From: Dacryopinax spathularia
Lineage: Eukaryota; Basidiomycota; Dacrymycetes; Dacrymycetales; Dacrymycetaceae
Reading direction: 5' to 3'
DNA length: 64,000 nt
Assembly: GCA_037974965.1 (NCBI GenBank)
Contig: JBBPFI010000007.1
Location: 1,550,001 to 1,614,000 of the forward strand
Below are positions 1 through 64,000 of the stretch, piece after piece. Positions within the stretch are counted from its first letter, which is position 1; every line of letters starts with the position of its first letter. Under the pieces are notes generated by a model. The model saw only the letters and a program-made list of their open reading frames with translations, was not told the origin of the DNA and did not search any database. A program made the position numbers and the translations under genes.

Positions 1-1823
1 GGAGAGTCCCATGTTACTCGAAGTGCCAAGGGTGTAGAAGGAGCGGGTGTCGCCCGCACGGGGGATGACGCAATTTGCGACAAGTCGATAATTTCTTCCA
101 GGGGAACTGATTGAGTTTGTATGTCCGAGGCGAAAAGGAAATCCAAATCGTGCAGAGGTGGTGTAGTCCAGTCCATGACGCCGGACGAGGAGGGGAGGCC
201 TGAGGGCGAATGAAGGGAGGCCACGGTGGTCTCGCGGGGGATGGCCTGAAGCGAGCGCGATATGAGCCGAAAATGGTACGTCTGCCCTCACAAAAGCACC
301 ACTTACTGATGTAGACGAACGGAGCGCGGATGGGGTGGGCGCAGCCTCAAGGGGACGTTGAGGAGTTTGGTGGTTCTGAAAGGTCGTATCGGACAGCGAG
401 GCCGTTTGGGTGCGCGTTACGCTCGACGCCAGGAGAGGAACCTCTTGGCTCGAAGGGCCATGCGGTGGTGGCACGCTTGACGGCGAGGGATACGCTGCGT
501 TAAGGAACGAAGGTGGGGAAGGTGCCATGTCGCTGGAGCCGGTGGGTATACGTGCCAGGTAGGAGATCTGAGTGGACGACATGCCATGAGACGCGGGCTC
601 TGGTATGGCAATTGTAGCAAGCTGTTGGACAGTTTGGAGAGCCGACAAGCGAATGTCACCGACAGTTGCGCTGGATGGGTCGAAGAGGGTTGTAGTTGCA
701 GTTGCTACGGTATTAGGGTGGCTCTGAAGTGGGTATGGCGTCTCCACCGCGACCAAACATCCATCACCTAAGCAGCGAGCCGGGTTGTGAATAATTGTAG
801 GATGCTGATGTGAGACATGTTGAAGTACGTAGGAAGCGAAGCAGCGATGGTACCCGTGCGACTCGTTGGGGACCGGTCCTATGATCGAAGCATACCGGGG
901 TGCTGAAGAAGGACGATGTAAGACCATTTTAGTACAGAAGACCAAAAGTCGGGCTCACCAATAAATATGGCAAGACGCGTACAAAAGAGGTCTCCTTCGT
1001 CGAGCCAGATTGCATAATGCCTGTTGAGTTGGGAACACAGGGGTAGTGCGGGATCGATAACCAGTGCTTTGTAAGGTCCAGGGCCAGTCGCCGCACTGCC
1101 CATTGTAGTCGGTTTAACAAAATCGTACAACCTTAGAGCCCAGGAATCGGATATCGCAGCGCTCGTGCCTGCGGCCTCGTTGTCGAGACGTTGAGGAAGG
1201 CGAAGTCGGTTAGCCTGAAGCCGGGATACAATTTGAAGGGTGAACTCCTCCACCGTAGAGCGCATGTTCAGTTCCAACTGATGCAAGAGATGATGTTGCA
1301 GGAGTGCTTGTCGCAGCTGAAGGAACTTTTGCCCAGTCACGCCGCGATATCGACATTTCCGACCCACGGGGAACAAGTCGTCACCAGCAAGCTGAAGTGA
1401 AATATTAACAAATGGTGAGCGTGAGTATTGAAGACGCACAGGCGCGGGTAGAACGAAGACGGTGATGTTGCGGATGAGGTTGGCATTGCCAGAAGGGTGA
1501 CCGATGCGTCGCGATACGTCTCGGGCCGCCGCCGATGTGGACGCCTGATGCTGAGAATGCCTCGAGTGTCGCAATCTATCCTCGTTGACGGACGTGTTCT
1601 GGCCGCAACGGTGTCGGGCAATAAACGTGCCCCCAATACGGACATCGGACGCTCCAGCAGTTTGCAGCAAACCAAGTGCATCAGCGGCAGGAAGAATAGG
1701 AGATCTCAGCCGTGGAGCGCGGGGGTGGGAGAAGGCGGGTGCGTCGGGCTGCTCCATGGTAGGCGGAGGCGGAGGAGCGGAATCCGTGGTAGCCGAAGTG
1801 TGCGACGTTAGAGAATCGTACAT
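1..1823 (-). CDS. Unrecognised protein, 3' part off the left edge
   Basis: A minus-strand gene that leaves the window at base 1. The frame is open from about 2291 down to an intron at 958-903 (donor GTGAGC, acceptor CTTCAG, 56 bp). It then continues open in the matching frame from 902 to base 1 with no stop, and that frame agreement is the main evidence that the gene is real. The first ATG I would favour is at 1823, followed by residues MYDSLTSHTS; the frame stays open upstream, so the true start may be earlier. After the intron the protein is rich in Pro, Ser and Thr and looks disordered. The part before it (about 1150-960) has a more globular look, with LVIDPALPLCSQ and YAIWLDEGDL. I recognise no domain and infer no function. 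Confidence 0.5.
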
Positions 1824-3052
1824 GTCACCATGAGAGGACCCTGCGGCGCTAATTAGCAGCGAGGACTTGGCAACGATACTTGGACGGGAATAGGACAGGG
1901 ACGAACCATTATGAACGGCGGGGGTGTGATTTTCATACAGATACCCACAGAACGCGCCCTGCTGCACCCAGTTCTCGCAGACCAGACCAGAGTGCCAAGT
2001 AGTCGCACGCTGCGTGGAGGGCGATTGAGACAAGAGAAGAGAGAAAGTGACATGGAACCAACATTGAAAAAGTACGGACACCGGTTTAGGGCCAGGCCTA
2101 ATCTCACAGGCGCAGGCAAACCTGGATTCCAGTGGGCCGCGAAGGGATGGCCGCAGGGACAGAGACTTCCGAGGCCGAACATTCCCTGGTCGGCAACCTG
2201 CTTCGACCATTAGTCCGTCTACAAGCACAAAAAGGAGGAGCTGACGAAAGAGCCTTGAAAGCGCACGCAGAGTGAAGGGCAAACTTGGCATTGCAAAGGT
2301 AGGAGATTAGGCATGTTGGACTGATCCATTAGGGCCGCTAATTGCGGCCACCGGCACTTGGAAGTTGACTCGATATACCAAGGACAGCTGATGTTGCAAG
2401 GCCGATGATATAATGTAAGGAACGGTACACCAAGCCGGCGTTTTCGCAAAGGGAAGGAGGGTTGGGCTGCAATAACGGTGGAAGGACATGCGTGGACTGA
2501 GCTGCGGCACGCGTCAACATTGAACGTGGTTTCAGAAGCCACAATTGATGTCTCTGAGGACCCGAAAAGCAGGTTGTAGTCATGTAATAGAGGAATTATC
2601 AAAAAAAACGCAGTTTACGAGCAGGACTCCGTACTTCAGGGAAAGATGGGGATGGTTGATTGGATCCGCCTGCTTCTTTCAGACGACCTCAACTCATGAC
2701 GGAGGCAACGGGTGCAGTGCGGTGTTTCAGGTTGAGGAGCAGAAGAAAAGGGGTCTCGCCAGGTGTTATGGGGTTGACGGAGGTGTGAGAATGGTGATTG
2801 CGGTTGTGCGGGTGTTACAGGGACTGAGAGGGTGAGAGGGGGAGTGCGCGGTTGGGCGCGGGTGTTAGGGTCAATAGCTCGGGTGCCGTCGGGGGCATCT
2901 GCTTCCGATCTTGCGACACGCGATTTTTGTCCAGAACTCGCTGTCATAGTGCGTGCGACCCCTACAATCTCCAGTACAGAAGGCTTGGGCATTCCTGCGG
3001 CTAGACTTGTGATATACTCTTTGTCAATACCTGCCGACTTTTACATTACCCC
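1824..3052. other. Intergenic, upstream of the left gene and of MetRS
   Basis: Divergent spacer between the unrecognised minus-strand gene and the methionyl-tRNA synthetase gene. The left gene may begin within it, since its frame is open to 2291 and a short minus-strand frame with several Cys codons lies around 2330-2260. I see no supported gene in 2300-3052, and the MetRS promoter is presumably there. Confidence 0.4.
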
Positions 3053-5566
3053 ATGGCTCAAAATATTAGACAGGCAGATGGCCTCTTGATGCGGAAGTTC
3101 ACCCCGGGCGAGGAAGTGTGAGTGATAGACGACCCTGGGATTGCTCCTGCGCTTGCTGACATGGTCGCGGTGTAGGCTACCTGTTCCCGGAGAGGAGAAC
3201 ATCCTTGTTACGTCCGCCTTGCCTTACTGTAATAACGTTCCACATCTTGGTATGTTGCGCCTTACTCGCGGGTGTACGATGGCTGACCAGGTTCAGGTAA
3301 CATCATCGGGAGTACCCTCAGTGCGGATTGCTTCGCCAGGTACGCGTTGGATATATGAGTCGGAAGGAATACTTGCTGACATCGCTTCTCAGATATTGCC
3401 GTACGTTGAATGCTCTATGAGTATGTGCAATACCAATTCAACAACGCCGCAGGTGCAAGAAATCGTATCACCGCCTATGTTTGCGGAACGGACGAATACG
3501 GAACTGCTACGGAGACGCAAGCGTTAAAGGAAGGCATCACACCAAGGGAGTTGTGCGACAAGTACCATCTGTTGCATAAGGAAGTCTACGACTGGTTTGA
3601 GCTAAGGTACGCTAACGATCTCGGGATCGGTCGAAGAGGGGCTGATCATCTCTTAGTTTCAACCACTTCGGCCGCACTTCAACGCCAGAACACACGGAGT
3701 ACGTCCTGTAGATTGCACCGAGACGCTCAGCCTAACACCCAGTTAGGATCTGTCAATCTATTTACCTCAACCTGTACAAGAACGACCTTCTTCTGAAAGA
3801 AACAAATAAGCAGTTGTACTGTGTGGATGACCAGAAGTGCGTCAATCTACCCTGCAAGAGCAACCGTCTGATGTCATGAAGGTTCCTTGCGGATCGTTTC
3901 GTTGAGGGGACCTGCCCACATTGTGGCTACGAAGATGCCCGAGGAGATCAATGCGATAACTGCACCCGACCGCTCGATCCTATCGAGCTCATCAACCCTC
4001 GATGCAAGATTGACAAGACACACACAGTCACGACCCGTACTTCCGACCATATGTATATCGAGCTTAACAAGCTACAACCGCGTCTAGAAGCCTGGATGAA
4101 GGAGTCATGGAAGAAGGGTAAATGGTCGCCAAATTCCATCATCAACGCCGAGGGACAGATTATCGATGCGCGTCTCAAGCAGGGCTTGAGGCCAAGTCCT
4201 GTGACGCGCGACTTGACATGGGGTGTGCCTGTTCCGACGCCTGAAGGCAAAGATGACGGCATGAAGGGCAAGGTTCTCTGTACGTTCCCATGCTGCGCGG
4301 TATCTTCATGACCTAATGCTTTCATAGATGTTTGGTTCGACGCACCCATTGGATATCCCAGCATTACGAAGACATGGATACATGACAACTGGGAGAAATG
4401 GTGGTTCCATCCTGAACACGTCAAGCTTTATCAGTTCATGGGCAAGGACAATGCGTACTTCCACACTGTTCTGTTCCCGAGCATGGAGCTGGGTGACGGC
4501 CGACCGTGGACCATGCTTCATCACATCTCCACCACCGAGTATCTGAACTATGAGAGTGGCAAGTTCTCTAAATCTAGGGGTGTCGGGGTCTTCGGTCCGG
4601 ACGCAAAGAAGACGGGTATACCACCATCTATCTACCGCTACTACCTCCTTTCCGCGCGCCCGGAGAACGGTGATACTATGTTCTCGTGGGCCGACTTCGT
4701 GAGTGCGTTTGACCTATTGCGCAAATCGTGCCTGATGTCCGTAGATTGCCGCGAACAACAATGTCCTCATCAAGAACTTCGGAAACTTCGTCAACCGTGT
4801 CTTAAAGTTTGTCGCCGGCAAGAACTATGGTGGCGTTCTTCCCGAATCTCAAGATACACCTGGACCATTGTCACCCGAGACGGACGCGGACGCCGCATTC
4901 GTCAAGGACGTCAATAACCTCTTCACCGCATACATCGACGGCATGGACGCGGTTAAGATCCGCCAAGGTCTTGCAATTGCCATGCAGATTTCTGGTCGTG
5001 GCAACCAATACCTCCAAGACTCTGGCCTTGACAACACACTTTTCAACACGAAACCAGAGCGTTGCGCACAAGTCATCCTCAGAGCTGTCAACCTCATCTA
5101 TGCCCTCTCCGCCATCATCCACCCCTTTATGCCTGCAATTACGGACACAATCCTGAAACAGCTCAACGCACCACCGCGAACCATCCCCAAAGAGCTCAGT
5201 ATCGACATCCTCCCTGGGCACCATATTGGCAAACCTGCGCCGTTGTTCAAGCTGATCGAGGAAAGTAAGGCGGACGAATGGCGCGCCATGTTTGGTGGTG
5301 CAAGAGATGCGGTGAAGGCCACTGAGGCTGAAAACCCTGTATCGAAGAGGAAAGCAGCTGCGGCAAAGAAGGCTGCGGTAGTGGCAAAGAGCGATGGGCC
5401 AAAATCTCCGGAGGTCATCGAGCTCGAGGCGAAGCGCGATAAGCAAGCCCAGTTGGTCAGGGATATCAAGGCGGGTAAGGGACCCGAAGGAGTTGAACTA
5501 CAAGATGCCTTGGCGGAGCTCTTGAGGCTGAAGGCGAGCATCGCTGACGCGGAAGTCGCAAAGTAG
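3053..5566 (+). CDS. MES1: Methionyl-tRNA synthetase, cytosolic
   Basis: Charges tRNA-Met with methionine in the cytosol. The spliced frame starts [16 protein letters not shown] at 3053. It carries the class I HIGH-type motif as [10 protein letters not shown], with the G codon split by an intron, followed by [14 protein letters not shown]. Next come [13 protein letters not shown], a zinc knuckle [17 protein letters not shown] near 3915-3965, [14 protein letters not shown], and the KMSKS-type loop [12 protein letters not shown] near 4560. An anticodon-binding helical domain follows. The Lys-rich tail ends in a WHEP-like helix pair (about 5410-5550), which in related enzymes binds tRNA or partner proteins. 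At least six short introns are visible, including one of about 50 bp after YCR and one at about 3837-3881. The gene is convergent with the CHAT gene and looks intact. The family assignment is secure; exact splice sites in the 3300-3700 part are my reading. Confidence 0.95.
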
Positions 5567-5763
5567 ATATAGACGATAATGGGTTGATGTGTACTTCTAG
5601 ATGGGATGCGTAATCAAGCTTGGGTGAAATCATCGTGCCGAGTCTTGGGTGGGGCGCGGCGTTCTCGACGAAGGACCGTTGTCCAAATAAATAGTGCTCT
5701 CATTATTATCCCGATGTAAAGGTATACAACTACAGAATTGACCAACAAAATTCCCTTGAAGTC

Positions 5764-8700
5764 TCAAATTCCGGCATGTACGAATGTTGCCCATCGAAAC
5801 ATGGGTATCCCGTGCGCACGGAATTGCTGAAGAGCATAATGTAAAGCGTACGCAGCCTCTGCAGGATCCGGCATCGCACCGTCCCGTGTGAGATATCCGT
5901 AGAAAAGCGTCGCAAGCAGCGGCCCATCTCTATCCGCCATTGCCCAGCAAGTTCCGAGCGTGCCGCAGAAGCCTGTAGCCCGCATGCCGGCTACCAAGTG
6001 CATATTTTCGTCCGGAACCGTAGATGAATTCTTCATGGTATGGCATGACGAAAGGAATGCGAAGTCAGCTTGCGGTAAATTCAGAGATGAGATCGAGGAG
6101 AGAGTCAGATCTCCGTCCTGCAGGCGAAAGCCGCTGTCGAGCGGGTTGGACGGATCGAAGTAGCCATGACAGCAGCAATGCAGCCACGTATGGGACGGAA
6201 TTTCTTTCAGGAGCCTGGCGAGAGTGACCTCTTTTCCGGAGACGGTGGTGAGTTGCTTGCCCATTGGAGACGCAGCTATAGCTTGCACTTCCTTCTCTGC
6301 GTAGTTGAGGGTGGCAAGCCCTTCAACGCTGCCTGGAGCTACCGCAAGCATGCTGAAGGGCAGATTTGGGTCCCTACGCTGATATCGTTCTCGACCATTG
6401 ATGAGAACAGCCAGCGTGCCAGTATAGGATGGTACAAATAGGTCGCACATGCCAGGCTCTCCCGGTTCAAAAGACGTTGCACAATGAACGGGCAAGAACG
6501 TCATAAAGCCGGTTGGCATCCACCAAATACGCCGAGGTTTGGTTTGGCTCACGGGCCCAAAATGCTCTTGCAGTGCTTCTGCTATCTTGTTGAAGCCTCC
6601 AACCCACAGCTGCCGACATATTCCCCGCAATACTTGCTCCGCCGCGGCAGAGGTCTTAGCATCGACGGTACCCTTGAGCGTTTTCTGCCACATGCATGCC
6701 ATCATTGTTATGACCTCATAGGGCAAATCGGACAAAGGAATGAGTCGAAGAGGTTGAGTAGCCGACACAATCAACGCGTCGGTCCGATATACGCTTGCAT
6801 TGATGATGATGATTGGTCCCTCTGCAGCTGCTTGACGTAGCTTTGAGTACTTCAATGGAAGCAGGAGCCCCTCATGGCCTTCAGTCTTCTGGGCGGCGGC
6901 CAATATCTTGTAGCCTCTTTCTGAGATCAGTCGCCTTCTTTGCGAACGCTCCTCCTCCTCCTCTGGCCGTGCTCGGGGGACTTCCACCTCATAATATGAT
7001 AGTTCCTCGGCGATACCAACGATCTCATCCGCCAAGACCGGGTTCTCCTTCCGCAGCTCGCGAATATCTTTCCGCAATCTCATAACGGACTGCCAGAAGA
7101 CGGATCGACCTTCGTCAAGAAGCTCGACCGCGCGCTCGGGCTGACCGATTGCAATGTGGCTTGCTGCGGCATCACAGGCCAGTTGCCCGACCGAGGAGCG
7201 CAGTCGTTTCAAGTGAAGCCGGGTGTTATGCCCGAGTTGCGGCAGACGCGGTACGAAGGAGCATACGGCATCGGAGTAGAATTTGGCGCATTCAAGCGGA
7301 CGACTTCCTTTGTACGCGGCTTTCGCCCCGGCGAGAGCCGCATCCGCCCGGTCTTTGTAAGTAGCCGTTCTGTCTTCCGAAGCAAGCCTATAATTGCGCA
7401 GCGCAGCCTCCAGATCGTCTTGAGAGCCATTTCGTGTGTAACGTGCTTGCAGGGCGTCTGCCAGTTCGGTCAGATCTGGCGTTCTCTGGATATATGGCCG
7501 ACCCTGATGCAGGTCTATAGCCTCAGTCATATATCGGATGGCATCTTCGATGTATCGTGCTTCTCCACTGGCTTCGTACTGCCGCCGGAGCGTCCTTGCG
7601 TATCGCCGCAGCAGAACATTCCGGTTATGACGTGTATTGACAGCCAACTCCAGAGCCTTCTTGATACAAGCGGTGCTCTTCTCGAGATCTTCCCGACTTC
7701 CCGTGACTTCAAAGCGGGCCACAAGTCGCTCCCCCTGCTCGGATAATGCATACGGCCGAAGGAAATCATGCGTTTCAACGCTGGTTGCTTTCCAGCCGTA
7801 CTCGATCGCATGGTTCAAGTCTTCGATCTGCGCGTTGAACTGGTACCGTTTGCCGTAGGTAAGGCTCAGATATCGGTTGATCTGCCCAAGCCGGTGGCGC
7901 ATGATAATCCCGGACGAACAGCATGCAGCTGCCTCCTCTAGGAAAGAAATAGCGCGGGAGAAGTCCGTGTCGCAGCCTTCTTGCGTATAGCGGAGAGAGT
8001 GGGCAGTGCCGAGATGGTCGAGCACGATCGCCCTCCTGGGCGCATGCTCGGGGACATGGTGCAACGCTTCGTACCCGACCTTGATGCATTCATCCATGAT
8101 TTTCGCTCCACCCGCCAGCTCCGCCAGTTTGAAAAGGGTGCTGCAGAGGGCCACGCACATCATTGCATACGGATAGCCGCGGGCGTCATAGGTAAAGCCG
8201 GCAGTGGCAATTCTCTGGTAGTGAACAGCTTTCTGCAAGCTTTCGAGGGTGCCGTCCATGATGCCCAATGCGCACCAGGTGTTGCCAAGGTTGACGAGCT
8301 CCTGCCGGTCGGCGGCTTGCAGCCACCGGCTCTTCAGCACCCTCGCTGCGAATTCTTCACCCATGTCGACCGCTTCGCGCAGAATGTCTTCCGAGCCGCC
8401 CTGCGAATAGGAGACTCGAAGGGCGAGGCAAAGCTTCATGTATGCTTGAGGAGCTGTGCGCAGACCGGCGCATTGAATGACTGACTCCCGGCCGAGACGG
8501 ATGCATTCATTCAGGTAGTGCGGATTCGATTTGCCCGTGGCGAGGTATAGCAGACGATAGGTCGAACCGAGGGCGGATATCGCCGTGCCTCGCAGTGGGT
8601 CGCCTTGATGTCGTCGCGAAATGATGCCTTCTAGCTCGTCCTTCATCTGCTTGTATTTCCTCTCGGAGGGGAGATTCTGAGCCAGTACGCCTAAGGCGAG

Positions 8701-9165
8701 GGCGTGCCGGAAGAGTATTTCGTCCCTCAAGTCGTCGGGTTGTCCAGGTGTGGAGTGGCATAACTCGAGTGCGTGCTCGTAGAGCGGACGAGCTGCCAGT
8801 AAGCTCGACATCTCCCCATGACCAAGGAATAAGGCATTATGAGCCTGTGCGAGCTGGAACGTTGCTTGCAGTCGAACGGAATTGTCCACGTCGATCGCTT
8901 GTGCGAGCGGCTCAAGCAGATGCCTGGACTCCGCGACGTCCGCCCTATGCCCATCTCGCTCGAATCGCAGTCGTAGCCCCCACGCTCGGAGAACCGTCCA
9001 CACGTGACCAGCGGAGGATGTCGACGGCCTAGCAAGCGCCTCGGAAGCCTCTCGTAAGGCGTAGTCGAGCAGCGCGTCGTTCCCGTACCACTTGTAGGTC
9101 CTCAGAGCCTGAACGATAGGTGCGGAGACCGGGTCATCCCAGGCGGATTGCATCGTTCTGCCCAT
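5764..9165 (-). CDS. TPR-CHAT caspase-like protein, 1133 aa
   Basis: A single long exon. The N-terminal two thirds is helical repeat of the TPR/Sel1 sort typical of fungal CHAT proteins, with many AL-x2-YA and LE-x2-I patterns and recurring EDLE-type helices around residues 300-600. The C-terminal part is a CHAT domain, a clan CD protease related to caspases and separase. His1000 lies in HCCCHGYFDPSNPL and Cys1041 in FAFLSSCHTM, so the catalytic dyad is kept. The usual downstream blocks HLVAGMRATGF, GTCWAMADRDGP and the end motif RWATFVHAG are present. In Agaricomycetes such genes are expanded and mostly uncharacterised; a role in regulated cell death or self/non-self response is a common inference, not shown here. 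The ATG at 9165 is used, with a second at M5. No intron is needed. Confidence 0.9.
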   Translation of the reverse strand: MGRTMQSAWDDPVSAPIVQALRTYKWYGNDALLDYALREASEALARPSTSSAGHVWTVLRAWGLRLRFERDGHRADVAESRHLLEPLAQAIDVDNSVRLQATFQLAQAHNALFLGHGEMSSLLAARPLYEHALELCHSTPGQPDDLRDEILFRHALALGVLAQNLPSERKYKQMKDELEGIISRRHQGDPLRGTAISALGSTYRLLYLATGKSNPHYLNECIRLGRESVIQCAGLRTAPQAYMKLCLALRVSYSQGGSEDILREAVDMGEEFAARVLKSRWLQAADRQELVNLGNTWCALGIMDGTLESLQKAVHYQRIATAGFTYDARGYPYAMMCVALCSTLFKLAELAGGAKIMDECIKVGYEALHHVPEHAPRRAIVLDHLGTAHSLRYTQEGCDTDFSRAISFLEEAAACCSSGIIMRHRLGQINRYLSLTYGKRYQFNAQIEDLNHAIEYGWKATSVETHDFLRPYALSEQGERLVARFEVTGSREDLEKSTACIKKALELAVNTRHNRNVLLRRYARTLRRQYEASGEARYIEDAIRYMTEAIDLHQGRPYIQRTPDLTELADALQARYTRNGSQDDLEAALRNYRLASEDRTATYKDRADAALAGAKAAYKGSRPLECAKFYSDAVCSFVPRLPQLGHNTRLHLKRLRSSVGQLACDAAASHIAIGQPERAVELLDEGRSVFWQSVMRLRKDIRELRKENPVLADEIVGIAEELSYYEVEVPRARPEEEEERSQRRRLISERGYKILAAAQKTEGHEGLLLPLKYSKLRQAAAEGPIIIINASVYRTDALIVSATQPLRLIPLSDLPYEVITMMACMWQKTLKGTVDAKTSAAAEQVLRGICRQLWVGGFNKIAEALQEHFGPVSQTKPRRIWWMPTGFMTFLPVHCATSFEPGEPGMCDLFVPSYTGTLAVLINGRERYQRRDPNLPFSMLAVAPGSVEGLATLNYAEKEVQAIAASPMGKQLTTVSGKEVTLARLLKEIPSHTWLHCCCHGYFDPSNPLDSGFRLQDGDLTLSSISSLNLPQADFAFLSSCHTMKNSSTVPDENMHLVAGMRATGFCGTLGTCWAMADRDGPLLATLFYGYLTRDGAMPDPAEAAYALHYALQQFRAHGIPMFRWATFVHAGI

Positions 9166-12100
9166 ATGCCGATCAATGTCGACGCGCGCGTTATATTTCA
9201 GTACGACTCACCAGGGGCAGATTGGACCCGTAGAGACAGACGCCTGTGCTTCACGTAACGTATGACGAGCGTGGCTTGGCCTATACATACGCTCGGCAAG
9301 GGCGATAGCAGCCGTGAGGCTGTAGCGGTTGCGCGAACGAGGGACTGCGGCCGCTTGGGGGGGACAACAGGCTTCTGCTTCTGGCGTGGTTGTCAGCTCA
9401 GCGTCAGAAGATATGCACGGGTTGATCGTTGCTGACGGTGCAGGCGTGTGGATGGCTGCGCGCCGGTCGAAGCCGGTGAAGATAAATGTCGGTCGAATCC
9501 GCTGAAATGGTCGGTCATGCGATACCGCGCAGCTGCTGACTGGGTGTATTGATGCGCTCCCCGGTCGCTGGAGGGCTGACTGAGTCGGACGTCGCGGGCA
9601 CCGCGGGGTAAGTATATGCTGTTTGGGGCCCCTGACTCACCGCTGTGTCTGCGCGGAACGCGACCCAACGAGTGCTCACAAGGTCGCAAGTCGGTCGATC
9701 AAATATTCCCCTGGTCAGGTATTCAGGTCGACGATGACCACACGGTACATTACGTGACGTTCGGTAATGTTTCTAGCCAAGCCAAGTTGTCAGTTTGTGT
9801 GCCATATGCCTTCTCACACTGTCTGTCAAAGGTGGTCGACGCGGCGCAATGAACAGAAGACGGGAAGCGGACCCTGGCCAGGGTCCGCCTGATGCCGCCG
9901 CGGGGAGAATCGCCGGGTTTGTGGTCCGGGCGCCTGTGAACGGCGCTCGCACGGACTTCGTGGAGGGTAACGGCAGTTCATTCCTATCAACTCGACAGCA
10001 AGCCGCCGGCAAAGGCGAGGAATGATGTACATTCTTAGACAAAGTGACTCTGGCCCACGACACGCCCCATTCAATACCGTCCGCTGCCCATGGCTTCGAC
10101 CCAAATTTCGGTGGGTAACAGGGTGCGTTGCCGAACCCGGCCACTCCGCCCAACCCTCAATGCGGCCGTCCGTATTCCCGGAACAGACTGAATGAGGCAA
10201 GAACACGCGGGGATTACAAGAGCAACCCTTGGCTCGAGTCTATCTGCCCTGAGCCCGATGCGAATTCAGTCGCATATTGCGCTCCTGACCGATGCCTGCT
10301 GACTCCAAGTCCACGCACCCGCGCCGTAAGGAGCCTGAACGAAGATCCTTGACGTCTTCCTCCCTGTTCGCGCTACCCTTTTTCAGCTCGACTTGGCGCA
10401 GCTCGGGACGGCGTACGTTCCCGCCGTCGGAGCGTCGGACGTCTTCTGTTCGTCCGCGGGACAGGAAACGATTCGGACGTATTATTCCAGCCCGATTCGG
10501 AAAGTGTTTACGGCGTCGCCGTCGCCGCAAGTCAAAGAAGACGATTACACATCCGATCCTTGTGCGAAAGGGCGCAAGCCCTGGGGCACGTCGATCGGAC
10601 TCCGGTCGGCATTCGTCGCGTGGAAGAAAGTCTCTCACGACCTCCAGAATTAGGTCTTGCTATCGATACATTAGTAGTGGAGGGAAAACGACACAGTCGT
10701 GCTGACAAAGCATTGGTGAACGCGGAAAAAACACCGACGAAAATAAACTTGATTGTACCCCAGACCGCCGCCTTTTCCCGACTCGCGCCACCTCCGTCAC
10801 GTCCTCCGTCGGCCCCACTCCCGCCCTGCTACCCTTTCTTCTGGGCATTCAGTGAGAGCGTGTTGTTGGACAGGAAATAATCGGGCAACAAGCGGGCGCT
10901 GACAGAGAGATTACGAGCGTCTCCGCGAGGATCGACACCAGCGGTCCGCCGCAAGTGGCGGTCTTTCATCTTTCATCGGGCGTCGGGCTCAAGGCGCAGT
11001 AGTAGCGCGCGACCAGATAGCGACGAGCATAGAGAAGCCGATCTGGAGGTGCGGGGCATAGGGGACTGGAAATGTCCTCCGGCAGGGGAGGACACGCGGG
11101 ACTTTTCCGGCAAGCGCCCGGTTTGGCAAGAGGTAGTAGGGTAGCACCGACGGCCGGAGTCGCTTTCCGAACAAAAACAACTTAACGCCGATCGTTTTTT
11201 TCTTTTTCCGGTGATCCTGCGAGTTTGGGAGGGGGGGTGGATCGAGGGATGCGGAGGGCGGAGGGCGGAGACGTCTCCGGGCGGTCGGAGGACTTTGGGT
11301 GGGTGGACGAAAGGTGATGTTGATGTTGACGTTGACTCGATTTCTTGGGTTGTCTTTCTTTGGGAGTCTGTCTGAAGTCTCAGGGTGTTGTTTTACCACG
11401 AGGGATTGTCGGAGACAGCGATATCGTGATCGGCAGGTACAGTATCGTTTCTGGTGTGCAGCCTGGACTCCAGGGTGCGTTTCGCCGCCCATCAAAAGGG
11501 GCATTATCGGAGACCTCGGCAAGCTGACGTCGTTCTTGTTCAGGGGCCAGTACTCGTGTCTTCAACCTGCCGTAATCTCCGACCCCGGTGGACGGTGGAC
11601 GGTGCGCGTGGATGAGACTTGGAAGTGTCAGTCAGACAGTCAGTAGGCGAGATCTTCACCCGACGAGCCCGCGCTAGGGTTGGCGACGTTCAGCCTTGTC
11701 CGCCCTCTTCGTGCGCTCCGCTCTTCCCCACCGGGGCGTCCTATTCCCGCACGACCACGACCACCTCGTACTCCTCCTTCTCCCGCTCCCGCTCCCCCCG
11801 CTCGACCCGCCAAGCTCGCCGTGCCAAGCGTTGAGCTTGCGGTCGTCGCTATTCCTGTCGCTCGACCGAGAGAGGCAGCCGGTCCTCCTCTCCTGGATTG
11901 CATGATGGCCGGAGCCGGAGGGACACTTCCGCGGTCGTCCCGCACCCGTGCGTCCACCCCGTGCTCAAGACGTGGTCGACCTTGCGGAGGCCGCGAAACC
12001 GCGCCCGCAGAGCGCACTTCCGCCTCTTCTCCTGCCTCTTGGTCCACGTCCTGCGCCGAGAGGGTCGACCGGTAAGAGCCGGACGAGCCTCTGGAGCCTG

Positions 12101-12167
12101 AGCCCGATTTCTGCGGCCGGGAAACGCGGAACTCGGTGGCTGCTGTTTTACGTTCGTTAACGCGCGG
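9166..12167. other. Long GC-rich stretch without a supported gene
   Basis: About 3 kb upstream of the CHAT gene. Open frames exist on both strands, but they are Arg/Pro/Ser-rich, overlap one another antisense and lack convincing splice or domain signals. The stretch 10,240-10,700 is open on both strands and looks like base-composition noise. Around 11,220-11,300 there are G-rich runs, and 11,700-11,830 has pyrimidine-rich runs. An unrecognised gene or non-coding RNA cannot be excluded. Confidence 0.4.
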
Positions 12168-12851
12168 TCAGCGGATGGGATACGTTTCTGGGAGAGAGGG
12201 CGGGGACGTACGCGGTGTTCTGGGAGATGGGGGCAGGCGGGACGTTTCGCGTAGGTCTGGATTTCTGGATCAGCCAGGTGTCCAAGTAACTATGCGATAG
12301 ATCCACTCCGGTAAGGACGCGGAACGGGAGAGTACGCCCGGAGTGAGCGAGAAGCGAGAGGGGCAGAACGAGGAGCAAAGGGGGAGGGGAGGAGAGACTG
12401 GACGTACAGGCCAACGAACACTCAAACTGCTCCAGTGTCATCCTCCCCTGCAGGAACGCGTCCTCCAACGCTCGCTCGCCGCACTCCACATACCCCCTCA
12501 ACACGCCCCGTGCAGCAGCATACTCCATCTGCGCATGCGCTCTCCTAGCCGGCTCGGACCTCAGCAAGCCTCTCAACCCCGACGATCGGCGATGGTGTTC
12601 AATCCTGCTTCTTTCGTCAGTACTATGCTGCAGGATGAAAGGAGGGAGGAAGGGACGGACTGGTTAGGGAGGGAGAGAGACTGCTCGGATCTGCCCCATT
12701 CGGACAGCGTTCTCTTCAGCTCCAGACTCTCCCGGGCAAGCTTCTCAGTTTCCCTATCCAGCTCTCTCGGGGCAGCGCCAGATCGAACGAGGCGGGGCAA
12801 GTCATCCGAGTCTGTTTCCTCTGAGTCGCTCGTGTCGGATGAGGAGTCCAT
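12168..12851 (-). CDS. Possible small acidic protein, hypothetical
   Basis: A minus-strand model starting at the ATG at 12851. The N-terminus is strongly acidic and Ser-rich (MDSSSDTSDSEETDSDD). It is followed by a charged helix, RETEKLARESLELKRTLSEWG, then after a probable intron by LRGLLRSEPARRAHAQMEYAAARG and ALEDAFLQGRMTLEQFE. A TACTGAC branch site with a downstream GCAG acceptor lies near 12,630. A GTACGT donor sits near 12,410 and an acceptor near 12,265, leading to a short terminal exon that stops at 12168. The donor of the first intron is not obvious, so the exon structure is unsure. No family recognised. It may be divergent with the gene at 13.3-13.9 kb. Confidence 0.35.
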
Positions 12852-13325
12852 GTCGGAATGAGGCGCTGAGGTTGGAGGGAGAGACTGGGTGGGCCGGTGT
12901 TGCCATTTTCGTTTGCTGAGCCTTCTGGTCAAACTCGGCCGCGAGCTGGTCGGTTGAGGGCGGGGGATGCTGAACGTCGAGCTCCGTTTGCTCTGTACCG
13001 CCAATGGGGAGAACATGAGCTGGCCGACAATGAAAAGACGATGGTTGTCAACCGGACGAATGCAACTTTGTGAAGTTGAAGGAGCAACAACGACCGGCGA
13101 GGGGGGGGGAGTGGGTTTAAGCAGCCTTTCCAGCGCGTGCCAAGCCCTTTGACAGGCTTTCCACCAGGCAAACGCAACGCTACCCCACCCCACCTACCCA
13201 AAGCACTGGGTTTCCCTAGGGAGCGTAACGAGCGATCTGCCAGCGACCAGAGTATCGGCTCGAGCTGGCCGATCCTCGCTGTCCGATCGTACAGTCGCTA
13301 GCACACGATCCTGGCCGGAGGGGGT
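12852..13325. other. Divergent spacer
   Basis: Lies between the two doubtful small genes that point away from each other. The plus strand is G/A-rich and the minus strand correspondingly C/T-rich, as expected of leader sequence. No gene is supported here. Confidence 0.3.
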
Positions 13326-13943
13326 TTGCTGTCCGACTCGGGGCTGCCGAGTAGCTGGATAGCGCTGGGCCGAGAGGAAGCGTATGTGCTGCGGAGCCGG
13401 AAGCTGGCAGAAGCTGAGGGTAGGTGGGCTGATTGGAAGCTCTGCTCCTTGGGGTTGGAAAGACGATGCACGGGGTTGGTTGGGCCCTCGGTTCCTCATC
13501 TTCAGTGCCAGTGCATGACTCGTGCTTTCAGAGCGAGAGAGAGGAAGGATGACGTCCACCCTCAGCGTGCAACCCGCGCAGAGGCTGTCGATCGATCACC
13601 GCTGGCTTTACACGCAGAAGATGTGGAGGAAGCGAGGTAGGACCGTGGACCGGAGGACGGATGAACCATTCTTGAGCGTTGGATGTGCTGGCTAGCATAT
13701 ATGAGCGGGAAGTGCTAGCGCAGAAGATGAAGGAAAGTGAGGAGTCGGAGCGAGAGTCGTACGACTTCCGTGCCGGTGTGGCGAGGCTGCCGGTGAAGGT
13801 CAAAGAGTGGGCGGTACCGACAGTCCGGGAGGGCCGAGGTGATGCCGACGTCCACCGTGGCTGATGAACCGAGCGTCCGAGGAACGATGTTGGACGCGCT
13901 GGCGTCGCGTTCGCGCGTGAGGTCACGAGCTGCTAGAAGATAA
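13326..13943 (+). CDS. Hypothetical charged protein, start unresolved
   Basis: Three exons join cleanly at the 3' end. The first ends at 13636 with ...HAEDVEEA; an intron (GTAGGA to GGCTAG) ends at 13695. The second exon gives IYEREVLAQKMKESEES and ends at 13838. A 43-bp intron, 13839-13881, has a GGCTGAT branch site, and the last exon ends ...SRSRVRSRAARR at 13943. All three joins keep frame, which is the evidence for a real gene. The protein is highly charged with a basic C-terminus and is probably helical. The upstream frame is open to 13326 but has no ATG there, so the start lies at an internal Met or in an unseen exon. No domain recognised. Confidence 0.4.
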
Positions 13944-15139
13944 TATCAATCTTGCTTGCCAAGAGCAGCGTCGAGCGAGTTCAAAGAGGAAGAAGAGAAA
14001 GTGATGGCGTCGTCAAGTAGCGGAAGCATCATCCTTCCCACAAAGCAGAAGAAGAACAAGAAGCGTTCTGTCGTCTTCCGCCCGTCAGACAGTGTGGAGC
14101 GAGTGCTCTTGATTATTGCATAAGCCAGCCAGATAGACAGCTCTGATTGTCGTAGCAAGGAAATAGTTGCCAATGCCAGTAATCCGGTTGCTCTCTCTGT
14201 CCCGGAGATGGAAAACAACAGCGGCGAAAGACAACCAAACAACGAATAAAGACACCTCCCAACAGCGTTAATTCCTCCGCTGTCCAACCCCCGCTTTTCC
14301 CATGGCCAATCACAGCATCGCATCACCCAACTCCGCGCTTCTTTCATAGAAGCAGAGTGGCGCGCCAAGCCGGGAAAAGGCTCTGCACCGCCACGCCCCC
14401 GTCTGGCCACTCCCTCCCAGCAACTCTAAACGGCCCTTGTGGGTGCAGGTAGAGCGCAACACGGGAGAGCAAGCAGCGCACAGCAACGGCGACGGCGACC
14501 GACCTTCCCTACTTCATTGCTCACTGCTCAGTACCAGTGGACTCATCAGCTTCTTACGCGTGTAGAAGGGTAGGCCACCGACCTCAAGCCCGAGCACCGT
14601 TCACCGCTCACTCACTGCTCCTCTTTGTACTGTCTGCGACAACCCAAAGGCCCGCACACCGTACAGCGCACAGCACGCCGGAAATCGACCAAGACTGTGC
14701 GATCAGTTCGCCCGCCCGACTCGGTTCGGCAAAGCAAAGAAGGCGGAGAGGACAGCCGTCATACGCCCGTTTACGACGACACAGCTGACTGGCCTGCGTT
14801 TGGTCTGAGGGGGGGAGAATAAAGACTGGTACGAGCTGGACAGGGGGACGAACTCTTTTGCTTTCGTGCTGCTGTGATCGGTGCTTGTTGATCTGCTTTG
14901 AGTGGCTTCTGGTTGGACTTGAACGTTCCGACTTGGTCGTCAACTCGTGTCGAACGAAGTTGGAGGTGCTTGGACTGCGCTGAACGGAGCCTGTGAAGTG
15001 CTAATCTCCGCCTCGTCACCGCTCCCGGTCGCCTCAAACACCCTAACACCACCTTACCCTCTCGCACCACAGCTTCCTGCCGCCTCAACCTTCCTCTTCA
15101 TCCTCAATCCCACCTCAACCTCGAAACCAAGAACGAACC
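13944..15139. other. Intergenic and pyrimidine-rich leader of the TVP38 gene
   Basis: No gene supported. The last 150 bases before the ATG at 15140 are C/T-rich with CCTCAACC-type repeats, a common layout for leaders of well expressed fungal genes. Confidence 0.4.
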
Positions 15140-17381
15140 ATGTCATCCACCTACCCACCGTCCTACCGCCCCCCCTCATCCTCCCCCAACCCTCCCTCAT
15201 CCTTCCAACCCGCCCATCCCTACCAATCCCAATCCTCCTCCACCTCCCCCTCCCGCTCACCCCAGCCTCCCTACGCCCCACAGTCATACAAGCCCTACTC
15301 CCAGCCCTACAGCAGTCAATACAACCCTACGCAATACAATGCTCCCTACTCTGGTGGTCCGCCCGGCTCTGTCCCTCCTGCTGCTGCGGCCGGTGCGGCC
15401 AGTGTGGGGAGGTACGGAGCGGGAAGTGGCGCTGTAGGAATGGGGAATTTGAGCCCGGACGAGGATGAGGATGTGGATGATGGGGGGAGCTTTGTGGATT
15501 GGAACAAGATGAAGAGCTGGAGGTTCTGGATAAGGAAGGAATGGATTGGTACGTCCCTCCATCACTTTTCCCTGCTGCTCGTTCTGAGCGACGATGGGAT
15601 GCGGATGATGTGGATGATGTGCTGATGCCGAGATACATAGTGTGGTACATCCTCGGACTGGTGCTAATCGTCCTGACGGCGCTTATGACGATCTACCACA
15701 CGCAGATCGTCAACTGGCTCAAGCCCGCCGCTACATGGATGCGAGAGTGCGTCCTCTCCCCCGCCCCCTCCCACCGCCGCATATACTGACCCATACCCTC
15801 ACAGCTTGCCAGCAGGATGGACGATCCCCGTCGTGATCCTCTTCGTCATCTCCTTCCCCCCTCTCTTCGGCCACGAGATCGTCGCTGTCCTGTGCGGTGT
15901 CGTCTGGGGCTTATGGATCGGGTTTGGGATCGTCGCCCTGGGCACGTTCCTGGGCGAGATTGGCAATTTTTACGCGTTCAAGTATTGTTGTAGGGCTCGG
16001 AGCGAGAAACACGAGAAGAGCACGCCGTGGTATGCTTGTCTTGCTCGGGTTGTGAGAGAGGGAGGGTTCAAAGTGGCGTTGATCGTCCGGTTGTCCGCCA
16101 TCCCAGGTCACTGTACGTCTTCCTGGTGTGCATATATGCGCAGAGTGCTGATGTTCGTTTGGGTATATAGTCACGACAGCTGTATTCGCCACGTGCGGGA
16201 TGAGCATCTGGGTCTTCTGTCTCGCCGCTGCGCTCTCCCTCCCCAAACAATTCGTCACCGTCTACCTGGGCTACATCCTCGAGCAATCAGGGGACTCGAC
16301 CGAGCCCACCTCATCGCGCATCATATCCGACGTGATCGTCGCCGTCTCCGTGCTGATCACCATCGCCGCAGGGTGGTATATCCTCCGGAAGATGAAACAA
16401 GTCCGCCCGCAGGTGATGCGCGAGATCCGGAGGGCCAAGCGCGCTCAGGCAGAGTTCGGAGGAGCCGCGTATGGGGGGTATAAGGCTCCTGCCGGTGGTG
16501 CCGAAGCGGGCGGGAGCGCGGAGAATCTCTGGAGCTCGGACTTTAATGCGAGCGAGATGACGCTTGCTGGTCCTGGAGCTGCTGGGGGTGCGGGTGCGGG
16601 TGCGGGTGCGGGAGAGGGGAGGAAAAGCCCAGTGGCGAATGTCCAAGTTCGGCCCTATTCCCCGGCGTACGACCTCCCGCCTGGAGCTGCTCCTCCCGCA
16701 CATTTCTCAGCTCCGGGGAGCGCGCCAAACTCGGGGAGGAACACGCCTCGCTCGCACGCTCCTGGTCTGTCGGTCGACACTAGTCTTCCAGTTGGAGCTG
16801 GAGCAGCAGGAACAGGAAGACGATACGCCCCTCCAAGCCAGAGCCAATACCCCGCTTCCCTCCCCCAAGGAGGGGCAAGCGCGAGCGCAGACGACCTAGC
16901 AATGGAGATGGAGCCTATCCGCGCTGCCCCCGGCTCGCTGGACGCGCATGTGGGGTACTACCCTCCCCCTGCCGGCGTTCCGCCACCTCAACAGCGGTAC
17001 GCATCCCCAAGGAACCAGCCAAGTGCGCTACATAACCCGTTCGACGATGCGCACTCTCCTACGGCGGCAGGGGACATATATGCGCCTAAGCCGCAGTATG
17101 CTGCCGCTCCACCGGTCTTACAGCAACAGCAGCAGCAGCAATATTCGACTCCTCCGCCCGCTTTCCCGCAGCAGCAGTATGCACCCTCGCACGGCCAGCT
17201 ACCTGGACAGCAGACGATGCCCCAGCCTAGGCAGCCGGTCCAGTATCAGCTTTCGGACCCGGGAAGGATCGCCAGTCCCGCTGGACCGGGTGCAGGGGGT
17301 GCGGAGGCGCCGTTTCCTGTTATGACCGCTTCCGGAGGAGCTGGGGAGAGGCCGAGGGGTGTGCAGCTGCGGGACGGCTAG
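15140..17381 (+). CDS. TVP38: TVP38/TMEM64-family membrane protein
   Basis: Four exons (15140-15548, 15641-15746, 15805-16112, 16171-17381) give 677 residues. The N-terminal ~110 residues are Ser/Pro/Tyr-rich and disordered, then acidic (SPDEDEDVDD). A membrane region of five or six hydrophobic segments follows, from VWYILGLVLIVLTALMTIYH to ISDVIVAVSVLITIAAGWYI. It holds the SNARE-associated/VTT (DedA superfamily) signatures FLGEIGNFYAFKYCCR and RLSAIPGHFTTAVFATCG. Yeast Tvp38 is a Golgi membrane protein, and relatives such as TMEM41B and VMP1 are lipid scramblases, so a Golgi or ER lipid-handling role is inferred. The C-terminal ~300 residues are a long disordered Pro/Gln/Ala tail with a run of seven Gln near 17,130. 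Both tails are much longer than in yeast Tvp38. Confidence 0.9.
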
Positions 17382-18081
17382 GCGCCCTCACTTGTGCGCA
17401 AGGGAGTGGTCGGGTTCTCGGTGGATCATGGACAGTCCGCGCGCGGCCGAAGCTGGACGGAATGCAAGAATGAGGTGGAGGCAAGTTGTGCATATGTACC
17501 GTGTGCTGTGCTGGTACGTCGGCGCCATGCTTCTTCTGTAACTTTGGAGGCTGGGAGCTGGGAGCTGGGCAAGTTTTTCTGTTTCTTTTTCTTTTCTTAC
17601 AGATCATGTTACATACGGACTATTGAGTGTCATACCTGTTCCACTATCGAATGGATATACCCTGTCATCCTCATTACCTCATCGACCGACTCTCTTCCTT
17701 TCGGACAGGTCGAGCTGATCCGCGGAGAGCGCACAACACGAAACGGGTTGTTATTATGGGAACACTTCTTCTCGCTCTGCCTTTACTCAAGCTACGGGAA
17801 AGCATCCCGCGGTCAAAGGTTCGTATAAGGATGTTGGATGAGTCATCCGTTTGCGTCTTCGGTAGTAGATCGATGACCGAGGCTGATGATGTTGGAGTTT
17901 TCGGATATCCTCGGACCCTGGGCTTTTGTGGAGGACTGGTATGAGGACGGTTATAACCCATTGTCTCACCCCACTGTCTAAGGGACAACAGGTCCCCATA
18001 CCCTCGCTTTGGGCACTATATTCTTGCATTCCTTTGAGCGACTAGAGGCTTGATACGATTATACTTGGCTAGAGAACAGCT
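17382..18081. other. Intergenic
   Basis: About 700 bp between two plus-strand genes. It starts with the presumed TVP38 trailer, with a T-rich run at 17,575-17,600. No gene supported. Confidence 0.4.
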
Positions 18082-18899
18082 ATGCCGACGTACTACCCCT
18101 CGATACCCGACAACCTGGCCGAATGGGCCATGCGCCAGCCGTTATTCTGGACCGCCTCTGCTCCACGAGCGGGGAAGCACATTAACCTCTCCCCCAAAGG
18201 CTACGCAACGTTCACCGTCCTTGGGCCCAACCTCGCAGCATACCTGGACCATACCGGCTCAGGCGCGGAGACCGCTGCGCACCTGTACGAGAATGGCCGG
18301 ATCACACTCGGCTGGTGCTCGTACGACGCCATGCCGCGGATCATGAGGATATGGTGTAAGGGCCGAATTGTGGAGGCGGGCGAGAAGGAGTTCGACGAGG
18401 TGCTGGGGAAGATGAGGGAGGTGCAGAAACGGATGGGGCTTGATTTGGGCTATGGGGAGAACTTGGACGGCGTGAGGGCTATCGTCTTGCTAGATGTGTT
18501 CAGATGCGGCACGTCTTGCGGGTGAGTTCGACTCTGCCTGTCGATGGCGATCGAACGAGCTGGTGACTGGTTTGCAGATATGGCGTACCCGTGATAGAGG
18601 GCAGGTTCGCCGAGCGGCCAACGCTGGACAACTTCGAGCACAAGATGGCCGAGAAGGGCAAGATGGGCGAGTATCGCGCAGAGTGGAACGTGCGCTCACA
18701 TGATGGCCTTACTGGCCTGAGGCAATCTCGACGAGCGAAAGGCGAATGGCTCATTGTGGGCGATACGGTCGCTTGGCTCAAGATGATGTGGGGCCTGAGA
18801 GATGCGGTCTTGTTTGGGATTCTGCTTGGTGTGCTGAGCATGTTCCTCATGGGAAGGATACAGCAGATGGGCGGGGTACGAGCGCTGATACGGCTGTAG
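18082..18899 (+). CDS. PNPOx-like flavoprotein with C-terminal membrane anchor
   Basis: Two exons (18082-18521 and 18578-18899) give 253 residues. The fold looks like the pyridoxamine 5'-phosphate oxidase-like FMN-binding split barrel of small fungal proteins. Visible features are the N-terminal FWTASAPRAGKHINLSPKG, the NGRITLGWCSYDAMPRIMRIW strand pair, GRIVEAGEKEF, and DVFRCGTSCGYGVPV, where the intron falls. The end carries one hydrophobic segment, AVLFGILLGVLSMFLMG, before a short basic tail, so it may be tail-anchored. Members of this fungal group are poorly characterised, and binding of FMN or a related flavin is inferred from family only. Start chosen at MPTYYPSIPDNLAEWA, the usual beginning in this family. 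Confidence 0.8.
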
Positions 18900-19525
18900 G
18901 CTTGATCAATGTGGGTATATATATATATCGCAAGGCGTGTGCTATTACATGTGTTTTTCTTACCGCCATGCACGCCCTTGCGTGAGGTGAGGCAGGCTAG
19001 GCGCATAACACATTGCAAGCTCGTAAACAACACCGTTGCAACGTCCATCCACTTTGCAAAGCACGATGTTTATAATAGTGATTATCGCAGAGTTGGAGAG
19101 GAGAGGTGGTTGACTTGAGTGCCAGTAATGGAGTTGTTCGAAGGGTGCGATGGGCGACCAAACGCCGGCAGCCAAGCACTGCGGCAGTCCAAACACCAGA
19201 GTGCCGGGCAAATCAGAGCAACAATGCGCACACTGGCTCAACAGTGGTAATGTACAGATTAACTGGCCAGTGAGGCGCCGTCCGTGAGGGAAACCGAAGG
19301 TAAATACAGAGCATCAGCGTCTTGTCGATAAGGCAGGAGGTCATAAGGGCTGACCGCGAAGGTCGACCGCGCGGTGCAACTGATACGACGAGCGGAGAGG
19401 CGGGTCGGCTGTCCATTCGTCGTTGTGTACGTTTACTCTAGTTAACGCCTATCTTCACCGTCAACGGACTACCAACGGTTTTCCATTCTCGCCGGCAGTT
19501 CAAGGTCGCAGTTCAAAGGACTATC
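18900..19525. other. Intergenic
   Basis: Contains a short (TA)n run at 18,915-18,928 just after the PNPOx-like gene, then the presumed promoter and leader of the first carboxypeptidase gene. No gene supported. Confidence 0.4.
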
Positions 19526-21372
19526 ATGCGCGTCCTCGCTGGTGGCATCGCGCTGCTGCCGCTGTTGGCGCACGCCATCCAACTGCCCTTACGCGTCCCT
19601 CCGTCCTACGGCGCACCTTCAACTCCTTCGTCGCCGCCTACCGCAAACTATGGCTTCCCTCAAGCAGGACCTGCATTCCCAGCCCCGGAACAGTCGCTCT
19701 CCGCTTTGTCCACTGAAGGATATACAACGCTCACGCATGAACGGTTCGCGGGATATGCAGTGAGGATTAAGCAGCAGGAGAAGGGCTGGTGCGACCCGGA
19801 TGTACGGAGTTGGACAGGTTACTTGGACATAGATGGAGGGGCGAAGCACCTGTTCTTCTACGTACGTTCCCTAGTGCTCTCCTGTCTATGCTGAATGTTG
19901 AGTTATTGTAGTTCTTCGAGAGCCGCAACTCCCCCTCCGAGGACCCGCTCCTCATGTGGATCAACGGCGGTCCAGGCTGCTCCTCCGCCCTAGGGCTGTT
20001 CATGGAGCTCGGTCCCTGCAAAGTGAACAAATACGGGAACGACACCATCCCTCACGCCGAATCCTGGAACGACCGGGCGAACGTCTTCTTCCTCGACCAG
20101 CCGGTCGGTGTTGGGTTTTCCTATGCGGACTATGGAGAGGTGATCGAGACTACTGAGGATGCGGCCAAGAATGTGGCTGCGTTCATGTGGATCTTTATGG
20201 AGACGTTTAAGGAGTTCAAGGGGAGGGAGTTCCATATGGCTGGCGAATCCTATGGTGTACGTTAGGCAACGATTTCATGCGGATTATGCTGACAGTGCCC
20301 AAAGGGCCGATATATCCCAGTCTTCGCCTCTGAGATTGTGGATCAGAACAAGCGCGCCGCTGCAAATGGGTTGCAGGAGATCAACCTCCAGAGCGTCATG
20401 ATCGGCAATGGGATCACCGACTTCTATACTATGATGCTAAGCTACTATGACATGACCTGCACGAGCGCGAGCGTTCCGCCAATCTTGGTGCGCTATATCC
20501 ATCGGTGGGATTATCGCGATATATGCTGACAACGGTCCATTCCAGGATATCAGCCAATGCGTACGCATGAAGCGAGCTGTAAGTGGCTCAGTCCGAGCCG
20601 TTGACGCCTGCTAATCTCCATCCAGCTCCCCCGGTGCGCCCAAATGGCCAAAGCCGCCTGTATCGACGTCCTGGACGAGCTAGCCTGCACAGCCGCTTCC
20701 CTCTTCTGCGTGAACGAGATCGAAGCGCCGTTCTTCACAACAGGGATGAACCCGTACGACATCTCCAAGCCGTGCGACGGACCGATCTCGGAGACGCTCT
20801 GCTACCCAGTAACGAAGCAGATCGGGAATTACCTGAATTTGAACAGTACGCGTAAGCTGTTAGGGGTGAGCGACGCGGTGCCTTTGTTCGCCGGGTGCTC
20901 AGCGGCGGTTGGTGAGGGCTGTGAGTCCTTCCTTGCCTCCGTGCGCTTCGCATGAGCTCATAGGAGCAACAGTCAGCCGGAGGATGGACGAGATCGCCCC
21001 CGGTCCATTCTACATCACCGGCCTTCTCGAGCGAGGCGTCTCCGTCCTGATCTATGTGGGCACATATGACTGGATCTGTAATTGGGTCGGAAACATGCGT
21101 TGGGTCGAGGCGCTCGAATGGCACGGACAGGAGGCGTACAACGCTGTGCCGGTTAGTGACTGGCTTGTGGAGGGCGAGAAGGCGGGGATCACGAAGGGCT
21201 GGAAGGGGTTGACGTACGCTACTGTTGAGGGAGCGGGACATATGGTCAGTTCGGGCTTTCCTTGACGACCGTGTCAACCGACTGACTGAGGGTGCTTTTG
21301 TAGGTCCCGTACGACAAGCCTGTTCAGGCACTGGCGATGGTCAACCGGTGGTTGGAAAAGCGTTCTTTGTGA
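19526..21372 (+). CDS. Secreted serine carboxypeptidase (S10), copy 1
   Basis: Seven exons (19526-19861, 19912-20256, 20305-20487, 20546-20578, 20626-20920, 20973-21244, 21304-21372) give 510 residues. It removes C-terminal amino acids from peptides. The signal peptide is [17 protein letters not shown]. The S10 family marks are [15 protein letters not shown], the nucleophile Ser225 in AGESYGGRY, Asp430 in VGTYDWICN and His487 in GAGHMVPYDKP, so the triad is complete. Several Asn-X-Ser/Thr sites suit a secreted or vacuolar glycoprotein. The fourth exon is only 33 bp. It is followed head-to-tail by a paralogue with introns at the same places. The enzyme family is secure; extracellular versus vacuolar location is open. 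Confidence 0.95.
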
Positions 21373-21690
21373 GACGCGCGAGGTACCTCTCTAGACCTGC
21401 ACTGTCTAGGACATGCACGCCGTGCCTTGCAGACGGCAGGTCTTGTTGCGGGTAATCTCTATGTCATAGAATCACTAGACCATCATGTAACCAGCCGGTC
21501 CTTGCTTATGAGAGGAGCAGGCAACTTGCTGTCTTTTCCTCGCCCATCGGTCACGTGAACAGCGAACCAGCACGTAGAACGTTTGCGGACAATGAGGACG
21601 GGAATTGCTGCGCTTTTGCCATATGGCGATACCAGTGGCTTATCGTTCAAGCTTAAGCTATCTCCTCTGGATGTCCTCCCAACCGCGACG
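21373..21690. other. Spacer between tandem carboxypeptidase genes
   Basis: 318 bp holding the trailer of copy 1 and the promoter of copy 2. The frame of copy 2 is open upstream to an in-frame ATG at 21592, but the signal-peptide start at 21691 is preferred. Confidence 0.4.
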
Positions 21691-23510
21691 ATGGCTCTCC
21701 TCACCCTAATCGGCCTTTTCTCGACCTTGGTCTATGCTCTTCAAAAACCGTTGGCGCCGAGCTCGTTTGAAAGCGCGTCGGTGAACTTCAATTTCCCCGC
21801 ACCTGAACAGTCTCTGGCAGCGCTTTCAAGCGACGAATACACCACTCTGACGCATGAGTTCTTTGTGGGGTATGCCGTCCGTATCAAGCAGACAACGGGC
21901 TGGTGTGATCCAGAGGTACGGAGCTGGAGTGGCTACCTAGACGTCGACGGCGGAGCGAAGCATCTGTTCTTCTACGTACGCCCATTTGCCTTCGCCCGCA
22001 GAGGTGACGCTAATCCTTGTGTTCAGTTCTTCGAGAGTCGCACTTCACCGACCGATGACCCACTTCTGATGTGGATCAACGGCGGTCCTGGCGGAAGTAG
22101 TGCGTACGGCCTGTTCATGGAGCTCGGTCCATGCCGAGTGAACGAGCACGGCAACGACACCGTCCCCTTCCCGTACGCCTGGAACGAACATGCCAACGTG
22201 TTCTTTCTCGACCAGCCGGTTGGAGTCGGGTTCTCGTACGTGGACTATGGAGAGGTCGTTGACACCACCGAGGATGCGGCGAAGAACGTCGCTGCGTTCA
22301 TCTGGATCTTCACCGAGACATTCAAGGAGTATCGAGGGAGGGAGTTCCACATGTCTGGCGAGTCATACGGCGTATGTGCCTTTCCTCGCAGCGATCACCC
22401 CTCAGCAGTGATCGTCTGATCGTCTGCTACAGGGGCGTTACCTACCTGCCTTCGCAGGGGAGATCCTCGACCAGAACAAGCGTGCGGTCGAGAAGGGCTT
22501 GAGGCAGATCAATCTGAAGAGCGTCATCATCGGAAATGGTATGGTCGATGTGTTCAGTATGCTACCGAGCTACTACGATATGGCTTGCACTGCAGCTAGC
22601 CTTCCTCCCATCTTGGTATGTCAACCAGGCTGCTGTCACCTTGCGAGGTTAACCAACGACCCAATATGATGGTAGGATGTGAAGCAATGCGTACGGATGA
22701 AGCGAGCTGTGCGTACGCCTTCGACCGTGAGAGAGCCCAAAGACTGACAATGTCCAGATACATCGCTGCAACAAGATGATGGACAAGTCCTGCATTAGTG
22801 TGCACGACGAACTAGCCTGCAGAGCCGCCATGACCTTCTGCGACGAAGAGCTCATGATCCCCATCTTTGGCTCAGGCATGAACCCGTACGACATCTCCAA
22901 GCCCTGCGAGAGCGAACCAGGCGCCGGTAGTTGCTACGCGATGGCGACCCTCATAGAGCAGTACCTGAATATGAACAGCACACGAAAACTACTCGGGGCG
23001 GACGAGAAAGTCAAGCATTTCCAAATTAGTTCTATGGAGGTGAACACGCGTTGTACGTCTCATCATCGACTCGGCCTTGGTTCCTCTGGCGGCCGGCTGA
23101 CACCTGACAGTCACTGAGACGCAAGATATGTACGTAACAACCTCGCCGTACTACATCACCGCCCTGCTCGAGCGGAACGTCTCCGTCCTGATCTACGTCG
23201 GCACATACGACTGGATATGTAACTGGGTCGGACAAGAACGATGGCTCGAGGCGCTGGAATGGAGAACACAGGAGACGTTCAACTCCCTGCCGAAGAGGGA
23301 GTGGGTGGTTGATGGACAGATAGCGGGGAAGACTAAGACGTTTGGGGGGTTGACGTATGCGACTGTGGATGGGGCTGGCCATATGGTGCGTGCTACAGTC
23401 GGGAATGTAGGTGGGGCGAGCGCTAATCGGGACTGCGGTAGGTGCCATACGACAAACCTGTCGAAGCGCTCCAGATGATCAACCGCTGGCTCGGAAAGAA
23501 GGAGCTCTGA
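21691..23510 (+). CDS. Secreted serine carboxypeptidase (S10), copy 2
   Basis: Seven exons (21691-21975, 22027-22371, 22433-22615, 22676-22708, 22758-23052, 23111-23385, 23442-23510) give 494 residues. Exons 2, 3, 4, 5 and 7 are exactly as long as those of copy 1, so the pair arose by tandem duplication. The start at 21691 gives a signal peptide, MALLTLIGLFSTLVYA. Ser208 (SGESYGGRY), Asp414 (VGTYDWICN) and His471 (GAGHMVPYDKP) form a complete triad. One unusual change stands out: the near-invariant Cys after GGPG is Gly118 here (GGPGGSS), while copy 1 keeps GGPGCSS. That Cys borders the oxyanion/substrate region in S10 enzymes, so substrate choice or stability may differ. Otherwise the gene looks whole. 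Confidence 0.94.
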
Positions 23511-23814
23511 ATGCACGGCACTCACTCCTTGCACACAGCTATTCAGGTGTAAGCACAGGTGCTGTACAGCTAGATCGAGTGCCAGATCGGAGCATCATAT
23601 TTCGATCGGAACTGATCAACGGAAAAGGAGGCCGGTTCGGCGGCGGCTTGGGCCATGTAATCGTGTCCTTAGTAAGAGGCAACCATTGGAGCCGTACGAT
23701 CGCTTTACGATAATTGCATTCGCATACATACATCTACCCACTGAAACAGTCGTGTCAGCGGCTACGCAGTGTCCTCCTCCCTCCTTTCTAGCGCATCCTC
23801 GTCGATACACCTAC
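23511..23814. other. Convergent spacer
   Basis: 304 bp between the stops of carboxypeptidase copy 2 (plus) and the carboxypeptidase Y-like gene (minus), holding both trailers. No gene seen. Confidence 0.4.
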
Positions 23815-25673
23815 TCACCACCCCAGGAAGGGAATGCTCTCCATCTTCTCGACCTCCTTCACCTGCTCCGGCGTCATAGTCAACGGCACATCGCTTATCC
23901 ACCTCGTAAACATATCCAGCGCCGCCTCCGGCTGGTCATAAGGCACCATATGTCCCGCCTCGTATATCTGGACATAGGCCAGATTGCCCGCCCTTACCCC
24001 CTCTCCCCCGGCGGACCGGACTTCGCCAACCACTTTCCCGCTGGTTAGAGCGATGTACGGCTCGTTCGTGTGGTTCCGGAATTCGGGGGCGTACTTGTTG
24101 TCGAGCGCTACGACCCAATCGAGGTTCCCGATCGCGTTGCACATGAAGTCTGCATTTCCCGCATACACCAGCAGGCGGATCCCGTCCTCGAGGAGGGGAG
24201 GGAGGAGAGAGGCGGTGTCGTGCATGCTGTCTCCCTGGCTGAAGAAAGCGCGGTTGACCTCCATGTTACACCCCTGATAACCCCTTTCCTCGTCCACACC
24301 GAGAGCGCGCTTGTGAGTGTCGTTATTCAGGAACGTCTCGATCCAGGTGAGCTCCTTATAGCAAAGCCCACCGTCCTTCTCCCTGTCGCAGGTGCGGCGG
24401 ACGTCGTACGGGTTGAGGCCGAGTTGCTGGAAGGAACCGTACATCTGAGACCAGCAGTAGATGCCCGCGGGGACGCAGGTGAGTCGGTTGTTGTATTTGT
24501 AGCTATCCCTCTTCGTCAGCTTGTTGCTCTCACTTTCGTTACTGGCAGGGGATGGGTGCACTCACCAGGACTCGATCAGTCTCACGCAAGTCGGGATCTT
24601 GCTATACAAGCTCTGGCACTCCGGGCCGTCCTTCTCGAACACGGGGTAGGGCCCCTCGCACGCGTACTCCGCCACCGCCGGGAACTGGATGATGGGCGAC
24701 GTAAGCCCGTTCCCGATGAGGATCGACTTGAAGTTGAGCGCTGTGATCTTCTTCTCTCCGAAGGCTGAGGGGGAGGAGGCGATCTCCTTGTTGTGGTTGT
24801 GGATCACGTGTGCTAGGTTGGGGAGGTATGTACCGCCATACGACTCGCCGGAGATACTGCGCATATATCCGTAAGAACTCGGCTGATGAACGGAGGGATG
24901 ACGAGTACGCACTGGAATGGCAGCTTGCTATATTTCTTATACCTCCCAACAAACAGCTGCAGGAACGCCCACACGTCTTCTGCCGCCACGGGGCTAGTGT
25001 TGACAGAAGACCCGTCGTCGCTGTACGAGAACCCGACATTCACGGGCTGGTCGAGAAAGATGACGTTCGCTTGCCCGTTCCAGCTGTACGGGTTGTACGT
25101 CGTGTTCGTGCCTTCGGAGGAGATCATACATGGTCCCAGTTCGAACAGGAGGCCGGTGATGGATGAGCAGCCGGGGCCGCCGTTCAGCCAGAGGACGAGG
25201 GGATCTTCGGACGGCGAGGAGCGGGATTCGAAGAACCTGAAGACGGGCTTGTCAGCCACCTTAGTGGGGAAAGCTGGAGAGGGGGACGCACCAGAAGAAG
25301 AGATGCTTCCCGTCTGTGATATCGAGGTAGCCGGAATACTGCTGCACACTCGAGTCGCACAACGTCGGCTCCGTCACCCGAATACTATACTCCGGAAACT
25401 CAGGATGCGTCACAAGCTCATCTGTCCCCCACATCAAGGCCCGTCAGCGCTGGGATGGCCTATCGCAAGAGAAAGCGGGGACGCACAAGTAACACCGTTC
25501 TTCTGCACCCATTCCCTCCCATCCGCGAACCACGACTCGAGCTTATGCTGGGCTTTATGCGCGACGGAGAGGAAGGTGTCTTTCGCTTGGCTGACCTGGT
25601 TGTCCAGCACGAACTGGTTAGGCAGGGCAAGTGCGAGAGGCAAGAGGGGGAGCAGGGCGGCGGTGAGCTTCAT
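23815..25673 (-). CDS. Carboxypeptidase Y-like serine carboxypeptidase
   Basis: A vacuolar-type S10 peptidase. The start at 25673 gives a signal peptide, MKLTAALLPLLPLALALP, followed by a propeptide-like helical stretch. After introns come [36 protein letters not shown], the nucleophile motif SGESYGGTYLP, ILIGNGLTSP, Asp in VYAGNADFMCNAIGN and His in YEAGHMVPYDQPEAAL. The Cys-rich insert (CVPAGIYCW, RRTCDREKDGGLCY) is as in yeast carboxypeptidase Y. It differs from the tandem pair in the Asp and His contexts and in intron positions, so it is an older relative rather than a third copy. It lies tail-to-tail with copy 2. I saw no clear counterpart of the yeast QRPL vacuolar sorting signal, so vacuolar location is inferred from family. 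Confidence 0.93.
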
Positions 25674-26044
25674 CCTCGCTGCTATGAGTTGACCGAGTTG
25701 AGGTCGAACAGAGACAAAGACGTGTGCGTAGGGGACGACGCGCAAGCGCTTTGGGTTCGCTGAGGAGCAGGAACAGAAGCGGCTGGCAAGCAACGACGAC
25801 GACCGCCGCGATACCGCAGCGGGTCGGCCAACCCGATTTGGGGGGAGGAGGCGTGTTGGCGAGGCATGTGATCCTACGTCATGTCCGAAGCGAAGTTATT
25901 CCGCTTCTCCGGCGCGAGCGTTAATGTGGGAAATCAACGGGATTGGAAGTCATTGCAGAGAATAATATACATTGTGCTAATTATGCGATAACATCTATAG
26001 TATACAGGTAGTATCCAGTCAAGACGTCGGTGTCAACCCAGTCG
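25674..26044. other. Intergenic
   Basis: 371 bp between two minus-strand genes: promoter of the carboxypeptidase Y-like gene and trailer of the XPB gene. No gene seen. Confidence 0.4.
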
Positions 26045-28884
26045 TTACGCATTCCCCTGCTTCCTCTGCGTATCCCTTTTCTTGAACAGCTTATGCCGAT
26101 TGGCATTTGCCTCCCTCGCCAACTGCCGATTAGCAGTCTTATTCCGCTCAATATAGCTCATATGCTGCGCGCCCGAGAGCGCACTCAAGCTCCCCACCGC
26201 CCGCTTGGCCTCGTACTTCTGCGCTCTGTTCCGCGCCTTGGCGGCTTGCTCGCCCTGCAGGTCCATCAGGTCTGAGCCTGAGAAGTCGAGTGCCGACTCG
26301 TTCGCGATTAGCACGGATTGGAGAAGCTCGATTTGCTCGCTCGGGGTTTTGTACACCAGGTTGGGCATTTGGTTGAGCCCGTCGAGCTGGGTGATCACTT
26401 TGAATGCGTAACCCTGATCGATGAGGAACTGCTGTCGCTTGGTGGAGTAGTACATCTCCTGCGTGTCCTTCGAGACGAGCGAGTAGAAGAAGGCGTTGAA
26501 GCCTTCGTCGTTCCTTCGTTTTGCGCGGAGGATACGGCCGAGACGCTGCGCTTCTTGTCGACGGGAACCGAAGTGCGAGGAGATCTGGATGAGGCAGGTC
26601 GCTTCGGGTAGATCGATGGACGTGTCGCCGACTTTGGAGAGGAAGATCGTGTTCACTACGGGGTTGTGCTGGAAGTTCTGGAGGACACGCATACGTTCTA
26701 CTTGGGCTGTCGCTCCGTGGATGAACGGTTTGCTGAGCTTCTTCGCATATGCCTGACGCTACATCAGCACCATGTTCTTCATAAGGCAGGGATATGAATT
26801 CGTTCACCTCAAGCGCAAACACGTTGTCAGAGAAGACGATAATCTTGTCCCCTCTCCGCTCATGATAATCGATCAAGAACTGACACGCCTGGAACTTGTT
26901 CGGGTTCATGCAATAGAGCAACATCCGTCTCCTCGGCTTCTCCCTCAAATACTCTCTATAAAACTCGGGCGTCATGGGACACCACACCTCGGCACACTGC
27001 ACATTGGCAATATGCCCCTTAGCGGCCAGGTCCATCCAGTTCGCTTCGTACAGCTTGGGACCGATCATGTAGTTCAAGTCGTCGATCTTGTTGTCTTCAC
27101 GCACGAGCGTGGCGGTCAAGCCGAGCTTGGCGTGCGCTTTGATAGTCGTCACGACACGTCGGAACATCTGCGCGGGCACGACGTGCACTTCGTCGAGCAG
27201 GATGAAACCCCATTCGCGCGAGGTGAGAAAGTCCATCATCTTTTGTGATTCGTACGACCGGTTGCGCGTGTTGGCGACCATCGAGTAGGTCGAGACGACG
27301 ATACCGGACGCGCCGGAGAACTTTTCTTTTTGCTCGGCGGTGAAGACGCTAATTTGTCGGTCGGTGACGTTGGACCATTGCATGAACTGCTGCTTCCACT
27401 GCATGACGGACACCCTGTTTTCCATGTCATCGGACGCTTCACCTAATTCGAGCGACCAACTCACGTAGAAGTACACAGCACGAGCGTGCTCTTCTTGATG
27501 GTACAAGCAGCCGTAATCCCCACGAGCGTCTTTCCCGCCCCACAAGGAAGTACGATGATTCCGCTCCTCGCGCGCCCATTCCCAAACATCTTGCTCAGAC
27601 TCTTCTCCTGATACGGCCTAATGACCGTAATCGGCTTCAGGTCAATATCAAGATTCGGATTAACAGTGTCGTTCCTGAAGTCATATTCCTCCAGAACGGG
27701 AAAGTCGAGGTCATGACAGCGTTTCTTGACGTCCTGGTTTGTCTGTCAGTATTGACTGGACCATGACAGTCAAATTGACAGACATCAATCTTATCGTCCA
27801 TGATCTGAAAGCTGACCGTGTTCTCGTCATCTTCCTCGATCTCATCCTGATCCACACCGACGACGGAAGTGAACAGGTCTGCTTCTGACTGTCCGGGCTT
27901 CGCGTTCGGGGTGGCGGTCCCACTTCCTGGTGCTGGAGTACCGGCCTTGCTGCCCTTGCCGGACCCGGTATCCACACCATGCACGAGCTTTTTCGTCTTG
28001 TCCGCATTCGGGGCTTCATATGCGCCGGCAGCACCAGGAACGACACGCGCATTCCGGATCTCCTGGTCGCGCAGAAGAGTCTGTAGAATCTCCGGATGTG
28101 TACTTTCGACGAAGTACTTGTTATGCTTCAACACAAGCTTGACCTTGCCGTACGACATTGTGCAGCTTCGGATATAGGAGATGACGTTTTCGGGTATAGG
28201 CACTTTGGAGAGCCGGTTGAGCACTTCGATGATATCTTCTGTTTCGAGACCAACTGAGACGGCTGCGTAGAGGGAGTAAGCGGTTAGCTTATATTCATGG
28301 ATGAAGGAGGGTCTGAAGCATCATGTCAGTACCCTTTGTTAAGGCGCTTGGTGTGACTTGTCTGCTCACCTAGACACCGGTTCACTGATAGCCACCAAGA
28401 AATCCTGCGCCTGCTCCGCTATCGGACTGAACCCCTCCAGGATAATATGCCCATCGACCGGATCAATCCAAAGCGGCCGACTTGTATGATCCGGCTTGAG
28501 CTGGAGGTACGCAAAGTCCTGCTCGCCAAACATGTGGCTAACGAGATCTTGTCTGGCACCTTTCGCATACTCTCTCGCCTTTCGCGCCAGCGCAGAAAGG
28601 TTCAACTTCGCTCCTCGAGGAATGAGCGAGTCGGCTGCGACGTTGTCTGATGAGGCGGCATCGTCGTCGACATCTGAGACAAGGTCGAGGTCCTCTAGTG
28701 GCTCGTCATCTGATACGGACACATCGTATTGCGGGTTGTCTAAGCCTGCGGATTGAGCAGGAAGACTTCGCTTTTGTCGCTTTGAGCCTGACGCTGGGGA
28801 AGAGCCTACTACACGTTTCAACTGACTGTTCATTATTGGTTCACGAGGATATGCACCTTCTGTAGCAGGCCGCTTGGGCGGCAT
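26045..28884 (-). CDS. SSL2: TFIIH helicase subunit XPB/Ssl2
   Basis: A DNA translocase of general transcription factor IIH, needed for promoter opening and nucleotide excision repair. Start at 28884 ([16 protein letters not shown]), with a basic then acidic N-terminal region. The damage-recognition-like N-domain is marked by [17 protein letters not shown] and [15 protein letters not shown]. The helicase motifs follow: [20 protein letters not shown], Walker [32 protein letters not shown], the DEVH box [46 protein letters not shown] and the arginine-finger motif [13 protein letters not shown]. The C-terminal TGL-like helix and Lys/Arg-rich end ([13 protein letters not shown]) match fungal XPB. 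About five introns. The gene looks intact and is divergent from the branchpoint-binding protein gene across 354 bp. Confidence 0.96.
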
Positions 28885-29238
28885 GACGATCACTGGCACT
28901 CTATGGGTATCAAATTCTAGCTCGACAACGTCTTGATTGCGGCGGACGGCTGCTCGTCGTCGTCCCAAGTGAATGGTCGTCGCTGAGCAAGCTGAGGTCG
29001 ATGACTTGAGCGCGTCCACTGGTCCGCTCTCTCGCCTTCAAGTTGAACCCCTCCTTGCTTACTATATACCAAATCTGCCCCCGCCCTTCCTGCACGTGGC
29101 GTTCCAGCGGCTTCTGCCCGGCGCTTGCAGAGCTTAGCCCCCGCCACCTCGCGCCCTCCTCCTCGCCCTCACTCTCTCCTAAACGACGACTACTCTCTTT
29201 TCTTTATTTCCTTTTCACTTTCGATTGATATCACAATA
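28885..29238. promoter_or_regulatory. Divergent promoter, XPB and branchpoint-binding protein
   Basis: 354 bp between the two start codons must hold both promoters. The half next to the plus-strand gene is C/T-rich, ending in a T-rich stretch (TTTATTTCCTTTTCACTTTCG) just before its ATG. No TATA box is evident. Confidence 0.5.
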
Positions 29239-30801
29239 ATGTCTTGGCGTAGTGGACGACAAATTACGGGTACGAACGACGTGCCGCTCGGTCAAAGACG
29301 CTGGGGACCGAAGGAAGAGCCGAAGCCAGAGCCGCCTGCTCCTGCCTCTGGTGAGTCAGCATCGCATACGCTCAATCTACATCGTGGACTGACCCTATCT
29401 TCTTCTTCTCTAGATCCCAATCAACCCCGCAAGCGCCGGTCCCGCTGGGGTGACGAGAATGTCAAGGCTGCTATCCCTGGTCTGCCCACTGCCGTCTCGT
29501 CGACCGGTGTGAATATCCAGGATCTCGATAACTATGCCATCCAAGTCCGTCTCGAGGAGATCAACCGCAAGCTTCGGCTGAACGACTACATCCCTCCTGA
29601 GCGCGAACGTTCGCCCTCTCCTCCTCCGACATACGATGCTCACGGTCGGAGGACAAACACCCGTGAGGTGCGGTATCGCAAGAAGCTAGAGGACGAGCGG
29701 ATGCGCCTGATTGAGCGAGCGATGAAATCCGATCCGACCTTCCGGCCGCCGGTAGACTTCCCCATGCAGCGCAGAAATCGCGCGCAGGAGAAGGTGTACA
29801 TTCCCGTGAAGGAATTCCCCGAGATCAACTTCTTCGGGTTGCTGGTGGGCCCGAGAGGTAACAGTTTGAAGAAGATGGAGCGAGAGAGCGGTGCTAAGAT
29901 CTCCATTCGCGGAAAGGGATCCGTGAAGGAAGGCAAGGGCAAGCCCGATCAGTTCGCTGATGATGCTGACGAGGACCTCCACTGTCTCGTCATGGCTGAT
30001 TCGGAGGAAAAGGTCGCTGCGTGCGTCAGACTAATCAATAAGGTCATCGAAACTGTGAGCATACATCTATCTTTTTTGTCATCCTTCGCTTGCTGACTAT
30101 GTGTGCAGGCTGCTTCTACCCCCGAAGGCGAGAATGATCACAAGAGGAACCAGCTGCGCGAGCTCGCAGCTCTCAACGGTACGCTCCGTGATGACGAGAA
30201 CCAGGTTTGCCAGAACTGCGGCAACATCGGACATCGCAAGTACGACTGTCCCGAGCAGCGCAACTACACCGCCAACATTATCTGCCGGCTCTGCGGTAAC
30301 GCTGGTCACATGGCTCGCGACTGTACCAGTCGTCGCAGCAACCCGAACGGCGACTTCGGTCATGGCCCGTCTGGCAATCCCTTCTCCCCACAAAACGGTC
30401 CAGGCGCTGGCGGACCTCCCAAGACCGGCTTCGACAGCGAGTACGAGTCGCTCATGGCCGAGCTCGGTGAGAGCTTCAGCACTTCAGGCGCCAACATCGG
30501 CCGTGGAGACGTCGGTGCGACCAACATCCCGCCGTGGCGCAAGCCGGAGATGTGGATCACGCCCCAACAGCAGCAACAGAACCAGCGCATGTCTGGAGGC
30601 TTCTACCCGCAGCAATCCGGCTTCCAAGGCATGTACACCGGTGCGCTCGGCGCACAAGATCCCTACGCTCAGAGCCAGTACGCTGGATACCAAGGCTATG
30701 GCGCTACTGGTGCCGAAGGTCAGCAGCCGCAATGGACGCCCGAGCAGATCCAGCAATACTACGCAGCGATGGGCTACCAGCAGCAGGCAGCGGCCGCGTA
30801 A
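29239..30801 (+). CDS. MSL5: Branchpoint-binding protein (SF1/Msl5)
   Basis: Three exons (29239-29350, 29414-30054, 30109-30801) give 481 residues. It recognises the intron branch site early in spliceosome assembly together with U2AF. The SF1 helix-hairpin region is visible as [26 protein letters not shown]2 domain of about residues 160-250 has [20 protein letters not shown] and [17 protein letters not shown]. Two CCHC zinc knuckles follow, [14 protein letters not shown] near residue 285 and [14 protein letters not shown] near residue 310. The C-terminal tail is Pro/Gln/Tyr-rich and ends [12 protein letters not shown] Gln run lies near 30,567. All expected domains are present. Its own introns have the usual short fungal form. 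Confidence 0.96.
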
Positions 30802-32550
30802 GCGTCTCGCCGACCACCAACAGCAATACGATCGTCCAGTTCTTTCACAAACCTCACCGTCCCGCCTGGATTCCTGCCGAAAAGTGGTTGAGGCGGGAGT
30901 GTATCCTTTTCCGTTTTGTCTTACAACACTCTGTTCCTTTCTTTCTTTATATATTAGGGTGGCTGACCACTGACGCTGATGCCGATGATGCTTGTTGGGT
31001 ACTGACGTACTGACAACTGACGTTGTGCAGTGGCGAGAATGGAATATGCTGACTATGTACATGCCTGCCCATCTTCGCTGCTCTAGGTTGCTGTGCTATA
31101 GCTTCGTAAGTACCGTCCGACCGAGGCTTACCCAAATTGCGGTATGTGAAACGAAGGGTGATCCTGCTAATCCTCGCAGTTCTGCTGCGGCCCTCTCGTC
31201 CCGTCATTCACCACCGTTCCTTGCCGAGCTCGCTATTACCCTCATCACTCTGCCCCCCGGTTCCACTCTGCTTGACTTTGCCACTTGATTGATGCCACTA
31301 ATGCCAGTATGCACACATGTCTTATCGGTATACAGATACAATATATCAATCACATGACTGCCACCTAAGGGTACAATGGCAACATCGTTCGACGGCCGTA
31401 CGACTGAACCTCCCTCTTCTACCATTTGCCCATCCACCTGTTCCGCCGCTATACCAATATGCCCCTTCGAAATTGGCCAGATCGCGAGGCATTCCGCCGG
31501 TTGGTGGGTGCAACGATGGAGACCACATTATGGCTGCTACATGTCCTTGGGAGAGAGTCACGTGCTTTTGCCACATTCAGACATCATGACGCCGAATGAC
31601 TCACAGGTTGACTCCGAAATGCAACGCTTCTGGGCGACGATACGAGAGGATTAGAGTGACTCAGAGCCTGTCATACGGGTTCAGCATGTATGTCCGGCCG
31701 AATTGATAACGTAAGACGGAGAGTGTCAGAATTATAGGGGTTTTCCGCCTGGTGCCACTGGCCACGCGCGAAAGTGGGGTTAGGGCTAGTAGGACGATGT
31801 CGACTAATGCAGAACATCATTTGACCCAGAATGGATGGCCATGACCTACTTTCAGCGCTTTATTGGTGGCCAGGCTAGTCGGCTTTGCTGAATCGCCACA
31901 AAAAGTAGGGCGGTATCGGTGAATACGGATTATCTCTGGAATTCTACACGGTCTTTATAAAGGCTTTTGCGATTTCTACCAGTCCAGAATGCACATCTTG
32001 ACAATCATCTACCGGTCTACAACTGCAGCTGGTAGTGGTCCAAGCCACAGGAAAACGCCGGCAAAAGTGACTCGATTGTCAAAATGGTCGAGTCAGGTTG
32101 CCGTGCCCAGCGGAGAACAAAACCCAGCGCAAGGGCGCAATCTGCAGAGTGTGCCCTTCTTCCTCTACGACCACACGACGGCTGTGTCACTAATCTGGGA
32201 ATTGCCAAGGTTTGAGCACGTAATGGGGTTCAAGCTTCTGCAGATGGGCGCCGAACGGCAGGAGTGCCGTGTAGCGTTTCCATCGAAGAGAATGATCCAA
32301 CTCGGCATGTATGCGCACCGAGTCACCCTGTACGCTGCTTGCTTCCCCAAGACGTAGCACCCTCGCCGAACGAGGCAGAAATCTTATCCAAACGCAAGGT
32401 GCCATCCGGCGCCGAATCATTACGATTACTCGCATCACATTACAATACCGATATTCGAAAGAGAAGCTTGTAGTACTGTACAATGCGCCAACCGTCCACC
32501 ACGTCCTACCGTAACCGCTGAACAGCATCCTCATCATGCCCGCACCATCC
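30802..32550. other. Intergenic, no supported gene
   Basis: 1.75 kb between convergent genes. There is a TATA-like CTTTATAAAGG near 31,950 followed by an ATG at 31,989 and a 122-codon open frame, but that frame has no domain, no splice pattern and odd composition. I treat it as chance. Confidence 0.35.
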
Positions 32551-34395
<1,845 letters not shown>

Positions 34396-35157
34396 CGTGA
34401 CCTTCTCTTATGATTCGCACGCATCATGGATTGCCTATCTAAATACAAGGAGATAATGAGCATGCGGAACGAGGATAGAAGAGGGCCAAGAGGAGAAGAA
34501 AGAATCAGAATGTGCCACAATTTTGATCTCATTCGAGCTGGGACAAGGTGTCCCGCTATTCATGTAAATCCCTTATGTGAAAACATCATATTGCCACTAC
34601 GAAAGTGGAAAAGACTGCACGGAAGGGTACATACAGCTAGAGCTAATTTATCACAGAGCGCTCGTCGTCTGGGGATGGACTGAATCATCAAGTCAGTATG
34701 GTGAACCGGACTGAACAAGCGGAAAAGGAAGATTCAGAAAGTATTAGTGTTCTCTCAGCCGGGACACGGCGATAGCTGTGCCCGTCAGACAATGTAGACA
34801 AGTAATAAAACATCATCAAGCACCAAATGCAACTTTTCACTCACCAATATCCTAACACGAGTTCGTAGCCACTGCAGGTACCAAGAGCAAAGAAAGTGTA
34901 GTTCTCGAACCCTGAAGACTTTCTTGACCAAAACAGTGCGTGACGCGTTCTTAGCGGAAACAATAGGGCTAGGGTCTACGCTTTGGTATGCTGCGTGGCC
35001 GTTGATGGGATGAGTACGCAAGCTCACCGACCGTCCTGATTACAATACCCAGCTCTTGTTCTTTCCCTGCTCTGATCCGGCTTCTCGTCACCTTAGTTGC
35101 TTGTCTCAACTCTCAGAACTAGTACAGCGAGTTCTAGAGCGGTCGACATCGAACAGC
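34396..35157. promoter_or_regulatory. Divergent promoter region
   Basis: 762 bp between the starts of the RCM1-like gene and the UBX gene. No further gene seen. The stretch 34,430-34,520 is purine-rich on the plus strand. Confidence 0.35.
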
Positions 35158-36114
35158 ATGTCTAGTTCTGCTGCAACGAATCCGGCCACAAACGGGTCGC
35201 CAGCGGGGACATCCAATCCCGACTTCAAGGTCTGGCGGCCGCCACGAGATGATGCACCTCCCACATCCATACGTAAGTTTCTGCCTTTCCTTCTAACCTG
35301 CTCCTTTGTCGTGCCTACAATCACCTCCTCCAGCCGACCACCCAGACTCGCACTACGAGCCCACACGCGAAGAGCTCCAATACATGTACGCCGCCTCCCA
35401 ACGCCGGCTGCACGCGATGACCGAAGGCCCGCTCCTCACCTCCAAGCTACGTAACGACGACGAGAAAAGGCGTAGGGAGCGGGAACGGTATCCTACTACA
35501 ACGATACGGATCAAGTTCCCCGACCGGACGATGCTGGAACGGACGTTCAGCAGTGAGGAGAAGATTAAGAGTGTGTATAAGTTTGTGAGGGATAGTTTGA
35601 CGGAGGAGGCGAAGGCTGTCAAGTTCATACTGTGTGCGGTCTCTTCCTCTACTAACAGCTCCTCGTGCTCTATCTGCGTATTGTGCTGATTCGTGTCGTT
35701 GTAGACCAACCACCAAGACAGGAATATAAAGTCTCCGACCCAGCAGTACGCGACAAAACGCTCTACGACCTGCACTTCTCGCCCTCCTCGATGCTCCTCC
35801 TAACATTCACCGACCCCGCTCTAAACCGACACGACGCGCCTCCACCCTTACTTCCCGAGATCCTAGCGATGGCGAAGGACCTGCCTTCTGCGCCTTCGGA
35901 GCCCGTGAAGGAGGAGGCTAAGCCGCCTGCTTCTGCGGGGCGGACGCTGGGAGGCGGGCCGGTGGGGGATGCGAAGGCCGGGACGGCGGGGAAGGAGCTG
36001 ACTGCGGAGGAGAAGAAGGAGAAGCTTGCTAAGTTGTTAAAGTTGAAAGGAAGTGAGTGCTTTGGTCTCTGGTCGTTGATGAGATCTCTAATCGAGCATG
36101 CTGCAGAGAAATGA
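35158..36114 (+). CDS. UBX-domain protein, TUG/ASPSCR1-like, short form
   Basis: Four exons (35158-35272, 35334-35633, 35705-36052, 36107-36114) give 256 residues. UBX domains dock on the N-terminal domain of the Cdc48/p97 ATPase. After a short disordered start comes FKVWRPPRDDAPPTS. A helix (REELQYMYAASQRRLHA, then PLLTSKLRNDDEKRRRE) leads into the UBX beta-grasp: YPTTTIRIKFPDRTMLERTF, EKIKSVYKFVRDSL, KFILYQPPRQEY, LHFSPSSMLLLTF. This helix-plus-UBX arrangement resembles the C-terminal half of TUG/Ubx4. The N-terminal ubiquitin-like domain of TUG is absent. The tail is Ala/Lys-rich (ELTAEEKKEKLAKLLKLKGKK). The last exon has only 8 coding bases, giving one full Lys codon and the stop. Confidence 0.85.
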
Positions 36115-36443
36115 GGCGATAAGATGAGGTTGCTCTGTATTCGACATTGTACTGTATTCATGCACGACCGCCCGAATGAAGATGACGATTGACTTGTACT
36201 TTCATTATCGCGTGCGATCCTCTCTAACTCTGGCCTGCTTCCGCGCAGGGCAGGTACATGTCTCGCACGGAGGACGGCAACATTTTGCGTACGTGTCTCA
36301 TTCTTCTGTTGATTACAATAACGTGTGTCGCTACCTTTACAGTTGTTCGTCTCTAAGTCTACACTACCCGATATCAGCACTCCTTGCCCATCATCACGGT
36401 CTCACACCGATAAAAGCTGGACCGACCCTCAGTTTTCTGCTTT
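36115..36443. other. Convergent spacer
   Basis: 329 bp between two convergent stops, holding both trailers. No gene seen. Confidence 0.4.
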
Positions 36444-39413
36444 TCAATGAGGAACGGGCTCGGTCGGATCCTGCGTTTCTGGAACAACAGACCCTTCTTC
36501 GTAGATGGGATCGCTGCCGTTCTGCCAAGACACCCGATATGAGGGAGAGCGGCAGAACGGGGACGATGCGCGCGATGGAGGTTTCGAGGGGCCGCCTTCC
36601 GGTGCTTCTGCATCATCATCAGCCTGAATGGGAACCCAAGTCTCCATGTATTCCTTTTGCGCTACCAGAGCGTCAGCAGCATAACCTGGACGGATCAGGC
36701 AAGCCATACCATCCGAAGCTCTTCCATCCGCCTGTTCGCGCCAATCGGCGTAGCTCTTGGTACGTGTCACATTCGCCGTCAAAGAGTGCGGCTTGCTAAA
36801 CCAGCGAGGAGCAGGGTATTCGCCTACTTGCGTCAAGCTTGGCGGAAGGATCGTCTTCTGCACCTCGTCATTCGTTGTCTCGGTCGCAAGCGATTTGCAA
36901 CGACGGCTCGTGAACGTTACCCCGGGATCTTCGTTCGCCTTGGCAGGACCAGAGGTCTTCCGAGCCAGCGGGCGCTTTCCACGAGGTCTAGCCTTATTCT
37001 CGATGACAGTGGCGGGCGACTGTATAGAGCTGGTGGCAATGTCTCCACCGAGCAACGCCTTAGCCAACGCCTGGACGGCAGGTGAAGCATGTTGTGTCTT
37101 CTCAGCAAGATCCATATCGGCCTGCTTGTCGGCGGCAGCGTTGCGACTAGCGGTGCCCAACGCGTCCGTGGTATTCGGCTGGTTCGCGTCATTCGCAAGA
37201 TCGGTACCTAACGCCTCTGATGGGCTTTCGTCAATGCCACGGGGCACAGATATCAGAGGCTTGTCTTCCGGTATGGTCTGGCCCTCGCCATAGACGGGGA
37301 ACTCCGATCCTCCTCGTCTAGAAGCCTGTGGAGGAGGAAGACCCTCTACCTCCTCTATCTCACTGATTGCCTCCAGATTATCCGGCGCGTCGAGTGAGCG
37401 CGCAGGCGAAGGAGTACATTCCTCAATCAAGTCCTCCTTTTCGGGCGTCGATTTACCTTGCGACATCTCCTCGACGGCACCTGCAGGGGATCCTCTGCGA
37501 TGAAGCCCTTCAGAAAGTTGTACATAGACAGGTTGCAGCTTCAAGGCCTTAGGACGACGGGTTCTCTGTCTATCGCGGAGGTTGGAGTTAACAGACTTCC
37601 CGGATCTGGCCACCTCGGCACGGTGCTTTCGTGCTTGGTCCGCCTGCCTAAGGTGCGTCTTCAGAGGTCCTAGCTGGAGTCGAGGAGAGCTAAGATCCTC
37701 GGGCAGGCGCACGCGAGCTCCTACAGAACTCAGCCTATGGACAACTTCCTTGCGCGCATTACCCGCAGCATCGCTCCTGCGCTCAGAGAAAGCCGGGATG
37801 AAGTCAATGAAACGACGAGGGAGCGGGCGTGACGTAGGCACGGGCTTGACTCGAGATGCTCGAACCCGGCGAGGAAGATCCGCTGGGTTGACAGGAACCA
37901 GCTTCAACCGTCTAGGACGCTGGCCTTCATCGCTAGAAGAGTATAACTCGACAGGCTCCAATGGGGTCAAGGGAGACGGCGTAGGTTCGACGTCTTCGAC
38001 TCTGCGTCGCTTCGTTGCGCGACCTTTTCGGCCTCTTTGCGGAGCCGACTTTCGCTTTCGACTGGCAAGTGGCCGACCCCCAGTGCCGGAGTCACCTTCC
38101 GCTCCTGAATCTGCACGACTGCGGCGCGGCTCATTGCTTACATGAATTATTGCTTCGTCAGTATCATCGCTACTCAAGTACTTCTTCTTGCGCTTATACC
38201 GGCGGTTGTTTTTCTCTTGCCGACCTTTGGTGGGAGGAGCAGAACTCAGCAAGCGCAAGAACGTCTCAGTATCGAGCACAGACGGCGGCTCTTCTGGAGA
38301 AGGAGAACGGTCTTGCACTGTGTGCGGCGATCCCGAGCGTATCTCGACCGCTCCCAGCGACCGAGGAGAAACAGGCGAAGATTTGATGCTCCGACTGGGC
38401 GGCATCCCAGGTTCATTTCGAAGCTGGTCATCAGTATATCCAAATAGAGGCGTCGACGAGACTTCGATCGAGTCGTCATCCTCGCCATGTCTTTCCTCGA
38501 TGGCCCTACCATCCTTGCTAGCTGCATCGAGCTTTCCTTGGAAGGGTGAAGATGTTTCGATTGCGTCACAGCCGTAGGCGGAAGGTACTAGTTCTCTGGT
38601 AGAGAGCATCGGAGAGCTCACTTTCTCGCCAGATGGACTCCCGCCCGAGGAGGACGACTCATCCAACGCTCTAATCGCCTTTTGGAACTCACTCGGGTCT
38701 TCGACTGCATCGATTGGGGGTGATGATACGGCGAGCTCGTCACCAGCCATTGCTGATGGGCCGATGCTCGACGCTGGCACGAGCACCGTAGCACTACGAC
38801 GCGGTCTCTCAGCATCAGGCTCTGAAGCCTTCGCGAGCTCGGCATGAATGCGATTCACGAAGTCCTCATCAGTCTCGCCTTCGACGACCGCGAAAGACAG
38901 GATGGAATGGATTGTCTGATCGTCACGTTCAAATGTATGCGTGCTATTGGCTTGATAGAGCCTTTCCACCTGGATACCAGATCCATGCTGGACAGAGGCG
39001 AGCATATCGAGCGGAGAACTTCTGCTCGATAACGACGATGGAGTTGTGAAGTCAAATAAGCCCGGACAGGGGTCTTCCAGAGGAGGTCGGCGCCTTCTCT
39101 TCGAGGCTAGATCCACCTGAATCGCGAATGTATGCGCGTTATTGTTCAGCAAAACGGATTTATTTTCTTTTCATGCTTACCATGGATAATGGAAGGTGCT
39201 CCCGCTGCTCAGCCTGTATGCGCCTAAAGAAGTCGAGTGAAAGTGGGTTTGAGGAATGTGGTGGGAGGTGGTGAAGATCGGGGAATGGGCGGCGGTTTGC
39301 CTCCGCCGTCTGGCATGAGTTAGCTGGGCGCCCAACCTCCTTTGTCGCTCAAATCCACCTATTACCTGTCTCATCCTTGGTGCATCATCCAGCTTGCTGA
39401 TCATCTTGTGCAT
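36444..39413 (-). CDS. Unrecognised large disordered nuclear-type protein, 917 aa
   Basis: Three exons: 39413-39366 (MHKMISKLDDAPRMRQ), 39213-39181 (AEQREHLPLSM) and 39116-36444. Both introns fall between whole codons and use GTAATA/CATACAG and GTAAGC/ATTCAG, and the total is a multiple of three. The protein is rich in Ser, Pro, Glu and Arg with several basic clusters that look like nuclear localisation signals (SKRRRRPPLED, KRKSAPQRGRKGRATKRRR, NNRRYKRKKKYLSSDD). Two segments look more ordered: QVERLYQANSTHTFERDDQT through VVEGETDEDFVNRIHAELAK near the start, and APRWFSKPHSLTANVTRTKS through CLIRPGYAADALVAQKEYME near the end. No known domain. A chromatin-associated role is a guess from composition only. 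It is divergent from the BAH-PHD gene with just 87 bp between start codons. Confidence 0.75.
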
Positions 39414-39500
39414 TGGTCCTCTGAACTGATTGTCTCGCTGTAACTTCGTAGTGCATTGGTGGCTGTCGCTTGAAACTTGTTATAAGCTCCAAGAGTCCAA
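39414..39500. promoter_or_regulatory. Very short bidirectional promoter
   Basis: Only 87 bp separate the ATG of the 917-residue protein (minus) from the ATG of BAH-PHD gene 1 (plus). Both leaders and core promoters must lie here or overlap coding sequence, so co-regulation is likely. Confidence 0.6.
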
Positions 39501-41210
39501 ATGCCCATGACTCGGGGATCGGGGGCTACGCGTGCTAAGGAAGCGGCGCCAGAGGCCCAACGCAATGCTCAAACATCCAAATCGAGTAGGCGCAAGGCTA
39601 CAGTCCGCAAGGAGGGGATACATACACGATCCGAAAGCCTGACATCAACATTCGACGATCTGGAACGTGTAAAGCTTGACCCGGAAGAAACGCCCAGTCG
39701 CGAAGAGTTCCAATCCATGGGACGGTTCCACGGAGCGCAGGCGTACCACCAGGACGGCTCGATAACGCTATATCGAGAAAGCGATGAGTAAGTGCCTGTG
39801 ATGCCTTCCCCTTCTTGCCTTGTTTCTCGTCATCTGCGTATTACAAGAGGTCCATCCGAGTCCTCCCGCCCGGGACACGTGAAGTGGGCGCTATCTTACG
39901 CTGTTTGTAGGGTCTGTCTTGTACCAGAAGATGCCGTGTACACTTCAGAAGGGAAGCTCGATCAATACCACCTCTGGAGGGCACGGATACTGGAGATACG
40001 CTGCCCGGACATTTCACGCCCTTCGGAGGTACTTATTCCAATGCCAAAACGCCGCCTCCTTACCCTTTCTTATGCTCTACATCGCCAAGGTTTGGGTGCT
40101 GATTGCCTGGTATTGGTCCCCCATCGAATTCCGTCAAACCTTGAGACCGACATTGTATGTATTGCATATTTGCTTTACTTTCAAGCTGCTGATCCCAATC
40201 AACAGCAATGTTGCTATGTGCGGAGTAAACGAATTAGTGAGTGCAAATCGTCCCAACCGACTATGGAGGGTAAACTAATCCTACAGATATATGTTGAAGA
40301 TCTGGAAGATCTGGCAAGTAATCGGACGTTAGCAGGTCATACGCAAGTATACGTTTATGACGACTCAAAACATCTCTGCCTGGACCATATTTCTGCGACA
40401 CAGTACTTCTCGCGGTAAGCTAAATACCAGAATGGGTTGCCTCCTAGGGAATAACGCGATTCACAGCACCGAGTATAGTTCGAAAAGTAAGAAGTTCAAG
40501 GTACGTCGCCGCTGGAACAACGGAGTGCTAACTGAGAAGCTTACTCTCGCATTTCAGAGGCAAGCAAAGCCTTCATGCGTGAGCATCATCCGTCCAGAGG
40601 TTTCACCGTCGAAACTGACCATGCTCATCCGAAGGTTTGCAGGCGACTCTACAACCCGGATGACGTGGATCCAATGATCTTCTGTCCAAGATGCTTGAGA
40701 TGTACGTCGCGGTTGCCTCACTTTGTCCTTTAGTCTACTTGACACATTCACGATGTCTTCGCAGGGTTCCATACTCCATGTCTCAACGATCGCCGCATGT
40801 ACCATCCCATTATCCCGGTAGCCGAGGCGGAGACAATTTGGGAATCGACTAACGACGAGTCTTCTTTCAACACATTTGCAGAAGAATTGAAATCCCTCCA
40901 AGGCCAGAACCATGCAGAAGAGTTATCAAACCTGGAGTCGCAATTACAAGAAATTCGCGACATTGCCCGTCGGCCTTGTATGCGTGGCGGCTTGTACGGA
41001 ATGGTCGGAAACGCCGGAGTAGTCCTCCGAGCACGCTATCTGTTACAGACTGCGCGAAAGCCCACCAAGCTTCCATCTGCATGGCGGGTCTTCGTATGGG
41101 GCGAATCCGGGCCTTGGTTCATGCCGCCCAACGTAGAAGAAACAGAATCCGGTGAACGCAGGAGCCGAACGTGGATGTTCCTCTGTCCCCGTTGTAAAAG
41201 CCCAATCTAG
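39501..41210 (+). CDS. BAH-PHD chromatin protein, paralogue 1
   Basis: A multi-exon gene whose protein parallels the next gene downstream. The N-terminus is basic (GATRAKEAAPEAQRNAQTSKSSRRK). A bromo-adjacent homology (BAH) region follows: KVCLVPEDAVYTSEG-like start, KLDQYHLWRARILEIRC, then after an intron VWVLIAWYWSPIEFRQTLRP and YVYDDSKHLCLDHISATQYF. A PHD-type zinc finger is split by an intron: CVCKRLYNPDD, MIFCPRCLR, WFHTPCLNDRR. The C-terminal region (GGLYGMVGNAGVVLRARYL, ending TWMFLCPRCKSPI) matches paralogue 2. BAH and PHD modules usually read nucleosomes and histone tails, so a chromatin role is inferred. Splice sites in 39.8-40.5 kb are approximate. There is no long Ser-rich N-terminal tail as in paralogue 2. 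Confidence 0.82.
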
Positions 41211-41769
41211 AGGCTTCATATTTGCCGAGCGATCTATTAGATGTAGAACAGTACTGGTAGACTGTAATTCAACGAAGGAATGCAGATTGTTCATACTTGT
41301 CGAGCGGCTACAAACTCGTGAACTGCTCTTTACAGCCGTTCGGTCTCAGAGCGGAACCTTTGGAATCCGTCAGAATTTGTCCCACGAGACGAGAAGTCTG
41401 CCTCCGTTCTGCCATGGTCTCAAACGAGGACTGTATATCGTTCTAGAAGGCAAGCTCTGGGTAGCTAAAAAGACAGGATGTATAAGCCACTCGCAATCAA
41501 TCTGCAGCAAGTTTGTCCGGACTGTGTGGCGAGCGACGACGACAACGCCGAGTCATAGGTAGTCAATTAGCTTGCGAAGCACGTGAACGTGCATTCGCCT
41601 TCTTTTTGTCCAGGCAAATATGTCCGCGTCCTTGCTGCATCGCCCGCTCCACTCTTTGCCTTCGACCTCTCACATCTCCTCTGACGGTCATCCCTCATCT
41701 TTTGACGTTTCCAATCCCTTTGCGATCTCGTTCTGCAACTTTTGCCTGAACCACTTTGTCATACTTACA
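41211..41769. other. Spacer between BAH-PHD paralogues
   Basis: 559 bp, trailer of paralogue 1 and promoter/leader of paralogue 2. The last part (41,620-41,760) is pyrimidine-rich. No gene supported. Confidence 0.4.
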
Positions 41770-43942
41770 ATGGCCCGAACCCGCGGTATTAGTACGCCCT
41801 CTTCTGCTTTCCCCTCCTTCGGGCTTAGGTTCTGATGGGTGGAATGTGGCAGAGGAATCCGAGCGCGCTGCGCGCCGTGCAACCCGTGCTGCCCGTGCAG
41901 CTGGGCCACATTCGCCTACCCCCGCGACCGCCGACTCCACCACTGACAGCTCTGATGAACGTAGCTCTGATTCGCGCGCTTCTTCCGCGACTGACTCGAG
42001 TGCAACTCGCTCCTCTTCATCGTCGGCGGCGACTCAGAAGAAGTTGTCGTCTGCTACCCTTCGGGGCAAAGCGTCACGCAAGACTGCGAAGCAATCCGTC
42101 CTGCCGACCTCCTCGACCCAGCTACCGCCTTCCGGGAAAGCCTCGCGCAAGACCAGTAGCGCCAACACCCAAGTCTCGCAAGTACGTTCGCGCTCGCCCA
42201 GCCCTATCCGTCGTAAGACGGCGGGTAAGAAACCGCGTCGTGCTCAGGTTGTCCTTACGGGGGAAGGAATCGTTCCCATTGGCTTCTCCGGCCTCCAAAA
42301 GGACGTTGTCCCGCAGACGCGTTTCCCGTCAGTTGACGAGCTGAGGGATATGCCCGAAGTCACAACCGTCGAATGTAAGTGCCTGCATTAAGAGTCATAA
42401 GTTCAGGCTAACGTTCCTGTAGGGAAACACCGCCGTACCGGTGACGTACTGAGGTATTCCAAATTCGACGAGTACGTTCTTTTCTTCTTCCGTCTCGACG
42501 CGACTAACGGTCCACTCTCAGCGTCCTCGTCATTCCTCCCCAAGAGGACGGCAAGTCCATACCCGATGCCGAGTTCGGCATCAAGGAAGTCGACCTATGG
42601 AGGGGACGCATCGTCGAGATGCGCGGACGCGAGAACGGTGACGGCGACACGACCGGGAGCGACGGCTCCAGGACGACGTCGGAGTACAAGATGGCGAGTT
42701 TTCTTTCTTCCTTCGAATGACGAATGACGCTGATCCAGGTGTAGGTGTACGTCAAGCTCGCCTGGTACTACTCGCCAGAATGGTTCCGGACGGTCAAGGC
42801 GCCGAAGTAGTAAGTCCGCTTTCGCGCCTCCGCTGACCCCAAATGATAACATTCCGACAGCCGCAAAACGGAACGCGGCACCAACGAGCTGGTACGCGTT
42901 AGCCTTCTTGCACGAAAGAGACAAGCTGCTGACTGCATACCAGATCTACGTCCCGACCCACACCGACTGGCAAGAGATCTCCGCCCTCAACGGGTATGAG
43001 GAGATCCATCATGTCGACGATGCGGACGTCGACATGGACGATGTCCCGATGGACGCATTCTACTGCAGGTGAGCCTTCTCCTTTCTTCAACTCATCGCAA
43101 CTTGCTAATGTGATGCATAGGTCCAAGTTCGACAACTTTCACATGGAGTGGAAGGTACGCTCATCTGCATTGGTGTATCGGGCATGAGTTGATATGTTGT
43201 TTTCTTGTTTGCAGAAAGGGCCGGCAAAGCTGAACTGCGTAAGCCCAGCTCTCCTCTCTGCACAAAATCAGCTCTTCTGACATCAGAACAGGTCTGCAAG
43301 AAGACGTACAAGCTGTACGAAGACAACGAGGAGATGCACTACTGTGCATCCGAAGGGTGCCAGAACTGTGCGTCCTCGTCTCCTTCACTCTTTTCTCATG
43401 CAACAAGCTGACTTCTGATCTTAGGGTACCATAAGTCGTGTTTGGAGGCGAAGAACAGCCGCAAGCGCTCTAAGAACATCGCTGACTTCAAGACCGCCTG
43501 GGAAGAGGCAGTTGGCAATACTGAGCGGCGTCCCATGTCCACCATCCTCGCCCAGCTGAAGGAGCAGTGCGACGCGCGTATTGAGGAAGACGGCAGTCCT
43601 TCGCCTCCCGACTCCGATATCGCCAAGTCCAACCGGCTCAAACTCCGCGCTTGGGCTCGTAGGCCCATTATCCGCGGCGGAGAGGAGTACGGCGTGCAGG
43701 GGAACATCGCCCAGGTTCTTCGGGCGCGTCTCCTGCTGAGAGAGGCGAAGAAGGGACTGCGCATCCCGGACAAGATCGACTTTGTCAAGTATAAGCAGAG
43801 GACGCGCATCCTGCCGGGTTCGAGGAAGCGGGTGACGGAGAGGATGAAGAGGAGCAAGATGCCGGAGACGTACGAGCTGGAGGGGAACGCGGCGAGTGGG
43901 TGGTACGCGTACAAGTGCCCGAAGTGCGATAGCATTATCTGA
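41770..43942 (+). CDS. BAH-PHD chromatin protein, paralogue 2
   Basis: First exon MARTRG ends at 41785, and a 43-bp intron (41786-41828) leads to SDGWNVAEESERAARRATRA. A ~150-residue Ser/Thr/Lys/Arg-rich tail follows. The BAH region has GDVLRYSKFD, PDAEFGIKEVDLWRGRIVEM, VYVKLAWYYSPEWFRTVKAP and DAFYCRSKFDNFHMEWK. The PHD finger is CVCKKTYKLYEDNEEMHYC, then ASEGCQNWYHKSCLEAK. The C-terminal part has GGEEYGVQGNIAQVLRARLL and ends WYAYKCPKCDSII, with a last CPxC pair as in paralogue 1. About eight short introns. Likely a histone-reading chromatin protein. The tandem pair arose by duplication, old enough that the sequences have diverged widely while the module order is kept. Confidence 0.88.
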
Positions 43943-44432
43943 GGAGGAAGTGATCTTAACGGTGCGTGGTCTGTCATTTCCTCTGTTCGATCTGCCTGAC
44001 AAGATGATAGATCTGAGCGATATAACTGATCTGCGATGGACGTTGCTTACATTTCCTGCTTCTGTTTCTGTTTCATTGGTTTCGTCTGAGTATCCGTTTT
44101 CCCTGTTCGACTGTCGGTCATTTTGACCTGTCGCGTTGTAAATGCTTTTACATAGCTTTCCATTTGGCCTTGTAATTAGTTCGAGGTTGAGATCGTGTTT
44201 AGCTGTGACAGAGGAGGCTCTGGGGCAGGGGGAGTGGGTTTCAATTGATTCTTTTCTGTGTGCCGCAACCCGTAGACCTCCGCCGAGCCTGTCGGTGTTA
44301 CCGCCACTCGGACTCGGCTAAATCCGTTATATCCGAAGAAGTCCCTGTTGTCTCTGCGGTGTCTTCCTCCCCGCACTCGTCGTCACACAGTCCCCTACGC
44401 CCATCTCCGCCTCTTCCATTCCTTACTGGGAG
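43943..44432. other. Intergenic
   Basis: 490 bp between two plus-strand genes, T-rich at 44,040-44,180 (trailer) and C/T-rich before the kelch ATG. No gene seen. Confidence 0.4.
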
Positions 44433-46466
44433 ATGCCACCTCCTCAGCCGTCCTCATCAGCGCGACACAAACGCGTACATCAGTCACCATCCACACCGCT
44501 CCTGAGACCGTCGCCGCTCAGCCAGGTCTTGCTCGCGCCTGACAACCCTGATGCAGACGACGAAGGAGGGGAAGACGACGGCGGGCGGACACCGACGGCT
44601 CTGAGGCCGCCGCAGAGGCTGCACGGGCAGTCATCTGGCCATATGGGGGAACATGCCTCTCATGGAAGATCATCGCATCATCGCCCTCACCCACATCCGC
44701 GGACGTCGTCAGGTCCAGCCGTCTCGACCCAACAACAACAACAGCCAAAACCGGCCCAAGCCCGAAGACCGCAGACGGCGCGCAGCTACTTCCAGCAATC
44801 TCAGTCTCAGTCTCAGCTATCCTCGCCCGTTTCTCCCCTCTCGCCAGCGTATGGGATGAACAGCTATCCCCTAGCGGGGTACAGCAGCCCCTTCAGCAGC
44901 CCGTTCGGTCCGTATGGAGGGATGTCGGAAGGCTTAGGTGCGCCGAGTCAAGCCGACTACCTGAATGGCGGCGTGGGGTGGAACGTCATGCCCTCTTTTC
45001 CGCCTTCTCACTCGAGGCGGAATCGAACACCTACAGCGACGGTGCCTGCACCGAAGACGAGGGGGAGGTCGCATACGATTACTGCTGCGAACCTTTCCAC
45101 GTCGCCTACCAGCTCCAGTTCGCCATCTACGTCACCTGAGACGTCTGTCGGGCCCGGATCCCCACCTTCTGAAGGAGTACTCCGCGAGTCCAGCTGGGGC
45201 AAGCACCGTGTCGCACCCTCCATCATGCACTGGACGCGTCCAACAATTTTGAGCGAGCTCAAGCCCACCCGGGGCGTCCGAGGTGGCACAGCGACGATAG
45301 TCGACGGCAGCTCGATCTGGTTCTTTGGCGGGTACGACGGCAAAGGCGCGGTGGACGACGTCTGGGCGCTCGATACGGAATGTATGGAGTGGTGGAAGGT
45401 CGATATCCGCGGACCTGGCGGGCCGCCGCCGTTGAGGGCACATTCGGCAGTGTGTGACGGGAGGAACATATTCGTTTTTGGCGGGGGGAGCGGGGATGAG
45501 TTCTTTAATGATCTGTGGATGCTCGATACTGGTGCGTCCCTATCCAGTTGTCTCCTGTCGGGGAGATAGCGGGCTAACGTTAGGCCAGTGGAACAGGTTT
45601 GGTATTTGCTGCCCTGTACGGCCGGTCCAACGCCGAGGCGAGCGCACGTCTCGTTCATCCATGACGACATGCTCTACATATACGGCGGTGGATCGGGCAC
45701 GAACGCGCTGTCCGACCTATGGCGAGTTGACATCTCACTCCCCTCCCTAATGCGGATAAAGGACGAGCCCCTCCAGTGGGAGGAAGTGCAGACGTTTGGC
45801 CAGACACCGGATAAGGTCATCATTGAGGACGAGGGGAATGAGGAGGGCAAGCCGGCAGGAAGGGGGTATATGAGCGCCACTCTGGTGGGGGACGTGCTCG
45901 TGGTCCTTGGTGGGCAGAGCGGCCAGACGGGCAGAGGAGAGGGAGAACATGATGGCCCGTGGGGAGATTGCTGGTTATTGTATCTCGGTGCGTCTTCCCT
46001 TCTTCCATCGGATGGGAGAGATGTATGCTGACTGAACCGCGTGGTGTAGGGGACATGCACTGGGAGGAGAAGAGACTGAACCCGCCGTTCCCGTTGGCAA
46101 GCCATACGGCTACGCTAGTGGGGATGTCACTATTCGTGTTCGGGGGGAATGACGGGAAGAGGTACAATAACGACCTGAGGATGCTCAATCTCAGTACGTC
46201 CACCTTGCCCTTCCTTGTGCATCCTCGACGCTCACGTCAAACTTGCAGTAACGATGCAATGGGAACCACCCAAGATCCGCGGTCGTCCACCCCCAGAACG
46301 TGCACAGCATCAAGCTCTCCTGCTTGACTCAAGGCTGTGGATATTTGGTGGCTTTGATGGGAAACGATACTTTGAGGAACCGGCCGTACTGGACTTGGCG
46401 GGGAGCAGCTGGTTGGCGGGGGTGACGGAGTTTGAGGTCGGAGGGGATGCAGAGGGTTGGGATTAG
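44433..46466 (+). CDS. Kelch-repeat beta-propeller protein
   Basis: Four exons (44433-45531, 45589-45987, 46050-46193, 46249-46466) give 619 residues. The first ~250 residues are low-complexity (Ser, Pro, Gln, His). Then come kelch blades, each with the double-Gly and downstream Trp: SSIWFFGGYDGKGAVDDVWA, NIFVFGGGSGDEFFNDLWM, DMLYIYGGGSGTNALSDLWR, DVLVVLGGQSGQ...DCWLLYL, SLFVFGGNDGKRYNNDLRML and RLWIFGGFDGKRYFEEPAV. Six blades are visible. Kelch propellers bind proteins, and fungal relatives include cell-end markers (Tea1) and adaptor proteins. The coiled coil typical of Tea1 is missing, so I do not assign that role. Confidence 0.9.
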
Positions 46467-46964
46467 TGTGCTGTGTTGAGGGCGAGGTCGGAAAAGCGAA
46501 TAGAAGGGGCAAGGGGGCTCGAAATATCGGAGATGGCACTTCATATCCGGGTATACCAAATGGCATTCGGCTTCATTCCTTCACTGTCAATAATACCCTC
46601 CTAATGCAACGGATTCCCTAGACCTTTCCAATCATCGATTGTCGTTCTTGCCTGATTCTGCTCACGCCGAAAGCCGGCCGAACCTACAAGTGAGACCGAA
46701 ATAGCAGCCCGTTGCTTCTCCCGATATCCAACCATTCGGAAAGACAGGAGGCTACGAACTCTCCCTCATTCCATCAACAGCGCTAGCCACAACGGGCGCG
46801 TACATAACTGCGGACCCTTGGCAGGTCACATAACGGCATTATTATCCCCTCCCGCCTAACTACTCGTCCCTCCTCCACAACCTCCTCTCACGACCTTTCT
46901 CCCCTCCTTCCGTGTCTGCTTTCTTTGTCTATATCTTGCTTGTACTTGTGGGTTGAAGGAAGTC
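46467..46964. other. Intergenic
   Basis: 498 bp between kelch and metacaspase genes. The last 130 bp are C/T-rich leader sequence. No gene seen. Confidence 0.4.
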
Positions 46965-48841
46965 ATGTCGTGGTACGGTCCTCCGCAGGGACCTCCGCCT
47001 GGGCAGTGGGCGCCGCCACCGCAGCCTCCGCCTCAGCACTATGGGTATGTGTAATTGACCTCATCTTCTGATGGACGCGCCCCGCCGTAATTCTGTTCCT
47101 TCCTCGAATGAGCCGAACTGAACGCAAAGCTATGCTCGTGCTCTGGGATGGGGGAGATCTGGCTGCTTTTCATCTTTGCTCACAGTGCACGTTTTGCAGC
47201 TCAGCTCACGGTGTTGGGGAGCGCCAAGGCGCCAAGCCCTTCCTCACCGTTTTCATCTTCTCCTTCACCCTTGGATTTGAGCGCTAAACCTAAAGCAGGG
47301 AATACTACCCTCCTGGAGGTCCACCGCACCATGGGCACCACCACAACGGCGGATACATTCAGTCTTACGCTCCGCCCGGAGGACCTCCGCCCAGCTGGGG
47401 TGGAGGAGGCGGAGGGGGAGGTTACCCAGGCCAGCAGTATAGGGAAGAGTACGGGACTCAGACGTACGTCCAAGTACCTTGCCTAGAGGGGAATAGGCTA
47501 ACGAACGATATAGGGCATACAACGACTACGGCCAGGCATACGGAGGTGGAGGGTATAATCAGCAGTATGCGCCTCCTCCTGGTCCTCCTCGTACGTGCCC
47601 TTCGCCGGCCTGAAGAGTCCACGGCTGACGTTGGCATGTAAAGCGATGCCGCCTTCCCAGGTCCAGAGCTACGGCCCCGAGTTCCAGCAGAACGGGCAGG
47701 CGATGCATCCCTATTTCCAGTACTCGCAGTGTAACGGGCGGAAGAAGGCGCTTTGCGTGCGTCTATCTCTTCCTTCCTTGACGGCGACATCTTGTACTGA
47801 CCTGGAGATCCAGATTGGAATCAACTACTATGGGACGAGCAACGAGCTGAAAGGGTGTATAAACGATGCGAACAATATGCGCAATTTCCTGTGCCGGCAG
47901 TTCGGGTATAATATGGACGATATCGTTCTCCTTAGCGACGATCAGTCTAATCCGAGGGCTATCCCTACAAGGGACAACATCGTACGTTACCTGCCTGCCC
48001 TAGGAGAGCGCATATGTTGATCGGGGCTCCAGATCGCCGCCATGCAATGGCTCGTACGCGATGCGCAGCCAAACGACTCGCTCTTCTTCCATTGTCCGTA
48101 CTTCTCCTATCCCATGTGATAAGCACGCTAATCCGCCCTCTTAATAGATTCGGGCCACGGCGGCCAAACGAAGGACCTGGACGGGGACGAAGAAGACGGG
48201 TATGACGAAGTGATCTACCCGCTGGACTTCGAGACCGCTGGCCATATCGTCGACGACGACATGTTCTTCATTATGGTCAAGCCTCTCCCGCCTGGATGTC
48301 GGTTGACGGCGCTATTCGATTCGTGCCATAGCGGAAGTGTGCTCGACTTGCCGTATCTGTATTCTACGGAAGGCAAGCTGAAGGGTACGCAAGCTGCTGC
48401 TTAAGATGGACAACATAGCTGACAGGAGACGCAGAACCCAACCTCCTGGCCGAAGCCGGTCAAGGTCTCCTCCAAGCCGGCCTCTCGTACGCCCGCGGCG
48501 ACATGGGCGGCCTAATGCAAAACGCCATGTCCCTATTCAAGACCGCGACCGGCACGTCCTCCCGCGCAAACCAGCAAGCACGTCAAACCCGTACCGCGCC
48601 GTGCGACGCCATCTCCTTCGCCGGCTGCAAGGACTCCCAAACTTCGGCGGATACGGTCGAGCAGGGCCAAGCGACGGGCGCGATGAGCTATGCGTTTATC
48701 AAGTCTCTTTCTGAGAACCCGCAGCAGAGCTATCAGGGGTTGCTGGTCAGCTTGAGGAGGATTCTGGCGGCGGAGTATAGTCAGAAACCGCAGTTGTCGA
48801 GCTCGCATCCGATCGATACGAATTTGCTGTTTATTGCTTAG
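46965..48841 (+). CDS. MCA1: Metacaspase (type I)
   Basis: A Ca2+-dependent cysteine protease that cleaves after Arg/Lys, linked in fungi to protein quality control and cell death. The start at 46965 gives a Pro/Gly/Gln-rich prodomain ([18 protein letters not shown], later [14 protein letters not shown]), spread over three exons. The peptidase C14 core is [49 protein letters not shown], catalytic His in [37 protein letters not shown] and catalytic Cys in [18 protein letters not shown]. The C-terminus has [15 protein letters not shown] and [11 protein letters not shown], ending [13 protein letters not shown]. Both catalytic residues are present. The first intron, about 240-250 bp, is unusually long for this window. 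Seven or so introns in all. Confidence 0.95.
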
Positions 48842-50153
48842 TCGCTGCCTGCCTGGCCATCCATCCATCCTTCATGCCTTCCATTCTTTCTCCCCGACTT
48901 GACTGCACGCAGACTAAGTAGATATGTACAATTCTGTACTACCGACTGACCCCAAACCAAGAATCTATCGCTGCTGCCGTGCAGTATTAGCGTGTGGTCC
49001 GCTATCTCTCAAGACCAGGTGATGGCGCACGGGTGGACCCCTTGTTTCGGCGGTTATTGTGAACATTCATGAATGATGACGCAAAGTCATACCCGTCTGT
49101 CCGGCCTCGCAATTGAGGGCTTATGCAGCCGGATCACCTCGCTGCCAGTCTACCTGGGGAGCTAAGGAAGCCAGTCGTGGCCTAGACCGGCTTCGAGCCC
49201 GGAGAGTGCTCTTTGCTGATATATGCAGCGCGAAATCCGGGGAGCTGACTTGCTTACTTGGGCCGAACGGCGATCGGCGGTGTCCGATTTACGATAGCCC
49301 CCTGTTTCTGATGCGTTGAACCTCTGGGCGGCGATCGGGCTCGTCCATGATCATGCACAGGGGTTTCTTACCGTCTTTTGCGATACTCTGCACGACGATG
49401 TACTGTAGCAATAAGAGGCAGCTCGTGGTGCCTCGAGATATTTCGGCCAGACCAACCCCTTCATTATTCCCGGCGGCACTTCATCGTCGCGCAAAAGCAG
49501 CTTGACAGCTGCACGCGTCCCGTCTTCTCACCATCGACTCTGAGACCCTTTTTTCGTCAACAAAGGCCAAAAGATCCATCGGCTCCCCAGGCCCGGCCGA
49601 ATAGGGTCCCTTCGTGTGTGTGTACCAACCTCCCACGTCGCCGTTCTGCGTGCGTTGTGTGTGTGCTGTGTGGTGGTGCTTCTCCGCTTCCCTTCCCTTC
49701 CCTTCCCTTTCCCTGTGCACCCCTTGCCGTCTTCCGCGAGCTTCCTTCTTCCTCACCTTGCTTCCCTCTCTTCTCCCTCTGCCGTTATCCGCATCAGAGC
49801 AAACCTTTTTCTGCCATTTCTCGCTTGGAGAGTGATCCGCGTCACACGATTTGTCTCGCAAGCACGCTTCAACCCACGCACGCTCAACGCACGCACGCAC
49901 GCTAGGCCCAAAGCACGCGCTTGCACAGGCCACCGCCATCGTTCATCGTCCATCGTCCATCACTCGTCCTGCCATCATCCGACCCGTCCTCATCGCCATC
50001 ACTCCCCCATCCCACCTCATCATCCATCATCCCTTCCCTACTACACCCGGCTCTCCATCATCTCTCCAAACCCCTACGACACCCTCCCACCCCAGCTCGG
50101 CCCCTATCCCTAGCTCTTGACTCTTTGCTCTCAACCACATCCACACGCATACA
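48842..50153. other. Long promoter/leader region of the Ras gene
   Basis: 1.3 kb with no supported gene. From about 49,620 the plus strand is strongly pyrimidine-rich. It has GT-rich TGTGTGTG runs at 49,615-49,665, five CCCTT-type repeats at 49,687-49,715, CACGCACG repeats at 49,875-49,900 and CATC/CCAT repeats at 49,930-50,080. This looks like a long C/U-rich 5' leader rather than coding sequence. Confidence 0.45.
49687..49715 (+). repeat. CCCTT microsatellite-like tract
   Basis: Five near-perfect tandem CCCTT units in the pyrimidine-rich region before the Ras gene. Confidence 0.7.
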
Positions 50154-51140
50154 ATGGCACAACAACAACCCCAGCCTGGCTCATACCTCAGAGAATACAA
50201 GCTCGTCGTCGTTGGTGGTGGTGGAGTGGGAAAGTCGGCTCTAACGATCCAGTTCATCCAGAGCAGGTTCGTGGATGAGTGGGATCCGACTATCGAAGGT
50301 GCGTCCTTCGTTCCCCTTCCACGCCTATGATTGGGAGCGCTGAGGCTGATGTGGGATGGCAGACTCGTATAGGAAACAATGCTTGATTGATGGGGAGGTT
50401 GCGTATGTTGATGTGCTCGATACGGCTGGGCAGGAGGAGTACCGGTACGTCTGCGGCCCCTTGCTTGTTTTTGCTTCAAGTACTAGATCACCTTTCACCC
50501 GATCCATGTGCCTTTCTCCACCCTAGTTCTCCCCTGCTGGCGTCCCTTGATGTGCTTGATATGGCTCGCTGACCCTCGCCCTTAGCGCAATGCGCGAAAC
50601 ATATATGCTCCCCGCCGAAGGCTTCCTCCTCGTCTACAGCATCACGTCGCGCTCCTCATTCGAAGAGATCACCGAGTTCATGGAACAGATCCTCCGGGTC
50701 AAAGACGCGGACAGTTTCCCCGTCGTGATCGTCGCGAACAAGTGCGATTTGGAGTACGAGAGGCAGGTCGGGGCGCACGGTACGTGCTTCGTTCCACATC
50801 TTTTCACGTTTCTATCCCTGGTGAAAGCGCGCAGTGCTAACTCGTTCGCTTTATTCGCGCAGAGGGCCGCCAACTCGCTCAGCACTACGGCTGCAAATTC
50901 CTCGAAACCAGCGCCAAGCAGCGCCTGAATGTCGACGAAGCGTTCGCTACGCTCGTCCGCGAGATTAGGCGATACAACTCCGCAGGCCAGGGCGCCGCTG
51001 GGGGCGGAGCAGGGCACGGGCATGGGCACGGTGCTGCCGGTGGGTTCGCGGGTGGGGCTGGGGGCGGCAGGGGAGGGATGGGCGTGAGTGATGATGAGAA
51101 ACATGGGGCTGGGTGCTGTGGGAGCTGCGTGATTATGTGA
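50154..51140 (+). CDS. Ras-type small GTPase
   Basis: Four exons (50154-50298, 50363-50444, 50586-50779, 50863-51140) give 232 residues. It is a GTP-switch protein at the plasma membrane acting upstream of adenylate cyclase or MAPK modules in fungi. G1 is GGGGVGKS (residues 21-28), G3 DTAGQEEY, G4 NKCDLE and G5 ETSAKQ. The C-terminus is Gly/His-rich and ends [11 protein letters not shown]: a CAAX box for prenylation with upstream Cys for palmitoylation. Two switch changes are unusual for Ras: in switch I the residue matching human Tyr32 is Trp43 ([15 protein letters not shown]), and in switch II the one matching Ser65 is Arg76 (QEEYRAMRE). The catalytic Gln (human Gln61) is kept. These suggest a divergent Ras2-like paralogue rather than canonical Ras1. 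Confidence 0.92.
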
Positions 51141-51686
51141 GGAAGACTGCGGCGGCATCAACGTCAGCCCTGCTCGGTATATGCGCATATATATGCTCTC
51201 GATCACCTACTCGGCCGCAAGAACATACCCGCGTCACTCACCCCTTCACCCCCACCAGTCGATCGCCCTTCCTTCATCCTTTCTCCGCTGCTCGACATCC
51301 CCCGTCCGAGACTCGCTCCTGGATTGGAACACGCGCCCTTCATGTCAAATATCTCACGACCCTTTTATCGTACTCTCGTACGATGAAACCCCATGTATGT
51401 AGTCCCCTTCTCTGTCTCCCATCCCTCATCTATCATTGATAGGCGACGGCGCGGGAGGAGAGACGTTTTCTCTCGTTTTTGTGGATCTTTACAGGTTAGA
51501 TAAACAATGGATGAATTTTGCTGCACCAGCCTCGCGCATACACGACCAAGAAGAGCGCATATACTCGTATTCTGGCATCTAGTATACATCAGCTTATAAG
51601 TTATATCCTTTCTAGCGTACAACCCCTCCTGTCCAGTCCCGTACAATGTTCCATGTAATCACCACAACAAGACCGCAAGAGCGCAT
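51141..51686. other. Convergent spacer
   Basis: 546 bp between the stops of the Ras gene and the phosphatase gene, holding both trailers. No gene supported. Confidence 0.4.
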
Positions 51687-53116
51687 CTACGGCGCCTCGC
51701 ATGCCACGCTCCACAGCCTACCCGTCCAGTTCCCCACTTTCACCTCCCTCCCGTCTCCTTCTCCTGCCGCACCACCTCGGCCGCCCTGGAGCACCACAGC
51801 CGTCAGTTCCCGGCCGTAGACGCAGCCCGTATCCAGTCCCAACGCCCAGCGAGTGACTTGAAGGCCCAGTTTGGCCGCGTGGCCAAAGACGACCGCCTGC
51901 GGTTTCTTCTCCTTCAGCTCTCCCTCTCCTTCCATATCCGTATCCGCGCCTCCAGCCTCGCCCGAGCTAGCAGCAAGTTTGTCCTGGTAGGCATTGAACA
52001 CCTCTGTCCAGGGCGTGCCGTCAAATTTCCTGGACGCCTCCCCGCCCTTCAGCACACTCCTGATATTCATCAACGCCCACGCGTCCGGTCTCTCCTCCTC
52101 CAGCATACGCGGCAAAATGCCCGCATGGACCAGGTTCCCCCCAACAGCCGACAACTCGACTATCAACGGCAGATCGACCAAGTACTCGAATTGAGCGGCC
52201 GAAAGATGGCGCGCGAGCCAGTAGTGCTCGCTTCCCCAGACCCAGTCGCGTGAGGAGGGGAAGGCGTGTTGTTTTAGACGGGCGCGGTCGGATTTGGAGA
52301 GTTTGTGTTTGAGCTTGGTGCTGCTTGTTACGTCGGCGTGGGTGAGCTTCTCGACGCGTTTGAGGAATTGGGCGCCTCTACACAGAAAGATTAGCACCTT
52401 TGCGTATAGTAAACAGGAACGAAGGAAAGATGGTGGAGGGAAGACGAAGGGGGACGAGGGAGAGGCAACGTACCCGGGGAACGACTCGACCCAGTTCTGC
52501 CAGATCCGCCAGCCGATCACTTTCTGATCATGGTTTCCCCTCACGCCCTTTATCTTATGTTCCACGAGCCAGTCGAGCACCTTTTCGGAGTCGGGGCCTT
52601 TGGCGAGAACGTCCCCGACGTGGAAGAGGGTGTCTTTTCCGGGGGTGTAGTCTAGTTTCTTTAAGAGTTGTCTGGAATTGACAAGGGTTAGCATAAAGGG
52701 GAATGGAGAGAATGTAGGGCGTACTGGAAGGGCTTGTACATCCCGTGGATGTCGCCGACTATGATCACTCGCCGGTTTGGGTCGTCCAGGTGCAGGTCCT
52801 CAGCTGGGATCACATCACGATATTTGTATTTCCCAAAGTCGACTTTCCTCGTCACTGTGCCTGCATCAGCGCTTGTTCTTCCATACAGAGGGGAGTGAGG
52901 CGCACCGTCTATCCCAGAAGCATCCAACACAACCTCCTCACTAGCCAACGCATAGCTCTTCTCTCCCCACCCCGCACTCGGGCGGAGGGTATACCACCCA
53001 AGGCTCAGGACACAAAGCCCAACAACAACAGCATACAACGCCTGTCTCGTACCCATCGTATAGAGGAAGTTCTTCATATTCTCAATGATGGAAGAGTAGA
53101 CATCGCCAAGTTTCAT
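51687..53116 (-). CDS. Membrane-anchored metallophosphatase, Ppn2-like
   Basis: A calcineurin-like phosphoesterase with a single N-terminal membrane anchor. ATG at 53116 (MKLGDVYSSIIENMKNFLY), then the hydrophobic segment ALYAVVVGLCVLSLGWYTL. The metal-binding motifs are in order: RRVIIVGDIHGMYKPF, LFHVGDVLAKGPDSEKV, GVRGNHDQKVIGW, LPLIVELSAVGGNLVHAGIL and AVVFGHAAKLGLQ. This set and layout match fungal proteins like yeast Ppn2, a Zn-dependent vacuolar endopolyphosphatase, and the bis(5'-nucleosyl)-tetraphosphatase group. Polyphosphate cleavage in the vacuole is therefore the best inference. About three introns are visible. The frame is open upstream of the chosen ATG without another ATG. Metal ligands look complete. 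Confidence 0.88.
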
Positions 53117-53305
53117 GTAGCGGTCTGGATGAGGAGTACCGCAGCGGTCGTACTGTACTGCGTAGGTGGATAGGAAACCCTCCGGGGGCACCTGGTCAAC
53201 GGAAGCAAACGCGTCGTATCCCTCGTTTCATCCGCCATCCATACTGTACGTACTGCTGGTCGTAATCGTTTCGCCTCACTATTGCTGAAAGTGGACTCTG
53301 TACCG
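53117..53305. promoter_or_regulatory. Short divergent promoter
   Basis: 189 bp between the phosphatase start (minus) and the first GRF-finger gene (plus). It also marks the border between the conserved and accessory parts of the window. Confidence 0.45.
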
Positions 53306-54123
53306 ATGCCGGTTATCGAACACGTCGTCCCGTGGTTGGTCTGTCAGTGCGGGTTGTTGTGCGCTTTGCATGTGAGCAAAGCACCAGACAGTCGCGGTAT
53401 GGCGTTCTATAGTGAGTCGTTTCGTGTTGGAAGTGCGTATATGCTGACGCGAAGCAGAGTGTGCTCGAGTGAACGCGGAGAAGACGTGTCGCACGAATGA
53501 GTGGGTGGAGGACGTGGCGGAGAGGTGTGGTGTCGTTCAGCCGCTTCAGATTGTTCCGCCTGGCGTGCCGGGTCACTACTTGACCGTTCCGAACGGTGTT
53601 CGCATGGCTTCAGCCGAGCTCGTCGCGAGCGGCACGGAGAAGGTGTTGAACATGCTGCCGATTGAGTACAGGAGGTGAGAGCGCATGGTTATGCGTGGCG
53701 AACGTGTATTGACGAGATTACAGTGGGGGTGTTGCGGAGGTGAAGCAGGAGCCGAACATGGATGGCATACGTGAAAGGGCCGGAAACGTGAGGCGCTCGC
53801 CATCGTACGAGGGCAAGGACGAGTCGGATTCGGCGGTGAGAGCATACAGCTATACCTATCGATACACACTGATGGTCCAATAGGGCGAGACGGTTCTTAG
53901 CGACTACTCGAATGCATTCAAGTCCGAGGCGGAGCTTGAGGCGGAGAGTAGCGCGGCGACCGCCGTGTCGACTGCGATGGTCGAGGCGTTGAAGGGTGTA
54001 CCGGCGCATATCCAACAGCTACAGGATCGTATCAAATTGCTGGAAAAGAGGGTGAAGCGTCGGGACAAAACGATTGCCACTTTGGAGGCCGAGGTGTCCG
54101 AGCTGGTGAGTCACCTCGGTTAG
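53306..54123 (+). CDS. GRF zinc-finger/coiled-coil protein A
   Basis: Four exons (53306-53411, 53458-53674, 53724-53835, 53884-54123) give 224 residues. At the N-terminus is a GRF-type zinc finger: CQCG with Cys13 and Cys15, FYKC with Cys37, Cys46 and the closing Trp51. It is followed by a segment shared with the other members (EWVEDVAERCGVV, IVPPGVPGH, LNMLPIEYR). The middle is charged and Ser-rich, and the C-terminus is a coiled coil (VPAHIQQLQDRIKLLEKR then IATLEAEVSEL). GRF fingers bind single-stranded nucleic acid in topoisomerase III, APE2 and NEIL3, so nucleic-acid binding is inferred; the biological role is unknown. Intron 1 splits the codon after FY in phase 1, exactly as in genes B and E. 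It looks intact. Confidence 0.75.
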
Positions 54124-54363
54124 TTCCGGTCGCCACATTGCTGTACGAGTAGGTTGTGTATTCTGTGATCGGTTTGTGGTACGTTAATGAGTCATTGTTT
54201 GCCCCTGTTTCCGTTTATGGCGTCAGGGGCGATCGGCAATCAGACAAAATCCGACGATATGAGTCGGGCGATACGAAGTCATCTCTTTGCGGGCAATGCA
54301 TATAATCAGGACGGTTGGTGTCGCAGCCTTCTTCGAAACGATCATCTGACAAGACACAGCAGA

Positions 54364-55410
54364 ATGCCTACGTGGATACAGCCCGGATTGCCTTGGCCCT
54401 ACTGCCGATGCGGCCTTCCTACGGTTCAGCTCCAGTCGAAGAAGCCGCTGTCGGAGGGACAAATCTTCTTCAGTACGTTGTAGCTTACTATAGGAACGTT
54501 GGTCCTATCGTTGTCGACAGAGTGTCCTCGAACTGGGTACAAATGTCGAACGTGGGGTGAGTCATTCACGCTGTAGTATGTGCAGACGATATTGAGTTTG
54601 CTTAGTGTGGCTTCACCAACTGTATGCGGCTTTCGAATATCCAGTGGATGGTCGTCCCATTCCGCCGGATGAGGACGGCCACAAACCGTTAATCGCTGAC
54701 GATGTCGAGTTGGCAGACGGGGCTGAGATGGAGGAAGCGATCGCCCACGTTTTGCGCTACTTGCCTGACCAGAGTGAGTTTGAGCTGTCGGACGAGCTCG
54801 ATCCGTCTCGCGGTGTCGTCGCACTGGCGTCGCACATGGAACGTATTGAGGAACGGTAGGTAACGATGTTGTTTTCGACACGAATCGGCTTTGATATTAC
54901 TACCTAGGCCCGTTTCCACGAGCAAGCGATTGTGCAACGCGAAGCGTTCTTACGAGGATGCCTTCGTTGATGACGAAGGCAGTCAGGAGGTCGTGGTACG
55001 GCCCTCGGCACAGCGAAGGAGGAAAACGGAACCTCGCCGTGGCTCTACTAAGGTACAGGGAAGCGGCACGGGCACGGTGTCAAAGGTGAAAATACTTTCC
55101 ATTTGGGGCGGCAATATGTTGAGTTTCCTATCAGCGTAACCACTCCGGAAGGAAGAAGCGCGAAGAAAGTGTCGGGTTCATTGAGGAAATGCCTGCTGAG
55201 AATGAGGCGAGCACGCAAGCAGAGGTTGATAGCGCATCGGCTGTCGTAGGTAAGGCGGTCGGGTCCGCGTTGGTTGTACTGGCGGGGATCGTGTCGAGGC
55301 TGGAAGCCGACTCGGCGACGCTTCTAACGGATGCGGTGGACAGGCGTTTGTCGGTCGAAGGATTGCAGGCTGGTCTAGACGAAGCGAAGAAGCTGCTCGG
55401 TCTTGTGTAG
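54364..55410 (+). CDS. GRF zinc-finger/coiled-coil protein B
   Basis: Five exons (54364-54472, 54521-54556, 54606-54855, 54909-55085, 55135-55410) give 282 residues. The finger is the closest to the GRF consensus: CRCGLP (Cys14, Cys16), FFKCPR (Cys38), Cys45 and Trp50 in KCRTWVW. It is followed by RPIPPDEDGHKPL and VLRYLPDQSE, the counterparts of VPPGxxGH and MLP in genes A and E. A basic stretch (SAQRRRKTEPRRGS, then SGRKKREESVG) may be a nuclear signal. The C-terminus is an amphipathic helix (EADSATLLTDAVDRRL, then EGLQAGLDEAKKLLGLV) rather than the heptad coil of A. Exon 2 has only 36 bp. Introns 1 and 2 sit at the same codons and phase as those of gene E. It is tandem with gene A. Function unknown. 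Confidence 0.72.
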
Positions 55411-55486
55411 AGCACGGTGTTGATTGCATGTAAGATGGGTACATTGTGGTTACGTATACACAGAGCATTGCAATTGAGAAGGAACG

Positions 55487-56162
55487 TTATACCAACGACT
55501 CGTGTTTGAGGCGTTCTATGTCCCGCTCGAGTTCGTAAATGATGATCTCGTCGACCTCCGCGATGTTTTCGAGGTTCTGTAGTCTGGCTTCGCATCTCTC
55601 GATGAATTCGGGGAGCTTGGCGAGCTCGTGTATGAAGTCGGGAGCGGAATTGGGCGAGTAGTTGTGTTCGGATGCGATTTCAGACTGGGAGTAGTACTTA
55701 GCGTCGGGTGAGTTGCGGATTGAGTCAGGTGCGTACGTGAGGACGTTTCCTCGGAACGACTGCATTAGTTTGGGTGTGCTTCGAGTGGACCGAGGCGTTC
55801 GCGGGCCAGTGTTGATCTTGAGGCATTGGAGGTGTAACATGGATGTGGACGATGCGCTGTGTCAGGGGCGAGCAGGAGGCTGATGGCCGCGTCCCCCTGG
55901 AGAAGGGTCTACTCGACGCGGCCCTTGTTCGCTGGTCGAGCCGCACCGCATGTGTCGATATCTACAGCATACAATCGATTATGAGAACATATCGTTCTTC
56001 GTGATTGGCACCGCCGTACCCACTCTGCCGACTAGTGGTCTCAGTTGGGACCAGAACGGATACGTGAGGCGGTCGAGGGGAGTCGTTGTCGGTATCGGCA
56101 GCGAACGGCGGCTCCTCGAAGGTCAGTGTTAAAGGTCGGCTTGGCGCCCCGTTACCGCTCAT
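55487..56162 (-). CDS. Coiled-coil protein C, probably related to the GRF family
   Basis: The secure part is the 3' exon 55840-55487. It includes RGNVLTYAPDSIRNSPDAK and ends in a coiled coil with LPEFIERCEARLQNLENIAE and IIIYELERDIERLKHE. That end resembles the C-terminus of GRF protein A and of the partial gene at the right edge (LP/VP-x2-I-x6-R pattern followed by a charged helix). Upstream, an ATG at 56162 opens a 66-codon frame (MSGNGAPSRPLTLTFEEPPF) with a possible GTACGG donor and GTATGCTGTAG acceptor. The join to the 3' exon is not resolved, and I find no GRF finger. It could be a family member that lost its finger, or two separate pieces. Confidence 0.5.
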
Positions 56163-56378
56163 TCCTTCTTCCAGGGTTCCGACATATACAGCTGCGTTCG
56201 TCGTGTGCCGTTCAATAGCTCACAAAGTGCCGTTCTTCCCGTCGCTCGCAGATCGTCCGTTGTCGATTGCGGTGTCCTAGTCCGGCGTGATGGTTACCTA
56301 AGTCGTCACCACCGTCCTCCCCTACATTAACGAGCTGGCTGCGAGCGAGATCGACTCTTATGGCGAGATGAGGTGAGC

Positions 56379-58400
56379 CCCTCACGTCGGCATTGACCTC
56401 GGTACAATCTACTGCTGCGTAGCAGTATGGCAAGATGACGGGGTGGAAATCATCGCAAACGACCAGGGCAACCGAACAACGCTCACTTGCGTGTCCGGCT
56501 CCAGAACCGAGCGGCGCATTGCCAAGAACCAGGTCACCATGAACCGGCACAACACCGTCTCTGACGCCAAGCGATTCATCGGCCGCAAGCTCGATGACCC
56601 TGAGGTCCAGGCTGATATCAAGCACTACCCCTTCACGGTCATCAACCCGGGCGGGGAGCCGATGATACCGACCAGGGCCACCGAAGGACGCCCTCATACG
56701 TCTCCGTCTCCGACCCTGAGCGGCTCATCGACGATGCGGCCAAGAACCAGGTCGCCATGAACCGGCACAACACCGTCTTGGACTCCAAGCGATTCATCAA
56801 CCCGGAAGTCGGTGGTCCGACCCCGAGCGGCTCATCGACGATGCGGCCAAGAACCAGGTCGCCATGAACCGGCACAACACCGTCTTGGACGCCAAGCGAT
56901 TCATCGGCCGCAAGCTCGACGACCCTGAGGTCCAGGCTGATATCAAGCACTACCCCTTCACGGTCATCAACCCGGGCGGGGAGCCGATGATACCGACCAG
57001 GGCCACCGAAGGACGCCCTCATACGTCTCCATCTCCGACCCCGAGCGGCTCATCGACGATGCGGCCAAGAACCAGGTCGCCATGAACCGGCACAACACCG
57101 TCTTGGACGCCAAGCGATTGATCAACCCGGAAGTCGGTGGTCCGACCCCGAGCGGCTCATCGACGATGCGGCCAAGAACCAGGTCGCCATGAACCGGCAC
57201 AACACCGTCTTGGACGCCAAGCGATTGATCAACCCGGAAGTCGGTGGTCCGACCCCGAGCGGCTCATCGACGATGCGGCCAAGAACCATGTCGCCATGAA
57301 CCGGCACAACACCGTCTTGGACGCCAAACGACTCCAAGCTCGACGACCCTGAGGTCCAGGCTGATATCAAGCACTTCCCCTTCAAGGTTATCAACCCCGG
57401 CGGCAAGCCGATGATCCAGGTCGTGTTCGATCAAGGGTGAGACCATGTTCTTCTTCTCCAGACCGGAGATCATGGTCCTCCCGAAGATGAAGGAGACTGC
57501 CGAGTCCTACCTTGAGCGGACCGTCGGGAACGCCGTCATTACCGTCCCTGCCTACTTCAACGACTCACAGCGTCAGGCGACAAAGGATGCCGGTGGAATC
57601 GCTGGCCTGAACGGTTTCCGTATTATGAACGAAGCGACGGCCGCCCCATCGCCTACGGTCTTGTCAAGAAGGCCCAGGGGGAGCGCAACGTCCTCATCTT
57701 CGATATTGATGGTGGAACGTTCGATGTCATCCTGCTGACGATCGAAGAGGGTATCTTCGAGGTCAAGGCCATCGCCGATGATTCAACTTCGATAGCCGCC
57801 TCGTGAACCCCATCGTCCAGGAGCTCAAGACGAAGCACAAGAAGGACCGCAGCACCAACGCTTGAGCCCTCTGTCGCATGAGGACTGCTCGCGAGCGTGG
57901 TAATGTCGAGGGCATCGAGTTGTACACCTCCATGACCCGTGCCCGGTTCGAGGAGCACTGCCAGGACGTCTTCCGCTGGACGCTCGAGCCAAGAAGGATC
58001 TCAACACTAACGCTCGTGCCCTTCGTCGTCTGAGGACTGCTTGCGAGCGTGGTAAGCGCATTCTGTCATCCGCGACCCGGACCGCAATTGAGCGCGACTC
58101 GCTGTTTGAGGGTATTAACTTCTTCACCTCCAACTCGTGCCCGGTTCGAGGAGCTCTGCCACGACCTCCTTCGCTCGACCCTCGAAGCCGTAGAGAAGGT
58201 CCTCCGTGTCTCGAAGATCGACAAGTCGAGCGTGCACAAGATCGTCCTTGTCGGCGGTTCCACGCGTATTCCTCGTATCATCAAGCCAGTCTCCGACTTT
58301 GTCAACGGCAAGGGCCCAACAAGAGCGTCAACCCTGATGAGACCGTCGCATACAGTCACGTCCATTGTTCCGAAGCACGCGCGGCTTGCTGAATCATATC
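56379..58400 (+). pseudogene. Hsp70 (SSA-type) pseudogene with internal tandem duplications
   Basis: Recognisable cytosolic Hsp70 fragments run in order on the plus strand: [17 protein letters not shown] with [12 protein letters not shown] near 56,385-56,470, [44 protein letters not shown] with [18 protein letters not shown] near 57,490-57,590, [12 protein letters not shown] near 57,690, RARFEEHC-like and [15 protein letters not shown] near 58,150, and [18 protein letters not shown] near 58,230-58,270. They lie in several different frames, with stops between. The ATPase N-terminal segment is amplified in tandem (107-bp and 325-bp periods), and the substrate-binding C-terminal half is missing after about 58,400. 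So this is a dead, truncated, rearranged gene copy. Codons around the conserved blocks are still good, suggesting fairly recent decay. No intact parent is in the window. Confidence 0.88.
56563..57345 (+). repeat. Nested tandem repeats inside the Hsp70 pseudogene
   Basis: A GAGCGGCTCATCGACGATGC core occurs five times, at 56718, 56825, 57043, 57150 and 57257. Spacing is 107 bp between neighbours and 325 bp between the first and third and between the second and fourth. The longer unit is also seen as a GACGCCAAGCGATTCATCGG block at 56563 and 56888. Copies are nearly identical. Neither 107 nor 325 is a multiple of three, so the array cannot encode a repeated protein. Confidence 0.9.
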
Positions 58401-58708
58401 GGGGCTGCCGCCGGATGTTTGCCTGATGAAAGATTCGGAAACCGAGGCGTTGAGCCGATATGCATCGGGTTTTTTTGCGTCATGTGTGGATCGTGGGTTG
58501 GGTTCGGGGGATGGATTTAGTGAGTCAGCAATTACGAGACTGGGCGCGTTTAGGAGGTGAGTCAGGGGTGGAACACCGTTCGAAGCGGTTGGGCAATAGG
58601 GGTATGTTGTTGCGTCGAGACCGTGTGACTCCGTCAGCCTGGTTGGTGCGCATATATTCATTCGAACGCGACTATCGTTGTGAACCGTCTTGAACCGTAT
58701 CGGCCACT

Positions 58709-59420
58709 ATGATTGAAGCGATTATATTGCCTTGGTTATACTGCGAATGCGGTCTATGTTGCACGCTACAGACCAGCAACGCCCCGGGAACTACAGGATA
58801 CTTGTTTTACCGTGCGTATCCTAATCGTTATCACGACACTATTATGCTGATAGCATTGCAGGATGCCCGCAACTATCTATGACGCACCGTTGTGGAGTGC
58901 ACGGTGAGATTCGTTGGTGACGGTGTGGTATTACGGCTGATGACTATGATGCAGTTTGGCTCGAGGACGTTGCGTCGGCCTTTAACATTGTTGGTCGTTG
59001 GAGAGTGGTACCGCCAGGCAACGTCGGTCATCATCCTCACCCGGTTTCGCCCGGTATGGTCGCCCCGGAAGACGAGCAGCGGAAGGCTGTCGAGAAGGCG
59101 AATCATATGCTACCGTATCCCTTGCAGAGCAGGTACGATCGCAAGGAGTATCAATGGCAGACGGAGGTGAGTCAGTAATGACTTGCGATGCGTGTCGATT
59201 GGTGAACGACCTGCAGGACGACGAACTGCAGGCGTTGATGGGAAAAGTATCCGTGAGAGATGTCACGGCGGAGGACATGACGGAGCGCATCGAAGTGTTA
59301 AAGAGTTGCGTCGCGTCAATGAAGGAGATGATACGGGTGAAGGAGAACTGTATCGTTGGTTTGGAGCGAAGGTTGGAGGAGGCATACGATATTATTGATC
59401 ATGGGGGTGACTACATGTGA
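58709..59420 (+). CDS. GRF zinc-finger/coiled-coil protein E
   Basis: Four exons (58709-58811, 58862-58903, 58955-59166, 59217-59420) give 186 residues. The N-terminal GRF finger has CECG (Cys12, Cys14), FYRCPQ (Cys36), Cys45 and Trp50. It is followed by VWLEDVASAFNIV, RVVPPGNVGHH and ANHMLPYPLQSR, closely matching gene A, and a C-terminal coiled coil (EDMTERIEVLKSCVASMKEM then IVGLERRLEEAYDII). It is separated from genes A and B by gene C and the Hsp70 pseudogene. Its stop lies 17 bp from the stop of the next, minus-strand gene. Likely nucleic-acid binding through the finger and self-association through the coil; both are inferences. No damage seen. Confidence 0.73.
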
Positions 59421-59437
59421 CAGCCAAGGACGGTCCG

Positions 59438-59964
59438 CTATGCCAGTTCTCTATGCATACTGAAATCGTCGAGCTGCAACTTGCGAAGCGCATAGTATGC
59501 AGCGTACTCCTCTGCGATGCCTAGGTCGGTGCCCATGTAGTCACTGATAAGTTGAGTTCCTTCTTAAGGGGGTCGGTGCGGTTCGAGACTGGTATCGATG
59601 ACTCACTGAAAATCCTTACGAGCCATGCTTGTGTGGGCCCCTTGCCGACGAGTCGGACGTCCCAAGTGAGCAGGATGCGTTTTTCGTGTGTCCGGGCTGC
59701 TAAGTCTTCTTTTGAGCCGCGGATGAAGAAGTCGAAATGGTTGTCTTCCTGCTCCGTTTTGCACATGTGGTTGTGGCCGTTCGGGGGGAAAGGTTTTTGC
59801 CTTTGGGACGTTGCAGTTCGGGATGGAGATGCAGGGACTTGATTCGAGCGATGTGTGTTGTAGGCGGAACGGTTCACCCCCACCGCCCCGCTGAACCCGC
59901 ACGTTTCGGGCTGCGTTGTCGGCCACCCTTCCGGGCTGCTTAGTCCGATGACAGGTGTATCCAC
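59438..59964 (-). CDS. Unrecognised protein, 160 aa
   Basis: Two exons (59964-59607 and 59562-59438) join in frame through a 44-bp intron (GTGAGT to TTAAG). The first half is Pro/Ser/Asn-rich and may be disordered. The second half looks folded: NHFDFFIRGSKEDLAARTHE, RILLTWDVRLVGKGPTQAWL, VRIFKGTQLISDYMGTDLGI, AEEYAAYYALRKLQLDDF. The alternating strand-like and helix-like pattern suggests a small alpha/beta domain, but I recognise no family. The acceptor after TTAAG was chosen because it alone keeps the clearly coding last exon open. It is tail-to-tail with GRF gene E, 17 bp apart. Confidence 0.6.
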
Positions 59965-60157
59965 GCGGAACCGATGTGGGTTCGCTATGGTTTACCAGGG
60001 TGGGAGGCGGACCGGTTTGCCCGGCGCCGCAGGCGAAAGGGCACGTCAACGCCAGGTGGCCGAGATGTCTACGATGTGGTCATCCTCTTAGTCATAGCAC
60101 TGCGGAAGGCGGATATATGGCTGACATCGTATCGAACAAGAGCTTTGCCGGTACGCA

Positions 60158-61196
60158 ATGGTTCCCCCCTGTCCAGAGCTCGTGTCGCGGTTCGTATCTG
60201 CTGAGGTTTATCGCAGGATTCTTACGTTTTGTGACGTTCCGCAACTGGTTCGGATTGCGAAACTCAGCCGCCTCGATCGCGGCTTGGCATGGAGCGTCAT
60301 CTGCCAGCGATGGAACCCACGAAACCTTTTAGAAGAATACGTGGACGATGCTGCTGCAATTTGCGCGGCGGTGCAGCGAACTGGAGCGGGCTTAGCCGGC
60401 CTTGGATTGCTGTCGTTTCTGCTTAACGAAACAACAAGTGGCAAAGTACTAGATATATACGTCGGCCAGCAGCACGCGTGTGACGTCCTGAACACGCTGC
60501 TTATGGCCCGGTGCGAAGTCTTGGTGCAAGTGGGCACGACAGCGAGCCGAATGAGTCAACGTGCGTGGGCGTCGCTGCCGTCTGACACCAAGGACGGTGA
60601 GATATCAACAGTGTTGGTTCGGGCATGTTATTGATTCAACGCAGTTACCTGTCTGCGCACGAATAGAGGCTGTTTTATCCGCTTGGTAGCAGTCAGATTC
60701 AGCCCGACGTTAAGCGTGCTGATACTCGCAGAAAGTGAGTGTTTCGATATTAGAATAGAACGGGCAATTGACAAGGACAGCGGGACTCATGAATCTGATG
60801 ACGACACGGCATGTTTTCAGCTTGTACCCGAAAACCACGTTTGACTTGAAGGTGTCGATTGGTGTAATAGACAAGCGCAGGGGCGGTCGTCGTAAGCAGC
60901 CCCCGTGCTGTGCCCCATTGCTGCGAGGAAGGTCGGCTTGCGAGGTGGGTGCGATGGAGCATCAGGTTGGCCAGAGGTGGGTTGGGGACGGAAATAGTTG
61001 GGTCGTATCGTTTCCGGAGGTCGGGTCGGAGAGGCGGTCGACTTGTACCGATCCCCTTCTGCATTCTTGCGGTGATTGCTGGCTCGCTGGATTCGAGAGC
61101 GACGCCGACCTCTTTCACAAACTGTCGCGCACGTCCCTGTCGAACGCCGCCGTTCCTGCGGGTCTGCAGTTCACGGGGAGGATCAGAGAGACTTGA
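60158..61196 (+). CDS. FHSTCVM-family protein, degenerate copy
   Basis: Three exons (60158-60596, 60645-60734, 60781-61196) give 314 residues. It is paralogous to the minus-strand gene that overlaps its 3' end. Parallel blocks are LVRIAKLSRLDRGLAWSVIC, VQRTGAGLAGLGLLSFLL, VLDIYVGQQHACDVLN, FIRLVAVRFSPTLSVLILAE, and GLMNLMTTRHVFSLYPKTTF (paralogue: CVMSWLTWDRLFVLYPRAVF). Introns match the paralogue in place and phase. It lacks the Gly-Ser and the first Asp of the nucleotidyltransferase-like motif (paralogue GSQPLQ...SDLDLYV, here GLGLLS...GKVLDIYV), so any catalysis of that kind is unlikely. The C-terminal third is Cys- and Ser-rich. The reading frame is whole, and it may still be expressed with a binding role. 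Confidence 0.65.
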
Positions 61197-62270
61197 CCTG
61201 ATTCGCTGTTGTTCTCCTCGTCGGTAGAAGCATCACGGACGCGGGACTTATCGGGGAGGCCGTAGATGTGCTCGACGAGGGCGAAGCGGTGGTAATACCG
61301 TCCGTGGTGATCCGTTAGCAATAGCCAGGAACCCTCGAACTGTTCGTAGGAAGGACGAGCGTGTGTCGGCCTGGTATTTGTATTGAAGCGGCGCTGGCTG
61401 TGCGCGAGAACCAAACAATCTTGGTCGCCGATGAATCTGGCACCGATGGGAAACTCGCGGTGCAAAGCGGGTGTTGGAATGTCGGACTGGTAGCTGAAGC
61501 CGCGGCGCTTGTATTTAGCGATGCCGTCGAGCGACGACGACTGCATTGCTCTGTTGATAGCAAGAGAATGCCTGCTGAAAACCGCCCGAGGGTACAACAC
61601 GAAAAGCCGGTCCCACGTGAGCCATGACATGACACAGGCTGCATATATGGTCAGGAAGAGTCGATTTTGTGACACTAACCAGCATACTCGAGTGAAATGT
61701 AAGGATACACGGAACGATGCCGTTCGCCGGTACGATTAGTTGGACTTGAAGGAACCGAGTCGAATCCAGAGCTTTGCGCAACGTTGCCACTGACACGCGT
61801 CAAGACAGGCACTCGGAAGCTGCAACGATCTGGGACGCACCGCTGTTGATCTCCCCCTGCGTTCCGTACAGGGCGTCCGTGGTCGCGGAAGGGAATCGAG
61901 AGGCGGGGGCGATGTGATGCACTGCGTACCCTTCCGCTTCAACGGCGCGAAGCAGGCCATGTGCTGCTGTCGGTAGGACGTAGAGGTCAAGATCGGACTC
62001 GTCCCAGACGGTGTCGAGTAGGAGTTGCAGGGGTTGGGAACCGCTGATGACCGCGCCGGTGCGCTTCATCGCACGAACCATGGTTTCCGGGTTGTCGAAA
62101 AATCTCATCAGAGTTCGCCTCACGTCCCAACGTCTGGTCAACTCGTGAGACGCGGCTTCTGCAATGTCTCCCTCCAATGACGCGAGTCTGACCAGGAGAA
62201 TGGGATTGCAGTGTTGGACGAACTCGCGCAACAAGGCGTAGGTCAAAACCATGGAGAACGATACCACCAT
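61115..62270 (-). CDS. FHSTCVM-family protein with nucleotidyltransferase-like motif
   Basis: Three exons (62270-61841, 61789-61688, 61638-61115) give 351 residues. The layout agrees with a family I recall as strongly expanded in Agaricomycetes. An F-box-like helical start (LREFVQHCNPILLVRLASL, RRWDVRRTLMRFFDNPETMV) comes first. MKRTGAVISGSQPLQLL then TVWDESDLDLYVLPTAAHGL follows, and after an intron VQLIVPANGIVPCILTFHST and CVMSWLTWDRLFVLYPRAVF. The GS-x(n)-SDLDL pattern fits the nucleotidyltransferase fold motif (Gly-Ser, then Asp-x-Asp), but I know of no demonstrated activity for this family. The FHST codon is split by intron 2. Its last 82 coding bases overlap, on the opposite strand, the last coding bases of its own paralogue. 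No breaks seen. Confidence 0.72.
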
Positions 62271-62566
62271 CTTGAGGCGGATTGGATGGCCGGCCGGGGC
62301 AGCAATCTGTTTGATACAAACTTATATGTGGCGGGATGCTATGTCAGGCGGCGACGTGGCCGGCATCGAATCGGAAGCATGCGGTCCGCGTTCACTGGTT
62401 TTCTTTCGCATTGCGGGAACTTCTGATTGGTGGGGTTATGGACACGTGTCGTTGTATATCAGACTTCGTGTTTATAGGCGAATTGGAGTTCGAGTATCGA
62501 AGAACAGAAAAGGAACGTCGACCACGTCAGCAGCATGGGTTATCATGTTCGCAAAGCACACAACTG

Positions 62567-63412
62567 CTAACGAGACGTTGGACAGCCGACAAAGTACGGA
62601 TGCGTTACGATATGTGCTGAGGGTCGGTGGGCATGCCGTTTCAGCCTCGAATTGTAGGACGACTCCCAGATCCACACCGGCACCCGTCTACGCAACGACA
62701 GTATGCGACCACTATCATCTGGATGCCGATCCCCGTCCTCAACACGGCCCCAGTGCCCGTCTGCGAAGCGAAGCCATACGCGCCGGGTCTCATATTCCGC
62801 GCCAAACACCCACAGTCCGAAAGTGGGTGCGGACGATAGCTGCGGAGGATCGACGGGACCGTTACCTAGACCGACGGTGATCATAACGTCCGGCCGGTCG
62901 GGTTGAGGGTCCCAGCGGTTGGGAACTCGGACGTCGTCATTGCCAACCTGAGGCGTACATTAGTAACGCGGCCGGAGGATTGAGAAGGTGAGCACCTTAA
63001 CGTGGTCGTCGCCGCCTTCGTCGGCGTGCCTCATCTTCTTGATCAAGGATGTCAGTGCCATCCAACAAGGCTCGTCGAGGACGCAGAGGATCAGATGGGG
63101 CTTCGATGGATGGTGAGTGCCTGACGTCGCAGCCACCCATTCCTGACTGTTGTCAAGGAACCAACAGCGATGCTGCACGCGGTCGAATCGATTCGGTATC
63201 CACGCAATGTCACCAGTGCGGAGATGACGCAGCAGAGACGACCAAGTCGGTGGCTCGGACAGGTTGTGCGGTAGTTCGACACGCCGACAGGACCGCAAAG
63301 TCTGTAAGCGGACCTTCACGGTGCCGTTGATGATGAAGTTGATCCTGCTGCTGCCTATACGGATTCAGCGCGACGCCGACTGTGCAGCGTTAGTGTGCTG
63401 CTTACCAGTCAT
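62567..63412 (-). CDS. Unrecognised protein, 248 aa
   Basis: Three exons (63412-63406, 63354-62996, 62947-62567). The first has only 7 bases (ATG ACT G), joined through a 51-bp intron. The second intron has a perfect TACTAAT-type branch site. Frame is kept across both. The protein starts MTGSSRINFIINGTVKVRLQ. A segment TGDIAWIPNRFDRVQHRCWF...GTHHPSKPHLILCVL resembles the small beta-barrel layout (Gly-Asp-Ile start, His-Pro-x-x-hydrophobic strand) of SH3-like fungal proteins, but I would not name a family. The second half has MITVGLGNGPVDPPQLSSAP, FGLWVFGAEYETRRVWLRF and ILSLRRRVPVWIWESSYN. Function unknown. It lies in the same orientation as the FHSTCVM gene, 296 bp away. Confidence 0.6.
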
Positions 63413-63763
63413 TGGCGGGCGATTGGCACAGTAAACCTGGGCAGACGCGATGAGAATGGATTGAAGGTCGGATTAGTCTGGTGATGGCGTCGTGCGTGGG
63501 ACGAGCTGGGAACGAATTGGTGGCATGCTATAGTACCGATGGCCGGCCGGCTACGCTGCCCAGGCACGGCGGATGTGAGGAGCGAGGAGACACGGAAGCA
63601 TTTTGCGGACCGATGAAGGAGTCATGATCCGCTTGAGCGTGGCTCGCTGCGTTATCGCTGTGTTATACATCACATTGACGTTGTATACAAGAACATGTAT
63701 CGCGCTGTTATACATGGCGGTCAGGTTATGCAAGAATGGGTATCGCGGCGGTATGGATGCCAA
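63413..63763. other. Intergenic
   Basis: 351 bp between two minus-strand genes: promoter of the 248-residue protein and trailer of the right-edge gene. No gene seen. Confidence 0.35.
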
Positions 63764-64000
63764 TCAATGTATCAGAACGCCGATGCTATTACGGGCACGC
63801 AGTTCGTCTCTCTCCTTCTCCAAGCGAGCAATGTAGCGGTTATTCTTCGCGTTTCGCAATTCCGTCGCACGGATCTTCTCAAGTAATCCTTCAATGTAAG
63901 ACGGTAGCGACATGACAGCGTCGCAGACAGCAACCTCGCGTATGTCATGCAGAGACATGCCCGATAGTTGATGAGACAACGTGGACGCCGATGATTCAGC
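63764..64000 (-). CDS. C-terminal coiled-coil fragment off the right edge, GRF-family-like
   Basis: Minus-strand frame open from base 64000 to a stop at 63764. It encodes ESSASTLSHQLSGMSLHDIR, then AVCDAVMSLPSYIEGLLEKI and a charged coil (YIARLEKERDELRARN) before the end SIGVLIH. The pattern of a small-residue stretch, L/VP-x2-I, then a heptad coil matches the end of GRF protein A (VPAHIQQLQDRIKLLEKR) and of protein C (LPEFIERCEARLQNLENIAE). It is probably the tail of another member of the cluster. The finger, if present, is outside the window. Confidence 0.5.
   Translation of the reverse strand, partial: AESSASTLSHQLSGMSLHDIREVAVCDAVMSLPSYIEGLLEKIRATELRNAKNNRYIARLEKERDELRARNSIGVLIH

What the first reader, a model, noticed from the sequence alone, without database searches (positions are those of the whole stretch)
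53306..59420. A local cluster of GRF-zinc-finger/coiled-coil genes with unknown function
Three genes (A 53306-54123, B 54364-55410, E 58709-59420) share an N-terminal GRF-type finger with CxCG at residues 12-16, a third Cys at 36-38, a fourth at 45-46 and a Trp at 50-51. They share a following (V/I)PPxxxGH and MLP/YLP block and a helical or coiled C-terminus. The first intron splits the codon just after F-F/Y in phase 1 in all three, and B and E share intron 2 as well. Outside these blocks the proteins are almost unrecognisable as relatives. That pattern of fixed scaffold, fast-changing body and local copies is what one sees in conflict or recognition systems. GRF fingers in characterised proteins bind single-stranded nucleic acid, so a nucleic-acid-sensing or transposon/virus-related role is a testable guess.
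Basis: partly seen in the sequence, partly recalled or inferred. Interest (0 to 1): 0.78.

Follow-up and report, generated by a model that had tools for sequence, protein, structure and literature searches.

The report
Zinc-finger gene family inside giant Helitron
The three odd zinc-finger genes are not a host gene cluster: they belong to a family of six such genes carried by a large jumping gene (a rolling-circle transposon of the Helitron kind) that sits at four places in this genome and has copied itself fairly recently.

Summary
Genes A, B and E exist at the stated coordinates with canonical introns, and GRF is the top Pfam family of each N-terminus (E 5e-5, 0.026, 3e-4; below the curated cut-off). 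What they are differs from the proposal. The same cluster lies at four places in the genome (contigs C7, C8, C5, C14). Each is a 23-26 kb unit with conserved ends; C5 and C14 differ at 151 of 12,120 compared bases and have unrelated flanks. Each unit holds six GRF-type genes in fixed order, 24 in all, with intron 1 placeable in 24 and intron 2 in 23, and one Helitron Rep/Helicase gene. The ends have the asymmetric inverted repeats and terminal hairpin described for Helitron2/Helentron elements; a 357-base derivative carries both ends. So A, B and E are genes of a giant Helitron2-type transposon. The GRF cores are under strong purifying selection, so a fast-evolving conflict system is not supported for them; the one long tail with enough changes to test is looser. 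Best guess for function: single-strand-nucleic-acid-binding accessory factors of rolling-circle transposition. That step is inferred; the arginine of the GRF motif is lost in 17 of 18 cores. Four literature searches found no Helitron-GRF report.

The parts
53171..64000 (.). Part inside the window of a 25.7 kb Helitron2-type element; it continues to G000:C7:1628892 (78892 on the window scale)
   Evidence: conserved ends in four copies; sharp ends and unrelated flanks shown for C5 and C14, same end points in C8; Rep domain inside all four. In C7 the limits rest on the end motifs
53171..53208 (-). Element terminus on the gene-A side: ends CTA before a T, short CCCGGAGG palindrome, inverted repeat CGTTGACCAGG 20 bases inside
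   Evidence: aligned ends of four copies plus a mini copy and a solo end; pattern search
53306..54123 (+). Gene A: exons 53306-53411, 53458-53674, 53724-53835, 53884-54123; GRF ribbon, PPG..GH linker, helical-looking C-terminus
54364..55410 (+). Gene B: exons 54364-54472, 54521-54556, 54606-54855, 54908-55085, 55135-55410; GRF ribbon family
55487..55861 (-). Open frame conserved in the C5, C14 and C8 copies (48-50% identity over 64 aa); no Pfam family above cut-off
56377..58370 (+). Broken and internally duplicated HSP70-like gene fragments between B and E in this copy; 57520-57800 is 88% identical to C4:1304799-1305052 over 253 bases
   Evidence: frames (HSP70 named by eye), repeats, genome match
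58709..59420 (+). Gene E: exons 58709-58811, 58862-58903, 58955-59166, 59217-59420; GRF ribbon family
60125..60631 (+). Open frame related to frames in C8 (40%), C5 and C14 (38%); no Pfam family
61803..62321 (-). Second open frame matching the same place in C8 (31% over 83 aa); no Pfam family
63767..64000 (-). C-terminal part of gene X (GRF paralogue with long low-complexity tail); the gene starts at C7:1615222, outside the window

Best explanation
Genes A, B and E are three of six paralogous genes that belong to a giant (23-26 kb) rolling-circle transposon of the Helitron2/Helentron type. Four full-length copies were found in this genome, and the window shows the gene-A end of one of them. 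SHOWN: common end sequences, sharp ends with unrelated flanks where compared, a Helitron Rep domain inside each copy (HUH, double-Tyr and PIF1 parts read in the window copy), asymmetric inverted repeats with a terminal hairpin, a mini copy with both ends, six GRF-type genes in fixed order in each copy, a shared exon plan and purifying selection on the GRF cores. INFERRED: the GRF proteins are accessory factors of transposition. The GRF ribbon would bind the displaced single strand (or the folded ends) while Rep nicks and the PIF1 part unwinds, and the helical C-termini would assemble the paralogues into mixed oligomers. This is the role presumed (from general knowledge) for the RPA-like proteins of other Helitrons.
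For: Element: four clusters with the same gene order; C5 and C14 differ at 151 of 12,120 aligned bases in the pieces held (about half of each copy), and the match stops at both ends although 1.36 and 1.17 kb of flank were held; C8 stops at the same points; ends conserved in all four. Helitron_like_N (PF14214) in all four copies. Window copy Rep frame of 2058 aa with DUF6570, Helitron_like_N (E 1.1e-32) and PIF1 (E 7.5e-19), HUH GRGTLHIH, YITDYITK and Walker A. Non-autonomous 357-base copy at C8:1007411-1007767 with both ends. GRF genes integral: 24 genes, shared intron sites; relatives only inside the four elements in 26 of 26, 24 of 24, 35 of 35, 36 of 36 and 18 of 19 matches. Constraint. Ligand: profile match to NEIL3 GRF structures 7jl5 and 7omk (whole-sequence E 3.3e-6 and 5.3e-5, each summing two GRF repeats; best single stretch i-E 0.019); [quoted passage not shown]
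Against: No expression or binding data. The Arg of the G-R-x-F motif is present in 1 of 18 distinct cores (and alignment), so canonical single-strand contacts may be lost. The X genes have Phe for the Trp and two of three distinct X cores have no PF06839 match. All 18 cores score below Pfam's gathering score. The gene-A-side palindrome does not fold better than shuffles, three of three. Of the 45 Helitron_like_N matches in this genome only 4 lie in elements with detectable GRF genes, so GRF proteins are not needed by Helitrons in general. Six paralogues is more than a simple RPA substitute would need.
Confidence: 0.65

Rival explanations
1. The GRF genes are element-encoded but serve against the host (anti-silencing, or masking the ssDNA/RNA of the element from host surveillance) rather than transposition itself.
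For: Fungal transposons, including some Helitrons, carry TET/JBP dioxygenases thought to help escape methylation silencing (PMC12730594, passages read). Six diverged paralogues and a loose tail (X, ratio 0.65) would suit interaction with varied partners.
Against: The ribbon-plus-linker cores are strongly conserved between copies with near-saturated synonymous divergence, unlike typical arms-race proteins. No enzyme domain found by Pfam above cut-off in the GRF proteins scanned.
Confidence: 0.2
2. The GRF genes are host genes captured by a Helitron and carried as passengers.
For: Helitrons capture genes, and this copy has HSP70-like fragments that match another genomic place at 88%.
Against: No relative of this GRF family outside the four elements in five protein searches (one weak match elsewhere, E 0.26; only best candidates are scored). 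Six genes in fixed order with shared intron sites and constraint in elements whose Rep proteins are 60-74% identical (C5, C8, C7). Passengers decay, as the HSP70 fragments have.
Confidence: 0.06
3. A host gene family of a recognition/conflict system that expanded locally.
For: Local paralogues with divergent bodies (A against B and E 31 and 27% identity overall).
Against: Same cluster at four sites with shared ends and a Rep domain in each, flanks unrelated where compared. Conserved cores.
Confidence: 0.03
4. The four clusters are haplotypes or large segmental duplications of the assembly rather than transposed copies.
For: C5 and C14 are nearly identical (151 differences in 12,120 bases).
Against: Similarity stops at the same base on both sides and the flanks held are unrelated; several divergence levels between copies; a short copy with both ends lies elsewhere.
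Confidence: 0.02

Closest known systems
Helitron2 / Helentron / FoHeli elements (PMC4067079, PMC5148889; passages read)
   Same: Rep/Helicase with HUH and PIF1 parts and no endonuclease (as Helitron2); asymmetric inverted repeats, one terminal and palindromic, the other inside the opposite end (20-21 bases here, about 20-40 in FoHeli, 38-60 in mite HINE); hairpin at an end; ends next to T with no target duplication seen; short derivatives; ORF orientation reversed relative to the ends has been reported for FoHeli4/5
   Different: 23-26 kb against about 5-11 kb for FoHeli; carries six GRF-type genes and several other conserved unknown ORFs instead of RPA or OTU genes; Rep motif reads RGTLHIH, neither the S nor the L signature given for Helentrons and Helitrons
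GRF zinc ribbons of NEIL3, APE2, TOP3A (PF06839)
   Same: CxCG..C..C..W with matching spacing; profile match to NEIL3 7jl5/7omk
   Different: N-terminal in small proteins with helical-looking tails; G-R-x-F arginine mostly lost; scores below the Pfam gathering threshold in 18 of 18 cores
RPA-like ORFs of plant Helitrons and Helentrons (PMC4067079)
   Same: A putative single-strand-binding accessory protein encoded by a rolling-circle transposon
   Different: OB fold in RPA (recalled), zinc ribbon here; six genes instead of one
proto-Helentron-Pi of Phytophthora (PMC4067079, section 11 read)
   Same: large (~14 kb) Helitron with several extra ORFs, some hypothetical, and no endonuclease
   Different: extra ORFs are a SET domain protein and hypotheticals; no GRF reported in the section read

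Membership tests
Helitron superfamily | Rep domain with HUH and catalytic Tyr | tested here: met
   PF14214 E 1.1e-32; HUH at residue 781 and YITDYITK at 966 of the window-copy frame; PF14214 also in the C8, C5 and C14 copies
Helitron superfamily | PIF1-type helicase fused to Rep | tested here: met
   PF05970 E 7.5e-19 in the same 2058 aa frame of the window copy; not scanned in the other copies
Helitron superfamily | insertion without target-site duplication | tested here: inconclusive
   four copies compared by eye: only a T on each side, no longer duplication seen; no empty site was available
Helitron2/Helentron | asymmetric inverted repeats, terminal at one end and subterminal at the other | tested here: met
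   CCTGGTCAACG facing inward at both ends in C7, C5, C14 and the mini copy; one mismatch at each end in C8
Helitron2/Helentron | hairpins at both ends | tested here: inconclusive
   A'-end hairpin of 7 bp, stretch z -3.7 and -2.6 (two of two); A-end palindrome no better than shuffles, three of three
Helitron2/Helentron | insertion at TT | tested here: inconclusive
   T before CCC in 5 of 5 and T after the presumed last base in 6 of 6 ends, but whether the first T is host or element is undecided without an empty site; if it is the element's, the preceding base is A in 4 of 5
Helentron (sensu stricto) | C-terminal AP endonuclease on Rep/Helicase | tested here: not met
   no such Pfam match in the 2058 aa frame
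Helitron2 | Rep groups with Helitron2 in a phylogeny | not tested
   no reference set at hand
Helitron2 | circular intermediate | not testable with these tools
   needs PCR on DNA
GRF zinc ribbon (PF06839) | CxCG..C..C zinc ligands with Trp | tested here: met
   four Cys in 24 of 24 genes (third Cys was a criterion of the splice choice); Trp in 20 of 24, Phe in the four X genes
GRF zinc ribbon (PF06839) | score above curated cut-off | tested here: not met
   0 of 18 distinct cores reach 25.9 bits; highest 25.7
GRF zinc ribbon (PF06839) | G-R-x-F motif | tested here: not met
   Arg in 1 of 18 distinct cores, A' of the window copy
GRF zinc ribbon (PF06839) | single-strand nucleic acid binding | not testable with these tools
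   needs protein

The most novel reading that the evidence does not exclude
A lineage of giant Helitrons has evolved its own multi-subunit single-strand-handling machine: six GRF-type zinc-ribbon proteins with helical tails, encoded in a fixed order with two near each end of the element, that form hetero-oligomers on the transposon's single strand and its hairpin ends in place of the RPA used by other Helitrons, letting a 25 kb element move as one piece.
Probability: 0.25. Interest if true: 0.75.

Novelty: new variant of a known kind. Interest (0 to 1): 0.56.

Why it matters
Orphan clusters of small zinc-finger genes in fungal genomes can be parts of very large rolling-circle transposons that ordinary repeat annotation may miss. 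If the GRF proteins are single-strand binders, this is a new answer to how a rolling-circle transposon handles a 25 kb single-stranded intermediate, and an easily expressed set of proteins to test it with. The ends, gene order and mini copy give search handles for finding the element in related genomes.

Tried and rejected
Host gene cluster and haplotype/segmental duplication: rejected by unrelated flanks and shared sharp ends. Starship, Maverick and virus ideas: not pursued once Helitron_like_N was found in all copies. TAL-effector hits of the linker profile (best E 3.4e-12): rejected as summed weak repeats; the individual stretches printed for the three shown have i-Evalues of 45 or worse. 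The NEIL3 match also sums two repeats (best single stretch i-E 0.019), so it is supportive, not decisive. First splice enumerations failed or were too loose (error; one search gave no model for A and B in C5 and C14 and some wrong joins, also for A of C7), replaced, which fix intron sites by homology; intron 2 of B' in C8 was then set by hand. The tails use models. One search used the wrong orientation for minus loci and is replaced. The A-tail selection test returned no codons and is not used. dS between diverged copies is near or at saturation, so those ratios are only indicative. Literature: searches for Helitron with 'GRF zinc finger' (0 papers), 'zf-GRF' with 'transposable element', 'GRF zinc finger' with fungi and transposon (2 papers, on barley and amaranth by title), Helitron/GRF-type/zinc with any two terms (357 papers, 10 listed, none of the 10 with both Helitron and GRF-type); 'GRF' occurs 0 times in the main texts of PMC4289320, PMC10799480 and PMC12730594. 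Subscription papers and Repbase were not searchable.
Full report
What was checked first. Rebuilding A, B and E from the sequence gives three complete genes at the stated coordinates with ten GT-AG introns of 46-52 bp. The N-termini align as CxCG, Cys, Cys, Trp, followed by a PP..GH and LP block. Pfam ranks the GRF zinc ribbon first for all three, below its curated threshold. A profile of the family matches the GRF domains of NEIL3 among solved structures (7jl5 E 3.3e-6, 7omk 5.3e-5, each a sum over two GRF repeats with a best single stretch of i-E 0.019; APE2 5u6z 0.43).

Where else the family occurs. Searching the window's own genome (29.2 Mb, 24 contigs, unnamed) with E, A and B gave 26, 24 and 35 matches, all in four places: C7 (this locus, running past the window), C8, C5 and C14. 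Searches with A' and X gave 36 of 36 and 18 of 19 in the same places; the remaining one is weak (E 0.26). These searches score only the best candidates. The PF06839 model itself rings at four other places in the genome, two of them in one gene that looks like TOP3A (my reading of the frames), and at none in these clusters, whose ribbon is split by introns.

The four places are one mobile element. C5 and C14 match with 151 mismatches in 12,120 aligned bases of the pieces held, about half of each copy (segment identities 98.8, 97.4 with 38 gap columns, and 98.8%), and the match stops sharply at both sides although 1.36 and 1.17 kb of flank were held. The C8 copy stops at the same points. Lining up the ends shows one terminus T/CCCTGGTCAACGACCAGG in all four (one change in C8) and another terminus with CCTGGTCAACG 20-21 bases inside (one change in C8) and a CTA/T end. 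In C7 the limits rest on these motifs. A pattern search found a further exact copy of the first terminus at C8:1007411, and the second terminus faces it: a derivative of 357 bases whose first 79 bases (98.7%) and 26 bases at the other end (100%) match the C5 copy. A solo second terminus lies at C5:1849868. The window copy spans C7:1603171-1628892, 25,722 bases; the window holds 53171-64000 of it.

What kind of element. A search for the Helitron Rep domain PF14214 found 45 matches in the genome, and one falls inside each of the four units. In the window copy the frame is open for 2058 aa and carries DUF6570, Helitron_like_N (E 1.1e-32) and PIF1 (E 7.5e-19), with HUH, double-Tyr and Walker A motifs. 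The C8 frame is also long (2092 aa); in C5 the frame is split by one stop near the N-terminus (1878 aa and 278 aa), and C14 shows a shorter frame (1010 aa). The published description of Helentrons and Helitron2 gives asymmetric, palindromic subterminal repeats, palindromes at the ends and TT insertion without duplication (PMC4067079, passages and section 11 read), and for Fusarium FoHeli elements a hairpin at one end, the inverted repeat about 20-40 bp inside the other end, and in two subgroups reversed ORF orientation (PMC5148889, passages read). The present element fits that plan. By those conventions the A' end is 5' and the Rep gene is reversed relative to it in all four copies; if the A' end is taken as 3' the Rep gene is forward. 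I could not decide this: the A'-end hairpin is strong (z -3.7 and -2.6) and the A-end palindrome is not better than shuffles (three of three).

The six-gene family. With intron sites fixed by homology, each copy yields six GRF-type genes in the order A, B, E, X, B', A'; A, B and E point one way and X, B' and A' the other, so the two end groups face inward. All 24 have the four Cys; a GT donor after F-F/Y with an acceptor giving K/R-C exists in all 24 (this was a condition of the procedure), and intron 2 could be placed in 23, the exception being gene A of the window copy. The four X genes have Phe in place of Trp. Of 18 distinct cores, 16 match PF06839 at E<=0.1 and none reaches the cut-off, the highest being 25.7 of 25.9 bits. 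Other conserved frames of unknown family accompany them: window 55487-55861 (-), window 60125-60631 (+), C7:1623538-1624137 (-) and C7:1624818-1625246 (+).

Selection. On cores of about 104-110 codons, C5 versus C14 gives 4 nonsynonymous and 14 synonymous changes, pooled ratio 0.08. C5 versus C8 gives ratios of 0.02-0.18 where synonymous divergence could be estimated (five of six genes; saturated for X). C5-C7 and C8-C7 estimates, where not saturated (5 of 12), are 0.13-0.32. Core amino-acid identity (C5-C8 72-88%, C5-C7 51-77%) is of the same order as Rep (74%, 60%). The low-complexity tail of X is loose (12 to 7, ratio 0.65); the B' and E tails have too few changes (1 to 1, 0 to 1) and the A tail was not measured. 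So the cores are kept by selection along with the transposase, which argues for an element function and against both passengers and an arms race at the ribbon.

Function. The most economical reading is a set of accessory nucleic-acid-binding proteins for rolling-circle transposition. [quoted passage not shown] Against it, the arginine of G-R-x-F survives in only 1 of 18 distinct cores, and most Helitrons of this same genome lack detectable GRF genes (4 of 45 Rep matches have them). Anti-silencing is the main rival, since fungal Helitrons are known to carry TET/JBP genes (PMC12730594, passages read).

Novelty. Helitrons with extra genes are known; a Helitron with a GRF family was not found in the library searches listed, which do not cover subscription papers or Repbase. 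This makes it a new variant of a known kind. The host-conflict reading of the first stage is replaced, its transposon guess is upheld.

Noticed in passing
window 56377-58370: HSP70-like gene fragments (named by eye) with internal near-identical duplications lie between B and E in the window copy; a 281-base piece is 88% identical to C4:1304799 over 253 bases. B and E starts are 4.3 kb apart here and 2.0 kb in C5, so this looks like a captured or inserted gene decaying inside the element.
   Followed up: partly
G000:C8:1007411-1007767 (L091): A 357-base non-autonomous derivative with both element ends.
   Followed up: partly
G000:C5:1849780-1849960 (L092): A lone copy of the A-side terminus, perhaps a remnant of another insertion.
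   Followed up: no
G000 genome-wide: 45 Helitron_like_N matches, including pairs with identical scores (C5:1413973 and C6:1170867; C7:221939 and C12:842453; C1:1092702 and C4:705455), suggesting other recently active Helitron families. The closest relative of this element's Rep outside the four copies is C18:350674 (56% identity).
   Followed up: partly
G000:C5 and C14 copies: Rep frames look interrupted: C5 by one stop between 1071016 and 1071020, C14 with an open frame of only 1010 aa.
   Followed up: no
window 51687-53227 (-): The element's A-side end lies near the 5' side of a gene that looks like a calcineurin-like phosphoesterase (my reading of the frames, no search).
   Followed up: no
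window 19784-20135 and 21872-22250; C7:1629703-1630087: A repeat at about 70% identity outside the element, with one member in its right flank.
   Followed up: no
C7:1624818-1625246 (+) and C7:1623538-1624137 (-): Two conserved frames of unknown family in the element (69-70% and 64-73% identical to the C5 and C8 copies), candidates for further accessory proteins.
   Followed up: partly
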